From NCBI GenBank assembly GCA_030147525.1, contig JASBVF010000016.1, positions 186,001 to 250,000 of the forward strand: a DNA stretch of 64,000 nucleotides. Direction: 5' to 3'. The position numbers were made by a program, and so were the translations under genes. The stretch's first letter is position 1. Each line of letters begins with the position of its first letter. Shown here piece after piece: positions 1 to 64,000 of the stretch. The notes beneath the pieces are model-generated. The model did not search any database. It was given only the letters and a program-made list of their open reading frames with translations, and was not told where the DNA came from. Source of the stretch: Bacteroidota bacterium. GTDB lineage: Bacteria > Bacteroidota > Bacteroidia > Chitinophagales > Saprospiraceae.

Positions 1-965
1 TTGCGGATTGTTTTGGTAATCTGGGCTTTCAGAAACTCATCTTCGTGCAGGTTTTTACCGCCCTCGTCCGTGTCGTTTTTCCACAAAGCCGGAAACATCC
101 GTTCGATATCGACCGGCATCATACCGGCAAAAATGGCATTGCGGCTGTACTGCGTCGCCGTTGGCAGTATGCTGAAAAAATAATCCTCGTCTTCCACCCG
201 GAAAAGTTCGGAAATGATCGGCTCAATAACCCGCCACTGATCGTAGCGGAGGTTGTCGAGCAGCAGCATGACGGTCGGTACTTCTTCGCTCAACTGCGGG
301 AAAACCTTGCGACGCATAAGGTTATGGGACATTACCGGTGCTTCGGCTTTATCATTCACCCAGTTTTCATAATTTTTGACCACGTAGCGGCTGAACTCCG
401 AGTTCGCCTCGCTTTTTTGGGTGGATAAAATATCGCCCATTGCAGTGGATTCGGAATGGTCGATTTTGATTTCCCAGTTGATGAGTTTGCGGTAAATCTC
501 CACCCATTCTTCGTAGCGTGGTCCGCTGTTGATCTGCATGGACAACATGCGAAACTCCTGCTGGTAGTCGGAAGTGGTTTTTTCCCGAACGAGGCGTTTA
601 TTGTCGATGATTTTTTTCAACGTCAGCAGGATCTGGTTGGGATTCACCGGTTTGATGAGGTAGTCGGAGATCTGGGAGCCGATCGCTTCCTCCATGATGT
701 CTTCCGCCTCGTTTTTTGTGATCATCACGACGGGCAGGAGCGGATTGTTCTCTTTGATTTTTGCGAGGGTCTCCAATCCGGTGAGGCCGGGCATACTTTC
801 ATCGAGGAAAACGACGTCGAAATCTTTTGCCGTATCGCATTCTTCCAGCGCATCGTGGCCGTTGGTGACGGTGACGACGTCGTAGCCTTTTTTCTCCAAA
901 AACATGAGTTGGGGTTTAAGTAAGTCAATTTCGTCGTCTGCCCAGAGGATTTTTATTTTATCCAT
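1..965 (-). CDS. porX: PorX, T9SS two-component response regulator with PglZ domain (C-terminus cut by window edge)
   Basis: Read on the minus strand from ATG at 965, open to position 3 (321 codons), so the C-terminus lies outside the window. Residues 1-120 are a receiver domain: acidic pair D10-D11, phosphoacceptor near D55 in FLDESMPG, and the conserved K in YLIKPVNPNQ. After a helical linker comes a PglZ/alkaline-phosphatase-like domain with LLLDNLRYDQW and LPTATQYSRNAIF, the metal-binding and nucleophile regions of PorX. In the family PorX pairs with histidine kinase PorY, contacts the secretion machinery and an ECF sigma factor, and controls T9SS genes; its PglZ domain has phosphodiesterase activity on nucleotides. 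The next gene is divergent, with 420 bp between. Assignment is strong because both domains occur in PorX order. Confidence 0.95.
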   Translation of the reverse strand, partial: MDKIKILWADDEIDLLKPQLMFLEKKGYDVVTVTNGHDALEECDTAKDFDVVFLDESMPGLTGLETLAKIKENNPLLPVVMITKNEAEDIMEEAIGSQISDYLIKPVNPNQILLTLKKIIDNKRLVREKTTSDYQQEFRMLSMQINSGPRYEEWVEIYRKLINWEIKIDHSESTAMGDILSTQKSEANSEFSRYVVKNYENWVNDKAEAPVMSHNLMRRKVFPQLSEEVPTVMLLLDNLRYDQWRVIEPIISELFRVEDEDYFFSILPTATQYSRNAIFAGMMPVDIERMFPALWKNDTDEGGKNLHEDEFLKAQITKTIR

Positions 966-1385
966 AATAATGAGTGGTTTACGATTGGTTTATAAAAAAA
1001 TATGTAAATGTATTGTTACTTTTCTTGAAATACTGGTCTTAACGTTAACCTGTATGATTCATCAAAAACACCATTTCGAAACTCCCCTTGAAGCATCAAT
1101 TAGATTCCCATGCTTTATGAGCCAAGCCTCAAAACATCAGATGCGATTTTCTGCTAAGTTAAACCTTTGAAAGCAAAAGCCCGGCGACTGTTTGCCGGGC
1201 TTTATCTTTTTCTGAACGACCGCCCTTCCGCCTTTATTTTAACATTTTCCAAATCAAATCGATCGACCGTCCAAATCTCATTGGTCGCAAAAAACAAAGG
1301 TTTTGTAAAAATTCCGGTAACACTTCCGGAAAGATTCTGTTTTTTCGGACAAAACTTTCATTTCGAAAACAAAATTATTTCAAAC
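966..1385. other. Divergent intergenic region, 420 bp
   Basis: This region separates porX (minus) from the LolA-like gene (plus). I see no credible ORF or tRNA. It must hold both promoters. The one clear structure is a terminator-like GC hairpin at 1179-1200, described separately, which is unexpected between divergent genes. The 60 bases before 1386 are A/T-rich, typical of Bacteroidota leaders. Confidence 0.5.
1179..1213 (+). terminator. Terminator-like hairpin in a divergent intergenic region
   Basis: Arms GCCCGGC (1179-1185) and GCCGGGC (1194-1200) form a 7-bp GC stem with an 8-nt loop, followed on the plus strand by TTTATCTTTTT. The minus strand also has a T-rich tail, so it could work both ways. 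No annotated gene ends here. It may end a small RNA transcribed from about 1000-1180, or act as an attenuator in the porX leader. Confidence 0.55.
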
Positions 1386-2114
1386 ATGAAAAAACTCTCC
1401 GGAATCCTCACCCTCGTGGCTTTTCTGTGTGCAGCCACCCTTACGCAAGCTCAAAGCGTGGATGAAATTTTGAAAAACTATTTCGAAGTCGTCGGCAGTC
1501 CTGACATCTGGAAAGCTAAAAAAACCATGAAAATCACCGGTTCTTCCGAAAACATGGGCATGACCTTTCCCGTCACTGTTTCTTCCATGCGGCCCAACCT
1601 GCAAAAAGTTGAAGTCAGCATCCAGGGCCAGCAATACGTCGAGGCTTTCGACGGCGAAACAGCCTGGACCATCAACCCGTTCATGGGCAGCACCGAGCCT
1701 TCCAAAAAGACCGATGATGAGACGAAAGAAGCCGCCAAGCAAATGTTCGAAGACGAACTCATCGACTGGAAAGCCAAAGGCCACACCCTGACCGTGGAAG
1801 GCAAAGAAGAAATCGACGGCGCCGAAACCATCAAACTCAAAATGGTCAAAAAATCGGGCGACGAGGTCATCTACTTCTTCGATGCCGAAAACTACGTGCC
1901 CATCATGATGCGCAGCTACGTGAATTTTGGCCCGATGAAAGGCAAGGCCGTGGATGTTTACGTCAGCGATTACCAGGAAGTCGGTGACGTGATGATGCCC
2001 CTTTCCATGGAGCAAAAAGTGGATGGCCAGACTTTTATGAAAATGAAAATGGAAAAAGTGGAATTCAACGTGCCGATGGAGAAGGATTCATTCGTGATGC
2101 CGAAGAAAGACTAA
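1386..2114 (+). CDS. Secreted LolA-like / outer-membrane lipoprotein-sorting-like protein
   Basis: The protein has 242 residues from ATG 1386. This start is chosen because MKKLSGILTLVAFLCAATL begins a good signal peptide ending near TQAQS; an upstream in-frame extension has no signal character. The mature part is an antiparallel-beta pattern (FDGETAWTINPF, VIYFFDAENYVPIMMRSY, MPLSMEQKVDG) resembling the LolA/LolB-like fold of Bacteroidota proteins named outer membrane lipoprotein-sorting protein. True LolA function is not shown; many such proteins are of unknown role. The gene is followed by a strong terminator at 2129-2166, so it is probably monocistronic. Confidence 0.7.
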   Translation: MKKLSGILTLVAFLCAATLTQAQSVDEILKNYFEVVGSPDIWKAKKTMKITGSSENMGMTFPVTVSSMRPNLQKVEVSIQGQQYVEAFDGETAWTINPFMGSTEPSKKTDDETKEAAKQMFEDELIDWKAKGHTLTVEGKEEIDGAETIKLKMVKKSGDEVIYFFDAENYVPIMMRSYVNFGPMKGKAVDVYVSDYQEVGDVMMPLSMEQKVDGQTFMKMKMEKVEFNVPMEKDSFVMPKKD

Positions 2115-2128
2115 CTCCCCCCGAAAAA

Positions 2129-2166
2129 AACGATCCGTCAATTAACTCTGGCGGGTCGTTTTCTTT
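2129..2166 (+). terminator. Rho-independent terminator after the LolA-like gene
   Basis: Arms AACGATCCG (2129-2137) and CGGGTCGTT (2152-2160) form a 9-bp stem with one T-G pair and a 14-nt loop, followed by TTCTTTTTT. Confidence 0.85.
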
Positions 2167-2200
2167 TTTGGAACAACGTCAACTAACAAAAAACAAGCAC

Positions 2201-5200
2201 ATGAAAAACATACCTACCCTTGTCTTTTTACTTTGCTTCGCAACCTTCATTTCAGCTCAAAATCAACCCCTGCAAATCTCCTTCGGCAACCTCCACGCCC
2301 GCAGCATCGGCCCGGCCGTGATGAGCGGGCGCATCACCACGCTCGACGGCGTGCATAAAAATCCGCAGGTGATCTACATCGGGGCGGCCAGCGGCGGCAT
2401 CTGGAAAAGCACCAGCGGCGGCGCCTCGTTTTCGCCCGTTTTTGACGAACACACCCAGTCCATCGGCGACATCTGCATCGATCAAAACCACCCCGACACC
2501 GTGTGGGTGGGCACCGGCGAGCCGTGGGTGCGCAACAGTGTGTCCGTCGGCACCGGCATTTACGTGACCACCAACGGTGGCAGAAGCTGGGAATTCAAAG
2601 GACTCGGCGACTCCGAGCGCATCAGCCAGGTCATCGTCGATCCCAACAATTCCGGCACGATCTACGTCGCAGCGCAGGGCCACCTCTGGGGGCCGAACGA
2701 GGAGCGGGGCGTTTATAAAACCACCGACTTCGGCGCCACCTGGCAGCGGATTTTATACGTCGATGAAAACACCGGCGCTGCCGACCTGAGCATGGACCCC
2801 ACGAATCCAAACGTACTCTACGCCGCCATGTGGGAGCATCGACGCTCGCCCGATTTTTTCAACTCCGGCGGCAAGGGGAGCGGTCTTTTTAAAACAACCG
2901 ACGGCGGCAAATCCTGGCAAAAAATCACGACTGAAAACGGTTTGCCCACCGGCATCCTCGGAAGGATGGCCGTTGCCGTTGCTCCTTCGAACCCCAACGT
3001 TGTTTACCTCACCGTCGAAGCGGAAAAGCAGGCAGATAAGGGCCTCTACAAGTCCACCGATGCCGGGAAGACTTTTAAAAAAATCAACGGCGATTTCAAC
3101 ATGACGGTGCGTCCGTTCTATTTCTCCCGCCTCGACGTGGATCCCACCGACGAAAAAAAGGTGTTCAAATGCGGCCTCTATCTATCTATCAGCGAGGATG
3201 GCGGTGAATCCTTCCGAGCTGTGGGCAGCGGCGTGCATTCCGACATTCATGCCGTTTGGGTCAACCCCTCTAACCCGAAACAGATCATCATCGGCACCGA
3301 CGGCGGCGGCTACCGCTCGCTCGACGGGGGGTATCTTTTTGAAATGTTTATGGACCTGCCGCTCTCGCAGTTTTACCACGTGAGCGTGGACGACGAGGAA
3401 CCGTACAACGTGTACGGCGGCCTCCAGGACAACGGCACCTGGTACGGCCCAAGCAGCAGCGCCGGCGGCATTCAGAATAAAAACTGGGAACTGAGCTATT
3501 ACGGCGACGGCTTCTTTTCCTTCCGGCACCCCACCGACCCGGACGTCGTTTACTCAGAATCGCAGGGCGGTTACCTCGTCCGCTACAACAAATCCGATGG
3601 GCAGGCAAAGGACATCCGCCCGCTGCCTGCAGAGGGCGAACCGGAGTACCGTTTCAATTGGAATTCGCCCATCCACCTCAGTCCTAACAACCCGGAGCGG
3701 ATGTACTTCGGCGCCCAGTTTTTGTTCATGACCGAAGACCGGGGCAACAGTTGGAAAAAAATCTCGCCCGACCTCACCACCAACGATCCACAACGCCAGC
3801 GCCAGAAAAAATCCGGCGGCCTCTCCATCGATAACTCCGGCGCTGAAAACAATACCACGATCTACGCCATCGCCGAGTCGCCCGTGGATGAAAAAATTAT
3901 CTGGGTAGGCACCGACGACGGCAACGTACAGGTGACCTCCGACGCCGGAAAAACCTGGGCGAACACCGCTGCCAGCATGCCCGGCTTGCCCGCCGGACTT
4001 TGGGTGACGCAGGTCGAGCCGAGCCGTTTCAACAAAAATACCTGCTACGTGACGGTGGACGGCCACCGCTCCGGCGACAAAAAACCTTACGTTTTTAAAA
4101 CCAACGATTTGGGTAAAACCTGGACCTCGCTCGTCACGCCCGACGTGGAAGGATACGCCCACGTCATCCGGGAGGATCTGGAAAATCCGAATTTATTGTT
4201 CCTCGGCACCGAGTTCGGACTTTACCTTTCCGTGGATGGCGGCCAGTCGTGGAAGCGTTTCACCGATGTACCGAAAGTCGGCGTGTACGCCCTGGCCATT
4301 CAGCCCCGTGAGGCGGCGCTGGTGATCGGTACGCACGGCCGGGGCATTTACATCCTCGACGACCTGACGCCGCTGCGCCAGATCACGCCGGAGGTTGCGG
4401 AGCAAACGCTGCATTTTTTCAAAACAAAACCCGCCTACATTCGCCTGCCGAGAAGCGGCGAGCCGTTCGGCGGGGCCGGGAATTTTGTGGGTGAAAACCC
4501 GAAGGACGTGGCCTACATCACGTATTTTATGAAAAAACGCCACGTCTTCGGCAGCATGACGATGGAGGTGTACGGTCCCGACGGCCGCCTCGTCAAGGAA
4601 CTGACACCCGGCAAGAGCGGCGGCATCAACATCGTTGAATTGCCGACCCGCCTGCCGATGCCGAAGGCGGCTCCCACGAAAAACATGCAGGCGCTTGGCG
4701 GTTCACTCTATCCACCTACTTTGCCGGAGGGGCAGTACACGGTAAAAATCCTGAAAGGCAAGGAGGAATTCACCACCACCGTCGATCTGCAATTCGACCC
4801 GAAAGCCGGCCAGCGCTACCCCGCCGCCGACCGGAAGTTGTCCCTCGAAACGCAGATGCGCCTCTACGACATGACCGAGCAACTGGCCTACATCTACGCC
4901 GCCATGGAAGACATGCACACGCAGGCGGCTGACCGCTCCGGCAAGGCCGGTAAAAAACTGGCGGCTTCCCTCACCGTTTTTTCAAAAGACGTGGAAAAAA
5001 CCAAAAACGGCCTCGTCGCCCTCGAAGGCGACGGCTATGTGGACGAAGGTTCCAACCTCCGGGAAGACATTTCGACGCTGGCCATGCGGGTGAGCAACTA
5101 CCCTGGCAAACCCTCCGAAGCGCAACTCCGCCAGACGAACCTGCTGGAAAAGCGCATGGCCGAAGTGCAGACGAAGTTTGAAAATTTTAAAATGCAGATG

Positions 5201-5281
5201 AACAAGCTGAACGGGCAGTTGGAGAAGGAAGGAGGGGAGGTTTTGAAGATTAAGACTTGGGGGGAGTTTAAGGCGGGGTAA
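2201..5281 (+). CDS. Large secreted VPS10/sortilin-type BNR beta-propeller protein
   Basis: The protein has 1026 residues from ATG 2201, chosen over an upstream TTG because it starts the signal peptide MKNIPTLVFLLCFATFISAQ. Residues 30 to about 740 carry repeated Asp-box/BNR motifs (TTNGGRSWEF, TTDGGKSWQK, STDAGKTFKK, TSDAGKTWAN, TNDLGKTWTS, SVDGGQSWKR), the blades of a sortilin/VPS10-like propeller. The remaining 280 residues include a beta-sandwich-like segment and a C-terminal helical region. Related Bacteroidota proteins are often called glycosyl hydrolases or WD40/YVTN/BNR proteins; no hydrolytic activity can be read from the sequence. The protein is presumably exported, but it has no T9SS C-terminal signal, so periplasmic or surface location is open. 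It stands alone behind a terminator. Confidence 0.85.
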   Translation: MKNIPTLVFLLCFATFISAQNQPLQISFGNLHARSIGPAVMSGRITTLDGVHKNPQVIYIGAASGGIWKSTSGGASFSPVFDEHTQSIGDICIDQNHPDTVWVGTGEPWVRNSVSVGTGIYVTTNGGRSWEFKGLGDSERISQVIVDPNNSGTIYVAAQGHLWGPNEERGVYKTTDFGATWQRILYVDENTGAADLSMDPTNPNVLYAAMWEHRRSPDFFNSGGKGSGLFKTTDGGKSWQKITTENGLPTGILGRMAVAVAPSNPNVVYLTVEAEKQADKGLYKSTDAGKTFKKINGDFNMTVRPFYFSRLDVDPTDEKKVFKCGLYLSISEDGGESFRAVGSGVHSDIHAVWVNPSNPKQIIIGTDGGGYRSLDGGYLFEMFMDLPLSQFYHVSVDDEEPYNVYGGLQDNGTWYGPSSSAGGIQNKNWELSYYGDGFFSFRHPTDPDVVYSESQGGYLVRYNKSDGQAKDIRPLPAEGEPEYRFNWNSPIHLSPNNPERMYFGAQFLFMTEDRGNSWKKISPDLTTNDPQRQRQKKSGGLSIDNSGAENNTTIYAIAESPVDEKIIWVGTDDGNVQVTSDAGKTWANTAASMPGLPAGLWVTQVEPSRFNKNTCYVTVDGHRSGDKKPYVFKTNDLGKTWTSLVTPDVEGYAHVIREDLENPNLLFLGTEFGLYLSVDGGQSWKRFTDVPKVGVYALAIQPREAALVIGTHGRGIYILDDLTPLRQITPEVAEQTLHFFKTKPAYIRLPRSGEPFGGAGNFVGENPKDVAYITYFMKKRHVFGSMTMEVYGPDGRLVKELTPGKSGGINIVELPTRLPMPKAAPTKNMQALGGSLYPPTLPEGQYTVKILKGKEEFTTTVDLQFDPKAGQRYPAADRKLSLETQMRLYDMTEQLAYIYAAMEDMHTQAADRSGKAGKKLAASLTVFSKDVEKTKNGLVALEGDGYVDEGSNLREDISTLAMRVSNYPGKPSEAQLRQTNLLEKRMAEVQTKFENFKMQMNKLNGQLEKEGGEVLKIKTWGEFKAG

Positions 5282-5300
5282 ACCCTAAGGCTGAAATGTA

Positions 5301-5379
5301 TTGAAATTGAGATATTGAAAATCGCAGACTCACATAAGTAAATTGGCGGAGTGTGTTGGTTTTAATATCTCAATTTCAA
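5301..5379. repeat. Long-armed intergenic inverted repeat
   Basis: TTGAAATTGAGATATTGAAA (5301-5320) is mirrored by TTTAATATCTCAATTTCAA (5361-5379). The arms match except for one extra base; the spacer is 40 nt. It lies between the 3' ends of two convergent genes, has no U-tract and is AT-rich. It may be a bidirectional terminator or the edge of the accessory patch that follows. Confidence 0.7.
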
Positions 5380-5471
5380 CGATTGGACGGCGTCAAGCTA
5401 TAGCTACAAGAGTCGGTAAGGAATTGTTTTCTCAGCCTGAACTATTTTTTCATCAGTTTGTGGCTGTAACG

Positions 5472-6137
5472 TTATTCAACAGAAACGATAAAATTGACCG
5501 TATCCAGACGAATTACATTTCTTGCTGTGTCTTTCAGTTCTGATATTACCCTCATGGGATATGCTCCCTTTGTTTCAAAATAATGTCTGAATAAGGGCAT
5601 TTTGTCATTAACGAGATATGTTGTCCCAAGAACAAAATCGGGGGTGTTTTCTTTAGAGAATGTGCGTATAGTCATTTCCGAATTTGGTGGTTTGACAGAT
5701 ACGACTGTGAAATCAAGGTAATTGCCTGAGTTAATTGTGAGCCCATTTTCATAAATTATTCCAATCGGCATACCTTTTTCCTCGATCAACTCCCCTTTTT
5801 GACTAAATCTTTGCGCAAACATTGCTGAGCCATCTCCAACTGAGTTATAGAAGTAATAGGATTCGATACTTCCATTTGGATAATAGTAACAAGTTGAACC
5901 AACTTGTTTTCCGTTACTGAAATGAGCCTTTACCTTTAAATTTCCATTCTCATAAAACCAAAGCCCCAAGCTGTCTTCCTTCAAATCATCGTTATACCAA
6001 ACCCTTGATTTTAATTTTCCATTATCAAAAAAGTCATCATGAAAATATTGGCGTTCTACAGAATGCTCAGCATTGTTGTCAAATTGGCAGCCAATCGTAA
6101 ATAAAACGACTATGAGATAAGCATAATTAGCAGCCAT
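5472..6137 (-). CDS. Putative lipoprotein with MORN/YwqK-like repeats
   Basis: The protein has 221 residues from ATG 6137. The N-terminus YAYLIVVLFTIGC looks like a lipoprotein signal with Cys at about residue 17. Residues 30-125 contain repeated strand-turn units (NGKLKSRVWYNDD, YENGNLKVKAHFSNGK, YPNGSIESYYFY), typical of MORN/YwqK-like antitoxin-family repeats. The C-terminal 90 residues are unrecognised. The gene is visibly more AT-rich, with many AAA/AAT/TTT codons, than the GC-richer genes on both sides, which suggests recent acquisition. It lies on the same strand as, and just downstream of, the DUF4240 / GIY-YIG-like cassette. A link to toxin-immunity function is inference only. Confidence 0.65.
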   Translation of the reverse strand: MAANYAYLIVVLFTIGCQFDNNAEHSVERQYFHDDFFDNGKLKSRVWYNDDLKEDSLGLWFYENGNLKVKAHFSNGKQVGSTCYYYPNGSIESYYFYNSVGDGSAMFAQRFSQKGELIEEKGMPIGIIYENGLTINSGNYLDFTVVSVKPPNSEMTIRTFSKENTPDFVLGTTYLVNDKMPLFRHYFETKGAYPMRVISELKDTARNVIRLDTVNFIVSVE

Positions 6138-6292
6138 TTTCAGCGATTGTTGTTTGGAAGAAACTGTTTTTTCAGATGTCAGTACCCTGTTGTTGCAAGT
6201 ATACCCCTCCCCCTTCGTTCCTGCAAGTGTTCAGCGCTGCGGCACTTGCGGCCTGCACACTTCCTGGTACCAGATCCCTTCCGTTTAGTATG

Positions 6293-6610
6293 TCAATTTT
6301 TAGACCTCCCAGGATTTCCAGGAGGGCGAGAACCTTTTTCCTTTTCATACTCGTCAATGTAAGAGTCTTCCAATTCTCTTGCTTTGGCCCTGCCGGGAAT
6401 ACCTGTCGCAAGGATTTTGGCAAAAAAACAAGCCCAATGCATGGCCCGGTTCAGGAAACTTACTTGTTCGTTTGCTCTCGGGGAGCTGCCATCCTTGTTG
6501 AGTGGCTTGCCGCAAATGCCGTACTTGTGAACATCATTGACCCGGCGGTCACGGATTTCGTAGAGGTGATGTTCGGCATCGTTCTCGTTTGCGTTGCCGT
6601 GTTTAGCCAT
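6293..6610 (-). CDS. Small GIY-YIG/URI-like predicted nuclease, cassette copy A
   Basis: The protein has 105 residues, ATG 6610. After a short polar N-terminus it has HHLYEIRDR (residues 14-22) and HKYGICGKPL (29-38), which fit the paired strands of GIY-YIG/URI-fold nucleases, then SPRANEQVSFLNR with candidate catalytic Arg, and ARELEDSYIDEYEKEKGSR with a candidate metal-binding Glu. The basic tail ending PPGNPGRSKN resembles C-terminal toxin modules of polymorphic systems. There is no signal peptide. Its start overlaps the end of the upstream DUF4240 gene by 8 nt, indicating translational coupling. A close paralogue begins at 63883 behind another DUF4240 gene. Fold assignment rests on motif order alone and needs a profile search; toxin function is inferred. 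Confidence 0.6.
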   Translation of the reverse strand: MAKHGNANENDAEHHLYEIRDRRVNDVHKYGICGKPLNKDGSSPRANEQVSFLNRAMHWACFFAKILATGIPGRAKARELEDSYIDEYEKEKGSRPPGNPGRSKN

Positions 6611-7211
6611 GTTGCCCTTTGATGCGGTCTTTCAATGGCATTTCACCTGGCCATCCATCCGGATTGCTGAAGGTTTCATACCAATATTCGGTGTATTGAA
6701 AATAATCTTCCTGCCCGGTTTTGAGCTTCCATGCCTCATTCGGCAGGTACAACAAGGCTTCAAAGTCATAGCCTTTTGGCATCATGGAAGGGTCGTTCAG
6801 TACCTGTTCGTAAAAAGTCTTTCCGTTGGCTACGACCAGGCAGCGGGCATATAGAAAAACATCGACGGAAAAATGTTCCGGCCAGGCGTCTTCCGGGGCA
6901 AGTTCTTTGGCGAAGCGCTCCCCGTCAAGGTCGTACAGCTTGCGGGCAAGGATTTCGCTGAATTGCCGGATGTCACGTTCGGAACACTGAGCCAACCGTT
7001 CGACTGCCGGCGCAAGAATGTCTTCGTCCGGCTCCCTGCTCCAATCCAGGAGTTCGATTATTTCCCAAAAGCGGTCTTCATTCATTTCAGGAACTTCGCC
7101 GGGCTGGTCTTGCACAACAATGTGCATTTCTGCATCCGGGTACTTTTGTTGCAAATCCTTCATTCTGGCAGGATCGGCGGCTTTCAGTGGAAGTTTGAGT
7201 GCAGTGGTCAT
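6603..7211 (-). CDS. DUF4240-like protein, probable partner of the GIY-YIG-like protein, copy A
   Basis: The protein has 202 residues, ATG 7211. Residues 1-45 form a small module (LQQKYPDAEMHIVVQD) shared with its paralogue at 63286. From about residue 46 comes the DUF4240 core: MNEDRFWEIIELLDWS, RQFSEILARKLYDLDG, FLYARCLVVANGKTFYEQVL. It is cytoplasmic, with no signal or membrane segment. It is the first gene of a two-gene unit with 6293-6610. A -7 element TAAGTTTG (minus strand, 7251-7258), matching the Bacteroidota TAnnTTTG box, lies about 40 nt upstream; no good -33 box is seen. The neighbour suggests an antitoxin or immunity role, which is not proven; DUF4240 itself has no settled function. 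Confidence 0.7.
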   Translation of the reverse strand: MTTALKLPLKAADPARMKDLQQKYPDAEMHIVVQDQPGEVPEMNEDRFWEIIELLDWSREPDEDILAPAVERLAQCSERDIRQFSEILARKLYDLDGERFAKELAPEDAWPEHFSVDVFLYARCLVVANGKTFYEQVLNDPSMMPKGYDFEALLYLPNEAWKLKTGQEDYFQYTEYWYETFSNPDGWPGEMPLKDRIKGQHG

Positions 7212-7309
7212 GCCGTGATTTTTTTAGTTTTAAAGCTTTTTCAACGACTACAAACTTAACGCTTTTTTAAAAACAGCGCCGCCCGAAATTTGGGTGCATA
7301 CAAAAGCAA

Positions 7310-7346
7310 ATTGCGCCTGCACAACCCAAAGTCGAACAGGCGCAAT
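7310..7346 (-). terminator. Terminator hairpin downstream of gltD
   Basis: ATTGCGCCTG (7310-7319) pairs perfectly with CAGGCGCAAT (7337-7346) around a 17-nt loop. In the minus direction it is followed by TTTGCTTTTG. It lies 25 nt past the gltD stop. Confidence 0.7.
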
Positions 7347-7370
7347 CGTCATTCAGCGCATTACCGGAAT

Positions 7371-8783
7371 TTACTTTGCTTCCTTCAAATACCCATCCAC
7401 CTCCCTCGCCGCATCTCTCCCTTCCTGGATCGCCCAGACGACGAGCGACTGCCCCTTGCGCATGTCCCCGGCGGCGAAAATTTTATCCACGGAAGTACGG
7501 TAATTTTCATCCTTCACCGTGTTGCGGGGGGTGAGTTCCACGCCCAGTTGTTCCAGCATGCCTTCCAGTTGCGGATGCACGAAACCTGCGGCGATCAGCG
7601 CCAGGTCGCAGGGGATTTCACGCTCCGTGCCGGGAATTTCCTCGAAACCTTTATCACCCCATTTGATCGAAACAAGGCGCATGGCTTTTACCCGCCCGTT
7701 TTCATCGCCAATAAATGCTTTGGTCAAAATGGCCCATTCCCGTTCGCAGCCTTCCTCGTGCGAGGACGAAGTGCGCAGTTGCATCGGCCAGAGCGGCCAG
7801 GGCGTGCTCTCGGCCCGTTCGAGCGGCGGCTTGGCCAGCAGTTCGATCTGGGTGACGGAAGCGGCGCCGTGACGGTTGGACGTGCCCACGCAGTCGGCGC
7901 CCGTGTCGCCGCCGCCGATCACGACGACGTGTTTGCCTTCGGCTGAAATTCGCTCTTCCGCCAGTTGCTTGTCACCCGCCACGAGGCGGTTGTTTTTTTC
8001 CAAAAACTCCATGGCGAAGTGGATGCCCTGCAAATCACGGCCCGGCAGCGGCAGGTCACGGGGAATCGTGGAGCCGCCGCAAAGTACTACGGCGTCGTGT
8101 TCACTGGCCAGTTGGCGAGCGTCCACGTTCACGCCCACGTTGGCGTTGGTGACGAAGCGGATGCCCTCGGCCTTCATGAGTTCGAGGCGGCGGTCGATCA
8201 CCCATTTTTCCAGTTTGAAATCGGGGATGCCGTAGCGCAGCAGCCCGCCGATACGGTCGTTGCGCTCGAAGACGGTGACCGAGTGGCCGAGTTTGTTCAA
8301 CTCTGCCGCCGCTGCCAGTCCCGCAGGGCCGGAGCCGACGACGGCTACTTTTTTACCTGAACGCTGCGCAGGCGGGTTGGGGCGGATGAAGCCGCTGGCC
8401 CAGGCCACCTCGGCGATGTTTTTTTCGATGTGTTCGATGGTCACCGGCGGCTGGTTGATGCCGAGTACGCAGGCCGCCTCGCACGGGGCTGGACAGATGC
8501 GCCCGGTGAACTCCGGGAAGTGGTTGGTACTCAGCAGGATGCCGGTGGCTTCCTCCCACTCCTCCCGGTAAACGGCGTCGTTGAATTCGGGAATAACGTT
8601 GCCCAGCGGGCATCCGCTGTGGCAGAACGGTACGCCGCAGTCCATGCAGCGGGCAGCCTGCGCCGTCGTTTTTTCGAGGGGGAAATCCTCGTAGATTTCC
8701 TTGTAATCCTGCACCCGCTCCTCGACGGGACGGGAGGTTGGGAGTTCACGATTGTATTTTAAAAAACCTTTTGGGTCGCCCAT
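7371..8783 (-). CDS. gltD: Glutamate synthase small (beta) subunit
   Basis: The protein has 470 residues, the usual GltD length, from ATG 8783. It transfers electrons from NAD(P)H through FAD and two [4Fe-4S] clusters to the large subunit. The N-terminal ferredoxin-like domain has cysteine sets CMDCGVPFCHSGCPLGN and CPAPCEAACV. The FAD-binding Rossmann motif VVGSGPAGLAAAAEL lies near residue 150, and the NAD(P)H motif VVIGGGDTGADCVG near residue 290. It closes with AAGDMRKGQSLVVWAIQEGR, the FAD-contacting end. The gene lies 45 bp behind gltB on the same strand, so the two subunits form one operon ending at the 7310-7346 hairpin. Confidence 0.97.
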   Translation of the reverse strand: MGDPKGFLKYNRELPTSRPVEERVQDYKEIYEDFPLEKTTAQAARCMDCGVPFCHSGCPLGNVIPEFNDAVYREEWEEATGILLSTNHFPEFTGRICPAPCEAACVLGINQPPVTIEHIEKNIAEVAWASGFIRPNPPAQRSGKKVAVVGSGPAGLAAAAELNKLGHSVTVFERNDRIGGLLRYGIPDFKLEKWVIDRRLELMKAEGIRFVTNANVGVNVDARQLASEHDAVVLCGGSTIPRDLPLPGRDLQGIHFAMEFLEKNNRLVAGDKQLAEERISAEGKHVVVIGGGDTGADCVGTSNRHGAASVTQIELLAKPPLERAESTPWPLWPMQLRTSSSHEEGCEREWAILTKAFIGDENGRVKAMRLVSIKWGDKGFEEIPGTEREIPCDLALIAAGFVHPQLEGMLEQLGVELTPRNTVKDENYRTSVDKIFAAGDMRKGQSLVVWAIQEGRDAAREVDGYLKEAK

Positions 8784-8828
8784 TTTTGAATACTTAATGA
8801 TGAATGAGTAATGATGAATGAGGTGAAA
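8784..8828. repeat. Short tandem ATGATGAATGAG repeat in the gltB-gltD gap
   Basis: The spacer holds two near copies of TAATGATGAATGAG on the plus strand. It belongs to the word-repeat type seen in other gaps of this window, such as GAATGAGTGAATG near 31753. No regulatory role is evident. Confidence 0.5.
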
Positions 8829-11800
8829 TCAGGCCGCAGCTAACGTTGGCACTGTCGCCGCTTCAGCCGCTGCTACACGCTCTTCCAGCACCCGTTTGAA
8901 ATCCTTCGGCATTACTTTCACGAAGTAATTTTTTTGCACTTTCCAGTTTTGTAAAATGCTGAGTGCCTGACGGCTGCCGGAGTAGCGGAAATGATCCCGC
9001 ACCATGCGCCGAACGGTTTCAAAATCTTCTTCGGAGAGCGGATCGAGGTCCACCATTTCCAGGTTGCAATTCCGCACGAACGACAGGTCGTGGTTGTAGA
9101 TGAACGCCATGCCGCCGCTCATGCCTGCGGCAAAATTTTTCCCGGTTGAGCCAAGTACCACCACCGTGCCACCGGTCATGTACTCGCAGCCGTGGTCGCC
9201 AATGCCCTCCACGACGGCCTGCACCCCGGAGTTACGAACGGCAAAACGCTCGCCCGCCCGGCCACGGATGTACACCTCGCCGGAGGTAGCGCCGTACAGC
9301 GCCACGTTGCCGATGATGATGTTTTCCGAAGGCTCGAACTTCGCCTCCCGGTCGGGTGTGACGATGAGGCGGCCGCCGGAGAGACCTTTGCCGAAGTAAT
9401 CGTTGGCCTCGCCTTCCAGCACGAAGTGGATCCCCCGCACGGCGAATGCGCCAAAGCTCTGCCCCGCCGATCCCCGGAAACGGTAGTCGATCGAGCCGGC
9501 CGGTAGCCCTTCCGATTTGTAAATTTTCGTGATCTCGTTGGACAACAGCGTACCGGTGGCCCGGTCCACATTTTTTATTTCAAAAATGGACTCCACCCGG
9601 CTGCCGTATTCGATGGCGTTTTTGGCCATCTGGAGCAGGCGCCAGTCGAGTACGCTGTCTATGCCGTGATCCTGATCGATGGCTTTGAACTGGCCGATTT
9701 TTTCGCTGTCCGGCTGTTTGAAAAGCAGCGGCGACAGGTCGAGATTGCGGTGCTTCGGGTGCATGGTCAGCGGCTTGGTTTCAAGCAGATCGACTTTCCC
9801 GATCATCTCGTTGACGGTGCGGAAGCCCAACTGGGCCATGATTTCACGAAGATCCTGCGCCAGGAAAGTGAAAAAATTGACGATGTACTGCGGGTCAGCA
9901 TTGAAGCGCTTGCGCAGCTCAGGGTCTTGCGTAGCCACGCCCACCGGGCAGGTGTTCAGGTGGCATTTCCGCATCATGATGCAGCCTTCGACGACGAGTG
10001 CAGCCGTGGCAACGCCCCACTCCTCGGCGCCGAGCATGGCCGCCACGGCGAGGTCTTTGCCGGTGCGGATCTGGCCGTCGGCTTGCAGCGTCACCCGGTC
10101 ACGGAGTTTATTTTTTACCAAAGTTTGGTGTGCCTCCGCAATGCCCAGTTCCCACGGCAGCCCGGCGTGGCGGATGGACGTGAGCGGCGAAGCGCCCGTG
10201 CCACCGTCGTGGCCGGAGATCAGGATCACATCGGCGTGCGCCTTGGCAACGCCGGAAGCGATCACGCCGACGCCTGCTTTCGACACCAGTTTCACGTTGA
10301 TGCGGGCGGCACGGTTGGCGTTTTTCAAATCAAAAATCAACTGCGCCAGGTCCTCGATGGAATAAATATCGTGGTGCGGTGGTGGTGAAATGAGTCCCAC
10401 GCCCGGCGTCGAGTGGCGCACCCGTGCGATCCAGTTGTCCACCTTGTGGCCGGGGAGTTGGCCGCCTTCGCCGGGTTTTGCGCCCTGCGCCATTTTGATC
10501 TGCAATTCGTCGGCGTTGCTGAGGTAGTAGCTCGTGACGCCGAAGCGGCCCGACGCCACCTGCTTGATGGCGGAGCGTTCCCAGTCGCCGTTGGGCTTTT
10601 TTTCAAAACGGATGGGGTCTTCACCGCCCTCGCCGCTGTTGCTTTTCGCCCCGATGCGGTTCATGGCGATGGCCAGCGTCGAGTGTGCCTCATGCGAAAT
10701 GGAGCCGAAGGACATGGCGCCCGTTGCGAAGCGTTTCAAAATAGACTCCACCGGCTCCACCTCTTCGATGGGCACCGGGTTGCCCTTGCGGAATTTCAAC
10801 AGGCCCCGCAGCGTGCAGGCCAGCTCGTTCTCCCGGTTGATGAGGGCAGCGTATTTTTTGTAGGCTGTGTAGTCGTTTTTCCGGGTGGAAAATTGCAGCA
10901 GGTGAATGGACTGCGGGTTGAAAAGGTGAAACTCGCCGTCCCGCTTCCACTGGAAAACGCCGCCAGGGGGAAGCATTTCGGATTTGGGATTTCGGATTTC
11001 GGAAGCGGCAGACCGGGCGTGGCGTTCCAAGACTTCGTTTGCGATTTCGTCGTAACCCATGCCCTCGATGCGGGAAATGGCGCCGGTAAAACAGCGGTCC
11101 ACCACCTCGGAGGTGAGTCCCAGAATCTCGAAAATCTGCGCCCCGTGGTAAGATTGCAGCGCCGAAACGCCGTTTTTCGACATTATTTTCAACAGGCCTT
11201 TGTTGATGCCCTTGATGTATTTTTTGATGAAATAACCGGCATCGTGCCCGTTGCCATTCAGGTTTTTTCCTTTTGAAACCATGCCTTCGTGAAGCCCGAC
11301 GATCGACGAAAATGCCAGGTACGGATGCACTGCATTTGCGCCGAAGCCGATGAGCGTGGCGTAGTGGTGCGTTTCAAGGGCGTCGCCAGCCTCCACGACG
11401 AGCGAAGTGCGGCCCCGCAGCCCCATCCGAATGAGGTGGTGGTGGATGTAACCCGTTGCCAGCAGCGAGGGGATCGGGGCCAGCGTTTCATCCACCTGCC
11501 GGTCGGAGAGGATGAGGATGTTGGCGCCATCTTTTACGAGGCCCTCAGCCTGTTGGCCGAGTTTGTCGAGCGCATGGCGCAGGCGGCCCGGCTTGCCGTC
11601 GGCTTTGAAACGGATGTCGAGCACGGCGGCCCGGTAGTGCGGGTGCCAGATATTTTTGATTTTCGAAAACTCTTCATGGCTCAGTACCGGTTGCTCCAGA
11701 CGGATGAAGCGGGCGTGTTCCAGCGTCATGGCGAGAAAGTTACCGCCGCCGCCGAGGCGCATGGCCAGCGACATCACCGAGCGTTCCCGGATCGGGTCGA

Positions 11801-13409
11801 TCGGCGGATTGGTCACCTGTGCGAAGAGTTGTTTGAAATAATTGGCCAGATGCTGCGGCTTGTCGGATAGCACAGCCAGCGGTGTGTCAGTTCCCATCGA
11901 GCCGAGGGGTTCGTCTCCGCTTTTCATCATCGGCTCGAGGATGATTTTCAGGTCTTCCCGGGTATAACCGGCAAGGCGCTGGCGTTGCAGCAGTTCCTCC
12001 TGAGGCAATTCGACGGGTAGCGTCTCGCCTACAGTCAGGTCATGCAGGCGGAGGCGGTAGCGTTCGAGCCAATCCCGGTAGGGAAGTTTTTTGCAAATGA
12101 TTTTTTTGACTTCGTCGTCGGCGATGATGCGTTTTTCATCGAGGTCGGCGACGAGCATCCGGCCCGGCTGCAGGCGGCCTTTGACGACGACTTTCGACTG
12201 ATCGACTGGCAGTGCTCCGGCTTCGGAGGCCAGGATCAGTACGTCATCCTCCGTCACGCAGTAGCGGGAGGGGCGAAGGCCGTTGCGGTCGAGCGTGGCT
12301 CCCACGAGGACGCCGTTGGTGAAACAAATCGAGGCGGGGCCGTCCCAGGGCTCCATCAGGTTCTCGTGGTACTCGTAGAAATACTGCTTGTATTCCTCCA
12401 TTTGCTCGTCGTTCTCCCAAGCTTCGGGGATCATCATCATCATAGAGTGGGGGAGCGAGCGGCCGCCCATTACCATCATTTCCAGCACGTTATCGAAATA
12501 GCCACTGTCGGACTGGCCTTTCGGGCAAACGGGCTTGAGCATGCCCAGTTCCTCAGGGGTATAGTGCTCCGATTGGAGGTTGTTTTCCCTGGATTTCCAC
12601 CAGTTCAAGTTGCCGGCAACGGTGTTGATTTCCCCGTTGTGAGCGATGTAGCGGAAGGGCTGGGCCAGTTTCCACTTCGGAACGGTGTTCGTGGAGAACC
12701 GGGAGTGTACGAGTGCAATGGCCGACTCCAGTCTTTCATCCTGTAAATCAAGGAAATACGCCTGTAGCTGCCAGGTGGTAAGCTGGCCTTTGTACACAAC
12801 TGTTTTATAGGAAAACGAGGCGAAATAGAAAAAATCCTGCTCCTCGGGCGTCAGTTTCCGGTGGACTTCCCGGGTGGCGTAATTGCGCAGCAGAAAAAGT
12901 TTACGCTCAAGGTCAAGTTTTGTAAGCCCGTCCACGTGACGCACGAACACCTGCACCATGTCCGGCTCAGAGGCAAGTGCCGATTCGCCGAGACCAGCGT
13001 TGTTAACGGGCACCGGACGATAGCCGATCAATCGAAAGTTAGTCCAGCTAAGACAATCCCGAAAAGCGGAGAGGCAGCGCTCTTTGAGTTCTTCGTCTTT
13101 TGGTAAAAAAAGCATACCCACGCCGTAGCTGCCGAATTCGGGCAGCAGGAAACCGTGTTTTTTTGCTTCTTCTTCAAATAAACTATGCGGTGTTTGGACG
13201 AGTATGCCGGCGCCGTCGCCGGTGTTGGGTTCGCAGCCGCATGCGCCCCGGTGTTCCATATTGCGCAGCATGGCGAGGGCGTCTTCGACGAGGCCATGCG
13301 TTTTTGTTCCGTTGAGATTGGCGAGCAGTCCTGTTCCGCAGCTGTCACTTTCCATCTGAGGGACGTAGAGCCCCTTCCCCTGTCGGGCGTCATTTTGCTT
13401 CATGTGCAT
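8829..13409 (-). CDS. gltB: Glutamate synthase large (alpha) subunit
   Basis: The protein has 1526 residues, normal for bacterial GltB. ATG 13409 is used; a second ATG at 13403 is equally possible. A propeptide of about 23 residues precedes the catalytic cysteine in SDSCGTGLLANLNG, which becomes residue 1 after processing and hydrolyses glutamine to ammonia. Then come the central domain, the FMN-binding synthase domain (SGHDGGTGASPLTS, and CHLNTCPVGVATQDP for the 3Fe-4S cluster) and the C-terminal GXGXG beta-helix (YGATSGEVYIRGRAGERF, YMTGGTVVVLGSTGKNFAAG). Near residues 802-812 the linker carries SEIRNPKSE, encoded by four 7-nt repeats, an apparent in-frame repeat insertion. It is the first gene of the gltBD operon. 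Confidence 0.97.
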   Translation of the reverse strand: MHMKQNDARQGKGLYVPQMESDSCGTGLLANLNGTKTHGLVEDALAMLRNMEHRGACGCEPNTGDGAGILVQTPHSLFEEEAKKHGFLLPEFGSYGVGMLFLPKDEELKERCLSAFRDCLSWTNFRLIGYRPVPVNNAGLGESALASEPDMVQVFVRHVDGLTKLDLERKLFLLRNYATREVHRKLTPEEQDFFYFASFSYKTVVYKGQLTTWQLQAYFLDLQDERLESAIALVHSRFSTNTVPKWKLAQPFRYIAHNGEINTVAGNLNWWKSRENNLQSEHYTPEELGMLKPVCPKGQSDSGYFDNVLEMMVMGGRSLPHSMMMMIPEAWENDEQMEEYKQYFYEYHENLMEPWDGPASICFTNGVLVGATLDRNGLRPSRYCVTEDDVLILASEAGALPVDQSKVVVKGRLQPGRMLVADLDEKRIIADDEVKKIICKKLPYRDWLERYRLRLHDLTVGETLPVELPQEELLQRQRLAGYTREDLKIILEPMMKSGDEPLGSMGTDTPLAVLSDKPQHLANYFKQLFAQVTNPPIDPIRERSVMSLAMRLGGGGNFLAMTLEHARFIRLEQPVLSHEEFSKIKNIWHPHYRAAVLDIRFKADGKPGRLRHALDKLGQQAEGLVKDGANILILSDRQVDETLAPIPSLLATGYIHHHLIRMGLRGRTSLVVEAGDALETHHYATLIGFGANAVHPYLAFSSIVGLHEGMVSKGKNLNGNGHDAGYFIKKYIKGINKGLLKIMSKNGVSALQSYHGAQIFEILGLTSEVVDRCFTGAISRIEGMGYDEIANEVLERHARSAASEIRNPKSEMLPPGGVFQWKRDGEFHLFNPQSIHLLQFSTRKNDYTAYKKYAALINRENELACTLRGLLKFRKGNPVPIEEVEPVESILKRFATGAMSFGSISHEAHSTLAIAMNRIGAKSNSGEGGEDPIRFEKKPNGDWERSAIKQVASGRFGVTSYYLSNADELQIKMAQGAKPGEGGQLPGHKVDNWIARVRHSTPGVGLISPPPHHDIYSIEDLAQLIFDLKNANRAARINVKLVSKAGVGVIASGVAKAHADVILISGHDGGTGASPLTSIRHAGLPWELGIAEAHQTLVKNKLRDRVTLQADGQIRTGKDLAVAAMLGAEEWGVATAALVVEGCIMMRKCHLNTCPVGVATQDPELRKRFNADPQYIVNFFTFLAQDLREIMAQLGFRTVNEMIGKVDLLETKPLTMHPKHRNLDLSPLLFKQPDSEKIGQFKAIDQDHGIDSVLDWRLLQMAKNAIEYGSRVESIFEIKNVDRATGTLLSNEITKIYKSEGLPAGSIDYRFRGSAGQSFGAFAVRGIHFVLEGEANDYFGKGLSGGRLIVTPDREAKFEPSENIIIGNVALYGATSGEVYIRGRAGERFAVRNSGVQAVVEGIGDHGCEYMTGGTVVVLGSTGKNFAAGMSGGMAFIYNHDLSFVRNCNLEMVDLDPLSEEDFETVRRMVRDHFRYSGSRQALSILQNWKVQKNYFVKVMPKDFKRVLEERVAAAEAATVPTLAAA
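10975..11002. repeat. Four 7-nt ATTTSGG repeats inside gltB
   Basis: The plus strand reads ATTTCGG, ATTTGGG, ATTTCGG, ATTTCGG without gaps. Read by gltB on the minus strand it gives the peptide SEIRNPKSE between the central and FMN domains. Families of such heptamers occur as dispersed intergenic repeats in diverse bacteria and are sometimes carried in genes as in-frame inserts. Confidence 0.85.
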
Positions 13410-13833
13410 TTTGTTAAAATTACCGGTAATAAACCCAGGTGGTTAGGATGACTGGCAAAGGCGTAGTTTCAGATTTGGTTAGGAATGGCATACATTATTA
13501 AAAGAAACTACGCCAATGATTACAAAAAAAGTAATAAAATAGTTCAAATACAATGAAAATTGCAAAATGAGCAGTAATCTGTTTTTATTTCAAAAACGAA
13601 TGGAAAGGCTCGTTAAAAAATTTCTATTAATGCTGCTTGTGAAATGTCCTGCGCTATAAAATCGAGGCCATGGAAGGCGTCTTCCTCCAAAATCATATTT
13701 GGTTTTTAGCGGAGAAGCGATTTTTTGGGTGTCGTAATTCGCAGGAAAAAAATTTGGAACCTACCTTCATTCCGTCAATTTTTGCAGCTTTCATGTTCCA
13801 TCCGGTTTTTTGGAAAAAAACAAAACTTCAATC
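13410..13833. other. Divergent gltB / PhoD intergenic region
   Basis: The 424-bp region is AT-rich and lacks a credible gene. It should hold the gltBD promoter (minus) and the promoter of the phosphatase gene (plus). The only defined structure is the inverted repeat at 13460-13514, described separately. Confidence 0.5.
13460..13514. promoter_or_regulatory. Inverted repeat upstream of gltB, possible operator
   Basis: GGCGTAGTTTC (13460-13470) and GAAACTACGCC (13504-13514) are perfect 11-nt inverted arms with a 33-nt spacer, 51-105 bp upstream of the gltB start. Centre-to-centre distance is 44 bp, about four helical turns, which would suit a looped dimer or two half-sites. No trans factor can be named, and a folded-RNA role is also possible. 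Confidence 0.4.
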
Positions 13834-15159
13834 ATGATAAACACACGTTTCATTTTATTCACACTCCAGTTTTTACTGATTTCACAATTCATTTTTGCTC
13901 AAAAAAGCCTCCTCCAATCCGGCCCCATGCTGGGCTATACGGACATGTTTGAGACGATGCTTTGGGTGCAAACCAGGAGCGAAGCGCAGGTACAGGTCGC
14001 CTACTGGCTAAAAGACAACCCGGCGCAAAAATTTTTAACCGAACCCAAAATGACGGAAAAAAAGGACGGGTTCACTGCTCACCTCATTGCCGACGAAGTA
14101 CAGCCCGGCAATGTGTACGAGTATGCTTTAAGCATCAATGGGCAGCCGGTAAAACTTGATTACCCAACCACTTTTCAAACGCAAACCCTCTGGCAATGGC
14201 GCACCGATCCGCCGCCTTTCAAAGTAGCCGTGGGCAGTTGCAGCTACGTCAATGAGCCGGAATTCGACCGGCCCGGCACACCCTACGGAGCTGATTATCA
14301 AATTTTTACCTCCATTCATCAAAAGCGGCCCGACGTCATGCTCTGGCTGGGCGACAATACCTACCTGCGGGAAGTGGACTGGTTCACCCGCACCGGTTTT
14401 TTGCATCGCCACACGCATACCCGCTCGCTGCCGGAGTTGCAGCCGTTGCTCGCTTCCACTCATCACTATGCTATCTGGGACGACCACGACTATGGGCCAA
14501 ATGACAGCGACGGCAGCTTCGTGCACAAGGACATGGCGACAGAGATTTTTAAACTTTTTTGGGCAAACCCCAGCTACGGCTTGCCAGGTCAGGGTGGCAT
14601 CACCGGCTATTTTCAATGGGCTGACGTTGATTTTTTTCTGCTCGACGACCGCTACTTCCGCACACCGAACAAACGAAAAACCGGCGACCGGGTGCTGCTT
14701 GGAAACATGCAGATGGAATGGCTGATCGACGCCCTTGCCGCCAGCAATGCGCCTTTCAAAATGGTCGCAATCGGGGGGCAAGTGCTCACGACCCATGCCG
14801 GGCATGAAACCTACGTTAACATCTGCCCGGAGGAACGCACCTACCTGCTTCGCAGGATTGATGAGGAAGGAATCAAAAACGTAGTATTCCTCACCGGTGA
14901 CCGACACCACACAGAGTTTAGCAAGCTGGTGACAAAGAACGGTATCACCATTTACGACTGGACCGTTTCGCCGCTTACTTCGGGCGTTCATCAAACGGAT
15001 GAAAAAAACTTACTAAGGGAGGAGGGTTCGCTTTTCATGCAGCGAAATTTTGGCCTTCTGGAATTCTCCGGTCTCCGAACGCAGCGCAGCCTAACTATGC
15101 GTGTTTTCGATGTCAGTGGGAAAGAACTTTGGACGAAGACAATCCAATCGGAGAAGTGA
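13834..15159 (+). CDS. Secreted PhoD-family alkaline phosphatase / metallophosphatase
   Basis: The protein has 441 residues from ATG 13834, which begins a signal peptide (FILFTLQFLLISQFIFAQ); an upstream TTG would spoil it. An N-terminal Ig-like domain (residues 25-120) precedes the calcineurin-like catalytic domain. Metal ligands typical of PhoD are visible in VAVGSCSYVN, LWLGDNTYLRE, IWDDHDYGPNDSD and LTGDRHHTEFS. PhoD enzymes release phosphate from phosphodiesters and monoesters outside the cytoplasm. The protein lacks a T9SS C-terminal signal, so periplasmic location is likely. It ends before a very stable hairpin and is probably monocistronic. Confidence 0.9.
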   Translation: MINTRFILFTLQFLLISQFIFAQKSLLQSGPMLGYTDMFETMLWVQTRSEAQVQVAYWLKDNPAQKFLTEPKMTEKKDGFTAHLIADEVQPGNVYEYALSINGQPVKLDYPTTFQTQTLWQWRTDPPPFKVAVGSCSYVNEPEFDRPGTPYGADYQIFTSIHQKRPDVMLWLGDNTYLREVDWFTRTGFLHRHTHTRSLPELQPLLASTHHYAIWDDHDYGPNDSDGSFVHKDMATEIFKLFWANPSYGLPGQGGITGYFQWADVDFFLLDDRYFRTPNKRKTGDRVLLGNMQMEWLIDALAASNAPFKMVAIGGQVLTTHAGHETYVNICPEERTYLLRRIDEEGIKNVVFLTGDRHHTEFSKLVTKNGITIYDWTVSPLTSGVHQTDEKNLLREEGSLFMQRNFGLLEFSGLRTQRSLTMRVFDVSGKELWTKTIQSEK

Positions 15160-15164
15160 TAAAC

Positions 15165-15200
15165 GAGGGGCGAGGGCAGCTCTCGCCCCTCGCTTCAAAA
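15165..15200 (+). terminator. Strong hairpin after the PhoD gene
   Basis: GAGGGGCGAG (15165-15174) pairs perfectly with CTCGCCCCTC (15182-15191) around a 7-nt loop. The tail (GCTTCAAAAAA) is poor in T, so it may stop transcription only weakly or protect the mRNA 3' end. A second hairpin with arms CTCCCGA and TCGGGAG follows at 15206-15230. Confidence 0.6.
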
Positions 15201-15345
15201 AAGAACTCCCGAGTCTTTACGAGTCGGGAGCATATATCAAAAACAGCAGGATATGTCCATGCGAGGTGCATGGAGCAGAGAAAATGAGCTAAGATCTTAA
15301 TGGATCGTTTGAAACAAAATCATTCAATGATTGGAAGAGTGGGTC

Positions 15346-16077
15346 TTAAAAATCCGTGATCTTCCGGACAACCCGGTAGAGCCGGGTATGAATGTTCACC
15401 TCTTCCACGAACGGGTCGTGTTCCAGGTGGTTGGCGGAGATCAGTTTCAGGTGCGTGACACGGCCTCCATGATAGATACGCTGTACATGCTTGACCCATA
15501 GCGATCCGTTATTTTTGACGGCGTAAATTTCATTGTCCTTAATTTGATCCATTCGTTCCACTTCCCGGCATACGACGATGTCTCCGTCCATGATGACCGG
15601 TTCCATCGAGTTACCGTTGATCTGGAAGGCCACCAACCCGCCGCCTTGCAGGCCGGGTAAAGTAAACCAGGAACTATCTTCGGTTGCGAAACTGCTCGTG
15701 TCTACAGAGCTGCCGGCAAAGGCTTCCACCGTAGTAAAAAGGATGTTTCCTTTTGAAAACTTGCCGACGGTGTCGGTGCTGCGTTTGGGCAGGTCGAAGC
15801 CGAAGGGCGTGCCGGTGCCATCGAGCAGGAAGTCTTCGTTGATGCCGTATTCCCGGCAAAATTTGCGGGCCTGCGAGTAGCTGACGACCCGTTTGTCGTC
15901 GGGGTTGAGGAAGGCACGGATGATGTGGCCGTAGCCTTTATTGCCGAGGATTTTTTCAGCAACGTCACCGATACCACGGCCATTGCGGTCATTTTTTATA
16001 ATTGCCCCCTTGTCTTCCAGTAGCTGGAAAACTTTGATAAAGCGATCATTTAATTCGAGGCGGTCTTCTCCGATCAT
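15346..16077 (-). CDS. LexA-like transcriptional regulator with S24 peptidase domain
   Basis: The protein has 243 residues from ATG 16077. Residues 8-85 are helical and fit an XRE-type DNA-binding domain (RFIKVFQLLEDKGAI, YSQARKFCREYGINEDFLL). Residues 120-243 are an S24/LexA-like domain: serine nucleophile in NGNSMEPVIMDGDIVV and general-base lysine in YAVKNNGSLWVKHV. Such proteins repress genes and may lose activity by self-cleavage; the small-residue pair AG in VEAFAGSSVD could be the cleavage site, but this is a guess. Bacteroidota carry several such paralogues, so this is not necessarily the SOS repressor. The adjacent genes give no clear target. Confidence 0.8.
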   Translation of the reverse strand: MIGEDRLELNDRFIKVFQLLEDKGAIIKNDRNGRGIGDVAEKILGNKGYGHIIRAFLNPDDKRVVSYSQARKFCREYGINEDFLLDGTGTPFGFDLPKRSTDTVGKFSKGNILFTTVEAFAGSSVDTSSFATEDSSWFTLPGLQGGGLVAFQINGNSMEPVIMDGDIVVCREVERMDQIKDNEIYAVKNNGSLWVKHVQRIYHGGRVTHLKLISANHLEHDPFVEEVNIHTRLYRVVRKITDF

Positions 16078-16174
16078 GTTGTTTAATTTTAGTTTTTTGA
16101 AACAAGAATCAACAAATCGGTGGTAAAGTTAAAACAAATAATTTTATCCGCAAATTTTTGTTCAAATTTTTTGA

Positions 16175-16747
16175 TTAAAATATCCAGGCATATTCTCCTC
16201 GCTCCCAGTCATTTTTGAGCAAGGCGAATAATTCTACATCAAAATATTTTCCATACATTAACAGCGACTGACGAAGGATGCCTTCACTGCTGAAGCCTAG
16301 CCGAAGTGGTACATTCCGGCTTTTCTGGTTGCCGCCAGCAACCAATATTTCAATTCGGTTGAGATCTTTTGTTTTAAAAAGATGGTGAATGAAGGAGGCG
16401 CAGATCTTCGTCATGATACCCCGGCCCTGAATATCTTCCCGCAGCCAGTAGCCGATCTCACACTTTTTATGGTCTTTGACGAAATGTACAACCCCGATGG
16501 AGCCGGCAATTTTTCCTCCCAGCATAATAAAAGTGGTAAGCCGCGTGCCAGCCGTATTGTGTTGCATGCTTTCCCGGATGTAAGTTTTGGTATCCTCCAC
16601 AGAAGTGGTGCTGTCCACCCAGGGCAACCATTGGCGGAGGTAGGTGCGGTGAGTATCTACCGTGTTGAAAACCGGCTCAGCCAGTTCGGGGCGGGCGAGG
16701 TGCAGGCTGAGCTCGTCGTCAATTTTTATAAAAGGCCTTAAATTCAT
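16175..16747 (-). CDS. GNAT acetyltransferase, RimJ/RimL type
   Basis: The protein has 190 residues from ATG 16747, the usual RimL size. It follows the RimL pattern: N-terminal LARPELAEPVFNTVDTHR, RTYLRQWLPWVDSTTSVED, core strand KIAGSIGVVHF, the acetyl-CoA-binding IGYWLREDIQGRGIMTKIC (Q/RxxGxG/A type), and a C-terminal NVPLRLGFSSEGILRQSLL. These enzymes acetylate N-termini of ribosomal proteins or small amines; the real substrate is unknown here. It lies 97 bp upstream of, and in the same direction as, the LexA-like gene, but may have its own promoter. Confidence 0.88.
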   Translation of the reverse strand: MNLRPFIKIDDELSLHLARPELAEPVFNTVDTHRTYLRQWLPWVDSTTSVEDTKTYIRESMQHNTAGTRLTTFIMLGGKIAGSIGVVHFVKDHKKCEIGYWLREDIQGRGIMTKICASFIHHLFKTKDLNRIEILVAGGNQKSRNVPLRLGFSSEGILRQSLLMYGKYFDVELFALLKNDWERGEYAWIF

Positions 16748-16879
16748 GTCTTTCCGGTCGTTTTATCGTGGTAAAAATGGCATAAACAGGGAAAAAACTG
16801 CTTTTTACAATCAAAAAATTCGAATCCCGTTTAAACCCGGGGGCATATTTTTAGTCTATCCAACAAATTTCGCAATCAT

Positions 16880-17449
16880 TTGAAGACGCCACACAGTGAC
16901 ATAGCGGACGAGCGAATTCTGGCATTGATGCAAACGGGCGGCAATGCCGAACGGGGTTTCAGGCTGCTCGTGGAAAAGTACCAGGAGCGCCTTTACTGGC
17001 AAATCCGCCGGCTGGTGTACGATCACGAGGACGCCAACGACGTGCTGCAGAATTGTTTCATCAAAATCTTCCGCAGCCTGCATGGTTTCGAGGGAAAGTC
17101 CAAGCTCTACACCTGGCTGTACCGGATTGCAACGAACGAGGCGATTACGTTTTTGAACAAAAAGAAACTCAAATACGCCGCCTCGCTTGATAGTGAAGAC
17201 TCGGGCTTGTCGAATCAGTTGCGGGCCGATCAGTATTTCGACGGCGATGAGGCGCAGCGGCGGTTGCAGGAGGCTATCGTAAGGTTGCCGGAAAAACAGC
17301 GGATCGTTTTTAACCTGCGCTATTTCGATGAAATGAGCTACGCCGATATGTCGGAAGTGCTGGAAACTTCGGAAGGGGCGCTGAAGGCGTCGTTTCACCA
17401 CGCAGTGAAAAAAATCGAGAGCTACGTGAGCGGGGTGGAGATGTTTTAA
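16880..17449 (+). CDS. ECF-type RNA polymerase sigma factor
   Basis: The protein has 189 residues. No suitable ATG precedes the conserved N-terminal pattern DERILALMQTGG, so TTG at 16880 is taken as start; the first in-frame ATG would cut into region 2. Region 2 is seen as YQERLYWQIRRLV, DANDVLQNCFIKIFRSL and YTWLYRIATNEAI; region 4 as LPEKQRIVFNLRYFDEMSY and the helix-turn-helix VLETSEGALKASFHHAVKKI. It heads a three-gene unit with a single-span membrane protein (18-nt gap) and a Spy-like periplasmic protein, a common Bacteroidota envelope-stress arrangement. Confidence 0.92.
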   Translation: MKTPHSDIADERILALMQTGGNAERGFRLLVEKYQERLYWQIRRLVYDHEDANDVLQNCFIKIFRSLHGFEGKSKLYTWLYRIATNEAITFLNKKKLKYAASLDSEDSGLSNQLRADQYFDGDEAQRRLQEAIVRLPEKQRIVFNLRYFDEMSYADMSEVLETSEGALKASFHHAVKKIESYVSGVEMF

Positions 17450-17467
17450 AATGAAAATTCATGGGTC

Positions 17468-17998
17468 ATGAAAAATAGTGATGAACTGAGAGAGGAACTG
17501 GAGGAATTTTCCCCCTTTCTCCAAAAAATGAAGGAGCGGGACGAGGGCTTCAAAGTGCCGAAGGACTACTTTAAGTCCCTGCCGGACGAGGTGTTGGGTA
17601 AAATACAGCCCGAACTGCCGGCGCAGCACTCCTGGCTGGACGATCTGACGGCTTTTGTGCAGCGGCTCTGGCAACCGAGGTATGCTTTGGCGCTGGCAAC
17701 GGTTGCGGTATTGGTGGTGGCTGCAGTCTGGATTTTTGATCAAAATAAACATACAGGAATGCAACAGCCCGTGGCTGACGCCATGCTGGAGTCTATTTCC
17801 GACGAGGCGCTTCAAAATTATGTTTCTGAAAACATCGGTGAGTTTGACCGGGAGTTGATCCTGGAAATGCAATATGCCGGCAAGGATGCTAAATCGATGC
17901 CGGAACTTGCCCCACAAGCGGGCACCGACGAACTGGAACAGTACCTGGACGACATCATCGATGAAATTGACCTTGAAGACCTCGAAGACCTGCTTTGA
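17468..17998 (+). CDS. Single-span membrane protein, probable anti-sigma factor
   Basis: The protein has 176 residues from ATG 17468. A cytoplasmic acidic N-terminal part of about 75 residues (LREELEEFSPFLQKMKERD, VPKDYFKSLPDEVLG) leads to one membrane span (YALALATVAVLVVAAVWIF, about residues 77-95), then an extracytoplasmic part with a very acidic C-terminus (DDIIDEIDLEDLEDLL). No zinc-binding HxxxCxxC is present. Its place right after the sigma gene and its topology suggest an anti-sigma role, inferred from context. The N-terminal pattern VPxxYFxxLPDEVL recurs in Bacteroidota proteins following ECF sigma genes. Confidence 0.7.
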   Translation: MKNSDELREELEEFSPFLQKMKERDEGFKVPKDYFKSLPDEVLGKIQPELPAQHSWLDDLTAFVQRLWQPRYALALATVAVLVVAAVWIFDQNKHTGMQQPVADAMLESISDEALQNYVSENIGEFDRELILEMQYAGKDAKSMPELAPQAGTDELEQYLDDIIDEIDLEDLEDLL

Positions 17999-18031
17999 AA
18001 CGAACTACTTAGAACCTAAAATTTTGATACA

Positions 18032-18505
18032 ATGAAAAATCTATTGCTTGGAATGATATTGCTGCTCACCGCCGTGGCGCTAAATGCCCAACCGGAGCAC
18101 ATGCAGGGACGGATGCAGGAAAGAATCGAGGCTTATAAAATCGCTTTTTTCACCGAAAAACTCCAACTGACGCCTGAGGAGTCGAAAAACTTCTGGCCAG
18201 TGTACAACCAGTTCGAAAACGAGCGGGAGGCGCTCAAAAACCGTTATAACCTTGAAGGCCGCCGCATCGAGCTTATGTCAGATAGAGAGGTGGAGGATTT
18301 TGTGATGAAACATATCGAAATGGAAGAACAGATGGTGAAACTTCGCCGTGACTACATCCAGCGCTTCAAAGAAGTTCTGCCCATTCGTAAGGTGGCCATG
18401 TTGCAGCGAATCGATAATGAATTCAAACGTGCCCTGCTCGAAGAAATCAGGCAACGCCGGGAGAACCGGCAGGGCGGCGGGCAGCGAAGGCCGGGAGGGA
18501 ATTGA
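18032..18505 (+). CDS. Spy/CpxP-like periplasmic protein
   Basis: The protein has 157 residues from ATG 18032, with signal peptide MKNLLLGMILLLTAVALNAQ. The mature part is almost all helix and highly charged: KIAFFTEKLQLTPEESKNFW resembles the LTxEQ pattern of Spy/CpxP chaperones, here with PVYNQFENEREALK, then long amphipathic helices and a basic Gly-rich tail (RRENRQGGGQRRPGGN). Related proteins in Bacteroidota sit behind ECF sigma genes and are annotated as sensors of heavy-metal resistance or Spy-like. It is probably the output or feedback component of the preceding sigma/anti-sigma pair. Confidence 0.75.
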   Translation: MKNLLLGMILLLTAVALNAQPEHMQGRMQERIEAYKIAFFTEKLQLTPEESKNFWPVYNQFENEREALKNRYNLEGRRIELMSDREVEDFVMKHIEMEEQMVKLRRDYIQRFKEVLPIRKVAMLQRIDNEFKRALLEEIRQRRENRQGGGQRRPGGN

Positions 18506-18520
18506 TTTTAAATTGTTAGC

Positions 18521-18573
18521 GCACAATGGTTAGCGGTTAATGATCCACTGAAATTAACCGCTAACCATTGTGC
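18521..18573. repeat. Perfect 21-bp inverted repeat between convergent genes
   Basis: GCACAATGGTTAGCGGTTA... (21 nt, 18521-18541) is perfectly mirrored at 18553-18573 around an 11-nt spacer. The arms contain the near repeat GGTTAGCGGTTA. It separates the Spy-like gene (plus) from the SGNH hydrolase gene (minus), so it may end transcription from both sides, but there is no U-tract. Confidence 0.85.
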
Positions 18574-18586
18574 ATTAAGCATTAAC

Positions 18587-19318
18587 TCACTGCGCCATTT
18601 CCTTGGCATACATCTGCTGAACTACCGGCCTCAAAATTTTCACCCACCTTTCATACCCTTGGCTGTTCATGTGTAATTTATCCTCAACAAAAAGGGCGGG
18701 ATTGGGCTGTCCGTCCGAACCCATCAGCGAGCCTGTGATATCCACATAGCGGAGGCTGGGCCGGTTTTCGGCGAATTTTTCCACCATCGAATTGAACTGC
18801 TGCATTTCCCGCCAGAGGTTCCAGCGTGATTGTGAGGGTTTGGCAGAAATAAAAACGATCTGTGTGTTGGGCAGGTTCTTCTCCGTTTCACCGATGAATT
18901 TTTTGAAATTCTGGAACACGACCGGCGGGGCGTTATTCTCGGCAATATCATTTTCTCCGCAGTAAAAAACGATGATGCCTGGCTCGTATTTGTGAACGAT
19001 GCGCCTGGCGTAGTACATTACCTCGGGAATCGTGGAGCCGCCGAAGCCCCGGTTAATGACGGGCATCGGGACAAAATCTTTTTCCAGCGTTGACCATAGC
19101 CGGATACTTGAGCTTCCAATGAAAAGCACAGCGCCCTTGGGTGGCATGGCGGTTTTGTCCGCCGCTTCAAATTTTTGGATTTCCTGCTCGAAACGATCCA
19201 GGTGTTGCGGCTGGCCACGTGAAAGCAGGCCGGCCTGGGTGTTTTTATGGTCGCTTTTGCAAGCCGAAAACAAAACCAGCACGAGGGCAATCGAAAAAAT
19301 AATATCGGAGTTTTTCAT
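18587..19318 (-). CDS. SGNH/GDSL-family hydrolase lipoprotein
   Basis: The protein has 243 residues from ATG 19318. The N-terminus IALVLVLFSACKSD is a lipobox, with Cys20 as the lipidation site. Block I of the SGNH family is LFIGSSSIRLW (nucleophile Ser); Gly of block II is in INRGFGGSTIPEV; Asn of block III is in FYCGENDIAEN; block V is KLHMNSQGYERW with the catalytic His. These enzymes hydrolyse esters, often acetyl groups on carbohydrate; the substrate here is unknown. It is probably anchored to the outer membrane. Confidence 0.9.
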   Translation of the reverse strand: MKNSDIIFSIALVLVLFSACKSDHKNTQAGLLSRGQPQHLDRFEQEIQKFEAADKTAMPPKGAVLFIGSSSIRLWSTLEKDFVPMPVINRGFGGSTIPEVMYYARRIVHKYEPGIIVFYCGENDIAENNAPPVVFQNFKKFIGETEKNLPNTQIVFISAKPSQSRWNLWREMQQFNSMVEKFAENRPSLRYVDITGSLMGSDGQPNPALFVEDKLHMNSQGYERWVKILRPVVQQMYAKEMAQ

Positions 19319-19345
19319 GGCAATGATTTTTTAACAAATGCCAAA

Positions 19346-20803
19346 TTAGTGATTTTTCAAGGCATTTACTCCATTCTCAAACATCTCCAGCAGCGTATCG
19401 ATCTCCCGTAAATGCGTCCGAAAACTCAGCACCGCCAGTCGTATCCAAATCTGCCCGTCGATGGTGGTGGATGAAACGAAAATCCGCCCGTCCCGCTGAA
19501 TGTGCTCCACGAGGCGGCGATTGAACTCGTTCGCATCGCCGTTTTCAGGAACGAAACGGTAGGTGCAAACCGACAGATCCGGGTAAGGACCCACCTCGAA
19601 ACCGAGTTTTTGAATTTCTTCGTAAAAGTAACGGCAGAGCCAGATTTTTTCCTCCAAAGCTGCTTTAAACGGCTGAATGCCATACAGTTGCAGCGGTAGC
19701 CACATACGCAAGCCCCGCCAGTGTTTGGTCAGTTCGGGCGAAAGATCGGCGGGGCTCAGTTCTTCGGTAGCGCCGACGGTGTCTTGCATGTAGTTCGCCC
19801 GGTAGTAATGGCTTTCCATCTGGGCTTTTACATTTTTGATTAAAACAGCGCCCAGGCCGTAAGCCAGGAACATCCCCTTGTGCGGGTCGATTGCCACCGA
19901 GTCCGATTTTTCGATGCCCCGGAAAGTTTCCTTGATCGTCGTACCGTCCGGATTTTCCACATCAGCGAGGATGAAAAATCCGCCGTAAGCAGCATCCACG
20001 TGAAACCAGAGATCATGCTGCTGGCAAACGCCGGCGATTTTATCCAGCGGGTCCATCGCCCCGGTATCAGTTGTGCCGGCGGAGCCGACGACGAGGAAGG
20101 GGTTCAGCCCGGCGGCGACGTCGGCGGCGACCATTTCCGCCAGTTTTTCAGCGTCCATTCGGTAGTGGCCGTCCATCGGCACGTTGCGAACGATGGCCTC
20201 CGCCATGCCGCCGATGCGGATGGCTTTGTGGACGCAGTGGTGCACCTGCTCCGTCAGGTAAATCACTGATTTTCTGACTTTTTCGGAAGTAATTTTTTTG
20301 AAATCCCGTGCCGTCACGAAAGCGATCAGGTTGGCGATGGAGCCGCCGCTGGCCAGGTTGCCGAGCGCCGTTTCGGGGTAGCCCACCAGTCCGCACATCC
20401 AGCGGATGAGCATGTTCTCGATGCGCACCGCCCCGGGACCGCCAAAGAAAATCCCGGCGTACTCGTTGGTCACCGCCGCCAGGTAGTCGCCCAAAGCACC
20501 AGGATAAATGCCGCCGCCGGGGATGTAGCCCAGGTGACCGCCCGAAGCGGGGTTGATGCCGGCGTTGGGCAGGTTGTTTTTTAAAACATCCAGGATTTGC
20601 TCCATCGGCTTCGGTTCGCCGAAAGGGAAGTCGAGGATGCCCGCCGCCGGGTTTTCCGGCATGTGGAAGGCTTTTCCCGTTGGTAAACTGTCGATGTAAC
20701 TGTGGGCGTAGCCTCGCACGGCATCGTCCCAACTGTTGCGCTGGGCAGGAGCGGGTTCGAGTTGGCGGGAGGCTTGGGCGAGTCGTTCTATTTTTTCACG
20801 CAT
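19346..20803 (-). CDS. PLP-dependent group II (aromatic amino acid-type) decarboxylase
   Basis: The protein has 485 residues from ATG 20803; an in-frame TTG at 20824 would add seven residues. The fold is that of DOPA/tyrosine/glutamate decarboxylases: PASGGHLGYIPGGGIYPGAL near the start, NLASGGSIANLIAF, the PLP aspartate region LWFHVDAAYGGFF, and the Schiff-base lysine in AIDPHKGMFLAYGLGA. The C-terminal domain (FVSSTTIDGQIWIRLAVL) is complete. The exact substrate cannot be read; aromatic L-amino acids are the usual ones in this subgroup. It is 21 nt downstream of nothing on its own strand and stands alone. Confidence 0.9.
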   Translation of the reverse strand: MREKIERLAQASRQLEPAPAQRNSWDDAVRGYAHSYIDSLPTGKAFHMPENPAAGILDFPFGEPKPMEQILDVLKNNLPNAGINPASGGHLGYIPGGGIYPGALGDYLAAVTNEYAGIFFGGPGAVRIENMLIRWMCGLVGYPETALGNLASGGSIANLIAFVTARDFKKITSEKVRKSVIYLTEQVHHCVHKAIRIGGMAEAIVRNVPMDGHYRMDAEKLAEMVAADVAAGLNPFLVVGSAGTTDTGAMDPLDKIAGVCQQHDLWFHVDAAYGGFFILADVENPDGTTIKETFRGIEKSDSVAIDPHKGMFLAYGLGAVLIKNVKAQMESHYYRANYMQDTVGATEELSPADLSPELTKHWRGLRMWLPLQLYGIQPFKAALEEKIWLCRYFYEEIQKLGFEVGPYPDLSVCTYRFVPENGDANEFNRRLVEHIQRDGRIFVSSTTIDGQIWIRLAVLSFRTHLREIDTLLEMFENGVNALKNH

Positions 20804-20903
20804 GGATTCGGTTTGTTTTTTCAAAAAAGCAAGGTTGCAAAGAGAAGAAATTGATGCGAGAAATGAAAAACTGCCGGGGCGCTCCTGCCTGTTTCATGAA
20901 AAA

Positions 20904-20987
20904 TTACGATTTGATGATTTTTAGCACCCAACGTTCGCCATTGCGCCGGATTTCAAGAAAATAAATCCCCGGAGGGAAATTTCCATC
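20904..20987 (-). pseudogene. Vestigial T9SS C-terminal sorting-signal tail
   Basis: On the minus strand a 28-codon stretch reads DGNFPPGIYFLEIRRNGE then RWVLKIIKS and stop. This is the end of a type A T9SS sorting domain (GxYFLxI...KIIK). The codon just upstream is TAG, so the body of the gene is gone. It lies in the 312-bp gap before the OsmC gene. No functional product is expected. Confidence 0.65.
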
Positions 20988-21115
20988 CTACAGTTTATGA
21001 AGTGCCGGATTTGAGAAAAAAAATTTACGTTTGCAAACAACCCGGACGTCTCCGTTCGGGCAAATTTTTCATCATCGCCCGGATTAGGAAATCCAGGCTA
21101 CAAATCACTCACTTT

Positions 21116-21535
21116 ATGGCAATCAGAAGAAATGCAACCTCCGTTTGGGAAGGCTCCGGCAAGGAAGGCACAGGGCACCTCACCACCAAAAGCACAGCGC
21201 TGAACAACATCCAGTACTCCTACAAATCCCGCTTCGAAGAAGGTGTGGGCACCAATCCGGAAGAATTGATCGCAGCGGCCCATTCCGGCTGTTTCAACAT
21301 GAAACTGTCGTTCGTGCTCGGAGAAGCCGGTTTTACACCCACCAAACTGGAAACGAAATGTACCATCTCGCTCGATAGCGGCACTGTCACTGAATCACAC
21401 CTGGACCTGACGGCAACCGTGCCCGGTGGCATCACCCAGGAAAAATTCGACGAGTGCGTCGCCAATGCGAAGCAAAACTGCCCGATCTCCAAGCTGCTGA
21501 ATTGCGAGATCAAGGTGGATGCAAAGCTGGCGTAA
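21116..21535 (+). CDS. OsmC/Ohr family peroxiredoxin-like protein
   Basis: The protein has 139 residues from ATG 21116. The N-terminal ATSVWEGSGKEGTGHLTTKS is the OsmC-subfamily beta-hairpin. The first catalytic cysteine is in AAAHSGCFNMKLSFVL, and the second is in AKQNCPISKLLNCEIKV, the CPIS motif of OsmC. Such proteins reduce organic hydroperoxides in the cytoplasm with dihydrolipoamide-type partners. The gene is single, followed by a repeat-bearing gap. Confidence 0.93.
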   Translation: MAIRRNATSVWEGSGKEGTGHLTTKSTALNNIQYSYKSRFEEGVGTNPEELIAAAHSGCFNMKLSFVLGEAGFTPTKLETKCTISLDSGTVTESHLDLTATVPGGITQEKFDECVANAKQNCPISKLLNCEIKVDAKLA

Positions 21536-21544
21536 CGATTTAGG

Positions 21545-21736
21545 TAAAATAAGGAAGTAAAATCCGGTCAGGGGCAACGTATAAAAAGGTGAAACTGCCT
21601 ATATTTACACTTGCACCTGCCGCATCAGAAAATACCTGTTTTTGATCGAAAACCCTGCACGAGAATTGAGCGCAACGCTGCGCTGCAAAAACGAAATGGA
21701 CGGATTTACTTTCCTTATTTTATAACCTGACCGGAG
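21545..21736. repeat. Short element with inverted terminal segments (MITE-like)
   Basis: TAAAATAAGGAAGTAAAATC at 21545 is mirrored by GGATTTACTTTCCTTATTTT at about 21704-21724. The adjoining words CCGGTCAGG (left) and CCTGACCGG (right) are also inverted, though in a swapped order. The roughly 190-bp unit sits between two small genes and encodes nothing recognisable. It could be a miniature transposable element or a degenerate duplication. Confidence 0.45.
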
Positions 21737-21763
21737 GTTTTCCTTCGGTAAAATCTTCTACCA

Positions 21764-22123
21764 ATGAAAAATACAATTGAAATCGCCAATCGCCTGGTCG
21801 AACTCGCCCGGCAGGGTAAATTCGAAACCGCACAACGAGAACTCTACGCCAAAGACGCCGTCAGCATTGAACCGGAAAATTCCCCCGGACTCAAAACCGT
21901 GAAGGGTCTGGACAAGATCATCAAGAAAGGTGACGAGTGGCAAAAAATGGTCGAAGAGGTTCATGGCAGCAGCGTCAGCGAGCCTGTTGGCGCCGGCGAT
22001 CAGTTCGCCGTTGCCATGAGCATGGACGTGACGATGAAAGGCCAGGGCAGAACCACAATGAACGAAGTAGCCGTTTACCAGGTGAAAGAAGGCAAGATCG
22101 TTTCCGAACAGTTTATCTACTGA
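21764..22123 (+). CDS. SnoaL/NTF2-like small protein
   Basis: The protein has 119 residues from ATG 21764. The pattern of helices followed by a curved sheet (IANRLVELARQGKFETAQRE, LYAKDAVSIEP, GLDKIIKKGDEWQKMVEE, AVAMSMDVTMKGQ, NEVAVYQVKEGKIVSEQFIY) is that of SnoaL-like domains in the NTF2 superfamily. It is cytoplasmic and without a recognisable catalytic set, so a binding or enzymatic function cannot be chosen. A perfect terminator follows. Confidence 0.8.
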   Translation: MKNTIEIANRLVELARQGKFETAQRELYAKDAVSIEPENSPGLKTVKGLDKIIKKGDEWQKMVEEVHGSSVSEPVGAGDQFAVAMSMDVTMKGQGRTTMNEVAVYQVKEGKIVSEQFIY

Positions 22124-22137
22124 CAATTAAAGACTTA

Positions 22138-22167
22138 GCAGCGGACGGCCTGTCCGCTGCATTTTTT
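22138..22167 (+). terminator. Rho-independent terminator after the SnoaL-like gene
   Basis: GCAGCGGAC (22138-22146) pairs with GTCCGCTGC (22152-22160) around a 5-nt loop and is followed by ATTTTTTA. Confidence 0.9.
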
Positions 22168-22186
22168 ACAACATAAATTTTTTGAA

Positions 22187-22801
22187 ATGAAAATCGCAAT
22201 CATCGGCACCGGCAACGTCGGTGGCGCCCTGGCGGAGTCGTGGGCGAAAGCAGGCCACCGCATTCACCTTGGCGTGCGGGACGCCAACAATTTCAAAGGC
22301 TCCCATCTGCTGGCTCACGAAAACATCACGGCTCATTCCATCCCTGAAGCAGTAGCAGCATCGGAAGTCGTGCTCATTGCGGCAGTACCTCAATTCACCC
22401 AAAGCATCGTGGAATCGATGGGCAACCTGAATGGCAAAATCATCATCGACGCCATGAACTCGCTGCGCAGCCGCCCGGAAGGCTACGCCAATTCCTTCGA
22501 GGTACTCAGAGCACTGGCTCCCGGCGCAGAGGTCGTGAAATGTTTCAACACCACCGGTTTTGAAAATATGAAAAATCCGGTGTACGGCAGCGAGGGTGTG
22601 GACATGTTCGTGGCGGGCGATTCGAAGCGGGGCAAGGCAGTCGCTACGCAACTGGCGAAAGATTGCGGCTTCGGCGAGTGCTGGGATTTTGGCGGCGACG
22701 ACAAAGCCGGGCTGCTGGAGCAACTGGCGTTTTGCTGGATCAACCTGGCGATCATGCAGGGGCATGGGAGGGGGATGGCTTTTAAAATTGTGAAACGATG
22801 A
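22187..22801 (+). CDS. NADPH-dependent F420 reductase-like oxidoreductase (COG2085 type)
   Basis: The protein has 204 residues from ATG 22187. The Rossmann motif is IAIIGTGNVGGALAESWAKA at the very N-terminus, followed by VRDANN typical of NADP-specific loops and LIAAVPQFTQSIVESM. The substrate part (GAEVVKCFNTTGFENM, MFVAGDSKRGK) matches the F420-reductase / pyrroline-reductase-like family used widely in organisms without F420, so the actual acceptor is unknown. The gene has the A/T-rich start context AAATTTTTTGAA immediately before ATG. Confidence 0.88.
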   Translation: MKIAIIGTGNVGGALAESWAKAGHRIHLGVRDANNFKGSHLLAHENITAHSIPEAVAASEVVLIAAVPQFTQSIVESMGNLNGKIIIDAMNSLRSRPEGYANSFEVLRALAPGAEVVKCFNTTGFENMKNPVYGSEGVDMFVAGDSKRGKAVATQLAKDCGFGECWDFGGDDKAGLLEQLAFCWINLAIMQGHGRGMAFKIVKR

Positions 22802-22936
22802 TTCTTACGCCACTTTAAAGGCGAAACGTTAAGAAACCCTAAAAAAACGATCTTCGAAATCCGATGCCGGGGCGCCACCCGTAAGTGAAAGTGTTTTTAA
22901 CCAAGAAATTTTTCTAACCATTAAAAATGTACTTTC

Positions 22937-23512
22937 ATGAATCGAGTATTCAAAATCTCAGCCCTGGCGTTTGCCGCTCTCTTTATTTCTTTCTCCACTT
23001 TCGCCCAGACGTCCGTGAAGGACAACACCGTGATGGTGGGCGGTGAGGCGATGTTCCCGAAAAAAACGATCGTGGACAATGCCGTGAATTCCAAGGCGCA
23101 CACCACGCTGGTCGCAGCCGTGAAAGCTGCCGGCCTCGTCGAGACGCTCCAAGGCCCCGGACCGTTTACCGTTTTTGCCCCCGTGAATGACGCCTTCGAA
23201 AACCTGCCCGCCGGTACCGTTGAAACATTGCTGAAGCCTGAAAACAAGAAGACGCTGACGACCGTGCTGACTTACCACGTGGTAAGCGGGAAGTACGACT
23301 TCAAAGCCATTTCCGAAGCGATTAAAAAAGGAAAAGGCAAGGCTGTCCTGAAAACTGTTAGCGGCGGCACTCTGACGGCCATGATGAACGGCGACCGCAA
23401 CATCGTGGTGAAAGATGAAAACGGCAACGTTGCCAACATCAGCACTTACGACGTATTCCAGTCGAACGGCGTGATCCACTCCATCGACGCTGTGCTGCTG
23501 CCGAAGAGCTAA
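22937..23512 (+). CDS. Secreted fasciclin (FAS1) domain protein
   Basis: The protein has 191 residues from ATG 22937. The signal peptide is FAALFISFSTFAQ. A single FAS1 domain fills the rest: H1-type motif GPFTVFAPVNDAFENLPAGT, then YHVVSGKYDFKAI, and the H2-type ending NGVIHSIDAVLLP. FAS1 proteins act in adhesion at the cell surface or in the periplasm. It is monocistronic, with a terminator at 23543-23572. Confidence 0.95.
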   Translation: MNRVFKISALAFAALFISFSTFAQTSVKDNTVMVGGEAMFPKKTIVDNAVNSKAHTTLVAAVKAAGLVETLQGPGPFTVFAPVNDAFENLPAGTVETLLKPENKKTLTTVLTYHVVSGKYDFKAISEAIKKGKGKAVLKTVSGGTLTAMMNGDRNIVVKDENGNVANISTYDVFQSNGVIHSIDAVLLPKS

Positions 23513-23542
23513 TCCATGAATTTCTGAACGTATCCGAAAACG

Positions 23543-23572
23543 GAGGGGGCTGTATGGCCCCCTCTTTTTTTT
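23543..23572 (+). terminator. Rho-independent terminator after the fasciclin gene
   Basis: GAGGGGGC (23543-23550) pairs with GCCCCCTC (23557-23564) around a 6-nt loop, followed by eight T. Confidence 0.92.
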
Positions 23573-23580
23573 GTCAAAAA

Positions 23581-24609
23581 TCAAAGTTTTCGATGATTGT
23601 CAGTCAGTGCGAAGGTGCCGCCGGAGATGAGTTCCCGCACGCCATCGGAAGCCAAAAAGTCGTGAGGGAAACCCAGGTCGATGGCGCTTGCCTGATCCAG
23701 ATGCTGCATGAGTTCCGCTGGAATGGTGAAATTCACGGCGCCGAGACTTTCCTCCATTTGATGAAGTTTCGTCGCCCCGATGAGAGGAATCACGATCTGG
23801 TTGCGCTGCATCGTCCAGCGGATGGCGAGTTGGCTGGGCGTGACTCCCAAAGCTTTTGCGCCTTCCACTACTACCTTCGAAATAGCCAGGTTAGTTTCGG
23901 AGAGGCGGCTTTCATTGCCTTTCAGGCGGCCCTCCGCTTGCTGGTCGAGGTACTTCCCGGTGAGTACGCCGCCGCCCAAAGTGGCCCACGGCGTCACGGC
24001 GAGGTCGAAGGCTTTGGCCATGGGTAGCAGGTCCCGTTCGGCCGTTCGCTGGATGAGGCTGTACTGAACTTGAAGTCCCACGAAAGCCGTCCAGCCCCTC
24101 AGCGTTGCCAGGGTATTGGCTTGTGAAACGATCCAGGCCGGGCTGTCGGAGATACCGACGTACAGCACTTTGCCCTGCCGCACGAGGTCGTCCAGCCCCC
24201 GCATCACTTCTTCCACCGGGGTGGTAAAATCCCAGGCGTGTACCCAAAGCAGGTCAATGAAACCCGTGTTCAGCCGTTGCAGGCTGGCCTCCACGGAGCG
24301 CATCATGTTTTTGCGGTGGTTGCCGGAAAAGTTCGGGTCGCCCATGCGGTCGAAGAGGGTGTATTTGGTAGCTACCACGAAATGGTCCCGGTCGGCAGCG
24401 ATGAATTCGCCGATGTATTTTTCGGCAGTGCCTTCCGTGTAGCGGTTGGCGGCGTCGATGAAATTGCCGCCCGCATTGGCGTAAGCCTCGAAAATATTTT
24501 TACTGGTGTTAAAGTCAGCGCCCCAGCCCCATTCGGTGCCGAAGGTCATGGTGCCGAGGGCAAGTTCGGAGACCCGCAGGCCGGATTTGCCGAAAAGTTT
24601 GTAACGCAT
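23581..24609 (-). CDS. Aldo/keto reductase
   Basis: The protein has 342 residues from ATG 24609. The (beta/alpha)8 barrel shows the AKR tetrad region: NFIDAANRYTEGTAEKYIG (Asp, Tyr), VVATKYTL (Lys) and LLWVHAWDF (His). The NADPH-binding end is VIPLIGATKLHQMEESLGA. The subgroup resembles YghZ/Gpr-type and Tas-like reductases that reduce aldehydes. It is a single gene converging on the fasciclin gene. Confidence 0.93.
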   Translation of the reverse strand: MRYKLFGKSGLRVSELALGTMTFGTEWGWGADFNTSKNIFEAYANAGGNFIDAANRYTEGTAEKYIGEFIAADRDHFVVATKYTLFDRMGDPNFSGNHRKNMMRSVEASLQRLNTGFIDLLWVHAWDFTTPVEEVMRGLDDLVRQGKVLYVGISDSPAWIVSQANTLATLRGWTAFVGLQVQYSLIQRTAERDLLPMAKAFDLAVTPWATLGGGVLTGKYLDQQAEGRLKGNESRLSETNLAISKVVVEGAKALGVTPSQLAIRWTMQRNQIVIPLIGATKLHQMEESLGAVNFTIPAELMQHLDQASAIDLGFPHDFLASDGVRELISGGTFALTDNHRKL

Positions 24610-24693
24610 TTTTTTGGATAAATTTTAGTTGAAAAATTCTCTCACGCTTAATTCAAGATGGAACAAGCTTTTGCTATTTGTTTCGGCTCAGGG

Positions 24694-24722
24694 GAGGGGC
24701 CGGGTAGATAACCCGGCCCCTC
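24694..24722 (-). terminator. Strong hairpin after the MsrQ-like gene
   Basis: GAGGGGCCGGGT (24694-24705) and ACCCGGCCCCTC (24711-24722) form a perfect 12-bp stem with a 5-nt loop, extended by CTCAG / CTGAG flanks. It is just past the stop of the 24745 gene. The T-tract is lacking, so it may be a weak terminator or an mRNA end stabiliser. Confidence 0.6.
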
Positions 24723-24744
24723 TGAGAGTCGAAAGCAATTTGCG

Positions 24745-25371
24745 TCAGTCAATTTCATTTTTAGAATGGATGAGTGTTTTCCTCACCAGCAATCGCAGGG
24801 CGACCACGGCTACCAGTAGCACCACCAGCGGAATGTACTCGTACTCCGTCAGCGCCCGTTTCACGTAGCTTCGGATGAAAATGAACCAAATCCAGTAGCC
24901 ACCTGCCGTGTGCAGGATTTTCCATTGTTTCCGGGTTAAATATTTTGAAAAAAACTCGAACGACGTGAGCAGCATCAGCACGACGAAGACGTAAGCCAGC
25001 CCGCCGCCGAGCAGCGAAATGGTTTTGGCCATGTTGAAAACGGGGTGGAAATTTTGCTGCAACACCAGCAGAAATCCTAGGTGGATCAGGTGCAGGATGG
25101 CAAACGAAATCCCGAAATATTTCCGGTTCATCAGCAGCCAGAACGAGAAGCCGTTTTTCACCAAACGATGAAAGGCGGAAGCCCCGAACGCCACGCAAAA
25201 TAGCACCACCGCAACCCTTGCCGACATGCGGATGGCCTGCCGGGTAGTTGTTTCATCAAAACCACCGAAGTAGTAAAGCAAGGCAAAGTACAGGAGCGAA
25301 AGCCCCACCGTCAATTTGACAACGTCCCAGTGCCAGAGCCCCCGGCTTTGTGGTTGGGCGGTGTTTTCCAT
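24745..25371 (-). CDS. Ferric reductase-like transmembrane protein (MsrQ/YedZ type)
   Basis: The protein has 208 residues from ATG 25371, with about six membrane spans. Heme-ligand candidates are the histidines in SAFHRLVKNG, ISFAILHLIHLGFLL and QWKILHTAGGYWIWF, as in the MsrQ heme-binding subunit that passes electrons to periplasmic methionine sulfoxide reductase MsrP. No msrP gene is adjacent, so the partner is unknown. It lies upstream of, and divergent from, the GH20 gene with 118 bp between. Confidence 0.8.
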   Translation of the reverse strand: MENTAQPQSRGLWHWDVVKLTVGLSLLYFALLYYFGGFDETTTRQAIRMSARVAVVLFCVAFGASAFHRLVKNGFSFWLLMNRKYFGISFAILHLIHLGFLLVLQQNFHPVFNMAKTISLLGGGLAYVFVVLMLLTSFEFFSKYLTRKQWKILHTAGGYWIWFIFIRSYVKRALTEYEYIPLVVLLVAVVALRLLVRKTLIHSKNEID

Positions 25372-25489
25372 GGCGATAGCGATTTGGCGAGGTGTATTCC
25401 CAAAGAACGCAATCTTTTTTAAAAAATCCGGCAGGCGGGCCGCTGCCTGCTATAATTTTCTGAAATTAGCCGTTCAAAAAATTTTAAAC

Positions 25490-27073
25490 ATGAAACTGAC
25501 AAACACCAGCTTGGCCGCAGTTTTTTTTCTGGCGGCCCTTTCTTTTGCTCATTTTTCCTGCACGAGCAAGCAGCCCATTCCGGCTGATCTTTCAAAAGTA
25601 AATTTCATCCCGAAACCCGTCTCGGTGACGGCAACAGGCAGCTCCTTCGAATTGACTGCCCAGACCGGCATTTACGTTCAGGGTGAAACGGAGGAGGTGA
25701 AAAAAGTCGGTCAGTATCTGGCCGAAAAACTCAAACCCGCCATTGGCGCAGCCCCCGAAGTGAAAACGGCAGCCGAAGCGCCCAAGTCCGGCATCTACCT
25801 GACGCTTGCCGCCAACGACCCGGAACTCGGCGACGAGGGCTACAACCTAACCGTCACCGAAGATCTCGTGACCCTCGCCGCCAACCAGCCTGCCGGGCTG
25901 TTCCGTGGCGTGCAGACGATCCGGCAGATGTTGCCTGCTGAACTCGAATCGGGTGAAAAACTGGACAGCGCCTGGATTCTGGCTTCGGGAACGATCCGTG
26001 ATTTTCCAAGTTACGGCTTCCGTGGCTCGATGCTCGACGTATCACGCCATTTTTTCAGTGTGGAAGACGTGAAACGCTACATCGACCTGCTGGCCAGCTA
26101 CAAACTGAACGTCCTGCACCTGCACCTCTCCGACGATCAGGGCTGGCGCATCGAGATCAAATCGTGGCCGGAGCTGACCAAAATCGGCGGCAGTACGGAA
26201 GTTGGCGGTGGCGAGGGTGGTTTTTACACCCAGGAACAGTACGCTGACATTGTAAAATATGCCCAGGATCGTTTCATCACCATCATCCCCGAAATTGACA
26301 TGCCGGGCCACACCAACGCCGCCCTGGCCTCCTACGCCGAACTGAACTGCGACGGCAAAGCCCGTGAATTGTACACTGGTACGGAGGTAGGTTTCAGCAC
26401 GCTTTGCACGGACAAGGAAATCACCTACAAATTCATTGACGATGTGGTGAAAGAACTGGCCGCTCTGACGCCCGGCCCGTACATCCACGTTGGCGGCGAC
26501 GAGTCGCATGCCACCAAAAAAGACGATTATATTTTCTTTATCAACAAAGTACAGGACATCGTGCGCTCGCACGGCAAAACCATGCTCGGTTGGGATGAAA
26601 CAGCCCAGGCCAACCTCGACGCCAACTCCGTCGTGCAGCTCTGGGCCAGCCCCGACTTTGCCAGAATGGCGGTGTCGAAAGGCGCTAAAATCGTCATGTC
26701 GCCGGCCACGAAGGTTTACCTTGACATGCAGTATGACTCCACCACGAGGCTTGGCCTTCACTGGGCTGCCTACATCGAAGTGGACAGCGGCTACATCTGG
26801 GACCCTGCCACCCTGATCCCCGGTATTTCAAAAGAAAATATCCTTGGTATCGAAGCGCCGCTCTGGTCGGAAACCATCACCAACATGGACGACATCGAGT
26901 ACATGGTTTTCCCCCGCCTGCCGGGTATTGCAGAGATCGCCTGGTCGCCGAAGGATGGCCGGAACTGGGAGGAGTACAAAGTACGCCTCGGTAAACACGG
27001 CCAGCGAATGGACAAAATGGAAATCGGGTACTACCGGTCGCCATTGGTGCCGTGGGGCGAGGAATTGCGTTAA
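25490..27073 (+). CDS. Beta-N-acetylhexosaminidase, GH20 lipoprotein
   Basis: The protein has 527 residues from ATG 25490, chosen because it begins the lipoprotein signal SLAAVFFLAALSFAHFSC; an upstream extension to 25316 overlaps the divergent neighbour. Residues 35-155 form the GH20b domain. The catalytic barrel follows: RGSMLDVSRHFF, HLHLSDDQGWRIEIKSWPEL, IPEIDMPGHTNAALASY, the Asp-Glu catalytic pair in HVGGDESHATKK, and ALGLEAPLWSE-type IEAPLWSETI. It removes terminal GlcNAc/GalNAc from chito-oligosaccharides or glycans, probably anchored at the outer membrane. Two hairpins and a T-run end the transcript. Confidence 0.95.
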   Translation: MKLTNTSLAAVFFLAALSFAHFSCTSKQPIPADLSKVNFIPKPVSVTATGSSFELTAQTGIYVQGETEEVKKVGQYLAEKLKPAIGAAPEVKTAAEAPKSGIYLTLAANDPELGDEGYNLTVTEDLVTLAANQPAGLFRGVQTIRQMLPAELESGEKLDSAWILASGTIRDFPSYGFRGSMLDVSRHFFSVEDVKRYIDLLASYKLNVLHLHLSDDQGWRIEIKSWPELTKIGGSTEVGGGEGGFYTQEQYADIVKYAQDRFITIIPEIDMPGHTNAALASYAELNCDGKARELYTGTEVGFSTLCTDKEITYKFIDDVVKELAALTPGPYIHVGGDESHATKKDDYIFFINKVQDIVRSHGKTMLGWDETAQANLDANSVVQLWASPDFARMAVSKGAKIVMSPATKVYLDMQYDSTTRLGLHWAAYIEVDSGYIWDPATLIPGISKENILGIEAPLWSETITNMDDIEYMVFPRLPGIAEIAWSPKDGRNWEEYKVRLGKHGQRMDKMEIGYYRSPLVPWGEELR

Positions 27074-27121
27074 ACTGATTTGTTACTTTTCTGAAAAATG
27101 CCGCCTTGCCGGCAAGGTGAA

Positions 27122-27157
27122 AAACCTGCCTTCCTGACTGAAGGCAGGTTTTTTTTT
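27122..27157 (+). terminator. Rho-independent terminator after the GH20 gene
   Basis: AAACCTGCCTTC (27122-27133) pairs with GAAGGCAGGTTT (27140-27151) around a 6-nt loop, followed by a run of T to 27157. A small hairpin CCTTGCCGGCAAGG lies just before it at 27104-27117. Confidence 0.93.
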
Positions 27158-27169
27158 GGACTTTATGTA

Positions 27170-27442
27170 AAAAGTTGATTATCATACACTTAGGGTGTTT
27201 AGTGTATCTTTTATGTACTCGCTTGGTGTTATTTACTATCATGTTGTACTTTTTATGTACTCGCTTGGTGTTATTTACTATCGTGTTGTACTTTTTATCT
27301 ATCCTGATGTATCATTTACGTCGAGTAATGTATTTTTTATGTATCCGTTTGTATTCTATTACTGCGAGTATCTACCATTTTAGTATGGTGATATACTTTA
27401 TTAGTACTCTGGTGTACTTATAAACTACGGGCTCGTACTTTT
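27170..27442. repeat. Degenerate tandem array with exact 21-nt period (array 1)
   Basis: Thirteen consecutive 21-nt units start at 27170, 27191, 27212, 27233, 27254 and so on to 27422. Units 27212-27253 and 27254-27295 are near identical as a 42-nt pair; the others are degenerate. Most units carry GTAC or GTAY at positions 4-7 and 14-17, followed by TTTT-rich ends, so palindromic words recur every 10-11 nt. Both strands lack a credible start signal, and the open frames through it simply reflect absence of stop codons. It begins right after the GH20 terminator. Confidence 0.85.
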
Positions 27443-27646
27443 TAAATAAATGCTTCGTGTCAGCAAGTGGGTTTTTTCAAAAGAATCTGGAAGAAGAAGG
27501 GCTGGCTGGAATTTTGCATAGCAAAAAAAATAAAGTGTTTTATGCCCGGGGCCGAACTTCAAAAAAGGAAGTGGTTTGATCGAATAAATCGCCCCAGCCT
27601 TGGCACCCAGAAATTATTTCGATAATATTTGCGCAAAACGACTGAA
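27443..27646. other. Gap between array 1 and the methyltransferase gene
   Basis: No gene is seen. The stretch has a CCCCGGGCAT-like GC patch near 27544-27555 and otherwise AT-rich sequence. It should contain the promoter of the 27647 gene, but no convincing TTTG / TAnnTTTG pair was found. Confidence 0.4.
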
Positions 27647-28201
27647 ATGATAGAAAAACTGAATACTACTGTTCAATTTACGATGAACCTCTTCACGACC
27701 GGCGCTTTCAAAGAGACGAGCCGGAAAGTTGAAATAGAAATTTGCTCCAGGTTGCCCGGAGAAGAGGGACAGGTTATTGTGGAGTACGGTCTCGGTCACG
27801 GCAATATTACCCGGGAGATACTGAGCAGAATTGCTCCAAGCTCCCGGTTGTATGCTTTTGAAGTGAATGAAGAGTTTTGCGAGCATGTGGCTAACGACAT
27901 CAACGATGACCGTTTGATCATCATCAATGACAGTGCAGAGAATTTATTCCGCCACATCGATGCATCGGTCAACGGGTTCGTGTCGTCGATTCCGCTTACT
28001 TTTTTCTCGAAAGAGCTGCGTGAGAGGATATTGAAAAACTCTTACCAGTCACTGAAGCCTGAGGGTTACTTCAGCCAGGTGCTTTACTCCCGGGTACATC
28101 AGAAAATGCTGAAAGAAACTTTTGACCGGTGTTCGGTCAAAAAGAATTACAATCTGCCAATGGAGTATGTTTTCCATTGTCAGAAGGTGTCTGCCAGTTG
28201 A
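27647..28201 (+). CDS. Class I SAM-dependent methyltransferase (phospholipid N-methyltransferase / KsgA-like)
   Basis: The protein has 184 residues from ATG 27647. The SAM motif is VIVEYGLGHGNITREILSR, with acidic residue E after motif I in LYAFEVNEEFCEHV. It resembles rRNA adenine dimethyltransferase-like proteins annotated as phospholipid N-methyltransferase: an N-terminal helix MNLFTTGAFKETSRKVEIEI, and VSSIPLTFFSKELRERIL in place of the NPPY catalytic motif. With that motif replaced by SSIPL, lipid or small-molecule methylation is more likely than RNA. It converges on dnaE with only 12 bp between. Confidence 0.8.
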   Translation: MIEKLNTTVQFTMNLFTTGAFKETSRKVEIEICSRLPGEEGQVIVEYGLGHGNITREILSRIAPSSRLYAFEVNEEFCEHVANDINDDRLIIINDSAENLFRHIDASVNGFVSSIPLTFFSKELRERILKNSYQSLKPEGYFSQVLYSRVHQKMLKETFDRCSVKKNYNLPMEYVFHCQKVSAS

Positions 28202-28213
28202 GTGAAGGGGGTG

Positions 28214-31200
28214 TCAGCCCACCACATATTCCACCCCCATCCCATCCAGTTCCTGCACAAAATCATTGTCCACATTCACTTTTTTGCTGGCTGAAATGAA
28301 CGGCAGGCTATGCTTGTTCGTGTAGTCGATCAGCGTGATGCGGAGCTGGTGCTGGCCTTTGTGTTGTTTGCAAAGGGTCTCGAGGCGGTCGAGCATCTCA
28401 CCGGTAATTTTATCGATTGGAAGTCTGAGTGTGATGTTACTGGCGAGGTTTTTACCCACGTTTTCCAGCAAAGTCACCTCCTTGATGCGCAGTTGGAATT
28501 CGTCCTCCTTGCCCCAGCGAGATTCGTAGTTGCCGGTGATGAACACGCAGTTGCCCTGCTCGAAGAAGCCCTTGAATTTCATGTAATCGTCGCTGAACAG
28601 CGGGAACTCGATTGAGGAATTGAAATCCTGTATGGTGAAAAGCCCCCAGCCGGTGCCCTTTTTGCTGATGCGATGCGAAGCCTTGCTCACGATGCCGGCA
28701 ATTTTCACGGGCTGGCCTTTTTTCTGGTCCAGATCTTCGAGGGAGCAGGTGGTGAAATTTTCAACCTCCAGCCGGTAGTCGTCGAGCGGGTGGCCGGAGA
28801 TGTAAATTCCGGTGACTTCTTTCTCCCGTTCCAGTTTTTCGATGAGGCTCCAGGGCTGGCACTTTGGCGGTGTGGGGTCTTCAATATTAAAGGCGCTGAT
28901 GTCACCGAAGAGCGACATGGCGGCGCTGGCCTCCCGCTGCTGGTAGTCGGCGCCGAAGCGGATCAGGTGTTCGATGAAACTGTCGAACTTTTCACTTGGG
29001 GCGAAATACTGCGCCCGGTCGATTTCTTCGAAGCAATCCATGCCGCCGCCGAGCACGAGGCTTTCGAGTACTTTTTTATTGGCGGCTTTGGTGTTGAGCC
29101 GTTTCACAAAATCAAATACGGTGGCGTATGACCCGTTCTTGTCCCGCTCGGCGAGAATGTCTTCTACCGGGCCTTCGCCTACGCCTTTGAGCGCTGACAT
29201 GCCGAAGCGGATCTGCCCCTGCTTGTTCACCGTAAAATCGGAGACCGATTCGTTGATGTCCGGCCCAAGTACAGTTACACCCATCCGCTTGCATTCCCGC
29301 AGGAATTTCGTCAAATCGGTGATGTTGTCTTTGTTGTTCGAAAGCACGGCAGCCATGAACTCAGCCGGGTAGTTAGCCTTGAGGTAGGCCGTCTGGAAGG
29401 CGACGTAGGCGTAGCAGGTGGAGTGCGATTTGTTGAAAGCGTAGCTGGCGAAGGCTTCCCAGTCTTTCCAGACTTTTTCGCAAATTTCCTTGGCGTGGCC
29501 GTTTTTCTCACAGCCCTCCATGAATTTCGGGAACATCTTGTCGAGGACGGCCTTCTGTTTTTTACCCATTGCCTTCCGCAATACGTCTGCTTCGCCTTTG
29601 GTGAAGTTGGCCAGTTTTTGCGACAGCAACATCACCTGCTCCTGGTATACCGTGATCCCGTAGGTTTCTTTCAAATACTCCTCCATCGCCGGGAGGTCGT
29701 AGGTAATTTCCTGCCGGCCGTGTTTTCTGGCGATAAAATCCGGGATGTAAGCCAGCGGCCCCGGGCGGTAGAGGGCGTTCATGGCGATGAGGTCCTCGAA
29801 CGTGGTCGGCTTGAGGTCCTTCATGTGCTTCTGCATTCCCTCACTTTCGTATTGGAAAATGGCGACCGTTTCACCTCGCTGGAACAACTCGTAAGTCGCC
29901 GGATCATCGAGCGGAATTTCGTCCGGGTCGATCTCTACGCCCTTCACTTCCTTGATGATGCGAACGGCGTCTTTGATGATGGTCAGGGTTTTTAACCCCA
30001 AAAAATCCATCTTCAAAAGCCCCGCCGCCTCGGCCACACTGTTGTCGAACTGACTGACTAGCAGGCCGTTGTCTTTCGCCACCGTCACCGGCACGTACTT
30101 CGTGATGTCATCCGGCGTGATGACGACCCCGCAGGCGTGAATGCCCGTGTTGCGGATGGAGCCTTCCAGTTTGCGGGCGGTTTGGATCATCTTCGCAATG
30201 TCGTCGTCGCCGGCGGCCAGTGCCCGGAAATTCGAGGCTCGCTCTACGTCCTCGTTGTTGAGTTTTTCTTTGAGTTTGGGTGTGATATCTGGCTCGGCCA
30301 GCACGTCGGCAAGCGTGGCGCCAAGTTGGAGGGGGAAGGTTTTTGCCACCCGGTCCACCTCCGGCAGCGGCACGTTCATCACCCGCCCGACGTCCCGCAG
30401 TGAAGATTTGGCGGCCATGGTGCCGTAGGTCACGATCTGTGCGACCTGCATTTTGCCGTATTTATCCAACACATAATTAATCACCTGGTCACGCCCCCGG
30501 TCGTCGAAGTCGATATCGATATCGGGCATGCTCACCCGTTCGGGGTTGAGGAAACGCTCGAACAGCAGGTCGTACTTGATCGGGTCCACGTTAGTGATGC
30601 CGATGCAGTAAGCCACCGCCGAACCCGCCGCCGAGCCTCTGCCCGGACCGACCGACACGCCCATCTGCCGTGCCGTCGTGGTGAAATCCTGCACGATGAG
30701 GAAATACCCGGGATAGCCCGAATTTTTGATAACGTTCAGCTCGAAATTGAGCCGCTCCTCGATCTCCGGCGTGATGTGCCCGTAGCGCCGTTTCGCTCCC
30801 TGGAAGGTCAGGTGGCGGAGGTAGTCGTCCTGCGTGGCGAAGCCCTGTGGCAGCGGGAAGGCTGGCAGTAGTACGTCGTGTGCGAGGTTCAGCGGCTCGA
30901 TTTTATCCAGAATCTCCTGCGTGTAGTCCACCGCCTGCGGCACGTCGCCGAAGAGGCGGTTCATTTCGTCCTGTGTTTTAAAATAAAAATCGCTGGAAGG
31001 GAATTTGAAACGGCTGGTGTCTTCGAGCAGGCTGTTCGTATTTACGCAGAGCAGGATGTCGTGCGGCATGTAGTCCTCCTCCTCCACGTAGTGGCTGTCG
31101 TTGGTGCAGATGACCTTGACGTTGTATTTTTTGGCGAAGCCGAGCAACACCTGGTTCACGTCCTCCTGGCTCATGCCGGTGTCGTCGATTTTTTCGAGGC

Positions 31201-31747
31201 CCCGGTGGCGCTGGAGTTCGATGTAGTAATCCTCGCCGAAGATGTTAAGCCACCACTTCAGGTGTTCTTCCGCTTTTTCGAGGTTTCCGGTTAAAATGGT
31301 CTGCGGAATTTCCGCACCGATGCAGCAACTCGTAGCGATGAGGCCCTCGTGGTATTTTTCAATCAATTCCTTGTCGATGCGGGGGTACTTTCCGTACTGA
31401 CCTTCGATAAAACCGAGCGAACAGAGCTTCGAGAGGTTTTCGTAACCCTTGCGGTTTTTAGCCAGCATGAGTTGATGGTAGCGGTTGTCACTTTCGTTAT
31501 TGGAGCGAAGGAATTGCTTTTTGTGCCGGTCTTCCACCAGGTAAAACTCGCACCCGACGATGGGTTTGATGCCCCGTTTGTTCGCCTCGTTGACGAAGTG
31601 GAAAGCGCCGAACATATTCCCGTGGTCGGTCAGGGCGACGCCTTTCTGGCCGTCATTGGCGGCTTTGTCCATCATTTTACGGATGTCGGCAGCGCCGTCG
31701 AGCAGGGAGTATTGTGTATGGCAGTGGAGGTGGCAAAAGCTGGGCAT
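28214..31747 (-). CDS. dnaE: DNA polymerase III alpha subunit
   Basis: The protein has 1177 residues from ATG 31747. The order is that of DnaE: PHP domain (HLHCHTQYSLLDGA, ALTDHGNMFGAFHF) with the HxH metal-binding residues kept, palm domain with the catalytic aspartates in MPDIDIDFDDRGRDQ, thumb and fingers (GPGRGSAAGSAVAYCIGI; YRPGPLAYIPDFIARKHG), tandem helix-hairpin-helix, and an OB-fold near residue 1000 (PVKIAGIVSKASHRISKKG). It is the replicative polymerase of the chromosome. The intact PHP residues leave open a proofreading role of its own. It has a word-repeat inverted region immediately upstream. Confidence 0.97.
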   Translation of the reverse strand: MPSFCHLHCHTQYSLLDGAADIRKMMDKAANDGQKGVALTDHGNMFGAFHFVNEANKRGIKPIVGCEFYLVEDRHKKQFLRSNNESDNRYHQLMLAKNRKGYENLSKLCSLGFIEGQYGKYPRIDKELIEKYHEGLIATSCCIGAEIPQTILTGNLEKAEEHLKWWLNIFGEDYYIELQRHRGLEKIDDTGMSQEDVNQVLLGFAKKYNVKVICTNDSHYVEEEDYMPHDILLCVNTNSLLEDTSRFKFPSSDFYFKTQDEMNRLFGDVPQAVDYTQEILDKIEPLNLAHDVLLPAFPLPQGFATQDDYLRHLTFQGAKRRYGHITPEIEERLNFELNVIKNSGYPGYFLIVQDFTTTARQMGVSVGPGRGSAAGSAVAYCIGITNVDPIKYDLLFERFLNPERVSMPDIDIDFDDRGRDQVINYVLDKYGKMQVAQIVTYGTMAAKSSLRDVGRVMNVPLPEVDRVAKTFPLQLGATLADVLAEPDITPKLKEKLNNEDVERASNFRALAAGDDDIAKMIQTARKLEGSIRNTGIHACGVVITPDDITKYVPVTVAKDNGLLVSQFDNSVAEAAGLLKMDFLGLKTLTIIKDAVRIIKEVKGVEIDPDEIPLDDPATYELFQRGETVAIFQYESEGMQKHMKDLKPTTFEDLIAMNALYRPGPLAYIPDFIARKHGRQEITYDLPAMEEYLKETYGITVYQEQVMLLSQKLANFTKGEADVLRKAMGKKQKAVLDKMFPKFMEGCEKNGHAKEICEKVWKDWEAFASYAFNKSHSTCYAYVAFQTAYLKANYPAEFMAAVLSNNKDNITDLTKFLRECKRMGVTVLGPDINESVSDFTVNKQGQIRFGMSALKGVGEGPVEDILAERDKNGSYATVFDFVKRLNTKAANKKVLESLVLGGGMDCFEEIDRAQYFAPSEKFDSFIEHLIRFGADYQQREASAAMSLFGDISAFNIEDPTPPKCQPWSLIEKLEREKEVTGIYISGHPLDDYRLEVENFTTCSLEDLDQKKGQPVKIAGIVSKASHRISKKGTGWGLFTIQDFNSSIEFPLFSDDYMKFKGFFEQGNCVFITGNYESRWGKEDEFQLRIKEVTLLENVGKNLASNITLRLPIDKITGEMLDRLETLCKQHKGQHQLRITLIDYTNKHSLPFISASKKVNVDNDFVQELDGMGVEYVVG

Positions 31748-31752
31748 GGTAG

Positions 31753-31834
31753 CAATGAGTGAATGAATGAATGTTGGAATGAGTGAATTGGCGTGAACAT
31801 TCTCTCATTCACTCCTACTTTCATTCACTCATTG
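31753..31834. repeat. Inverted GAATGAGT-word repeat between dnaE and the amidase gene
   Basis: CAATGAGTGAATGAA (31753-31767) is perfectly mirrored by TTCATTCACTCATTG (31820-31834). The inside contains further GAATGA / TCATTC words, so longer imperfect pairing is possible. It lies 6 bp from the dnaE start codon, in the 5' region of dnaE. Confidence 0.75.
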
Positions 31835-31964
31835 TTTGGCGAAGTTAAAACAATTTGTGGGGCCGGGGAGGTTGAGTACGGAAAGAAGTTTTCCACAAGT
31901 TTTTCAACCTCATTTTTATAGCTCCCGCAATGTCCATACCTTGTCAGAGTAAAATCGACTTGAC

Positions 31965-33452
31965 ATGCCATCACTCAAAACCCACGACGCCCTCGCCCTC
32001 GCCGCTCTCGTCAAAAAAGGCGAAGTCACCCCGCTCGAACTGACCGACGCCGCCATCCGCCGCATCGAAAAACTCAACCCGCAACTCAATGCCGTCATCC
32101 ATCCGATGTTCGAAGAAGGCCGCAGAGTGGCGCAAAGTGACCTGCCCGACGGCCCTTTCCGGGGCGTGCCGTTTTTACTAAAAGATCTGATCACCACCTA
32201 CGCCGGAGCGCCCTGCTCGAAAGGTTGCAAAGCACTCAAAAACAACATCGCCACCACCGAAAACGAACTCATGCGCCGCTTCCGGGCCACCGGTGTGGTG
32301 ACGCTCGGCAGAACCAACACGCCCGAATTCGGCCTGGCCGGAACGACGGAACCGGAAGCCTTCGGCCCCAGTCGCAACCCCTGGAACCCGGCGCATACGC
32401 CCGGCGGTTCGAGCGGCGGATCGGCAGTGGCTATTGCCTCCGGCATGGTGCCTTTCGCCTCCGGCGGCGATGGCGGCGGCTCCATCCGGGTACCGTCCTC
32501 GTGCTGTGGGTTGTTTGGGTTAAAACCTTCCCGTGGCCGGGTACCGACAGCGCCGCTCGGTGAATTATGGCAGGGTGCCGTCGTGGAGCATGTGCTCACC
32601 CGCTCGGTGCGGGACAGCGCCGCCATGCTCGATGCTATTCACGGCTGCACACCGGGAGCGCCGTATTTCGCAAAACCGCCGGTGCGGCCTTACCTCGAAG
32701 AGGTCAAAACTGACCCCGGCAAACTGAAAATTGCCTTTACCACCCAGTCACCGATCGGGTCAGCCGTGCATCCTGAGTGTGTTGCAGCCGTTGAAAAAAC
32801 AGTGAAAATACTGGAAGACCTCGGCCACCACGTCGAGGAAGCCCAGCCCGGCTACGATGGCCACGAAATGGCCAAAGCTTTCGTCGTGATGTACCTCACC
32901 GAAGCCGCCAACGAGGTGGACGATTTGAAAAATTTGCTGGGCCGCAAAGCCACCCGTGCCGACGTGGAACCGCTGACTTGGACGAGCCATCTCCTCGGAC
33001 GTGCCCACAGCACCGTCGAACTCCACCATGCCTTGCAGGTTTGGAACAAAATTTCCCGGATCATGGGCAATTTTCACGAACACTACGACTTGTTTTTGAC
33101 GCCAACCCTGGCCGGGCCACCCATGAAGCTCGGCGAGTTGAAACTTTCCACAAGCGAAAGTATTTTGATGAGCATCGTCAATACGTTCGGCCTTGGCAGG
33201 CTGCTGAAAATTTCCGGCATTGTCGAGCAACTGGCAGACAAAAACATGGCGCCCGTGCCGTTCACGCAGTTGGCCAATCTGACCGGCCAGCCCGCCATGT
33301 CCGTGCCAATGCACTGGACGGCGGACGGGTTGCCCTGCGGCGTTCAGTTTGCTACTGCCATCGGGGAGGAGGGATTACTTTTCCGGGTGGCAGGCCAACT
33401 GGAGCAGGCGGCGGCGTGGTTTGACAAACTGTCACCTATTTTTGCGGATTGA
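31965..33452 (+). CDS. Amidase-signature family amidase
   Basis: The protein has 495 residues from ATG 31965. The Ser-cisSer-Lys triad is visible: Lys in FRGVPFLLKDLITTYAG, cis-Ser in AHTPGGSSGGSAVAIASG, and nucleophile Ser in GGDGGGSIRVPSSCCGLFG. It is related to fatty-acid amide hydrolase-type and 6-aminohexanoate-type amidases; it is unlikely to be GatA because gatB/gatC are absent here and the C-terminal pattern differs. No signal peptide is seen. The gene ends before a 27-bp perfect hairpin. Confidence 0.92.
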   Translation: MPSLKTHDALALAALVKKGEVTPLELTDAAIRRIEKLNPQLNAVIHPMFEEGRRVAQSDLPDGPFRGVPFLLKDLITTYAGAPCSKGCKALKNNIATTENELMRRFRATGVVTLGRTNTPEFGLAGTTEPEAFGPSRNPWNPAHTPGGSSGGSAVAIASGMVPFASGGDGGGSIRVPSSCCGLFGLKPSRGRVPTAPLGELWQGAVVEHVLTRSVRDSAAMLDAIHGCTPGAPYFAKPPVRPYLEEVKTDPGKLKIAFTTQSPIGSAVHPECVAAVEKTVKILEDLGHHVEEAQPGYDGHEMAKAFVVMYLTEAANEVDDLKNLLGRKATRADVEPLTWTSHLLGRAHSTVELHHALQVWNKISRIMGNFHEHYDLFLTPTLAGPPMKLGELKLSTSESILMSIVNTFGLGRLLKISGIVEQLADKNMAPVPFTQLANLTGQPAMSVPMHWTADGLPCGVQFATAIGEEGLLFRVAGQLEQAAAWFDKLSPIFAD

Positions 33453-33468
33453 TTTTTTGACAGCCGGA

Positions 33469-33525
33469 ATTCCTTCCTTCCAACAGGGTACGAATTTAAT
33501 TCGTACCCTGTTGGAAGGAAGGAAT
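33469..33525. repeat. Perfect 27-bp palindrome with 3-nt loop
   Basis: The arm 33469-33495 (ATTCCTTCCTTCCAACAGGG plus seven more bases) is perfectly mirrored at 33499-33525 around TTA. CCG/CGG flanks extend it after a small bulge. It lies between the amidase stop and the next start on the same strand. Without a U-tract it is not a classical terminator; a cruciform or a strong RNA hairpin is expected. Confidence 0.92.
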
Positions 33526-33566
33526 CGGTAAACCCGAAATATTCCAATAAATAAAATTTCCCACTC

Positions 33567-34400
33567 ATGCGATTCCTCACCCTCGCCCTGGCCTTTTTCT
33601 TTTTCTCCTGCAATGGCAATTTGCGTTTCCTCACTTACAACATCCGCCTCGATACCCCCGCCGACGGTGTGAATCAGTGGCCGAACCGCAAGGAAAAAGT
33701 CGCTGCCTTGCTCCAAAAACACGATCCGGATGTTTTCGGCGTGCAGGAAGCCAGACACAACCAGATGACCGATCTTGAAACGTTGCTGCCCGCTTACGCC
33801 TGGCTCGGCGTGGGGCGGGACGATGGTAAAACCGCCGGGGAATACTCCGCCATTTTTTATAAAAAAGAAAAATTCGACCTGCTGCAAAGCGGCACCTTCT
33901 GGCTCTCCGAAACGCCCGAAGTGCCCGCCAGCAAAAGCTGGGATGCCGCCATCACCCGCGTCTGTTCGTGGGGGGAGTTTCAAGATAAAAAAAGTGGCAA
34001 AAAGTTCTTCGTTTTCAATACCCACTTCGACCACATTGGTGAAACGGCCCGGCTGGAAAGCATGAAACTCATCGCTGAAAGAATCCGGGAGATGGCGGGA
34101 GCGTCGCCGTTTGTCCTCATGGGCGATTTCAATTTTAACCCCGAAGCCGCACCCTACCAGGTTGTAAACGATGCCACTCGCTGGAAAATCAAAGACAGCT
34201 ACCTCGCCGCCGAAAAAAACGACGCAAAAAATGCCTGCACCTGGACGGGCTTTCAGGTCGAAGGCGCCGAGTGCAATCGCATCGACTACATTTTTACAAG
34301 TGAAAAAATGGTGGTGAAATATTTCAACATTATCGATGAAAACGACGGTACGTACTTTCCGAGTGACCATCTGCCGGTGCTGGCAGTGGTGAAATTCTAG
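33567..34400 (+). CDS. Endonuclease/exonuclease/phosphatase-family lipoprotein
   Basis: The protein has 277 residues from ATG 33567. The lipobox is LALAFFFFSC, giving a lipidated Cys15. The EEP fold motifs are present: LRFLTYNIRLDTP, DVFGVQEARHNQM (Glu), FVFNTHFDHIGETAR, FVLMGDFNFNP, RIDYIFTSEKM and the final SDHLPVLAVV (catalytic Asp-His). Secreted Bacteroidota members of this family act as phosphodiesterases or nucleases; which one is not decidable. The gene is followed directly by a long GTAGGCRA-type inverted repeat. Confidence 0.92.
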   Translation: MRFLTLALAFFFFSCNGNLRFLTYNIRLDTPADGVNQWPNRKEKVAALLQKHDPDVFGVQEARHNQMTDLETLLPAYAWLGVGRDDGKTAGEYSAIFYKKEKFDLLQSGTFWLSETPEVPASKSWDAAITRVCSWGEFQDKKSGKKFFVFNTHFDHIGETARLESMKLIAERIREMAGASPFVLMGDFNFNPEAAPYQVVNDATRWKIKDSYLAAEKNDAKNACTWTGFQVEGAECNRIDYIFTSEKMVVKYFNIIDENDGTYFPSDHLPVLAVVKF

Positions 34401-34512
34401 TAGGCAAGTAGGCGAGTAGGCCGGTAGGCAAGTAAAATACCGTTTTTCAATCGGTTAGAATTAGGCATTGAAAAACAGTATTTTACTCGCCTACTCGCCT
34501 ACTCGCCTACTC
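34401..34512. repeat. GTAGGCRA octamer inverted repeat
   Basis: Tandem words of the form GTAGGCAA / GTAGGCGA run from about 34400 to 34432, and their complements CGCCTACT run at 34486-34511. The arms 34414-34451 and 34467-34504 pair over 38 nt with about four mismatches, including the unique inner part AAAATAC...TTTTTCAAT. The right arm overlaps the 3' end of the GT2 gene and supplies its TAG stop at 34491-34493. Confidence 0.88.
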
Positions 34513-35435
34513 TCAATGACCCTTCTGACCTTGTACGGCCGCTTGTCCTGTGACTCGAAGTAAGTCCGCATTTGTATTTCCACGACGATGCCGACGGTGA
34601 TCAACTGAATGCCGCCAAGCACCAGCATCAGCCCGAGAATAAGCAGCGGCTTGCCCCAGATGTCGTGCCCCAGGATTTTTAAAATACCGAGGTAAATATT
34701 GATGGCTGCGCCAATGAGGAACATGACCACGCCCGCGTTGCCGAACAGGTGCATCGGGTTTTGCAGGTAACGTTTGAAAAAAAGCATGAGGAGCAGGTCG
34801 CTGACGACTTTGACCGTGCGGCCCAGCCCGTATTTCGATTTGCCGAACCGCCGGGCGTGGTGCCGCACATCCACCTGCGTGATTTTTGCGCCTTCGAGGT
34901 GGGCCAGCACGGGGATGAACCGGTGCAGTTCGCCGTACAGTCCCAGGTCTTTGGCGATCTCGCCCCGGAATACTTTCAGGGCACAGCCGTAGTCTTTCAT
35001 TCTGACGTTGGTGGTGGTACGGATGATCCAATTGGCGATGAGGCTGGGGATTTTGCGAAGCAAAAAACCGTCCTGACGGTTGGCCCGCAGACCGGCGACG
35101 AGGTCCCAGTCTCCCTCTTCAGCAAGTTGGAGCATGGCAGGAATGTCGGCGGGGTCGTTTTGCAGGTCGCCGTCCATCGTGGCGATGAACTCGCCCCGGG
35201 CGTGGTCGATACCGGCCATGAGGGCGAGGCTTTGGCCATAATTTTTGCGAAGCTCGACAGTTCGCAGGCGGTCGTGCCGGATTTTTTTGAGTTCTGCCAG
35301 GGTGCCATCGGTGGAGCCATCGTCCACGTACACGATTTCGTAGTCGATGCCGTCGAGCGCAGCGGTGAGCTGTTCGACCAGCGGCCGGACGTTTTCTTCT
35401 TCGTTGAAAACACTGATGACGACGGATAATTTCAT
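34491..35435 (-). CDS. Family 2 glycosyltransferase with two C-terminal membrane spans (GtrB/DPM1-like)
   Basis: The protein has 314 residues from ATG 35435. GT-A motifs: LSVVISVFNEEENVRPLVEQ, YVDDGSTDGTLAEL, and the metal-binding DGDLQNDPADIP. The helical part ends with two membrane spans (VVMFLIGAAINIYLGIL, LLILGLMLVLGGIQLITVG). Such enzymes charge undecaprenyl phosphate with a sugar on the cytoplasmic side. The neighbouring GT39 protein, 44 bp downstream on the same strand, would use the lipid-linked sugar, giving a donor-transferase pair. The last codons (SRRVGE, stop) are encoded by the GTAGGCGA repeat. Confidence 0.93.
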   Translation of the reverse strand: MKLSVVISVFNEEENVRPLVEQLTAALDGIDYEIVYVDDGSTDGTLAELKKIRHDRLRTVELRKNYGQSLALMAGIDHARGEFIATMDGDLQNDPADIPAMLQLAEEGDWDLVAGLRANRQDGFLLRKIPSLIANWIIRTTTNVRMKDYGCALKVFRGEIAKDLGLYGELHRFIPVLAHLEGAKITQVDVRHHARRFGKSKYGLGRTVKVVSDLLLMLFFKRYLQNPMHLFGNAGVVMFLIGAAINIYLGILKILGHDIWGKPLLILGLMLVLGGIQLITVGIVVEIQMRTYFESQDKRPYKVRRVIESRRVGE

Positions 35436-35479
35436 GAACGGATGTTTGGGTGGTTATGTATTTGTGTGTTTGCGAGGGG

Positions 35480-37096
35480 CTAATCTTTGAGTTTTGCGAT
35501 TTGCAATTCGCTGCATTTCCAGTGAATGGTGACGTTGGTAATGACGTCGAATTTTTCGGGGCCGTAGTTTGGTGCGTTGACGAGGTAGAGAGCATTTTTA
35601 TCAAAATGCTCATGCCGTATCTGCAAAATCCGGCCGGTTTCCCGGGTGAAATAATAGCCGGTCACGGGTTGCAGTCCAAGGCTGTGTTTGTAGATGTGGA
35701 GCGGCTTTCCCTCCAGTTTTTTCACGGCTTCGAGGGTGGTCCGGCGCACCTCCGTGCTGCACTCCACATCGAGTCGGGTGGGGAGGATGAACCAGTTGAA
35801 TCCGATCCTCGCCGTCAGTAATACCAATACAAAAATCAACATTCGCTGTGTCTGCCAACGCCGGTAGAGCCAGCTCAAGACTGTCAGCAGGCCAGCTACC
35901 ACACCAGTTTTCAGGTGCAAATATGGCACTTCGCTCACGGCATCCCAAAACGGCGGCAGAAAACTCGCCGCCAATGCAGCCAGGCAACCGGCGAAAAACA
36001 GGTTTTCCACCCATTTTACCAGCGGGGCGTTCTCTTTTTTGTTTTCAAAATGGAGGTAAAAAACGGCGGTAAAAAACAGCGGTACGTGCATGAAAAGATA
36101 GCGTGGGTACACTTCCACGGACGACCAGTAAGGCAAAATCGTGGTCAGAAAAACGAGCAGGTTCCAGCTGATGAATTTGTTTTGGCGAATGAGCCGGAAA
36201 GCGTTTTTTCGAAAAAAATAAACCGCCAGGAGCGTCCACGGCAGGAAGTGGTACAAAAACTCGAAGGGGAAAGTGAACAGGTGCAGCACCGTGTCGCCAA
36301 GGCCATACTCTACGAAAGTTCGCTTGGCCGACTCGTCGAACAGGGTCCTGAAAACTTCTTCCAGTCCGTTGTGCCGGGCGTAGAGTGCGTAGTAGCCGCC
36401 AACGATGAGGGTGAAAATGGTCATTCCGGCAACGTGCGCCCAAGAGATGAGTTTACGCCATTTTTTCTGCCAGATAAAATAGGTGAGCAGTGCAATGCCA
36501 AGGAAAACGATGGACGGCAGGCCTTTCAGTAAAAAGCCGATGGCGCCAAGCAGGTAGGCCAGGGCGAACAGTTGCCCGTAGCGCTGTTTTTCACCCTTCT
36601 GAAAAATGACCATGAACAGCCCGTACATCACGCCTGAGAAAAAAGTATCGATCAGCGCCAGCATGGAATCCCAGAAAAGCATGCGGCCGCAGGTGATGAA
36701 GGCCAGGGCAGGGATTAGAGATGAGGGGTGAGGGATGAGGGTGCGCAGGTTTTTTTTTACAAAAAAATAAATTGTACCGGCGAAGGCCAGCAGGAAAATG
36801 ACTGTCGGCAGGCGTGCGATGAACTCGTCGGAGCGGCCTGTCAATTTGAAGACGCCAAGCAAAATCCAGTTGTAGAGCGGGGGTTTGTTGTAGTAAAATT
36901 CTCCAAAAAGGGTGGGGGTGAGCCAGTTGCTGGAGATGCCCATTTCGAGGGCGACGAGGGTTCTGATGCCTTCGTCGCCGTAAAGCGCAATGAGGCCGAG
37001 GTGGATCAGCAGGGCAGGTAACAGCAGTGCCGCTGCTCCGGCGAGCAGGAGTTTTTCTTTTGAGAAACCTGTGTTTTTTTCAAATTGTACCCTCAT
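35480..37096 (-). CDS. ArnT/PMT-like GT39 membrane glycosyltransferase
   Basis: The protein has 538 residues from ATG 37096, chosen because the N-terminal membrane span follows at once (LLLAGAAALLLPALLIHLGL); an upstream extension overlaps the divergent PBP1A leader. About 11-12 membrane segments are visible. The first periplasmic loop has the acidic residues expected of GT39/GT83 (YGDEGIRTLVALEM, FYYNKPPLYNWILLGVF). It transfers a sugar from a polyprenyl carrier to an acceptor outside the inner membrane, probably using the product of the adjacent GT2 gene. At about residues 118-129 the sequence TLIPHPSSLIPA derives from a heptamer repeat (36711-36738), an apparent in-frame insertion. Confidence 0.88.
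   Translation of the reverse strand: MRVQFEKNTGFSKEKLLLAGAAALLLPALLIHLGLIALYGDEGIRTLVALEMGISSNWLTPTLFGEFYYNKPPLYNWILLGVFKLTGRSDEFIARLPTVIFLLAFAGTIYFFVKKNLRTLIPHPSSLIPALAFITCGRMLFWDSMLALIDTFFSGVMYGLFMVIFQKGEKQRYGQLFALAYLLGAIGFLLKGLPSIVFLGIALLTYFIWQKKWRKLISWAHVAGMTIFTLIVGGYYALYARHNGLEEVFRTLFDESAKRTFVEYGLGDTVLHLFTFPFEFLYHFLPWTLLAVYFFRKNAFRLIRQNKFISWNLLVFLTTILPYWSSVEVYPRYLFMHVPLFFTAVFYLHFENKKENAPLVKWVENLFFAGCLAALAASFLPPFWDAVSEVPYLHLKTGVVAGLLTVLSWLYRRWQTQRMLIFVLVLLTARIGFNWFILPTRLDVECSTEVRRTTLEAVKKLEGKPLHIYKHSLGLQPVTGYYFTRETGRILQIRHEHFDKNALYLVNAPNYGPEKFDVITNVTIHWKCSELQIAKLKD
36711..36738. repeat. Four 7-nt GGGATGA-type repeats inside the GT39 gene
   Basis: The plus strand reads GGGATTA, GAGATGA, GGGGTGA, GGGATGA. 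On the coding strand it gives PHPSSLIP in a loop between membrane segments. The same peptide style arises elsewhere from dispersed heptamer repeats. Confidence 0.8.
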
Positions 37097-37319
37097 CGAA
37101 CATTTTGAGCAGGCAAAGGTATTTAGAGTTGGCAGTTGGATGCGGGGTGAGGAGAGTTTTTTCGGACAGGCTTTTCGATTTGAAGTTTTTTTAAATCCGA
37201 AAGCGCTATTTTCCGGCCCCGACTGAATGGCGATTTCATACTTTTGCCAACATTGCCTCCAATTTATCAGTTTGGCTAAACGTTTAACCAGCCCACTAAA
37301 ACAGGCTGTTACCTTGAAG

Positions 37320-39959
37320 ATGAAATTTTTTAAAAACAATCTTGAAAAAATTAACTGGCAGAGCCGCTGGCAGGCACTCAAAGCCTGGCTTTATCCTTAC
37401 CTCAAACCTGCCATAGTTCGTTATCGGGCAATTGAAGCCAAAAATCCAAGATTAGCAAAATGGCTGCTGTTTGCAGGATTGCCTGCAGCTGCCGGTTCGT
37501 TGTTTTTGCTGTTTTTTATTTTGCTCATTTATGTTGGCGCCTTCGGCAAAATACCCAACGAAACGGACCTGAAAAACATTAACAACAACATTGCCTCCGA
37601 GGTCTATTCTGCCGACAGTGTGCTGCTGGGCAAGTATTTCATTGAAAACCGTCTGCCATCCGATCTGGCTGACATCTCTCCTTTTATCACCGATGCCCTT
37701 GTTTGCACGGAAGATGCCCGGTTCTTTGAGCATGGCGGCATCGACGTGAGGGCCTGGGGAAGGGTGCTCCTCCGTTCGGTTTTGATGCAGGACGAGTCCG
37801 GCGGTGGTGGCAGTACGCTGAGTCAGCAGCTGGCGAAAAACCTTTATCCACGGCGGAGCTTCGGTCCATTGAGCATACCGGTGAACAAGATCAAGGAAAT
37901 GTTCGTAGCGCTGCGACTCGAAGATATTTACAACAAAGATCAATTGCTGGCGCTCTACCTGAATACGGTATCCTTCAGTGACAATGTGTACGGAATCCGG
38001 GTGGCGACTGATCGTTTTTTCAGTAAAACGCCTGACTCTGTCAAAGTGGAAGAAGCTGCTGTTTTGATCGGCATGTTGAAGGCTACGAGCTTCTACAATC
38101 CCGTCCGCCATCCTGAACGGGCAAAGGAACGTCGCAACACCGTGATGAATCAGATGGTGAAATACGGTAAGCTGGATTCGGTGGTTTTTGACTCGCTAAA
38201 GCAGCAACCGATTGAACTGAAATACAACACGGAAAGCCACGCCGAGGGTGTGGGGACCTACTTCCGTGAACACCTCCGGCTGGAATTGGAGGCGAAACTG
38301 AAAGAATTTACGAAGCCGGATGGCCGACCCTACAATATCTACACCGACGGACTGAAAATCTACACCACCATCAACTCGAAAATGCAGCAGTATGCCGAGG
38401 AAGCGGTGAACGAGCACATGAAGGACCTGCAAAAGATTTTTGTGGATCATTTCAAGGGTTACAAAGACGTAATTCCATGGGGTAGCGAGGAACTTCTGCA
38501 GCAAACCAAAAGAAATTCCCAGCGGTATAAACTACTGAGGGAGAGAGGCGTATCAGAGGCGGAAATTGATTCCAGCTTCGCAAAGCCGGTGAACATGACC
38601 ATCTTCACTTGGGACACCACCAGCTTCGAAAAGGATACCCTGATGGCACCCATCGACTCCATCAAGTACTACCTGATGCTGTTGAAAACCGGCTTCCTTA
38701 CGGCCGAGCCGCAGACCGGAAAAGTGCGGGCCTGGGTGGGTGGTATCAACTTTAAATTTTTCAAGTACGACCACGTCAAGTCCATGCGGCAGGTGGGGTC
38801 CACTTTCAAGCCTTTCGTGTATGCGAAAGCCATTCAAAGCGGCGTTTCACCCTGCGAACGTATTCAGAATGAGCAGGTTGCATTCGAAGATGGCTATAAT
38901 CCCCGTAACGCTGACGGAAGCTACGGAGGCAGTTACTCCATGCAGGGTGGCATGCGCAATTCGGTAAACATGGTGGCGATCAACCTCATCAAAAGAGTTG
39001 GTATTGATTCAGTCAGAGCGCTTGCGAAGCAGATGGGTATCGTTTCGGAAATACCCAATGAGCCCGGTATTGCGCTTGGCGGCGTGGACGCAACGGTCTG
39101 GGAAATGGTGGGTGCTTTCGCAACGTTTGCCAACCGGGGACTTTCACCCGAGTTGTACTATCTCGTACGGGTCGAAACGGCTGACGGCCAAGTACTCATT
39201 GAAAATCCTGAGCCTGACCCTGCGTCTTTCCCTCGTGTTTTGCAACAGCATCACGCAGATATGATGATCCGGCTGATGCAGTCCGTCGTCGATGGCGGAA
39301 CCGGCGGTCGCCTGCGTTGGGTAAATGGTTTCATCTATCCCGCTGCCGGTAAAACGGGCACCTCGAACAACAACGTGGACGGCTGGTTTATCGGCTTCAC
39401 GCCCAATCTCGTCTCCGGCGCCTGGGTGGGAGCGGAGCAGCCCGCCGTGCGTTTCCGGGCAACAAGGCTCGGCCAGGGTGGTGCTTCAGCCCTGCCCATC
39501 GTGGGTAAGTTTTGGAAAAAAGTGTACGACGACCCGGCATTCAGCGAATTCAAAAAGGGTCGCTTTCCTTACCTCGACAGCCTGTCAGCGGCTGAGTTCG
39601 ACTGCCCGGATTTCATCCCAGGCAACGAATCTTTGCTCGATTCGCTTCGTTTTTATCTTGATATGTCGCCTGATTCGATTTCCGACGAGGAGCGGTTTGC
39701 CAAAGTTGAAAAGTTCATGAAGTTCCTGAAAATAAACGGCTACGAAGATTTCGAAAACCTGGATAGTGGGAGCGACGATGAAGACGGCGCCGAAGATGAG
39801 GACGACGGAGAGACGGATCGCGTAAGAGCTGCTTTACCCGAAGACCTGCGAAGAGAGGCTGAACGGGTGCGCAGACAAAACGAAAAGCTCGAACGAAAAC
39901 GGGAACGGCAGAAGAAGCGAAAGGAAATTTTGGATAAAATTTTTGGAGAAGGAGGTTAA
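37320..39959 (+). CDS. Bifunctional penicillin-binding protein 1A
   Basis: The protein has 879 residues from ATG 37320, which leaves a cytoplasmic N-terminus of about 55 residues before the membrane span (LLFAGLPAAAGSLFLLFFIL). The GT51 transglycosylase domain shows TEDARFFEHGGIDVRAWGR and GGSTLSQQLAKNLYPRRS. The transpeptidase domain shows the SxxK motif in GSTFKPFVYAKAI, SxN in GGMRNSVNMVA, and KTGTSNNNVDGW. The C-terminal 65 residues switch from strongly acidic (GSDDEDGAEDEDDGETD) to strongly basic (RRQNEKLERKRERQKKRKE), an unusual tail. It polymerises and cross-links peptidoglycan. Its stop overlaps that of the convergent permease gene by 4 nt. Confidence 0.95.
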   Translation: MKFFKNNLEKINWQSRWQALKAWLYPYLKPAIVRYRAIEAKNPRLAKWLLFAGLPAAAGSLFLLFFILLIYVGAFGKIPNETDLKNINNNIASEVYSADSVLLGKYFIENRLPSDLADISPFITDALVCTEDARFFEHGGIDVRAWGRVLLRSVLMQDESGGGGSTLSQQLAKNLYPRRSFGPLSIPVNKIKEMFVALRLEDIYNKDQLLALYLNTVSFSDNVYGIRVATDRFFSKTPDSVKVEEAAVLIGMLKATSFYNPVRHPERAKERRNTVMNQMVKYGKLDSVVFDSLKQQPIELKYNTESHAEGVGTYFREHLRLELEAKLKEFTKPDGRPYNIYTDGLKIYTTINSKMQQYAEEAVNEHMKDLQKIFVDHFKGYKDVIPWGSEELLQQTKRNSQRYKLLRERGVSEAEIDSSFAKPVNMTIFTWDTTSFEKDTLMAPIDSIKYYLMLLKTGFLTAEPQTGKVRAWVGGINFKFFKYDHVKSMRQVGSTFKPFVYAKAIQSGVSPCERIQNEQVAFEDGYNPRNADGSYGGSYSMQGGMRNSVNMVAINLIKRVGIDSVRALAKQMGIVSEIPNEPGIALGGVDATVWEMVGAFATFANRGLSPELYYLVRVETADGQVLIENPEPDPASFPRVLQQHHADMMIRLMQSVVDGGTGGRLRWVNGFIYPAAGKTGTSNNNVDGWFIGFTPNLVSGAWVGAEQPAVRFRATRLGQGGASALPIVGKFWKKVYDDPAFSEFKKGRFPYLDSLSAAEFDCPDFIPGNESLLDSLRFYLDMSPDSISDEERFAKVEKFMKFLKINGYEDFENLDSGSDDEDGAEDEDDGETDRVRAALPEDLRREAERVRRQNEKLERKRERQKKRKEILDKIFGEGG

Positions 39960-42616
39960 ACCTCCTTCCTCAATACTTCCAGCGGCGGCTTCCGCACAAT
40001 CTCCCGGCTGTTCAGCAATCCGATCAACATTGTCAAACCCGTGATGCTCACGAACACGATCAGCGCCGGCCAGAGGTTCGGCTCGTAAGGAATTTCCAGC
40101 GACCACTTTGCAAGGGCAAAACTTCCCACCACTGACAGCCCAATGCCCGTTAGCGTCGCCAGCGACCCGAGCAGGAAATATTCCAGCGCATTGATCCGGA
40201 TGATCTGGCGCCGGTGAGCGCCCAGCGTGCGCAACAGCACACTCTCCTGGATACGCTGAAATTTGCTCAAAACCACAGAACTGATCAGCACCACCAGCCC
40301 CGTCAAAATGCTGAACAGCGCCATGAAACGAATGACAAACGAGACCTTGTCGAGCACCGTTTTTACCGATTTTAAAATTTGGGTCAAATCCACCACCGAG
40401 ACGTTCGGGAAGTTTTTTACCAAAGCCTGCTGGAATTTGGCGGACTGCTCCTCCGAGTCCACCCTCGATACCACGACGTAAAACTGCGGCGCTTCCTCCA
40501 GAACACCCTTCGGAAACACCACAAAAAAGTTCGTCTGTACCCGCCGGAAATCCACCTTGCGGATGCTGCCGACGACTGTTTCGACGAGGGCGCCCTGCAC
40601 GTTGAAGGTAATTTTGGAACCGACTTTTGCCTTCATGCCCCTGGCCACGTTTTCAGCGACGGAGACGTAGATGATTCCATCCTCGCCGACGGTGCCGTGC
40701 CACTCGCCCTCCACGATTTCCTCCGTTTCGATCAGCGAATCCCGGTAGGTTACCCGGTACTCCCGCTCGTACACCCAATCCCGGCGGCGGGTGCTTTCGC
40801 TGTCGGGCGGACCGTCGTCGTCATCCCTGCCCCGGCGGCGGCGTTCGCCACTGGCTTCGGCAGCGGCTCGGGCGGCCTGGCCGGTAGTGTCCCGGTCATT
40901 CATTTCTTTGGTCACGCCGTCGATGCTTTCGAGGCGCATGGTGACGATGGGGACGAGTTGTTTGACCGGCAGGTTATTTTCTTTTGTCAGCTTCGCAACC
41001 GCTTCTTTCTGAGGAGGTTGGATGTCAAAAATGATCATGTTCGGCACATCGCCGCTGCCGGTGTACTCGACTTGTTTTAACAAAAGATCCTGCACCAGGA
41101 ACAGCGTGGAAATGAGCGCCGTGCCCAGTCCGATGGTCACCACGAGGATGAGCGTCTGGTTGTTCGGACGGTAAAGGTTGGCGATGCTCTGCCGCCAGAT
41201 GTAGCTCCACTGCGAGGGAAAATATTTCCGCACAGCCCAGGTAAGGGCTTTCGCTACGCCGGCCAGCACGAGGAACGCCGCCACAATGCCGAGGGGGAAG
41301 GCGATGGATTCGATTTCGCCCGTTTGTGCCAGCGTAAAGCCGCAAATGAACAGGAAAATCAGGCCGTAAACCACCCAGCGCAACGGGTCACGCCCAGTCG
41401 TGTCTTCCTCATAGGAAGCCCGCAGCGTGCGCAGCGGTGAAACTTTCCGGATGGACAGCAGTGGCAACAGGGCAAACAAAATCGTGATGCCCAAACCGGT
41501 GAGTACACCCATGCCCATGGCCCGCCAGGAAACGTCAGTACTCACGTTTTCCAGCGGGAGAAAATCGCCAAGAATGACCGGGAGGGCTACTTGCAGCAGG
41601 CTGCCAAAAAGTGCCCCCAGCAACCCGCCCGCCAGGCCGAGGATGATCACCTGCAATAGAAAAATTTGAAATGCCTGCCAGCCCTTCACCCCCAAGCAGC
41701 GCAGCACGGCGATGCTGTTCATTTTATCTTTGATATAAATATGCACCGAACTCGCCACACCGATACAGCCCAGCAGCAGGGCGATGAAGCCGACGAGATT
41801 GAGGAAGGTCCGCATGTTGCCGAAAGCTTCTCCGAGGTCTTCACGGCGTTCGGCGACGGTTTCGGTTTCGAGGGTTGTGTTTTCGACGGCAGGTTCCACC
41901 ATCGTTGTCACGAGGTCGGCGACGTTGGTTGTTTCAGCAAACTGGAAAAAATACTGGTACCAGATCAAACTTCCCCGCTGCACGAGGCCGGTCTGTTCCA
42001 GAAATTGCTTGGGAATGTAGACCACCGGCGCAATGGAACCGGCGATGCCTGCCCGGCCCGGCGCTGCGTTGAGCTGCCCGGCGATGACGAACGGCACCAC
42101 ACCCACCCGAACCGTGTCGCCCACTTCCAGGCCGAATTGCAGCATCAAAGTTTTTTCAACCAAAGCCAACTGTGATTCGGACGCCGGAGCGCCGGGAGCG
42201 GTGGCTTTTTTAAAAACTTCAGCCGCAATGGCCGGTTCGGTCGAAAGCTTTCCAAAAAAAGGAAAACCACCTTCCTGCGCCCGCACCTGCGAGAGCCGGG
42301 TGCCGCCGTTTTTCGGGAAATAAACCATCGACACCAGGCTCCACGTCTCGGCCCGCTGTTCAGCGCTCAGCAGGTCGAACATTTGAAGAACGGAATCACC
42401 GGCAGGCTGTCCGCCCTGTACGACCAGGTCGGCGCCGAGCAGGCTCTTCGCCTCGTTGTTGATGTCAGTCTGGAGGTTTTCACTGAAAGAATTGATAGCC
42501 ACCAGCGCAGCGATACCGATAACGATCGATGAAATGAAGAGCAACAGGCGGCCCCGGTTGCGGCGGCTGTCCCGCCAGGCCATTTTCAGAAGCCAGGATG
42601 TGGAAGTGTTGGACAA
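39956..42616 (-). CDS. FtsX-family ABC transporter permease (YbbP-like)
   Basis: The protein has 886 residues if TTG 42616 is the start; the nearest in-frame ATG (42583) would cut the conserved LLKMAWRDSRRNRG. The topology is that of YbbP/MacB-like permeases with two FtsX repeats: a first span (LLLFISSIVIGIAALVAI), a large extracytoplasmic domain, three spans, a middle pair, a second extracytoplasmic domain, and a final set (FVIRFMALFSILTGLVVLI). The second domain has a charged insert, ERRRRGRDDDDGPPDSEST. The matching ATPase (YbbA-like) is not adjacent. In E. coli the YbbAP system is thought to handle lipid or hydrophobic substrates. Confidence 0.88.
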   Translation of the reverse strand: MSNTSTSWLLKMAWRDSRRNRGRLLLFISSIVIGIAALVAINSFSENLQTDINNEAKSLLGADLVVQGGQPAGDSVLQMFDLLSAEQRAETWSLVSMVYFPKNGGTRLSQVRAQEGGFPFFGKLSTEPAIAAEVFKKATAPGAPASESQLALVEKTLMLQFGLEVGDTVRVGVVPFVIAGQLNAAPGRAGIAGSIAPVVYIPKQFLEQTGLVQRGSLIWYQYFFQFAETTNVADLVTTMVEPAVENTTLETETVAERREDLGEAFGNMRTFLNLVGFIALLLGCIGVASSVHIYIKDKMNSIAVLRCLGVKGWQAFQIFLLQVIILGLAGGLLGALFGSLLQVALPVILGDFLPLENVSTDVSWRAMGMGVLTGLGITILFALLPLLSIRKVSPLRTLRASYEEDTTGRDPLRWVVYGLIFLFICGFTLAQTGEIESIAFPLGIVAAFLVLAGVAKALTWAVRKYFPSQWSYIWRQSIANLYRPNNQTLILVVTIGLGTALISTLFLVQDLLLKQVEYTGSGDVPNMIIFDIQPPQKEAVAKLTKENNLPVKQLVPIVTMRLESIDGVTKEMNDRDTTGQAARAAAEASGERRRRGRDDDDGPPDSESTRRRDWVYEREYRVTYRDSLIETEEIVEGEWHGTVGEDGIIYVSVAENVARGMKAKVGSKITFNVQGALVETVVGSIRKVDFRRVQTNFFVVFPKGVLEEAPQFYVVVSRVDSEEQSAKFQQALVKNFPNVSVVDLTQILKSVKTVLDKVSFVIRFMALFSILTGLVVLISSVVLSKFQRIQESVLLRTLGAHRRQIIRINALEYFLLGSLATLTGIGLSVVGSFALAKWSLEIPYEPNLWPALIVFVSITGLTMLIGLLNSREIVRKPPLEVLRKEV

Positions 42617-42635
42617 AGCTGGTCAATTTTATAAA

Positions 42636-42674
42636 GTAAGCCGGTAGGCAAGTAGGCGGGCAGGCCAGTAGGCT
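42636..42674. repeat. GTAGGCAA octamer repeat upstream of the permease gene
   Basis: The plus strand reads successive words GCCGGTAGGCAA, GTAGGCGG, GCAGGCCA, GTAGGCTT. TAAGCC at the left and GGCTTA at the right make short inverted ends. Its complement words recur at 42945-42972. Confidence 0.75.
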
Positions 42675-42875
42675 TAGCGGCTGTTTCTTTTATTTTTGAT
42701 CAAAAATGCAAATCAACTAAACGGCGCAGCAAATGTAAAGTTTGATGCAAGGGGAATTTGATAAAGCGTTTCAAAAAACAGACGCTTGTAAGATTTACAG
42801 GATGAAAAGCGGCCGTATTTCAAAGTCAACGTAATTGCTTTTGGTTTCAAGCTGACCTGGCATGTGTCAAAAACA

Positions 42876-42909
42876 AAAGGGAAAACGCCCCCACGAGCGC
42901 CTTCCCTTT
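42876..42909 (-). terminator. Terminator hairpin downstream of serC
   Basis: AAAGGGAA (42876-42883) pairs with TTCCCTTT (42902-42909), with inner CGC/GCG pairing. In the minus direction it is followed by TGTTTTTG. It lies about 75 nt past the serC stop. Confidence 0.6.
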
Positions 42910-42944
42910 CATTTTTGTAAAAACCTGGACAAATCGGAGAAGCT

Positions 42945-42972
42945 TACTTGCCTACCGCCTACTCGCCTACAG
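42945..42972. repeat. Complementary GCCTACT words just after serC
   Basis: TTGCCTACC, GCCTACTC and GCCTACAG occur in a row, the reverse complement of the GTAGGCRA family. They lie between the serC stop and its hairpin. Confidence 0.7.
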
Positions 42973-42983
42973 ACTTACTTTTT

Positions 42984-44069
42984 CTACCCGTGTTTCACGG
43001 CGAAATCCTGCATCACGTCCACGAGCAACTGCACACTGTCCTGTGGCATGGCATTGTAGATGGAGGCCCGGAAGCCGCCAACAGAGCGGTGACCTTTGAC
43101 GCCGCTGATCTCTGCTTTTTTGCAGGCATCGAGGAACAATGCCTCGTGATCGGGGTTCACCGGCAGGAAGCAGACGTTCATCAGCGAGCGGTCTTCCTTC
43201 GCAACGGTTCCTTTGAACAAGGGGTTCGAGTCGATTTCGTCGTACAGAATTTTAGCCTTCGCCTGGTTGTGTTTTTCGATGGCGGTGAGGCCGCCGAGGT
43301 TTTTCAACCAGCGCAGCGTCAGCATCAGCACGTAAATCGGGAACACAGGCGGTGTGTTGTACATCGAGCCGCCGTCCACATGGGTGCGGTAGTCGAGCAT
43401 CGAAGGTAACTTGCGGCCGGTGCGGCCGAGCCAGTCTTTTTTCACAATGACCAGCGTGACGCCGGCCGGGCCGAGGTTTTTCTGCGCACCTGCGTAAATC
43501 AGGCCAAATTTATTGGCATCGAACGGGCGGCTGAACATGTCGGAGGACATATCGGCAATGATGGGCACTTTCGTTTCGGGGAATTCGTGATACTGGGTGC
43601 CGAAGATCGTGTTGTTGCTGGTCAAATGCAGGTACACGGCATCGTCCGGCACCTGGAATTTTTTCGGAATGTGGGTGTAATTGTCGGCTTTGGAAGAGGC
43701 GATGACGTCCACGTTGCCGTAAAGTTTAGCTTCCTTGATGGCTTTGGAAGACCAGGAGCCGGTGTCGAGGTAAGCCGCTTTTTCATTTTCACCGAGCAGG
43801 TTCATCGGCGCCATGAAAAACTGCGAACTGGCGCCGCCGCTGAGGAAGAGCACGGCGTAGCTGTCGTCAAAACCGCCGATTTTCCGGACGAGGGCTTCGG
43901 CTTCGATGGCGACCGCATCGAAATTTTTGCTGCGGTGCGATATTTCGAGGATGGAGAGTCCGCTACCGTTAAAATCGAGCACGGCCTGGGCTGCCTCTTC
44001 GAAAACGGATTGGGGCAGAATGGCAGGGCCGGCGCTGAAATTGTGTTTTTTAATTGTCGTTTCGACCAT
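42984..44069 (-). CDS. serC: Phosphoserine aminotransferase
   Basis: The protein has 361 residues from ATG 44069, the normal SerC length. It makes 3-phosphoserine from 3-phosphohydroxypyruvate and glutamate. The start KHNFSAGPAILPQSVFEEA is diagnostic. Then come ISHRSKNF, LFLSGGASSQFFMAPMNLL (phosphate cup), DMSSDMFSRP, and the PLP lysine in IYAGAQKNLGPAGVTLV. RASIYNAMP closes the substrate-binding set. It is a single gene; serA and serB are not near. Confidence 0.97.
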   Translation of the reverse strand: MVETTIKKHNFSAGPAILPQSVFEEAAQAVLDFNGSGLSILEISHRSKNFDAVAIEAEALVRKIGGFDDSYAVLFLSGGASSQFFMAPMNLLGENEKAAYLDTGSWSSKAIKEAKLYGNVDVIASSKADNYTHIPKKFQVPDDAVYLHLTSNNTIFGTQYHEFPETKVPIIADMSSDMFSRPFDANKFGLIYAGAQKNLGPAGVTLVIVKKDWLGRTGRKLPSMLDYRTHVDGGSMYNTPPVFPIYVLMLTLRWLKNLGGLTAIEKHNQAKAKILYDEIDSNPLFKGTVAKEDRSLMNVCFLPVNPDHEALFLDACKKAEISGVKGHRSVGGFRASIYNAMPQDSVQLLVDVMQDFAVKHG

Positions 44070-44165
44070 GGTCGGATATTTTTAAAAAAGGTGAAATTTT
44101 GAAGGCGCAAAGATAAAGGGAGTTCAGTAAAGCCGCTTGGGAGAATTATCACGGTTTTATAAAAA

Positions 44166-44246
44166 TTACGATTTCAAAATCTTCAGCACGCCACAACTTT
44201 TGCCCCGGATTTTAATTTTGTAAAATGCCGGAACTGTTATCACCTG
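44166..44246 (-). pseudogene. Second vestigial T9SS sorting-signal tail
   Basis: On the minus strand 26 codons read QVITVPAFYKIKIRGKSC then GVLKILKS and stop, bounded upstream by TAA. The pattern FYKIKI...LKILKS matches the last strands of a type A T9SS sorting domain. Its 3' end shares the word AAAAATTACGATTT (plus strand) with the vestige at 20904. The body of the gene is absent. Confidence 0.5.
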
Positions 44247-44361
44247 TTAACAGCAGTTTAGGGGAGAATTGAAAAATCTTAAAAATTTTTTAAAATCTTG
44301 GCCCCGGAATAGGGGGAAGTAAGGGTCTCCTCCATCAACAAATCAGTAAAGGTCAATTCAT

Positions 44362-45387
44362 GTGAACAACATCGAAAAATATTCAGAACTGATAGCGAAA
44401 TATCTCGCCGGAGAAATCACCCCCGGCGAAGAACAGGAGTTGTTTGCCTGGACGGAAGCCGATGCGGCCAACCAAAAGTTCTTTGATGAGACGGTAGAAA
44501 TCTGGAGCCTGGCGGAAGGTGCTGCCGACACGCCTTTCGAAGCGGACCTGACGAAGGCTTGGGCCAACATTGAGACTGGCATTGGAACGAGCGCCACCTC
44601 AAACACCCAAACATCCGCCAAAATCATCCCTCTGTCTAAAATCGTTTGGCGTTGGAGCGCTGCTGCCGCAATTTTGCTGCTTGCAGCCGCCGGACTTTGG
44701 TGGATGAACCGGGGAGTGGAAGCGCCGCAGCTCGTTGAGATTCAAACATTTGACAAAGAAAAAAAGGAAATCGTGCTGCCCGACAGCAGCCACATCTGGC
44801 TCAACGAGAACTCGAAACTGGTTTATGATCAAAAATTTGAAAAACGCCGGGTCACTTTGGAAGGCGAGGCATTTTTCGAAGTCGAGCGACTGGTCGAGCG
44901 GCCATTTGAAATATTGAGCGGAGACGCAACTACCACGGTGCTCGGTACCTCCTTCAACGTGAGGGCATACCCGACCGAAGACAAAATCGAGGTGACCGTA
45001 AAAACCGGAAAAGTGGCGCTTGCTGTAACCAAACAGGTAGAAAAATCCGTCACTTTGGATGCAGGTGAGTCCGGCGTTTTTGACAAAAAAGAAGATAAGG
45101 TGAAGGTGGCTGAAACGGTCATTTCCAACGCCGATGCCTGGAAAACGGCCCGACTCGACTTTGACGAAGCGCTGGTGAGAGACATCATTCTGGCGCTGGA
45201 GCGTTATTTCGATGTTCAAATCGAGGTGTCGAATCCGATGATTCTCGACTGCCACTACAGCGCCAACTTCAGCCAACCGGCACTGCCGGCCGCCCTCGAA
45301 AACCTGGCATTTGGCCTGGGGCTTGAACTGGAAAAAACGGACGGCGGCTATCTGCTTTCCGGAAAAGGTTGCCTGCCGGATCAATGA
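44362..45387 (+). CDS. FecR-family anti-sigma/sigma-regulator protein without adjacent sigma gene
   Basis: The protein has 341 residues. GTG 44362 is the start; the ATG two bases earlier runs into TGA. The N-terminal 80 residues are the cytoplasmic part (LIAKYLAGEITPGEEQELFAW), then one membrane span (WSAAAAILLLAAAGLWWM), the FecR domain (EIVLPDSSHIWLNENSKLVY, VTLEGEAFFEVERL, VLGTSFNVRAYP) and a C-terminal DUF4974-like region (RLDFDEALVRDIILALERYF). FecR proteins relay signals from an outer-membrane receptor with STN domain to an ECF sigma factor. No sigma gene lies next to it; an STN-domain gene follows after 81 bp. Confidence 0.92.
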   Translation: MNNIEKYSELIAKYLAGEITPGEEQELFAWTEADAANQKFFDETVEIWSLAEGAADTPFEADLTKAWANIETGIGTSATSNTQTSAKIIPLSKIVWRWSAAAAILLLAAAGLWWMNRGVEAPQLVEIQTFDKEKKEIVLPDSSHIWLNENSKLVYDQKFEKRRVTLEGEAFFEVERLVERPFEILSGDATTTVLGTSFNVRAYPTEDKIEVTVKTGKVALAVTKQVEKSVTLDAGESGVFDKKEDKVKVAETVISNADAWKTARLDFDEALVRDIILALERYFDVQIEVSNPMILDCHYSANFSQPALPAALENLAFGLGLELEKTDGGYLLSGKGCLPDQ

Positions 45388-45406
45388 GATAAAGTTGTAA
45401 ATTGCT

Positions 45407-45463
45407 GATTGTGAATTGTTTTACGATAAAAATCAAACAGTCAACAATTGACAATTAACAATC
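45407..45463. repeat. Inverted GATTGTGAATTG repeat between fecR-like and STN genes
   Basis: GATTGTGAATTGTT (45407-45420) is mirrored by GACAATTAACAATC (45450-45463), 12 of 14 bases. The right arm contains near repeats of ACAATT. It overlaps a possible TTG start of the next gene and leaves the GTG at 45469 just outside. Confidence 0.6.
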
Positions 45464-45468
45464 AGTCT

Positions 45469-47172
45469 GTGAAACCTTTTATAACAATCTACATAACTTT
45501 TCTTCTTGCGGGCAGCGCTTTTGCACAGGCGGGTTTGTTGTCGAAACGGGTGACCGTGAACTTTGACAAAGTCCGCCTCAGCGAAGCGCTTGCCAGCATA
45601 ACTCAGCAGTACCAGGTCAATTTTTCCTACAGCAGCGACTACGTCAACGTACGTCAGCGGGTGAGCGCCCGTGCGCAAAATGTAGCGCTTTCCGCTGCGC
45701 TGGATCTTCTTTTTGAAAGTACCCGGATCGTTTACGCTGAAATCGGCGGGCACATCGTTTTGCGCAGCGACCCGAATAAACCACTGTCCAACTCCGGAAA
45801 ACAGGAAGAACGAAAAAAAAAGCGGCCACCGGAACCGGTAGAGGAGGCTCCGGTTATTTTGACAAAAAATGAAGAACCGCCGGAGGAAGAGCCGGTTGCC
45901 GGCGCTGATTCGGTCATCTCGATTAGCATGCCCGATGTGCAACCGGTACGAAGTGACGGTAAGTTACATCCGTTCGACGAGACGTTGCTGAACTTTGAAA
46001 AATGGCGCTACAAAGCCGAATGGACCACCCAAAACGGCAACGAGAAACGCATTGCCCAGGTCTCCGTGCTGCCACTCATCGGGACGAATTTCCGTAATGA
46101 TGACATCACGAACAACATTTCGATGAACGTGCTCTGGGGAAACAACGGCGGCGTGGACGGGCTGGAAGTCGGCGGTGGTATCAACATGGTGCAGCGGGAT
46201 GTAAAGGGTTTCCAGGCTGCCGGCCTCGGCAACAAAGTAGGCCGGAACGTAACCGGAACACAGGTTGGCGGGCTTTTCAATTACACCGGCGGGACAACGA
46301 GGGGCCTTCAGGCAGCTGGTATTGTCAACTTCGCTCATAAAGCCGAAGCGGCGCAGGCTGCCGGTTTGATGAATATCGTTGAGAATGACGTGACCGGTAT
46401 GCAAGCATCCGGCTTGTTCAATAAAGTGGGCGGCCATGCCAACGCATTGCAGGCAGCGAGCCTTTTCAATGCGAGCGGCGGCAACTCAAAAGTGCAGGCT
46501 GCCGGTGCGTTCAACATCAGCGGCGGGGTGGCGAAGATCCAGTTCGGCGGGGTGTTCAACATGGCGAAGGATGTGGAGATTGCCCAGGTAGGTGGTGTTT
46601 TCAACGTAGCCAGGGGTGAAATGCGGGGCTTGCAGATCGGGCTGATTAATATTTCCGACACGGTGAGCGGCGTGCCCATTGGTTTGATAAACATTGTAAA
46701 ACGAGGCTACAATAAATTTGAAATTTACGGAAGTGAAAGTTTGCATGGAAATTTACAACTCAAACTAGGGGCAAAAGCTTTTTACAACATCTTTCATGTA
46801 GGAGCACGTGTTCCGCCGGGCGATGGAACCTACGCCTGGGGCCTCGGCTACGGCATCGGAACGGTAACGACCGTTTCGGAAAAAACAACGCTGAACTGGG
46901 AGTTGATGGCCATTCACGTCAGTGAAAACGAAGCCTGGACGAACACGCTGAACAGCATCGGTCAGTTCCGTTTTCTCTGGCACTATCAACTCGGGCGAAG
47001 CATCGGATTTTTCATCGGTCCCACGGCCAACGTGATGATCTCTCAACTGCGGAACCCCGAAACCGGAAAAATCCACTCCCCCGTAGTGCCTTACACCCTG
47101 ATCGACGAGGATTTGAATCAAAATACAAATCTGAAAGCCTGGGTGGGAGTCAATGCGGGGTTTAGGTTTTGA
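45469..47172 (+). CDS. STN-domain protein with LA_2272-like surface repeats
   Basis: The protein has 567 residues from GTG 45469, which begins the signal peptide KPFITIYITFLLAGSAFAQ; a TTG at 45448 would add seven polar residues. Residues 25-95 are an STN domain (VNFDKVRLSEALASITQQYQ, LDLLFESTRIVYAEIGGHIV). A Pro/Glu/Lys-rich linker follows. Residues about 215-410 hold roughly ten units of 20 residues of the type GxQxAGLxNxxxGxVxG (e.g. GTQVGGLFNYTGGTTRGLQA), like LA_2272-type surface repeats and likely a beta-solenoid. The C-terminal 140 residues look like beta-barrel strands. An STN domain here, behind FecR, suggests signalling without the usual TonB receptor body; this is inference. Confidence 0.8.
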   Translation: MKPFITIYITFLLAGSAFAQAGLLSKRVTVNFDKVRLSEALASITQQYQVNFSYSSDYVNVRQRVSARAQNVALSAALDLLFESTRIVYAEIGGHIVLRSDPNKPLSNSGKQEERKKKRPPEPVEEAPVILTKNEEPPEEEPVAGADSVISISMPDVQPVRSDGKLHPFDETLLNFEKWRYKAEWTTQNGNEKRIAQVSVLPLIGTNFRNDDITNNISMNVLWGNNGGVDGLEVGGGINMVQRDVKGFQAAGLGNKVGRNVTGTQVGGLFNYTGGTTRGLQAAGIVNFAHKAEAAQAAGLMNIVENDVTGMQASGLFNKVGGHANALQAASLFNASGGNSKVQAAGAFNISGGVAKIQFGGVFNMAKDVEIAQVGGVFNVARGEMRGLQIGLINISDTVSGVPIGLINIVKRGYNKFEIYGSESLHGNLQLKLGAKAFYNIFHVGARVPPGDGTYAWGLGYGIGTVTTVSEKTTLNWELMAIHVSENEAWTNTLNSIGQFRFLWHYQLGRSIGFFIGPTANVMISQLRNPETGKIHSPVVPYTLIDEDLNQNTNLKAWVGVNAGFRF

Positions 47173-47183
47173 AATTTCATGAT

Positions 47184-47268
47184 TGTTTGATTGTTGAATT
47201 GCTGGATGGTTTGATTGCTATTCAGGTCACTTAACAATCAAACAATCCAGCCATCTAACAATCAAACA
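47184..47268. repeat. 36-nt imperfect inverted repeat built of GATTGTTT words
   Basis: Arms 47184-47219 (TGTTTGATTGTT...) and 47233-47268 (AACAATCAAACAATC...) match at about 30 of 36 positions around a 13-nt loop. Inside each arm the word TTTGATTG occurs twice. It lies after the STN gene and before the first barrel gene. Confidence 0.85.
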
Positions 47269-47297
47269 ACCGAAATCACCTGACTAAATTTTTTAAA

Positions 47298-47906
47298 ATG
47301 AAAAACACAATTGTCATCTGCTTTTTACTGGCTTCGGCCACGCTCTTCGCTCAAAAAGACGAAACTATTTTCAGTGATGTGAATCGCATCGGCGCATGGG
47401 GAGCGCCCATTTTTGAGTACACTAACCTCGATACCGACGTGGAAACCACCGGCGGTGGCGGTGGCGCTCTCGTGCTGAATGACTTTTACCTCGGTGGTTA
47501 CGGTATGGGGAAAACCGAGTTTTCTAAAACTTTCAGTGCCGACAACAAAAAAGACAACGTCAATTTCAAGCACGGCGGCTTCTGGATCGGTTACACGCCG
47601 CTGCAAAGCAAGGTCGTCCACCCGTACGCATCCGTACGCCTGGGCTGGGGCAAGGCCCGCTTCAACTCCACCGACCTGACGACGAACGAAAGGTTGGCTG
47701 AGCTGAAGGACAACATCTTTGTCACCACGCCGGAAGTAGGCATCGAGCTGAATGTTTTCTCGTTCTTCCGGATCGCCGCTACTGCCTCCTATCGCTGGGT
47801 AAACGGCATCGACGATCTGCCTACGTACACCGACGACGATCTGTCGAGTTTCGGCGGCACCCTGACCCTGCGCTTCGGCGGCTTCGGCAACGATGACTGG
47901 GACTAA
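47298..47906 (+). CDS. Small outer-membrane beta-barrel-like protein, paralogue 1
   Basis: The protein has 202 residues from ATG 47298, preceded exactly by AAATTTTTTAAA. The signal peptide is TIVICFLLASATLFAQ. The mature part has alternating strands rich in Gly and aromatics (GAPIFEYTNLD, GGALVLNDFYLGGYGMGKTE, GGFWIGYTPL, FRIAATASYRWVNGIDDLP) and ends GTLTLRFGGFGNDDWD. Function is not recognised. It is a tandem paralogue of the next gene: both share the order of strands and the ending GGFG. Confidence 0.75.
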   Translation: MKNTIVICFLLASATLFAQKDETIFSDVNRIGAWGAPIFEYTNLDTDVETTGGGGGALVLNDFYLGGYGMGKTEFSKTFSADNKKDNVNFKHGGFWIGYTPLQSKVVHPYASVRLGWGKARFNSTDLTTNERLAELKDNIFVTTPEVGIELNVFSFFRIAATASYRWVNGIDDLPTYTDDDLSSFGGTLTLRFGGFGNDDWD

Positions 47907-48083
47907 ACACCACAAATACTACTCACACAAATTTTTGATCAAAAAAGCCCTGTTTTCGCTCGTTTTTTGAAATAAAAACAAGAACCGCAGGCAGTGCTCC
48001 GGCTAAGCCCGGGGGTGGCTGTTCTTTGCCTGAGATTTAAAGAAAGTAAACGTAAAATATTGAGAACCTTAATTTTATAAAAA

Positions 48084-48695
48084 ATGAAAAAGACAATCTG
48101 CATTGCACTGTTCACTTTATCCGCTGTGCTAACATTCGCCCAACGCTACGGCGACAACCGGGACGAAACCCTGTTCAATCGCAGCCACCGGGGCGGCTTC
48201 TTCGTAGCGCCCATCGTCGAGTACAGCGATTTCGATGAGGATTTAACCACCGGCGTAGGCGGCGGACTCGCCTTTGTGGCCGGCGACCTGTTTTTCGGAG
48301 CTTACGGCCTCGGTATTGCCGATTACGACCGCATCATCAGCGAAGATTTCAACCGGATGGAGATGGGCCATGGCGGCTTCTGGCTTGGCTACGTGGTGCC
48401 GCAGCACCGGGCCGTCCACTTGTTCACCAGCGTGAAAGCCGGGTGGGGCGCCGTCAACATTGAGTTTGACGGTAAACCGGATTACGAGGATGCTTTTTTT
48501 GCCGTGACGCCTGAGGCTGGCCTCGAAGTCAATGTGTTCAGCTGGCTGCGCCTGGCCGGCACGGTGGGCTACCGCTTCATGAACGGCCTCGACGAGTCGC
48601 CGAATTTCGACAAGGACGATCTGCAAACCATGACCGGCGCCCTGACGATCCGCATCGGCGGCTTCGGCAGACGGCACCACCGCTGGAATGACTAA
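48084..48695 (+). CDS. Small outer-membrane beta-barrel-like protein, paralogue 2
   Basis: The protein has 203 residues from ATG 48084. The signal peptide is MKKTICIALFTLSAVLTFAQ. It matches the previous protein over its length: FFVAPIVEYSDFDEDLTTGV, GGLAFVAGDLFFGAYGLG, HGGFWLGYVVP, LRLAGTVGYRFMNGLDESP and GALTIRIGGFG. The two genes arose by tandem duplication and have since diverged. They stand between the STN-repeat gene and a TonB-dependent receptor, which suggests a shared surface function, not further defined. Confidence 0.75.
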   Translation: MKKTICIALFTLSAVLTFAQRYGDNRDETLFNRSHRGGFFVAPIVEYSDFDEDLTTGVGGGLAFVAGDLFFGAYGLGIADYDRIISEDFNRMEMGHGGFWLGYVVPQHRAVHLFTSVKAGWGAVNIEFDGKPDYEDAFFAVTPEAGLEVNVFSWLRLAGTVGYRFMNGLDESPNFDKDDLQTMTGALTIRIGGFGRRHHRWND

Positions 48696-48702
48696 TCTTG
48701 AG

Positions 48703-48775
48703 TAGGCAAGTAGGCAAGTAGGCGAGTAGGGAAACGCATTTACTTCCCTGCAAGGCTACTTGCCTACCGGCCTAA
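48703..48775. repeat. GTAGGCAA octamer inverted repeat between barrel and receptor genes
   Basis: GAGTAGGCAAGTAGGCAAGT and GTAGGCGA words (48703-48730) face the complement ACTTGCCTACCGGCCTA (48759-48775). The inner GGGAAAC/TTCCC part also pairs partly. It is the third clear site of the family in the window. Confidence 0.82.
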
Positions 48776-48796
48776 TTTAAAATTCCCGACTTTTTT

Positions 48797-51193
48797 ATGA
48801 AAACGATCATTGAAATCCTGCTGCTGCTGGGATTCCTCCTGGCAGGGCTATGCCTTAGGGCACAGGAAATTACGCAAACTATACGGGGCACCGTGTTGGA
48901 TAAAGAGTCCAAGGCCCCGCTTACCGGCGCTGAAGTCGCTGTACTCTCAACCGATCCGGTTTCGGGAGACATCAGCGATGTGGACGGTCATTTTAAAATT
49001 GAAAAAATTCCCGTCGGAAGGCACACGCTTCAGGTGACCTACCTCGGGTACGAACTTTTAACCATCCCAAACCTGCTCGTTACCTCCGGCAAGGAGGTCG
49101 TGCTCAACCTCGAACTCGTGGAGAGTGCAGTACAGCTGGAAGTGGCAACCGTTGTTGCGAAGCACGACAAAGCTGAAGCGCTGAATGAAATGGCTACCGT
49201 GAGCGCCCGTTCGTTTTCGGTGGAAGAGACGAGCCGCTATGCCGGCAGTTTTTACGATCCTGCACGTATGGCTACGAACTATGCCGGGGTGGCCGTCGGT
49301 TCGTCCGACGACCTGAGCAACGAAATCGTGGTGCGGGGCAATTCGCCTGCTGGTGTGCAATGGCGGCTGGAGGGCATTGAAATTCCGAACCCCAACCACT
49401 TCGGTTCGATGGGTAACTCCGGCGGTGGCATCAGCATGCTGAGCAGTAGCACTTTGTCGAATTCCGATTTTTACACGGGGGCTTTCCCGGCGGAGTTTGG
49501 TAATGCACTTTCCAGTGTTTTTGATCTGAATATGCGCAACGGCAACAATGAGAAGCGGGAGTATGCGCTCATGTTCGGGGCGCTTGGGTTGGAGGGCGCT
49601 GCCGAAGGACCATTTCGCCAGGGCGGCAAAGGCTCGTACCTGGTGAACTTTCGCTACGCAACACTGGCATTGCTGGATGCAGCCGGCATCAGTATAGCTG
49701 GCGACGTAGCGCCGAAGTACTCGGATGTCTCCTTCAAGTTCAACCTGCCAACGCAGAAGGCCGGCACGTTTGCGCTGTTTGGTTTGGCGGGGCAGAACAG
49801 CGCCCAGTTTTACCCAAAAAAAGACAGCACAACGTGGGAAGGCGAGTTCGGCGAGTGGGGTTTCAAGGAAACGGCTACCACTGCCACGGTTGGACTTTCT
49901 CACCGGATTTTGTTGTCAAACGACAGTTACCTGCGAACCGTCGCCGTGGCATCGAGAGAGACGGACGAAGGGCAGGAATACTGGCTCGACCCGGAGAGTA
50001 CTTACGCCCGTCAAAATGACGCACGGTACGATATTTCGAACTACACCTACCGCATTAGCTCGACCTACAACCGCAAGTTTAACGCCCGGAACACGCTGCG
50101 GGCCGGGGCAATTTTTAGTTACTCGGCCTTTGATTTCACCTACGACGACGACGATAATTTTAACGACCCGAAAGGTGAAAACATCATCCGGCTCTTCGAC
50201 AACCACGGCGAGGGGAGTTTTTTGCAGGCCTTCGGCCAATGGAAACACCGCTTCAACGACCGCTGGACGCTGAACACGGGCCTTCACTACTCGCTGTTTT
50301 TGTTGAATCAAAAAATGGCCATCGAGCCACGGGCTGCGCTGGAGTGGAAATTGGACAACCGCAGTTCGCTGAGCGCTGCCGTAGGTCTGCACAGCAAGCG
50401 GGAGCATTTGGCAGCTTACGTTTTTGAAGGCACCCTGATCGACGGCGCTGAAAGGACGGCCAACGAAAACCTGGGGCTGACGAAATCAATGCATGCCGTG
50501 CTTGGCTACGACCGGCGGCTGGGTGAAAATCTTCGTTTGAAAATGGAAGTTTACTACCAGTACCTGTTCGATATTCCGGTTGAAACGCTGCCCGGCAGCA
50601 CGAGGTCCATCCTGAACGGGACGGATATCTGGGACATTATTTTCATTGAAAAATCCGGTAATGAGGGCACCGGCCGCAACTACGGCCTCGACCTGACGCT
50701 GGAGAAGTTTTTCACCAACAACTACTACTTCCTGGTAACTGGCTCGGTCTATCGCTCGCTGTACACGCCTTTTGACGGGCAAGAATATTCAACCCGTTAC
50801 GATGGGAGGTATAACATGAATGCTCTGGCGGGTAAAGAATTCAAAGTGGGCCGGAGCAAGAAAAATATTTTTGGCCTGAACGGTAAGGCGATTCTGGCCG
50901 GCGGCAACCGTTTTACTCCCATAGATCTGGAAGCTTCCATCGAAAAAGGCGAGCAGGTGCTGAAGGAAGACCAGCCCTTCTCCGTCAAAGCGGGCGACTA
51001 CTGGCGCTTGGATGTGGGTTTGAGTTACAAGATCAACAAACAGCGTATGACGCACACCATTTTGCTTGACATTCAGAATGTTACGGGGCGCCTGAACGTG
51101 TTTTTACAGTACTACGACAACAAAACAAAACAGATCGAAACTTACACGCAAACAGGTTTTTTCCCGGTATTCAACTACCGGGTGGAGTTTTGA
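48797..51193 (+). CDS. TonB-dependent outer-membrane receptor with carboxypeptidase-like N-terminal domain
   Basis: The protein has 798 residues from ATG 48797. The signal peptide is EILLLLGFLLAGLCLRAQ. Residues 25-105 are a CarboxypepD_reg-like domain (IRGTVLDKESKAPLTGAEVA, GRHTLQVTYLGYE). The plug domain follows (NEIVVRGNSPAGVQWRLEGI, FYTGAFPAEFGNALSSVFDL), then a beta-barrel of about 22 strands ending FFPVFNYRVEF, a terminal aromatic residue as in outer-membrane proteins. It lacks an STN domain and a SusD partner, so it is not a standard SusCD pair. The ligand is unknown. It ends the run of surface genes started by FecR. Confidence 0.92.
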   Translation: MKTIIEILLLLGFLLAGLCLRAQEITQTIRGTVLDKESKAPLTGAEVAVLSTDPVSGDISDVDGHFKIEKIPVGRHTLQVTYLGYELLTIPNLLVTSGKEVVLNLELVESAVQLEVATVVAKHDKAEALNEMATVSARSFSVEETSRYAGSFYDPARMATNYAGVAVGSSDDLSNEIVVRGNSPAGVQWRLEGIEIPNPNHFGSMGNSGGGISMLSSSTLSNSDFYTGAFPAEFGNALSSVFDLNMRNGNNEKREYALMFGALGLEGAAEGPFRQGGKGSYLVNFRYATLALLDAAGISIAGDVAPKYSDVSFKFNLPTQKAGTFALFGLAGQNSAQFYPKKDSTTWEGEFGEWGFKETATTATVGLSHRILLSNDSYLRTVAVASRETDEGQEYWLDPESTYARQNDARYDISNYTYRISSTYNRKFNARNTLRAGAIFSYSAFDFTYDDDDNFNDPKGENIIRLFDNHGEGSFLQAFGQWKHRFNDRWTLNTGLHYSLFLLNQKMAIEPRAALEWKLDNRSSLSAAVGLHSKREHLAAYVFEGTLIDGAERTANENLGLTKSMHAVLGYDRRLGENLRLKMEVYYQYLFDIPVETLPGSTRSILNGTDIWDIIFIEKSGNEGTGRNYGLDLTLEKFFTNNYYFLVTGSVYRSLYTPFDGQEYSTRYDGRYNMNALAGKEFKVGRSKKNIFGLNGKAILAGGNRFTPIDLEASIEKGEQVLKEDQPFSVKAGDYWRLDVGLSYKINKQRMTHTILLDIQNVTGRLNVFLQYYDNKTKQIETYTQTGFFPVFNYRVEF

Positions 51194-51198
51194 AAATT

Positions 51199-51285
51199 GT
51201 CATCAGGTCATTGAGTCATTTGTCATTGAAAGCCGGGCTTGCAGTTGTTAGCTTTTAGCTGTTTTCCCGGCGAATGACGCAATGG
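51199..51285. repeat. Imperfect inverted repeat with GTCATT words
   Basis: CATTGAGTCATTTGTCATTG...GCCGGG on the left faces CCCGGCGAATGACGCAATGG on the right, with GCCGGG/CCCGGC as the closing perfect part. It lies between the receptor gene and the GIN gene. Confidence 0.55.
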
Positions 51286-51311
51286 CTGTTTCACCAAAAA
51301 CAATCTACGCC

Positions 51312-52040
51312 ATGAAAAATTATCTGATTTTATTCATCCTGCTGTTTTCTGTTTTTACCATGCCATCGTGCGATTTTGACGACGACGGGCCGTTCTGGGA
51401 TTGCGAAAGAGGCAGTGGTCCGGAAGTGGAAAAAGTGCTCGACATGCCTGAATTTAAAGGTGTTAAGCTGAACTGTAACACCAAAGTTTTCATCAAGCAG
51501 GACAACTTCTTCGAAGTGGTGGCAAGAGGCGAGGAAAACATCATTGACCTGCTCGAACTGGACGTGCAGAACGACACCTGGGACATTGAGTTTGACCGAT
51601 GCGTGAAAGACTACGACCTTGAAATTTTCATCACCATGCCGGATATCCGTTACCTGGCCGTCAATGGTTCTGGTGAAATCCGGGGCGATAACTTTTTTGA
51701 AGTGGAGGATATCGTACTGCGGATTTCGGGTTCGGGAGAGCTCTGCCTGGGTCTACTGGCCGAGGAAATCGACGGTAAAATCAGTGGTTCGGGCGAGATA
51801 GAACTCGAAGGAGAGGCTGAGTTTCTTGACTTCGGGATCAGCGGCTCCGGCGACCTGAAGGCTTTCAACCTGGTGACCGAAAAAGCTGATATCAATATTT
51901 CCGGCTCCGGCGATGCTTCCGTGCATGTGCTGGAAGTGCTGGATGTCCGCATCAGTGGTAGTGGAAATGTTTATTACAAGGGAAATCCGGTACTGAACAT
52001 CAATATTTCCGGCTCTGGAGATGTGATTGATGCTAATTGA
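51312..52040 (+). CDS. GIN-domain (DUF2807) lipoprotein
   Basis: The protein has 242 residues from ATG 51312, chosen because it begins the lipoprotein signal LILFILLFSVFTMPSC. The body is a beta-helix-like domain with recurring [I/V]SGSG motifs: RISGSGELCLG, KISGSGEIELEGEA, GISGSGDLKAF, NISGSGDASVH, RISGSGNVYYKG, ISGSGDVIDAN. This is the head GIN domain of Bacteroidota, proposed to act in adhesion or as a putative autotransporter-like adhesin head. It is lipid-anchored at the envelope. A strong terminator follows. Confidence 0.9.
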   Translation: MKNYLILFILLFSVFTMPSCDFDDDGPFWDCERGSGPEVEKVLDMPEFKGVKLNCNTKVFIKQDNFFEVVARGEENIIDLLELDVQNDTWDIEFDRCVKDYDLEIFITMPDIRYLAVNGSGEIRGDNFFEVEDIVLRISGSGELCLGLLAEEIDGKISGSGEIELEGEAEFLDFGISGSGDLKAFNLVTEKADINISGSGDASVHVLEVLDVRISGSGNVYYKGNPVLNINISGSGDVIDAN

Positions 52041-52114
52041 GCGGATTTGTAAAAAGATTGCCTTCCCTTCAAAAGCGAGGTCAGGGCATCGTGAAAACCC
52101 AGGCTGACGGACTA

Positions 52115-52158
52115 AAAAGGCTGTTGTGGCGTGAATTCCACAGCAGCCTTTTTTTTAT
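52115..52158 (+). terminator. Rho-independent terminator after the GIN gene
   Basis: AAAAGGCTGTTGTGG (52115-52129) pairs with CCACAGCAGCCTTTT (52138-52152), one T-G pair, 8-nt loop, followed by T to 52156. Confidence 0.93.
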
Positions 52159-52454
52159 ATTTAATCGTTAGTAGTATGTTGGGTTGAACAAATTTGAGTA
52201 ATTTTGAGACCACTTGAAAAACCTATGCTCACCCATCGTCATTGACCCACCTCTGCAAGAAATACAGGGTTTCCGTTTATCGGGTAAAAATTTTAGAAGA
52301 TTTGATGCTTGTTTTTACTGCTGTCTTTGAAGTTCTGGCAATTGAAAGGAAAATTCATTGTAACCAAAAGCCTAACTTTGGCGTACAAAAAGACTTATCC
52401 AGTAAATTAAGTACTAATATATAATTCACAGAAAATTAAAGATTAATCACACTT
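52159..52454. other. Leader region of the sigma-54 activator gene
   Basis: The 296-bp gap has no gene. TAACTTTG at 52374-52381 matches the Bacteroidota -7 box TAnnTTTG, about 73 bp before the start; a TTTG at the right -33 distance is missing (nearest are ATTG words). Downstream sequence is very AT-rich. Confidence 0.4.
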
Positions 52455-53648
52455 ATGGCTAACGTACTGATTGTTGATGATGAAACACCGATCCGCAGGA
52501 CGCTGAAAGAAATTCTTGAGTTCGAAAAATTCAAGGTAGACGAAGCCTCTGACGGGCTGGAATGCCTGGTGCAACTAAAAAAAGCGCAATACGACGTAAT
52601 CCTCATGGACATAAAAATGCCCAAAATGGATGGGATGGAAGCGCTCGAACGAATTCAGGCCCTTGCACCTGATACGCCTGTGATTATGATTTCCGGTCAC
52701 GCCAATATTGATACTGCCGTGGAGGCAGTAAAAAAAGGCGCTTTTGATTTCATCTCCAAGCCGCCGGATTTGAACCGTTTGCTCATTACTGTACGTAACG
52801 CCCTCGACAAGTCCAGTCTAATTACAGAGACCAAAGTGCTCAAGCAAAAAGTTTCCAACTACAAAACCCAGGAAATGATCGGCGACTCTGAGCCGATGGA
52901 GCGCATTAAAGAAACCATCGATAAAATTGCTCCGACGGAGGCACGGGTGCTAATTACCGGCCAGAATGGAACCGGGAAGGAGCTGGTTGCTCGCTGGATA
53001 CATGAAAAAAGTAACCGTTCAAAAGGTCCGATCATTGAAGTAAACTGCGCTGCTATTCCGTCCGAATTGATTGAAAGTGAGCTTTTTGGTCATGAAAAAG
53101 GCTCATTTACCTCAGCCCATAAACAACGGATCGGAAAATTTGAACAGGCTAACGGAGGCACTATTTTTCTGGATGAAATCGGTGATATGAGCCTCGACGC
53201 TCAGGCAAAAGTGCTCCGGGCTTTGCAAGAGAGTAAAATTACGAGAGTGGGTGGCGATAAGGAAATCAAAGTGGATGTGAGGGTACTGGCAGCCACGAAT
53301 AAAAACCTTAAAACCGAGATCGAGGCAAAACGCTTCCGGGAGGATTTATACCATCGTCTTGCAGTCATTATCATAGAAGTGCCACCGCTCAACGACCGGC
53401 GGGAAGACATACCGCAGCTGGTCGAGCATTTTATCAATTTAATCTGTACGGAATACGGCATCGCTCCTAAAAAAGTGACAAAAGAAGCACTGGTGGCTTT
53501 GCAAAATGTGAACTGGACGGGCAATATCCGAGAGCTTCGCAACGTTGTTGAACGTCTCATCATTTTAAGTGGAAACGAAATAACAGCAGAAGACGTGCTT
53601 CACTACGTTGGGCCGTTCCAGCGTCCGTCAAATGGTTCGCAGAAGTAG
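52455..53648 (+). CDS. NtrC-type sigma-54 activator without a DNA-binding domain
   Basis: The protein has 397 residues from ATG 52455. Residues 1-120 are a receiver domain with acidic pair DDE, phosphoacceptor in VILMDIKMPKMDG, and Lys in DFISKPPDLNR. The AAA+ domain shows Walker A-like VLITGQNGTGKELVARWIHE, the sigma-54-contact loop as GHEKGSFTSAHKQ (GSFTSA in place of GAFTGA), Walker B GGTIFLDEIGDM, and the R-finger region EDLYHRLAVI. The protein stops about 20 residues after NWTGNIRELRNVVERLIIL, so the usual Fis-type helix-turn-helix is absent. Such truncated activators work from solution or via partners. The sensor kinase is not adjacent. Confidence 0.93.
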   Translation: MANVLIVDDETPIRRTLKEILEFEKFKVDEASDGLECLVQLKKAQYDVILMDIKMPKMDGMEALERIQALAPDTPVIMISGHANIDTAVEAVKKGAFDFISKPPDLNRLLITVRNALDKSSLITETKVLKQKVSNYKTQEMIGDSEPMERIKETIDKIAPTEARVLITGQNGTGKELVARWIHEKSNRSKGPIIEVNCAAIPSELIESELFGHEKGSFTSAHKQRIGKFEQANGGTIFLDEIGDMSLDAQAKVLRALQESKITRVGGDKEIKVDVRVLAATNKNLKTEIEAKRFREDLYHRLAVIIIEVPPLNDRREDIPQLVEHFINLICTEYGIAPKKVTKEALVALQNVNWTGNIRELRNVVERLIILSGNEITAEDVLHYVGPFQRPSNGSQK

Positions 53649-53715
53649 GAAGCTATTCCTGTAAAAAGTTTGATTTGCCGGGTGAAAGCCCTTTTTTAGC
53701 CACTTTAATAGTGAG

Positions 53716-53750
53716 AAGCCTGCCGGGAAGTAATTCCGGCAGGCTTTTTT
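53716..53750 (+). terminator. Rho-independent terminator after the activator gene
   Basis: AAGCCTGCCGG (53716-53726) pairs with CCGGCAGGCTT (53736-53746) around a 9-nt loop, followed by T to 53750. Confidence 0.93.
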
Positions 53751-53856
53751 CAGCTGATATATTTATCATCAGAAAGACCTCTGCTGAATGGACAATCGGG
53801 GCCGCAGTTTTTTGTAGCCTGTTTTATTTTTACAACATCTAAAACAACAATGAATT

Positions 53857-54582
53857 ATGGCAGAAAATACCAATGGAATTCCGGTGAGTAAACATGAAAT
53901 GAAAAAGTGGGTACAACTTAAAGGTGAGAATTCATGGACTATGTTCAAGGTTATTTCCGAGTTTGTTGATGGCTTCGAACGCCTGAACAAAATTGGCCCA
54001 TGCGTATCAATCTTTGGCTCTGCACGCACAAAGTCCGACAATCCATACTATAAAACAGCGGTTGATATTGCTCGTCAGGTGACGGAAGAAGGCTGGGGGG
54101 TTATCACGGGTGGTGGCCCTGGCATCATGGAAGCGGGTAACAAGGGGGCTTCTCTGCAGGGAGGCATATCCGTCGGGCTGAACATCAATTTGCCATTTGA
54201 GCAAAGCCACAATGAGTTCATTGACAGCGATAAAAACATGGAGTATCGCTACTTTTTCGTGAGGAAAGTAATGTTTGTGAAATATGCACAGGCATTTGTG
54301 GTGTTGCCTGGCGGGTTCGGCACGCTGGATGAACTTTTTGAGGTGCTGACACTGATTCAAACACAGCGGATTGATCAGGTGCCGATCATTCTGGTAGGTA
54401 AAAGCTTTTGGGCCGGGCTGATTGACTGGATTAAAAGCGAAATGCTCGAGCGGGAACATAATATCAACCCGAACGACCTCAACCTGTTTTGGTTGGTGGA
54501 TGAGCCCGGCGAAGTGGTGAAAATTATTCGGGAATATTACACAGACAGCAGTAATCTTCGCCCAAATTACGAGCTGGAATAA
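53857..54582 (+). CDS. LOG-family / TIGR00730 Rossmann-fold nucleotide hydrolase
   Basis: The protein has 241 residues from ATG 53857. Core: CVSIFGSARTKSDNPYY, VITGGGPGIMEAGNKGA (nucleotide-binding), and the signature VLPGGFGTLDELFEVLTLIQ (PGGxGTxxE), which carries catalytic residues. Members hydrolyse nucleoside 5'-monophosphates to ribose-5-phosphate and base; plant-like ones release free cytokinin bases. In Bacteroidota the role is probably purine/pyrimidine monophosphate turnover. It is cytoplasmic and a single gene. Confidence 0.92.
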   Translation: MAENTNGIPVSKHEMKKWVQLKGENSWTMFKVISEFVDGFERLNKIGPCVSIFGSARTKSDNPYYKTAVDIARQVTEEGWGVITGGGPGIMEAGNKGASLQGGISVGLNINLPFEQSHNEFIDSDKNMEYRYFFVRKVMFVKYAQAFVVLPGGFGTLDELFEVLTLIQTQRIDQVPIILVGKSFWAGLIDWIKSEMLEREHNINPNDLNLFWLVDEPGEVVKIIREYYTDSSNLRPNYELE

Positions 54583-55046
54583 TCTTTTTTGCCAGCGTAA
54601 TTTATTTTTTACGGCTGTTTTTAAACAATAAAGCAACCAGTTGCGTATTAAACAAGACTTGCCAAATTTGATTTGGCAAATTTTACTTTTTAAAAAAGTC
54701 CGTTACTTACTTTTTCTTTTTAATGCAAGTTTTTTTACCAGAATTTTATTAAAATCTTTTGAAGGGAAGTTTTTTTTTAGAACTTTGTATTTCGTGAACT
54801 TTTGAAAAAGTAACATTTCTGTTACCTGTTTCAGGTAAATTCAGCAAGTATACATTTGAACATATTTTTTTGAGAAGACGGCGTGTGGTACTGATACTAA
54901 CTAAATGGAGCACTACCAGGCTCAACTGGGCCATGATTTGTAGTGCCAAAAAATACAAAAGTCTATGAGTCCCAATTCCAATCTATTTGAGAGGCTACAC
55001 ACGAGTCGAAACACAAAATTTGTAACAACAGCAAAACAGCAGCGAA
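54583..55046. other. AT-rich intergenic region before the TPR gene
   Basis: The 464-bp gap has no convincing gene. It holds a hairpin at 54659-54679 that may end the LOG transcript, runs of T and A, and the leader of the TPR gene. Its base composition is clearly more AT-rich than surrounding genes. No repeats of the octamer families are seen. Confidence 0.45.
54659..54690 (+). terminator. Possible terminator after the LOG gene
   Basis: TTGCCAAAT (54659-54667) pairs perfectly with ATTTGGCAA (54671-54679) around a 3-nt loop, followed by ATTTTACTTTTT. Confidence 0.55.
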
Positions 55047-56075
55047 ATGAGCACCACGTTCAAAACTATCCTCTCAGGCTGCCTCGAATTTGGCAGCCAA
55101 AGAAGCTATGAGCAAGTGTTGAAATTGTATCAGCACCGAGTGGAAAACTATTACCGTAATGATATCCTTCTCAATGCGGAGGAAGTTTTCCAGGAAGAAT
55201 CCTTCATCCTTACCGTCCCCCGTTTCATCAAAGAATGTCCCGAAAGAAGTTGGAAAAACACACTCAATTTACTGGAGTATGTGGCAGAGTACGCCATTGC
55301 CGGTGATTTGAGAGCGTGGGTTATCCAGGAAGGCAAGCTGGTTGAGCAGCGTGTCATCGAGCCATCCGGCGACAAATCGGCTACGCAGGCTTTCCTTCAG
55401 GGCCGTGAAATGGTCAAGGAAAAAGGAATGGAAGAAGAAGCCATGGAATCCCTCAACCGTGCCATCGATAAATTCGAAAGGCATGCATTGGCCTATGAGC
55501 GTCGGGGGTACATCAATTTCAGGCTTCGTAACTTTGATGACGCTCTTTACGACTTCACCAAAAGCATCGACATTAACTCCAATATACCCGAACCTTTCTG
55601 GGGACGGGCCAATACAAAAATCAAAAAGCAGGATTTCAAAGGCGCTATTACCGATCTGGAACAGGCAATCTCCAAATCCATTCCGCACCAGGAAATTTAC
55701 TGGAGTGCAAGACGGTTGAAAGGAGAATTGCACCTTCAGCTTGGAGAGTTTCAGAAAGCCATCTTTGAGTTGAAAATGGTCACCAAGCGTGCTTTCAGGG
55801 AAGACGATCCAAACTTCAAGTGGCAGAAAAATGCCATGTACAACTACGGAAGAGCACTTTTTGAAATAGGTCAGTATGCTGAAGCCGTACAGGCGTTCAA
55901 TCAAATGATGAACTTTGAAGCGCACCGTGCCGAAGCTCCTTCAAAGGCTGACCAATTCCTCAACAGAGGACTTGCCCGCCAAAAGGCAGGCGAAAGCGGC
56001 TTCGTCAGTGACCTGAAGGAAGCAGCAGGGCTTGGCTCCAAGCAGGCTGCCGAATTACTGGATACGATCGCCTGA
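55047..56075 (+). CDS. Cytoplasmic TPR-repeat protein
   Basis: The protein has 342 residues from ATG 55047, no signal peptide. The first 110 residues are helical and unrecognised (LYQHRVENYYRNDILLNAEE). From about residue 115 come TPR units: AMESLNRAIDKFERHALAYE, NFDDALYDFTKSIDINSNIP, DFKGAITDLEQAISKSIPHQ, EFQKAIFELKMVTKRAF and QYAEAVQAFNQMMNFEA. It is likely a protein-protein interaction scaffold. It lies upstream of the PorE-like gene but a terminator separates them, so shared function is not implied. Confidence 0.8.
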   Translation: MSTTFKTILSGCLEFGSQRSYEQVLKLYQHRVENYYRNDILLNAEEVFQEESFILTVPRFIKECPERSWKNTLNLLEYVAEYAIAGDLRAWVIQEGKLVEQRVIEPSGDKSATQAFLQGREMVKEKGMEEEAMESLNRAIDKFERHALAYERRGYINFRLRNFDDALYDFTKSIDINSNIPEPFWGRANTKIKKQDFKGAITDLEQAISKSIPHQEIYWSARRLKGELHLQLGEFQKAIFELKMVTKRAFREDDPNFKWQKNAMYNYGRALFEIGQYAEAVQAFNQMMNFEAHRAEAPSKADQFLNRGLARQKAGESGFVSDLKEAAGLGSKQAAELLDTIA

Positions 56076-56100
56076 TCTTTTCAACAAAGATATTCTGTCA

Positions 56101-56137
56101 AAAATGGCCATTGGATAATACCCGGTGGCCATTTTTT
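56101..56137 (+). terminator. Rho-independent terminator after the TPR gene
   Basis: AAAATGGCCA (56101-56110) pairs with TGGCCATTTT (56126-56135) around a 15-nt loop, followed by T to 56137. Confidence 0.85.
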
Positions 56138-56303
56138 GTTAAATATCCGGCAATCTCGTAGCTTTTCCTCCGTTTTGTAACATGGATTTAACTGATGTCA
56201 GCCACGCTGTATGTTCCATAGACGTTTATCTGAAATTTCCATTTTCTAATTTCAAATAACATTGATGTAAGCGGTCATCACTTTTGATACAAACAAATTC
56301 CCG

Positions 56304-58274
56304 ATGCGTAAATTTTTTCTCCTGTTCCTTCTTCTTCCATTGCTTCAAAACTGCTTTGCCCAAAAAAAATACACGACGGCCCGAACAGCAAAGGGTAAAC
56401 TGCAAACCACTTTTGAACGGGGAATCCGCATGACGTTTAACGGGCAGCTGGACGCAGCTATCAATGATTTTGAGAAAGCACTGCAAATGGACCCAACGTT
56501 CATTGATGCACAGATTGAATGGGCTAATGTCAAAAACCAGCAGGGAAAATTTGCAGAGGCCGAGTTGGGCTATGAAAAAGCAATCGCCATCGACCCGAAT
56601 TACGAAGTGAACGTTTTTTACAGCCTGGCCATCGTGGAGTTTGACCAAAAAAAATATGACCAGGCTGCCGTGCACTTCGAACAGTTTCTGAATGCGCCGG
56701 GCAAAATCAGTGAAAAAAGAAAAGCAACCGCTGAGAAATACCTGAAAAATGTAAGATTCGCAGCCCGGGCCGTCAAAAACCCGGTGCCCTACGAACCTAA
56801 AAACCTCGGCCCGAACATCAATACCTCCAACGCCGAGTACCTTCCGACGATCAGTGCCGATGGCGAAACCCTGATTTATACTGCCGTTCGGGGCGGGCAG
56901 GAAGATTTTTACATCAGCCGGAAAGTGAACGGGGAATGGCAGCGGGGCGAACCGATCGAAGCCGTGAACACTTCCAACAACGAAGGTGCCCAAAGCCTCA
57001 GCGCCGACGGGAAGTTCCTGGTGTTCACGGCCTGCCACCGGCGGGATGGGATGGGGGGCTGTGATCTGTATTATTCCGAACTGAAAAACGGAGAGTGGAC
57101 AACGGTGAAAAACATGGGCGCCCCAATTAACTCTTCAGGCTGGGAGTCGCAGCCCAGTGTTTCTGCCGACGGGAAAACCCTCTACTTCGTCAGTGAACGG
57201 AGGGGCGGACAAAGTGGAAAGGACATCTGGGTCAGCTACCGGCAGCCCAATGGCCGCTGGAGCGAGCCCGAAAACCTCGGCAAGCCCGTCAATACACCGG
57301 AAGACGATCAGTCGCCCTTCATTCATGCCGACGGGCAAACGCTGTATTTTATGTCAAATGGTCATCCAGGCATGGGCGGTTTTGACCTTTACCTCTCCCG
57401 GCGGCAGCCTGACGGCAAGTGGGGCGAGCCGGAAAACCTCGGCTACCCCATCAACTCGGAAGGAAATGAAGGGGCTCTCTCCGTCAGCCTTGATGGAAAA
57501 ACCGCCTACTTCGCTACCGACATTCTCAATGTGCAAGACGGCGTTTCGGCTTTCGATAATCCGCAGGGCAGAGGAACGACCGATATTTACAGTTTTGAGC
57601 TGCCGGCAGCAGCCCGGCCTCAGTCCGTGACTTACGTAAAAGCGACCGTTTTCAATATAGAAGCCCGCAAGCCGCTTTCAGCAAAAGTTGAATTCATTGA
57701 CTTGGCCACCGGACAAATCTTCGCCTCCGCCGTCACGGAAATGGATGGCGTTTTTCTCGTGACACTGCCGGCTGGAAGGGATTATGCCCTCAATGTTTCA
57801 AAAGAAAAATTCCTGTTTTATTCTGAAAACTTTGCACTCACGAATGCCGGAACATTGGACGAGCCGTTTTTGCTGGAAATCCCGTTGACGCCGATCCCGG
57901 AAGGCTTGGCCGGAACGGGCGACCTGCCAAAATCGAAGCCTATCGTACTCAAAAATGTATTTTTTGAAACAGGATCGGCCGCGCTGAAAAAGGAAAGTCT
58001 GACCGAGTTGAACCGCCTGAAAAAACTGTTGACTGACAACCCGGCCCTCAAAATTCAAATCAACGGCCACACCGACGACATAGGCTCGGAGGCTGACAAC
58101 CTGAAACTCTCCGAAGACCGTGCAAAGGCGGTTTACCAGTTTTTAGTTGAAAACGGAATTGATCCGAAGCGCTTGAAATTCAAGGGTTTTGGTGAAAGTG
58201 TGCCCGTCGCTTCGAATGATACCGACGCTGGCCGTCAGCAAAACCGGCGCACGGAATTCGTGATCATCGAATAA
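56304..58274 (+). CDS. PorE-like OmpA-family protein (TPR, WD40-like propeller, CRD, OmpA)
   Basis: The protein has 656 residues from ATG 56304. The signal peptide KFFLLFLLLPLLQNCFAQ could also be read as a lipobox. Domains in order: TPR (residues 35-150, AAINDFEKALQMDPTFIDAQ), WD40-like PD40 propeller (165-430, e.g. YLPTISADGETLIYTAVRGG, QPSVSADGKTLYFVSERRGG, FDLYLSRRQPDGKWGEPENL), a carboxypeptidase-regulatory-like domain (445-525), and a C-terminal OmpA domain (VFFETGSAALKKESLTELNR, INGHTDDIGSEADNLKLSEDRA) that binds peptidoglycan. This is the order of PorE, the periplasmic T9SS component. Several Bacteroidota paralogues share the order, so PorE itself is probable, not certain. Confidence 0.82.
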   Translation: MRKFFLLFLLLPLLQNCFAQKKYTTARTAKGKLQTTFERGIRMTFNGQLDAAINDFEKALQMDPTFIDAQIEWANVKNQQGKFAEAELGYEKAIAIDPNYEVNVFYSLAIVEFDQKKYDQAAVHFEQFLNAPGKISEKRKATAEKYLKNVRFAARAVKNPVPYEPKNLGPNINTSNAEYLPTISADGETLIYTAVRGGQEDFYISRKVNGEWQRGEPIEAVNTSNNEGAQSLSADGKFLVFTACHRRDGMGGCDLYYSELKNGEWTTVKNMGAPINSSGWESQPSVSADGKTLYFVSERRGGQSGKDIWVSYRQPNGRWSEPENLGKPVNTPEDDQSPFIHADGQTLYFMSNGHPGMGGFDLYLSRRQPDGKWGEPENLGYPINSEGNEGALSVSLDGKTAYFATDILNVQDGVSAFDNPQGRGTTDIYSFELPAAARPQSVTYVKATVFNIEARKPLSAKVEFIDLATGQIFASAVTEMDGVFLVTLPAGRDYALNVSKEKFLFYSENFALTNAGTLDEPFLLEIPLTPIPEGLAGTGDLPKSKPIVLKNVFFETGSAALKKESLTELNRLKKLLTDNPALKIQINGHTDDIGSEADNLKLSEDRAKAVYQFLVENGIDPKRLKFKGFGESVPVASNDTDAGRQQNRRTEFVIIE

Positions 58275-58284
58275 ATTTTTTAAA

Positions 58285-59088
58285 ATGAAAAACCAGCTTC
58301 AACTCCCGCTCGAACTCGAACCCTGGCGCAAAAAATTCGAGGCTACGGTTCGCTCGTTCATTAAAATCTTGCCGGGGCAGGCAGGCGAAACCTCTTGGTG
58401 GCAAAGCAAAATCGGTGGTTTACCCTATCTGCCGAAAGGCATGGATTTCCCGACAACGCTGGAAGGGAAGGAGTTGTTTTTTCTGGCACAAATCAACCTC
58501 GCAGAGTTGCCACGGCAGGAGATTTTTCCCTCGAAGGGCATTCTTCAGTTCTACATCAATGACGATGAGTGGTTTGGGGCCGATCCGCTGCATCCCTCGT
58601 CGGGCTACAATTTCCGGGTGCTCTTTTTCGAAAATGTCATGGAGCAGCAGCAGTTGCTGGAGCAGGATTTCAACTGGCTACGGGACTATGACGACCTGCC
58701 GGTCGGGCCGGGCGATTCTTATCCGCTGAAGTTTGAGCTGGGCAGCGAGGCTGTGCCGTTGACGGATTACCGGTTTGTAAAATTGCTCGGTGAGGATTTC
58801 TTCGTGCCCTTCGGTGAGCGGCAGTGGGACATCATGGACGACTACTCCAAAATGAACAACGCCGGCGGCCATAAGCTTGGCGGCTACGCTTTTTTCACCC
58901 AGCAGGACCCCCGCTATCGCTTTGCCGATACCATGGGTGCTGACTGGGAGTTACTTTTTCAGCTTGACTCCGATCCTAAAATCCGCTGCATGTGGGGCGA
59001 CATGGGAGTGGGTAATTTTTTCATCAAAAATGAAGACCTGACGAAACGGGATTTTTCAAAAGTGATGTACCACTGGGATTGCTACTGA
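58285..59088 (+). CDS. DUF1963 (YwqG-like) protein
   Basis: The protein has 267 residues from ATG 58285, 10 nt after the PorE-like stop and directly preceded by AAATTTTTTAAA, so it is co-transcribed. Motifs of the YwqG family: SWWQSKIGGLPYLPKGMDFP, LFFLAQINLAELP, GILQFYINDDEWFG, HKLGGYAFFTQQDPR and a final LLFQLDSD...CMWGDMGVGNFFI. It is cytoplasmic. Function of the family is unknown; members occur near polymorphic-toxin immunity genes in other bacteria, but nothing here supports such a role. Confidence 0.88.
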   Translation: MKNQLQLPLELEPWRKKFEATVRSFIKILPGQAGETSWWQSKIGGLPYLPKGMDFPTTLEGKELFFLAQINLAELPRQEIFPSKGILQFYINDDEWFGADPLHPSSGYNFRVLFFENVMEQQQLLEQDFNWLRDYDDLPVGPGDSYPLKFELGSEAVPLTDYRFVKLLGEDFFVPFGERQWDIMDDYSKMNNAGGHKLGGYAFFTQQDPRYRFADTMGADWELLFQLDSDPKIRCMWGDMGVGNFFIKNEDLTKRDFSKVMYHWDCY

Positions 59089-59102
59089 TGTCCGGCAAGC
59101 AG

Positions 59103-59143
59103 ACAGTTTTGCGAGTATGCCGCCAGGCGTAAAAACTGTTTTT
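59103..59143 (+). terminator. Terminator after the DUF1963 gene
   Basis: ACAGTTTTGCG (59103-59113) faces CGTAAAAACTGT (59128-59139), pairing with one bulge around a 14-nt loop, then TTTTT. Confidence 0.6.
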
Positions 59144-59241
59144 CAGTTATGTCGAAGCCGAGCCTATCTGTCAGCCCCTCGCTCATCGGAAAGCATAACC
59201 TGTCGGCCCTCCTCCCATTTTTCAGTACAAAAATCAAATTT

Positions 59242-59275
59242 GCGAGATAAGCAAAACTGATTCTGCCTATCTTGC
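59242..59275. promoter_or_regulatory. Candidate OxyR/LysR-type operator
   Basis: GCGAGATAAGC (59242-59252) and GCCTATCTTGC (59265-59275) are inverted with 9 of 11 matches and a 12-nt spacer, 21-54 bp upstream of the oxyR start. The inner GATA/TATC arms resemble the ATAG/CTAT half-sites bound by OxyR. Negative autoregulation is typical of LysR-type genes. Confidence 0.45.
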
Positions 59276-59295
59276 AATAAGGCAACCTTATAAGC

Positions 59296-60225
59296 ATGAA
59301 TATCCAGCAACTTGAATACATCCTGGCCGTGGAAGAACACGGTAGTTTCAGCAAAGCCGCCGAATCGAGGTTCATCTCACAGCCGGCCCTCAGTATGATG
59401 GTGCAAAAACTGGAAGACGAACTCGATATCAAAATCTTCGACCGCAGCAAGCAGCCCATCATCCCGACGGACGCCGGGGAGCCTGTTTTGGAGCAGGCAA
59501 GGGTGGTTCTGCGGGAGATTTCCAGGCTCTATGAAATCACCCGGCAGCAGCGGGAGATGATCAGCGGGGAGTTGAGCATTGGCATAATTCCAACGTTGGC
59601 GCCGTACCTGCTGCCGCTGTTTTTGAAATCTTTTTTGGAAAAATACCCGCCTGTTCACCTCAAAATCTACGAACACACGACGGAGACGATCGTCGAGAAA
59701 CTCAAAAAAGGACAGCTCGACGCCGGGCTGCTCGTCACGCCGTTGCCGCAGGCTTTTTTGAATGAAACGCCGCTGTTTTACGAAAGCTTCTACGTGTACG
59801 CCCATGACGAATTCGCCAAAAACTACCTGCTGCCCGAAGACATCAATCCCGACGAACTCTGGCTGCTGGAGGAGGGCCACTGCCTGCGCTCCCAAATCCT
59901 TAACCTCTGCGAACTGCGCAAAAAATCGAACGCCCAACTGGAATTCGAGGCTGGCAGCATCGACACCCTCATTAAAATGGTGGACCACCAGAGCGGCGTC
60001 ACCATCGTGCCCGAACTGGCAACGCTCACCCTCTCGAAGGAACAGCGCAAACGGCTGAGGCCCTTCGCTCCGCCCGTGCCCGTGCGGGAAGTGAGCCTGG
60101 TGACGCACCGGGATTTTGTGAAAAAAAGCCTGATCGAAGCCTTGCGGCAGGAGGTGCTGGCGAGCCTGCCGAAACTGGCGGTGAAAGCAGGGGAGGGAGA
60201 AAGGGTGGAGATCGGGAAGGGGTGA
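59296..60225 (+). CDS. oxyR: Hydrogen-peroxide-inducible regulator OxyR
   Basis: The protein has 309 residues from ATG 59296. The N-terminal winged helix is MNIQQLEYILAVEEHGSFSK and QPALSMMVQKLEDELDIKIF. The redox cysteines of OxyR are present with the exact nine-residue separation: GHCLRSQILNLCELR. The effector domain has GELSIGIIPTLAPYLLPLFL and VDHQSGVTIVPELATL, as in OxyR. It senses H2O2 through a disulfide and activates peroxide defence. No catalase or peroxiredoxin gene lies next to it, so it regulates in trans. Array 2 lies just downstream. Confidence 0.95.
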   Translation: MNIQQLEYILAVEEHGSFSKAAESRFISQPALSMMVQKLEDELDIKIFDRSKQPIIPTDAGEPVLEQARVVLREISRLYEITRQQREMISGELSIGIIPTLAPYLLPLFLKSFLEKYPPVHLKIYEHTTETIVEKLKKGQLDAGLLVTPLPQAFLNETPLFYESFYVYAHDEFAKNYLLPEDINPDELWLLEEGHCLRSQILNLCELRKKSNAQLEFEAGSIDTLIKMVDHQSGVTIVPELATLTLSKEQRKRLRPFAPPVPVREVSLVTHRDFVKKSLIEALRQEVLASLPKLAVKAGEGERVEIGKG

Positions 60226-60278
60226 AAGCGGTTGATCGAGGCCTCGTTTTGTTTAAAATACTTACCGGTACGGAGGTT

Positions 60279-60530
60279 GCGCATCCATAAACCCCCGGAA
60301 CGTTTATGGAAGATGATTTTACGTTTATGGAAGCGTAAATAACGTTTCGCTAAACGTAATTCACGCTTATCGAGACGTAACTTTCGTATATGGAAGCCTG
60401 ATTTTCGGATCATTATACGTGACGAACGTATCGATAAACGTAACTTACGTTTACGGAGACGTGCGTTACGGATATTTAAACCTGGCTTACGTCTCCATAT
60501 ACGTAACGGGAGTATATGGAGTTAGAAGAG
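60279..60530. repeat. Degenerate tandem array with exact 21-nt period (array 2)
   Basis: Units start at 60300, 60321, 60342, 60363, 60384, 60405, 60426, 60447, 60468, 60489 and 60510, with a weaker unit at 60279. The frame of 21 never slips. Most units begin ACGT and have a second ACGT at positions 13-16, then AACTT or similar; between them lies TTATGGAA or a variant. The first two full units are almost identical over 13 nt. No translation frame is open over the whole array on either strand. It sits between oxyR and the oxygenase gene. Confidence 0.88.
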
Positions 60531-60593
60531 ATGGGAAGAGAAGGCAGACTTCTACATTTTACATTATTCCAAATAAAGCCATCAAGCCAGGGA

Positions 60594-61574
60594 TCACCAC
60601 TTATTCAATCCTAACAACTTCTCTCCCAATTCAGACAACACCGCCGTCCCATACTTCGTCTGTTCCCAATTCCGGGGATCGCCGGGGAAGGCATAACCTT
60701 CCGGGGCAATACGGTTCTTCCAGGAATTGATGCGCCATTGCCGGAGCGGTTCATTTTCTTCCTGTGCGGGCATCATGGAAATGTACTGTGCGATACGCAC
60801 TTTGTTGGAATGGTTAGGACGGATGCCATGCGGTTGGGCGCTGTTGAAGATCAGCAGGTCGCCGGCTTCCATGGGCACTTTCACGAGTTGGTCTTCCAGG
60901 CCGGTGATGTCCGGTTGAAAACGGTTACGGTCTTCGGGCTGGGTCAGTTTCCAGGTGTCGTAATTTCTGAACAACCACGGGATGCATTGAAAACCGCCCA
61001 TGTCAGGGTCCGTCTGATCGGCCAGCGCCAACACGCCCTGCACATTCTGCGGTTTCGTCTCCGGGTCATAATCCCAATGGATAAAACCCTTGTATTCATG
61101 GCCGGGCCGCATGGGGAAATTCAGGTTCGCCCTGTCGATGGTGACCCAGAGTTTTTCGGTGCCCCAGATGTCCACGAAGGCATCGTACACCCGCTGCATC
61201 TGACGGTTGTTCCAGAGTTGCTGGTGGTTGTAAACCTCCACCATGCCGGTGCCGGCCAGTTCTTTCATTTGAATCTCGGCACGGGGAGCAGTGTACCAGG
61301 TGGACGGGTCGTCCGGGTCTTTTTCCTCAAACTCCCAGAGGAAGGCCGCCGTTTGCTGCACCTGTTCGGGCGGCACGGCATTTTTGATGACGATGTAACC
61401 GTTGTGCCGCCAGAAATCCCATTGTTCTTTGGTTAAAACACGGAGGGAGTCAGCAGTGGCTTCCTGCCTGAGTTTGACAGTGCTGCTTTTGGCGGTGGAG
61501 GGATTGCCCGGAATGTCTTTATGCTGGTTGTCAGGCGCCATTGTGGGGGCCATGGTTTTGTTTTTATCGTCCAT
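60594..61574 (-). CDS. Phytanoyl-CoA dioxygenase-family 2OG-Fe(II) oxygenase
   Basis: The protein has 326 residues from ATG 61574. An N-terminal low-complexity part (about 40 residues) precedes the PhyH domain: WRHNGYIVIKNAVPPEQVQQ. The iron ligands are HWDYD (HxD) and the distal His in SAQPHGIRPNHSNKVRIAQY, where Arg binds 2-oxoglutarate. Bacterial members hydroxylate diverse small molecules; the substrate is unknown. The 3' end abuts array 2. Confidence 0.88.
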   Translation of the reverse strand: MDDKNKTMAPTMAPDNQHKDIPGNPSTAKSSTVKLRQEATADSLRVLTKEQWDFWRHNGYIVIKNAVPPEQVQQTAAFLWEFEEKDPDDPSTWYTAPRAEIQMKELAGTGMVEVYNHQQLWNNRQMQRVYDAFVDIWGTEKLWVTIDRANLNFPMRPGHEYKGFIHWDYDPETKPQNVQGVLALADQTDPDMGGFQCIPWLFRNYDTWKLTQPEDRNRFQPDITGLEDQLVKVPMEAGDLLIFNSAQPHGIRPNHSNKVRIAQYISMMPAQEENEPLRQWRINSWKNRIAPEGYAFPGDPRNWEQTKYGTAVLSELGEKLLGLNKW

Positions 61575-61659
61575 TGTTTTTCATTTTTAATGAAACAATG
61601 ATACGAAATCGGGCCGTGAACCGGGATGAAATTTTGTGAAACTTTACCGTCCGGCTAAA

Positions 61660-62367
61660 TCAGCCATTTTCCCTGGATGCATCCAGTTGTTCCAGCTGTT
61701 CTTTCACTTTGGAGTAGTTGTCTTGCTTTTGCGTCAGATCACTGTTGGCAGCTTTGGTAGCCGCTTCATTTTCGGCTATTTTTTTGGACAACTCCTCGTT
61801 TCGTTTGGTCAGCTTTTCGATTTCCGAGCGGTTTTTCTCCATTTCGTCCTGCATGTCTTTTTTGTTGTCTTTCAAATTATCGATGGAGGATTTCACTTCG
61901 GAAATTCCTTCATTGTAATAGTCCGGGAGAAAAGAGCCCAGGAATTCATGGGTAATCATTTTCAGCGTATTCCAGGCTTCCGGGTACTGCGACGGGTTGA
62001 GGTAAATGTCGTAGCCGAAGGAGGCAAACACATTCATCCGGGTAGCGCCGTCTTTTTCCACGACCCTGGTGTAGAAGTTCATCTTTTTGTCGGACAAGGC
62101 TTCAAAGGTCACTTCTTCAGCGGTCATCAGGTCTTTGTTGGCTAAAAAGCCGATGCCTTTCAGCTTCACGTCGTAGCGGTCTTTGATGAAATCATGCCAG
62201 GCGTTTTTCACTTTGTCAGTGCCGGGTTCCAGGCGGATTTCGAGGCTGGGCCGCATGGCATCTTCATGATCTATCTGATTCATCTGGATGGACAACTGGG
62301 CTGTCAGCATGAACGGGAACAATAGGAATAAAGCCCATAAGGTGGGTAATATCGATTTCTTAAGCAT
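61660..62367 (-). CDS. Secreted coiled-coil protein of unknown function
   Basis: The protein has 235 residues from ATG 62367. The signal peptide is SILPTLWALFLLFPFMLTAQ. Residues 25-145 form a globular part with YDVKLKGIGFLANKDLMTAE and MNVFASFGYDIYLNPSQYP. Residues 150-232 are a long coiled coil (VKSSIDNLKDNKKDMQDEME, KLTKRNEELSKKIAENEAAT). No family was recognised. It is 85 bp upstream of the oxygenase gene on the same strand, but with no sign of shared function. Confidence 0.75.
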   Translation of the reverse strand: MLKKSILPTLWALFLLFPFMLTAQLSIQMNQIDHEDAMRPSLEIRLEPGTDKVKNAWHDFIKDRYDVKLKGIGFLANKDLMTAEEVTFEALSDKKMNFYTRVVEKDGATRMNVFASFGYDIYLNPSQYPEAWNTLKMITHEFLGSFLPDYYNEGISEVKSSIDNLKDNKKDMQDEMEKNRSEIEKLTKRNEELSKKIAENEAATKAANSDLTQKQDNYSKVKEQLEQLDASRENG

Positions 62368-62451
62368 GATTTATTGGATTTGGATTGGTTTAAAAATTGG
62401 CAGCTTTGGATAAAACTGGTAGCGTTTGGTACGCTTTAGCTGTTAAAAGTG

Positions 62452-62476
62452 GAACATGGCTGACTGTGCTATGTTC
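62452..62476. promoter_or_regulatory. Small dyad upstream of the Uma2 gene
   Basis: GAACATGGC (62452-62460) and GCTATGTTC (62468-62476) are inverted with 8 of 9 matches around 7 nt, in the divergent gap between the coiled-coil and Uma2 genes. It could be an operator for either; no regulator can be named. Confidence 0.3.
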
Positions 62477-62613
62477 AAAAAAGCAGGACATGGCAGTGGC
62501 GGCGGATGGTTGTTTATTTCACACAGACAACACTGCAAACGGCGGGAGAGTACTTTAAAAACCCACTCACTTTTGTCTTTCGAAAAACTTATTTTTGTAA
62601 AAAATAGCAAGCC

Positions 62614-63204
62614 ATGTCAACAGCAGCCTTACAAGAAAACCCCGCAAAACGTACTGCCAAAGCCGCCGGCAAGGAGAAGCGTATTCCCTGGGAAAAATTC
62701 CAGGAAGAATACCTCACTCGTGAAGACGAATACAAGTACGAGTGGCTGGACGGTGTTGTTGAGAAAACAAAACGAAATATGGACTACTCACAATTAAGCA
62801 TTCTGGGAAATTTACTGGACTTTTTCTTCAGATTAAAAAGTGAGGGAAAAGTCGATGGCCAACTCATCGCAGAAGGCGACATGTTTTTTCTTAAAAGGCA
62901 TCGCCGGCCGGATATTTCTTACCTGACTCAAGCCCAGATGGAGGAAACCAAAGCGGGAGGCCAGCCCATGCCCGAATTCGTTATTGAAGTCATTTCCAAT
63001 AATGATATGATCAAAAAAGTCCATGAAAAAATGGAAGACTACCGCAATGCCGGCGTTCCCGTCGTCTGGCATATTTTCCCTGATTTGAAGGAAGTCCACA
63101 TTTACCACGGCAAGGAAATGAAGATTTATAAAGGGAAGGAAGTTTGCTCGGCTGCGCCGGTAATGCCGGATTTTGAGATGGAGGTGGGGGAGGTTTTTAA
63201 GTGA
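62614..63204 (+). CDS. Uma2-family (DUF820) PD-(D/E)XK endonuclease-like protein
   Basis: The protein has 196 residues from ATG 62614. After a basic N-terminus comes the Uma2 fold: YEWLDGVVEKTKRNMDYSQL, GDMFFLKRHRRPDISYLTQA (with the conserved RPDI/PD acidic residue), MPEFVIEVISNNDMIKKVHE (ExxS with E and following K) and YRNAGVPVVWHIFPDLKEVH. The family has a restriction-endonuclease-like fold; most members have no tested activity. It lies 81 bp before the DUF4240 cassette copy B on the same strand. TATTTTTG about 20 nt upstream fits a -7 box. Confidence 0.9.
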   Translation: MSTAALQENPAKRTAKAAGKEKRIPWEKFQEEYLTREDEYKYEWLDGVVEKTKRNMDYSQLSILGNLLDFFFRLKSEGKVDGQLIAEGDMFFLKRHRRPDISYLTQAQMEETKAGGQPMPEFVIEVISNNDMIKKVHEKMEDYRNAGVPVVWHIFPDLKEVHIYHGKEMKIYKGKEVCSAAPVMPDFEMEVGEVFK

Positions 63205-63285
63205 GTATTTTGGTGTGATTCCGCACAATTCAAAAAGAAAGTGATTTGACCAGATTTACTTAAATTTGTCAAAATCAAAGTCAGT

Positions 63286-63873
63286 ATGTTAAACAAACAA
63301 GGTATGCCTAAAGTAATGACGGTCAACGTGGATGACATGGATGCCGGCTTCGTAGAAGCGCTCAAGCGTGAATATGCCCATGCCGATCTTGAAATCAGAG
63401 TGCAGGATTTGCCAGGCAGCGCTTCGTCTTTTACGGAGGATGATTTCTGGAATGCCATCGCACTACTCGATTGGTCGCAGGAAGGTGATGACGGCAAGGT
63501 CGTTGAACCTTTGTTTAATTATTTAGTCGTACAGCCCATTTCACACATCTACCGCTTTTCAGATATGCTGGCTGAAAAACTTTGGCAGTTGGATACCCGC
63601 CATCATGCACAGGTATTTCTGGATGACCCCGAATCAGACGGTTATCTTTCAGTTGATGACTTTCTGTACGCCCGTTGTGCCGTCGTCGCCAACGGGAAGG
63701 ATTTTTATGAAAAAACATTGCACAATCCCGCCCAAATGCCCATTGACCTGACGTTCGAGCCATTGCTTTACGTCGCCCCGTCAGCCTATCTGCGCCAAAC
63801 GGGTAACCCCTTTCTTACTCCCGGCGCTTTCAGTTACGAAACGTACAGCAACAAAGAAGACTGGGCAAAATAA
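63286..63873 (+). CDS. DUF4240-like protein, cassette copy B
   Basis: The protein has 195 residues from ATG 63286; ATG 63304 (MPKVMTVNVDD) is an alternative. It is a paralogue of 6603-7211: N-terminal module LKREYAHADLEIRVQDLPG, then FTEDDFWNAIALLDWSQEG, YRFSDMLAEKLWQLD and DDFLYARCAVVANGKDFYEK. It is cytoplasmic. The -7 box TAAATTTG at 63261-63268 lies 17 nt before the start. The next gene, 9 nt downstream, is the GIY-YIG-like partner, the same order as in copy A. An antitoxin or immunity role is inferred from this fixed pairing. Confidence 0.72.
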   Translation: MLNKQGMPKVMTVNVDDMDAGFVEALKREYAHADLEIRVQDLPGSASSFTEDDFWNAIALLDWSQEGDDGKVVEPLFNYLVVQPISHIYRFSDMLAEKLWQLDTRHHAQVFLDDPESDGYLSVDDFLYARCAVVANGKDFYEKTLHNPAQMPIDLTFEPLLYVAPSAYLRQTGNPFLTPGAFSYETYSNKEDWAK

Positions 63874-63882
63874 CCTCCCCAG

Positions 63883-64000
63883 ATGGCAGAACACGGCAAC
63901 TCCAACAAAAACGATAAGCCACACCACCTCTACGAAATCAGGGATTCGGTGGACGATGATATTGTCAAATATGGCATCAGTTATGAATCCATCGGCGAGG
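63883..64000 (+). CDS. GIY-YIG/URI-like small protein, cassette copy B (cut by window edge)
   Basis: From ATG 63883 the frame is open to the window end (39 codons). It begins MAEHGNSNKND and then HHLYEIRDSVDDDIVKYGIS, matching the start of the 6293-6610 protein: the same MAxHGN opening, the same LYEIRD strand and KYGI strand. After KYGI the sequence diverges (YESIGE against CGKPLNKDG), so the catalytic part may differ. The rest lies outside the window. Confidence 0.6.
   Translation, partial: MAEHGNSNKNDKPHHLYEIRDSVDDDIVKYGISYESIGE

Follow-up and report, generated by a model that had tools for sequence, protein, structure and literature searches.

A tandem array of 21-nt units (Array 2, A2) lies between two genes of a Saprospiraceae bacterium (Bacteroidota; assembly GCA_030147525.1, contig JASBVF010000016.1), within the 64,000-nucleotide stretch of DNA that we analyzed here (the window). 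What kind of element is it, how many more are there, and why should unrelated sequences share one unit length? The original prediction, made from the letters of the window, could match A2 to no named repeat family. Such a family has been described, however: bacterial tandem repeats of constant size (20–21 or 52 nt), variable sequence, and unknown function are reported from Bacillus, with other groups mentioned (PMC8161180). Their authors, Subirana and Messeguer, point out that 21 nt equal two turns of the helix and propose a polymerizing protein or small RNAs (PMC8161180); that paper builds on their 2020 article in J Bacteriol, and an earlier survey is also theirs (PMC6749651). Our search of the open-access literature returned no paper on such arrays in Saprospiraceae.

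Materials and Methods

Genes were called with a simple codon-usage script, and intergenic gaps of at least 100 bases were scanned with a p/2p/3p periodicity statistic. The scan reports the best period of each gap alone, and a weaker 21-nt signal beneath another period would be missed. The genome comprises 7.08 Mb in 59 contigs; the sample (1.664 Mb) consists of the window plus 80 stretches, each of 20 kb, and stretches and loci carry L numbers. For the register test, a leave-one-out profile was slid from −10 to +10 over each unit. For the dyad test, the 21-column profile was compared with its own reverse complement under column permutation, in all program matches of period 21 with z ≥ 6.5. Loci homologous to flanking genes numbered 51 in other genomes: 8 for oxyR, 8 for phyH, 6 for a transporter, 10 for a gamma-glutamyltransferase, 3 for a methyltransferase, 4 for a glycosyltransferase, and 12 for the gene beside the array in L026.

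Structure of the Array

Coordinates are collected in table 1. Written in rows of 21, the units from 60300 to 60509 stand in register, and to this extent the eleven to twelve units in perfect register that had been predicted hold; at the edges, row 60279 is a unit with its inner octamer inverted and row 60510 a weak one. The array itself is confirmed, as the lag-21 identity of 60279–60530 is 0.537, against 0.257 ± 0.030 (maximum 0.346) in 500 dinucleotide shuffles (periodicity z = 17). Identity is 0.54 at lag 21, 0.50 at lag 42, and 0.59 at lag 63, whereas every other lag between 3 and 69 gives 0.12–0.33. The word ACGT, expected at positions 1–4 and "usually" at 13–16, occurs 12 times (shuffle mean 3.5, maximum 9), and all 12 copies fall at register position 1 or 13. 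Yet the exact word stands in 6 of the 12 rows at either site and in 4 of the 12 at both, so that "usually" was too strong. The inner octamer between the two sites is found in both orientations within one register (rows 60279 and 60489 versus 60300 and 60321), and 84 of the 252 positions deviate from the consensus. The two palindromic half-sites per unit of the original prediction are better put as one dyad-symmetric 21-bp unit (profile p 0.001–0.002 versus column permutation), with axes at columns 8.5 and 19 in the phase used there. After recent duplicates are dropped, column conservation is only weakly uneven, with p 0.08 in A2, 0.008 in Array 1 (A1), and 0.84 in the array of L016. No Rfam match at gathering score was obtained in the window, and the A2 locus holds no terminator-like site and two promoter-like sites (0.9 ± 1.2 in shuffles).

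Table 1. Position, strand, and evidence for A2, its parts, its neighbors, and A1.
Feature	Position	Strand	Evidence
Array 2 (A2), about 11 units of 21 nt, consensus ACGTTTATGGAAACGTAACTT, weak edge units	60279..60530	.	sequence rows, shuffles, consensus
9-bp inverted repeat TCCATAAAC / GTTTATGGA within left edge of A2	60284..60310	.	read from sequence
10-bp inverted repeat CTCCATATAC / GTATATGGAG within right edge of A2	60493..60521	.	read from sequence
Left arm of whole-array imperfect inverted repeat, center 60402	60284..60394	.	74/111 positions complementary; folds
Right arm of whole-array imperfect inverted repeat, center 60402	60410..60520	.	complementarity count
LysR-type regulator gene (oxyR; HTH_1, LysR_substrate), 3' end facing A2	59296..60225	+	gene and domain calls
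PhyH-type dioxygenase gene, 3' end facing A2	60594..61574	-	gene and domain calls
Array 1 (A1), sister 21-nt array of the same window, sequence unrelated to A2	27196..27447	.	z 11.9

Comparison with Known Repeats

A2 belongs to the constant-length, variable-sequence class, of which it displays four features. It has about 11 equal units of 21 nt without a slip, where the class has at least four of 20–21 nt; the genome holds several arrays that agree in length and differ in sequence (nine of 21 nt and three of 42 nt at z > 7 in 1.664 Mb); no amino acid repeats are encoded, a codon-position pattern being present in none of eight of the genome's own arrays; and the array is species specific. In fact, none of the 51 homologous loci carries a 21-nt array at z ≥ 7, and a search of 39 other genomes with the array part of A2 gave nothing below E 0.1. 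The repeats of PMC8161180 likewise have 20–21-nt units, form several unrelated families per genome, and are noncoding and species specific. They differ in having been worked out in Bacillus, and the word start "bacteroid" is absent from the main text of that paper. Two properties found here, dyad symmetry of 20–21-nt units and a register that persists through substitutions, were not met in the accessible text of PMC8161180, which for the 52-nt repeats does note short words and their reverse.

Other repeats resemble A2 less. BrickBuilt MITEs (23 nt) and the 464/PgRS repeats (41 nt) of Porphyromonas gingivalis, also Bacteroidota, are tandem and spacer-free as well, with units close to two or four turns of the helix (PMC4596501). 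BrickBuilt, however, is a single family with leader, tail, and inverted ends, in 19 copies in one strain (PMC4596501), whereas A2 is single copy. A search of its own genome returned, besides A2 itself, six matches of 15–24 nt at E 0.45 or worse and no second copy, which argues against a BrickBuilt-type MITE or any other multicopy element; short inverted repeats do lie inside each edge of the array. REP elements are short extragenic palindromes as well (PMC3733652), but consist of one sequence in many copies per genome, whereas A2 is a single locus with strict 21-nt units. CRISPR arrays are built of regularly spaced repeats. The units of A2 abut and enclose no unique spacers, and a CRISPR array is therefore rejected.

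Arrays in the Same Genome and in Other Genomes

In the sample, whose contigs were picked from earlier matches and which is thus not random, 18 of 669 gaps exceed z 7, with period 21 in nine, 42 in three, 16 in three, and 9, 41, and 57 in one each. Among the intergenic arrays at z > 7 with periods of at least 17, 12 of 14 have 21 or 42 nt, two of these 12 (L171 and L149, z 7.4) being weak. With slightly narrower edges, 28 matches above z 6 are obtained from the same 669 gaps, and not one from three dinucleotide-shuffled replicates of them. A1, which had been proposed as an array of the same period and different words, proves real (z 11.9); its single 9-mer in common with A2 does not exceed the level of random intergenic pairs (mean 1.45). 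The units of the genome's arrays are mostly unrelated: no 9-mer is common to all, and A2 stands apart, its sharing being no higher than that of random pairs. A check for characteristic words, confined to 9-mers, found them shared within A1, L016, and L086, and with A2 no more than in the control. Further 21-nt intergenic arrays, whose absence would have refuted the original prediction, do exist in the 1.664 Mb sampled, and the suggestion of a class defined by geometry is borne out by more intergenic 21- and 42-nt arrays of mostly unrelated sequence, in this genome and in other Bacteroidota.

Among same-genus genomes (400 kb), four 21-nt arrays were detected, all within 200 kb of one of them (G004), and none in 200 kb of four other congeners. 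Neither other genera of the family (240 kb) nor other families of the order (160 kb) gave a 21-nt array. Arrays of 21, 22, 41, or 42 nt are present in loci of Chitinophagaceae and similar groups (338 kb) and of Bacteroidales (123 kb). Over all groups at z ≥ 7, 35 of 54 matches have period 21, 22, 41, or 42, seven have period 14, and none 31 or 32.

Several observations accompany the scan. A1, L016:13071–13385, and L086:379–798 form one sequence family on a single contig (C31), spread over about 160 kb, with 80 common 9-mers between L016 and L086, 25 between A1 and L086, and 3 between A1 and L016; the L016 member lies directly upstream of a Mutator-family transposase gene. Read on the minus strand, the array at L019:8765–9013 is open for 82 heptad-like residues followed by a stop, and annotation pipelines may call such frames genes. 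Between convergent genes, L090:15372–15623 holds a 41-nt array whose six or so near-identical units have a palindromic GGAATATTCC core, and L101:1–168, at a stretch edge, has 57-nt repeats with a CCCCGGAGGGGCG hairpin that look REP-like by eye. Octamer microsatellites such as AGTAGGCA and TCTCATTC occur at 34399–34434, 34484–34512, and 48701–48730 of the window and at L166:8686, L168:10323, and L169:16281.

Neighboring Genes and Homologous Loci

A2 sits in a convergent gap, behind the 3' ends of both its LysR-type and its PhyH-type neighbor. The LysR protein has its closest named relatives (77–82% identity) in metagenome-assembled Bacteroidetes and one Saprospiraceae bacterium. No link of A2 to oxyR or to the gene at 60594 was found, the 16 homologous oxyR and phyH loci being without a 21-nt array at z ≥ 7. 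Since identity is as low as about 50% for some homologues, one of the phyH loci comes from another genus, gene order is mostly unconserved, and some loci are cut by contig ends, the absence from the homologous loci shows lineage specificity and does not date the gain. Weaker 21-nt signals appear in L030 (z 6.7), L201 (5.6), and L222 (5.1), about as many as the array density of the genus leads one to expect, and they are not counted as kept arrays. That of L030, a congener, spans 709–880 beside phyH, on its 3' side and thus on the same side as A2. In two Chitinophagaceae genomes, 21- and 22-nt arrays (L061:9443–9610 and L072:9598–9765) lie directly upstream of an oxyR homologue, which may be chance given the density of arrays.

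The position next to a regulator gene raises the question of whether A2 is a cluster of binding sites for one regulator, such as the adjacent LysR-type protein. Dyad-symmetric units suit dimeric regulators, and a second array, in L019, adjoins a MarR gene. Nevertheless, A2 follows the 3' ends of both neighbors, the eight homologous LysR loci have no array, and the other arrays of the genome stand beside unrelated genes with mostly unrelated words, all of which makes this reading quite improbable. Gene orientation shows no clear preference either, and the numbers allow no more to be said: where both neighbors are resolved, A2 and L022 are convergent, L019, L026, and L142 divergent, and A1, L016, L025, L095, and L171 tandem, in a sample of 50 convergent, 168 divergent, and 405 tandem gaps.

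A unit of 21 nt could equally be read as seven residues, and A2 as a decayed or small coding repeat. Two reading frames are indeed open across most of A2, an 83-residue frame is open in L019, and the best frame of L086 has fewer stops than 99% of column-wise shuffles. In the other seven of the eight own arrays, however, stops in the best frame stay within the shuffle range, and column variability lacks a codon-position pattern in all eight (p 0.26–0.81). The original prediction had itself named a decayed coding repeat in relatives as an outcome that would overturn it; the data leave this explanation very little room.

Register, Dyads, and Half-Site Spacing

Despite many substitutions, none of the 80 units scored in nine own arrays is off register, and in a shift test on eight of them only weak edge rows moved. 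Among 12 arrays of other genomes, 13 of 72 units are off register, L056 contributing seven and L105 three. When neutral decay of an 11-unit array was simulated (25–35% substitution, 5–20% indels per substitution), 0–5% of the detected arrays were free of indels. The indel ratios are assumed, and duplicated units share ancestry, which means fewer true substitution events; the contrast drawn by the simulation is hence somewhat overstated. Among simulated arrays as periodic as A2 (z > 15), few in number, the indel-free share is 0–25%, the upper end at 25% substitution; the register argument therefore rests on the nine arrays jointly.

Dyad symmetry is present at p ≤ 0.05 in 16 of 21 arrays of 21 nt (mean z 2.68) and lacking in the other 5, compared with 5.2% of 400 real single intergenic 21-mers. 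At other periods it is found in 9 of 17 arrays of 41, 42, or 22–23 nt, in 5 of 17 of 9–18 nt, and in none of 6 with other periods of at least 24. The dyad-paired columns that are best conserved lie 7–10 apart on the 21-column circle (z 2.4–3.7 versus column permutation). Thus, inverted half-sites stand about half a unit, or one helical turn, apart, and by simple arithmetic successive turns expose a half-site on one and the same face of the DNA. Complementarity within units is below that between units (Stouffer z −4.15, 21 arrays); the units are accordingly not selected as private hairpins, and one hairpin per unit is rejected. Nor is A+T-phased curvature retained as an explanation, the 10.5-bp component being nonsignificant (z 1.1 versus real 21-mers, z 2.1 versus column permutation).

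As a rival reading, the array could be transcribed and fold as one long irregular hairpin, which would shield or end converging transcripts or feed RNase III. Each strand of A2 folds into one long hairpin, one at −87.8 kcal/mol (z −5.8 versus shuffles) and the other at −86.9 kcal/mol (z −7.1), and mirror units pair at 0.64 as against 0.52 for other in-register pairs (z 3.7, a value inflated by the pairing center being the best of many). The order of units has a strong effect for L025 and L057, and it matters on one strand or both for L142, L061 (42 nt), and L072 (41 nt); moreover, the 52-nt satellites of Bacillus coagulans are transcribed (PMC8625621). Over 33 arrays, however, the unit-order effect averages z −0.53, with A2 itself at only −1.3 and −2.3; L171, L078, L095, and L060 fold no better than shuffles; G–T mispairs are not in excess of A–C (197 versus 209); and arrays are found in convergent, divergent, and tandem gaps. 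The long hairpin is a property of some arrays and not class wide, and the RNA reading is unlikely.

Origin and Proposed Mechanism

How, then, is the unit length kept? One answer is that the arrays are functionless: at short palindromes, replication slippage or template switching would create and homogenize them, and either the helical pitch or the enzyme would dictate the step. Several results agree with such a copying by-product: the 51 homologous loci without a 21-nt array at z ≥ 7, the lack of a clear orientation preference, and the occurrence of the A2 core both ways round relative to the dyad axis, the outcome expected of loop inversions. Duplication of several units at once is displayed by lag 63 exceeding lag 21 in A2, lag 42 exceeding lag 21 in A1, and alternating units in L016. 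Slippage alone, on the other hand, does not set 21 nt across unrelated sequences, and A2 has kept its register with 84 of 252 positions off consensus, whereas plain neutral decay mostly loses it. The by-product is possible, and nearly as likely as the mechanism that we favor.

That mechanism, put forward tentatively as the most likely one, is a helix-phased platform for a putative polymerizing dimeric DNA-binding protein. The two-turn period, the register that persists under substitution, the dyads, and the half-sites one turn apart are best fitted by a protein filament growing dimer by dimer. The 21-nt unit amounts to two turns of B-DNA, its length fixed and its sequence free; in this genome its letters vary by substitution while the register of the nine arrays is kept, probably by selection. 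In most 21-nt arrays, inverted half-sites about one turn apart present one half-site per turn on the same face, and the putative dimer may respond to this geometry or to a loosely defined half-site instead of a strict word. With one dimer per two turns, polymerization could build a local nucleoprotein filament in the intergenic spacer. Judging from the 42- and 63-nt similarity and the absence at homologous loci, we infer that arrays are gained and lost within lineages through multiunit duplications that keep the register.

A stronger form of the favored platform, which we consider rather doubtful, would make the arrays landing strips for a protein that senses helical geometry and hardly any sequence, through inverted contacts once per turn and one dimer per two turns. 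If so, almost any 21-bp sequence could seed an array, and Bacteroidota, like groups outside them, would maintain the arrays as a sequence-free bacterial satellite that serves nucleoid structure or gene insulation. Overall, an array-rich genome is added to a published but unexplained class of repeats with fixed length and free sequence, and with it come three properties open to testing: a register that survives substitutions, dyads in unrelated units, and a half-site spacing of about one helical turn. A constant size of unknown reason thereby becomes a more definite question, namely what requires two helical turns, a dimeric DNA-binding protein or a copying step, and which one.
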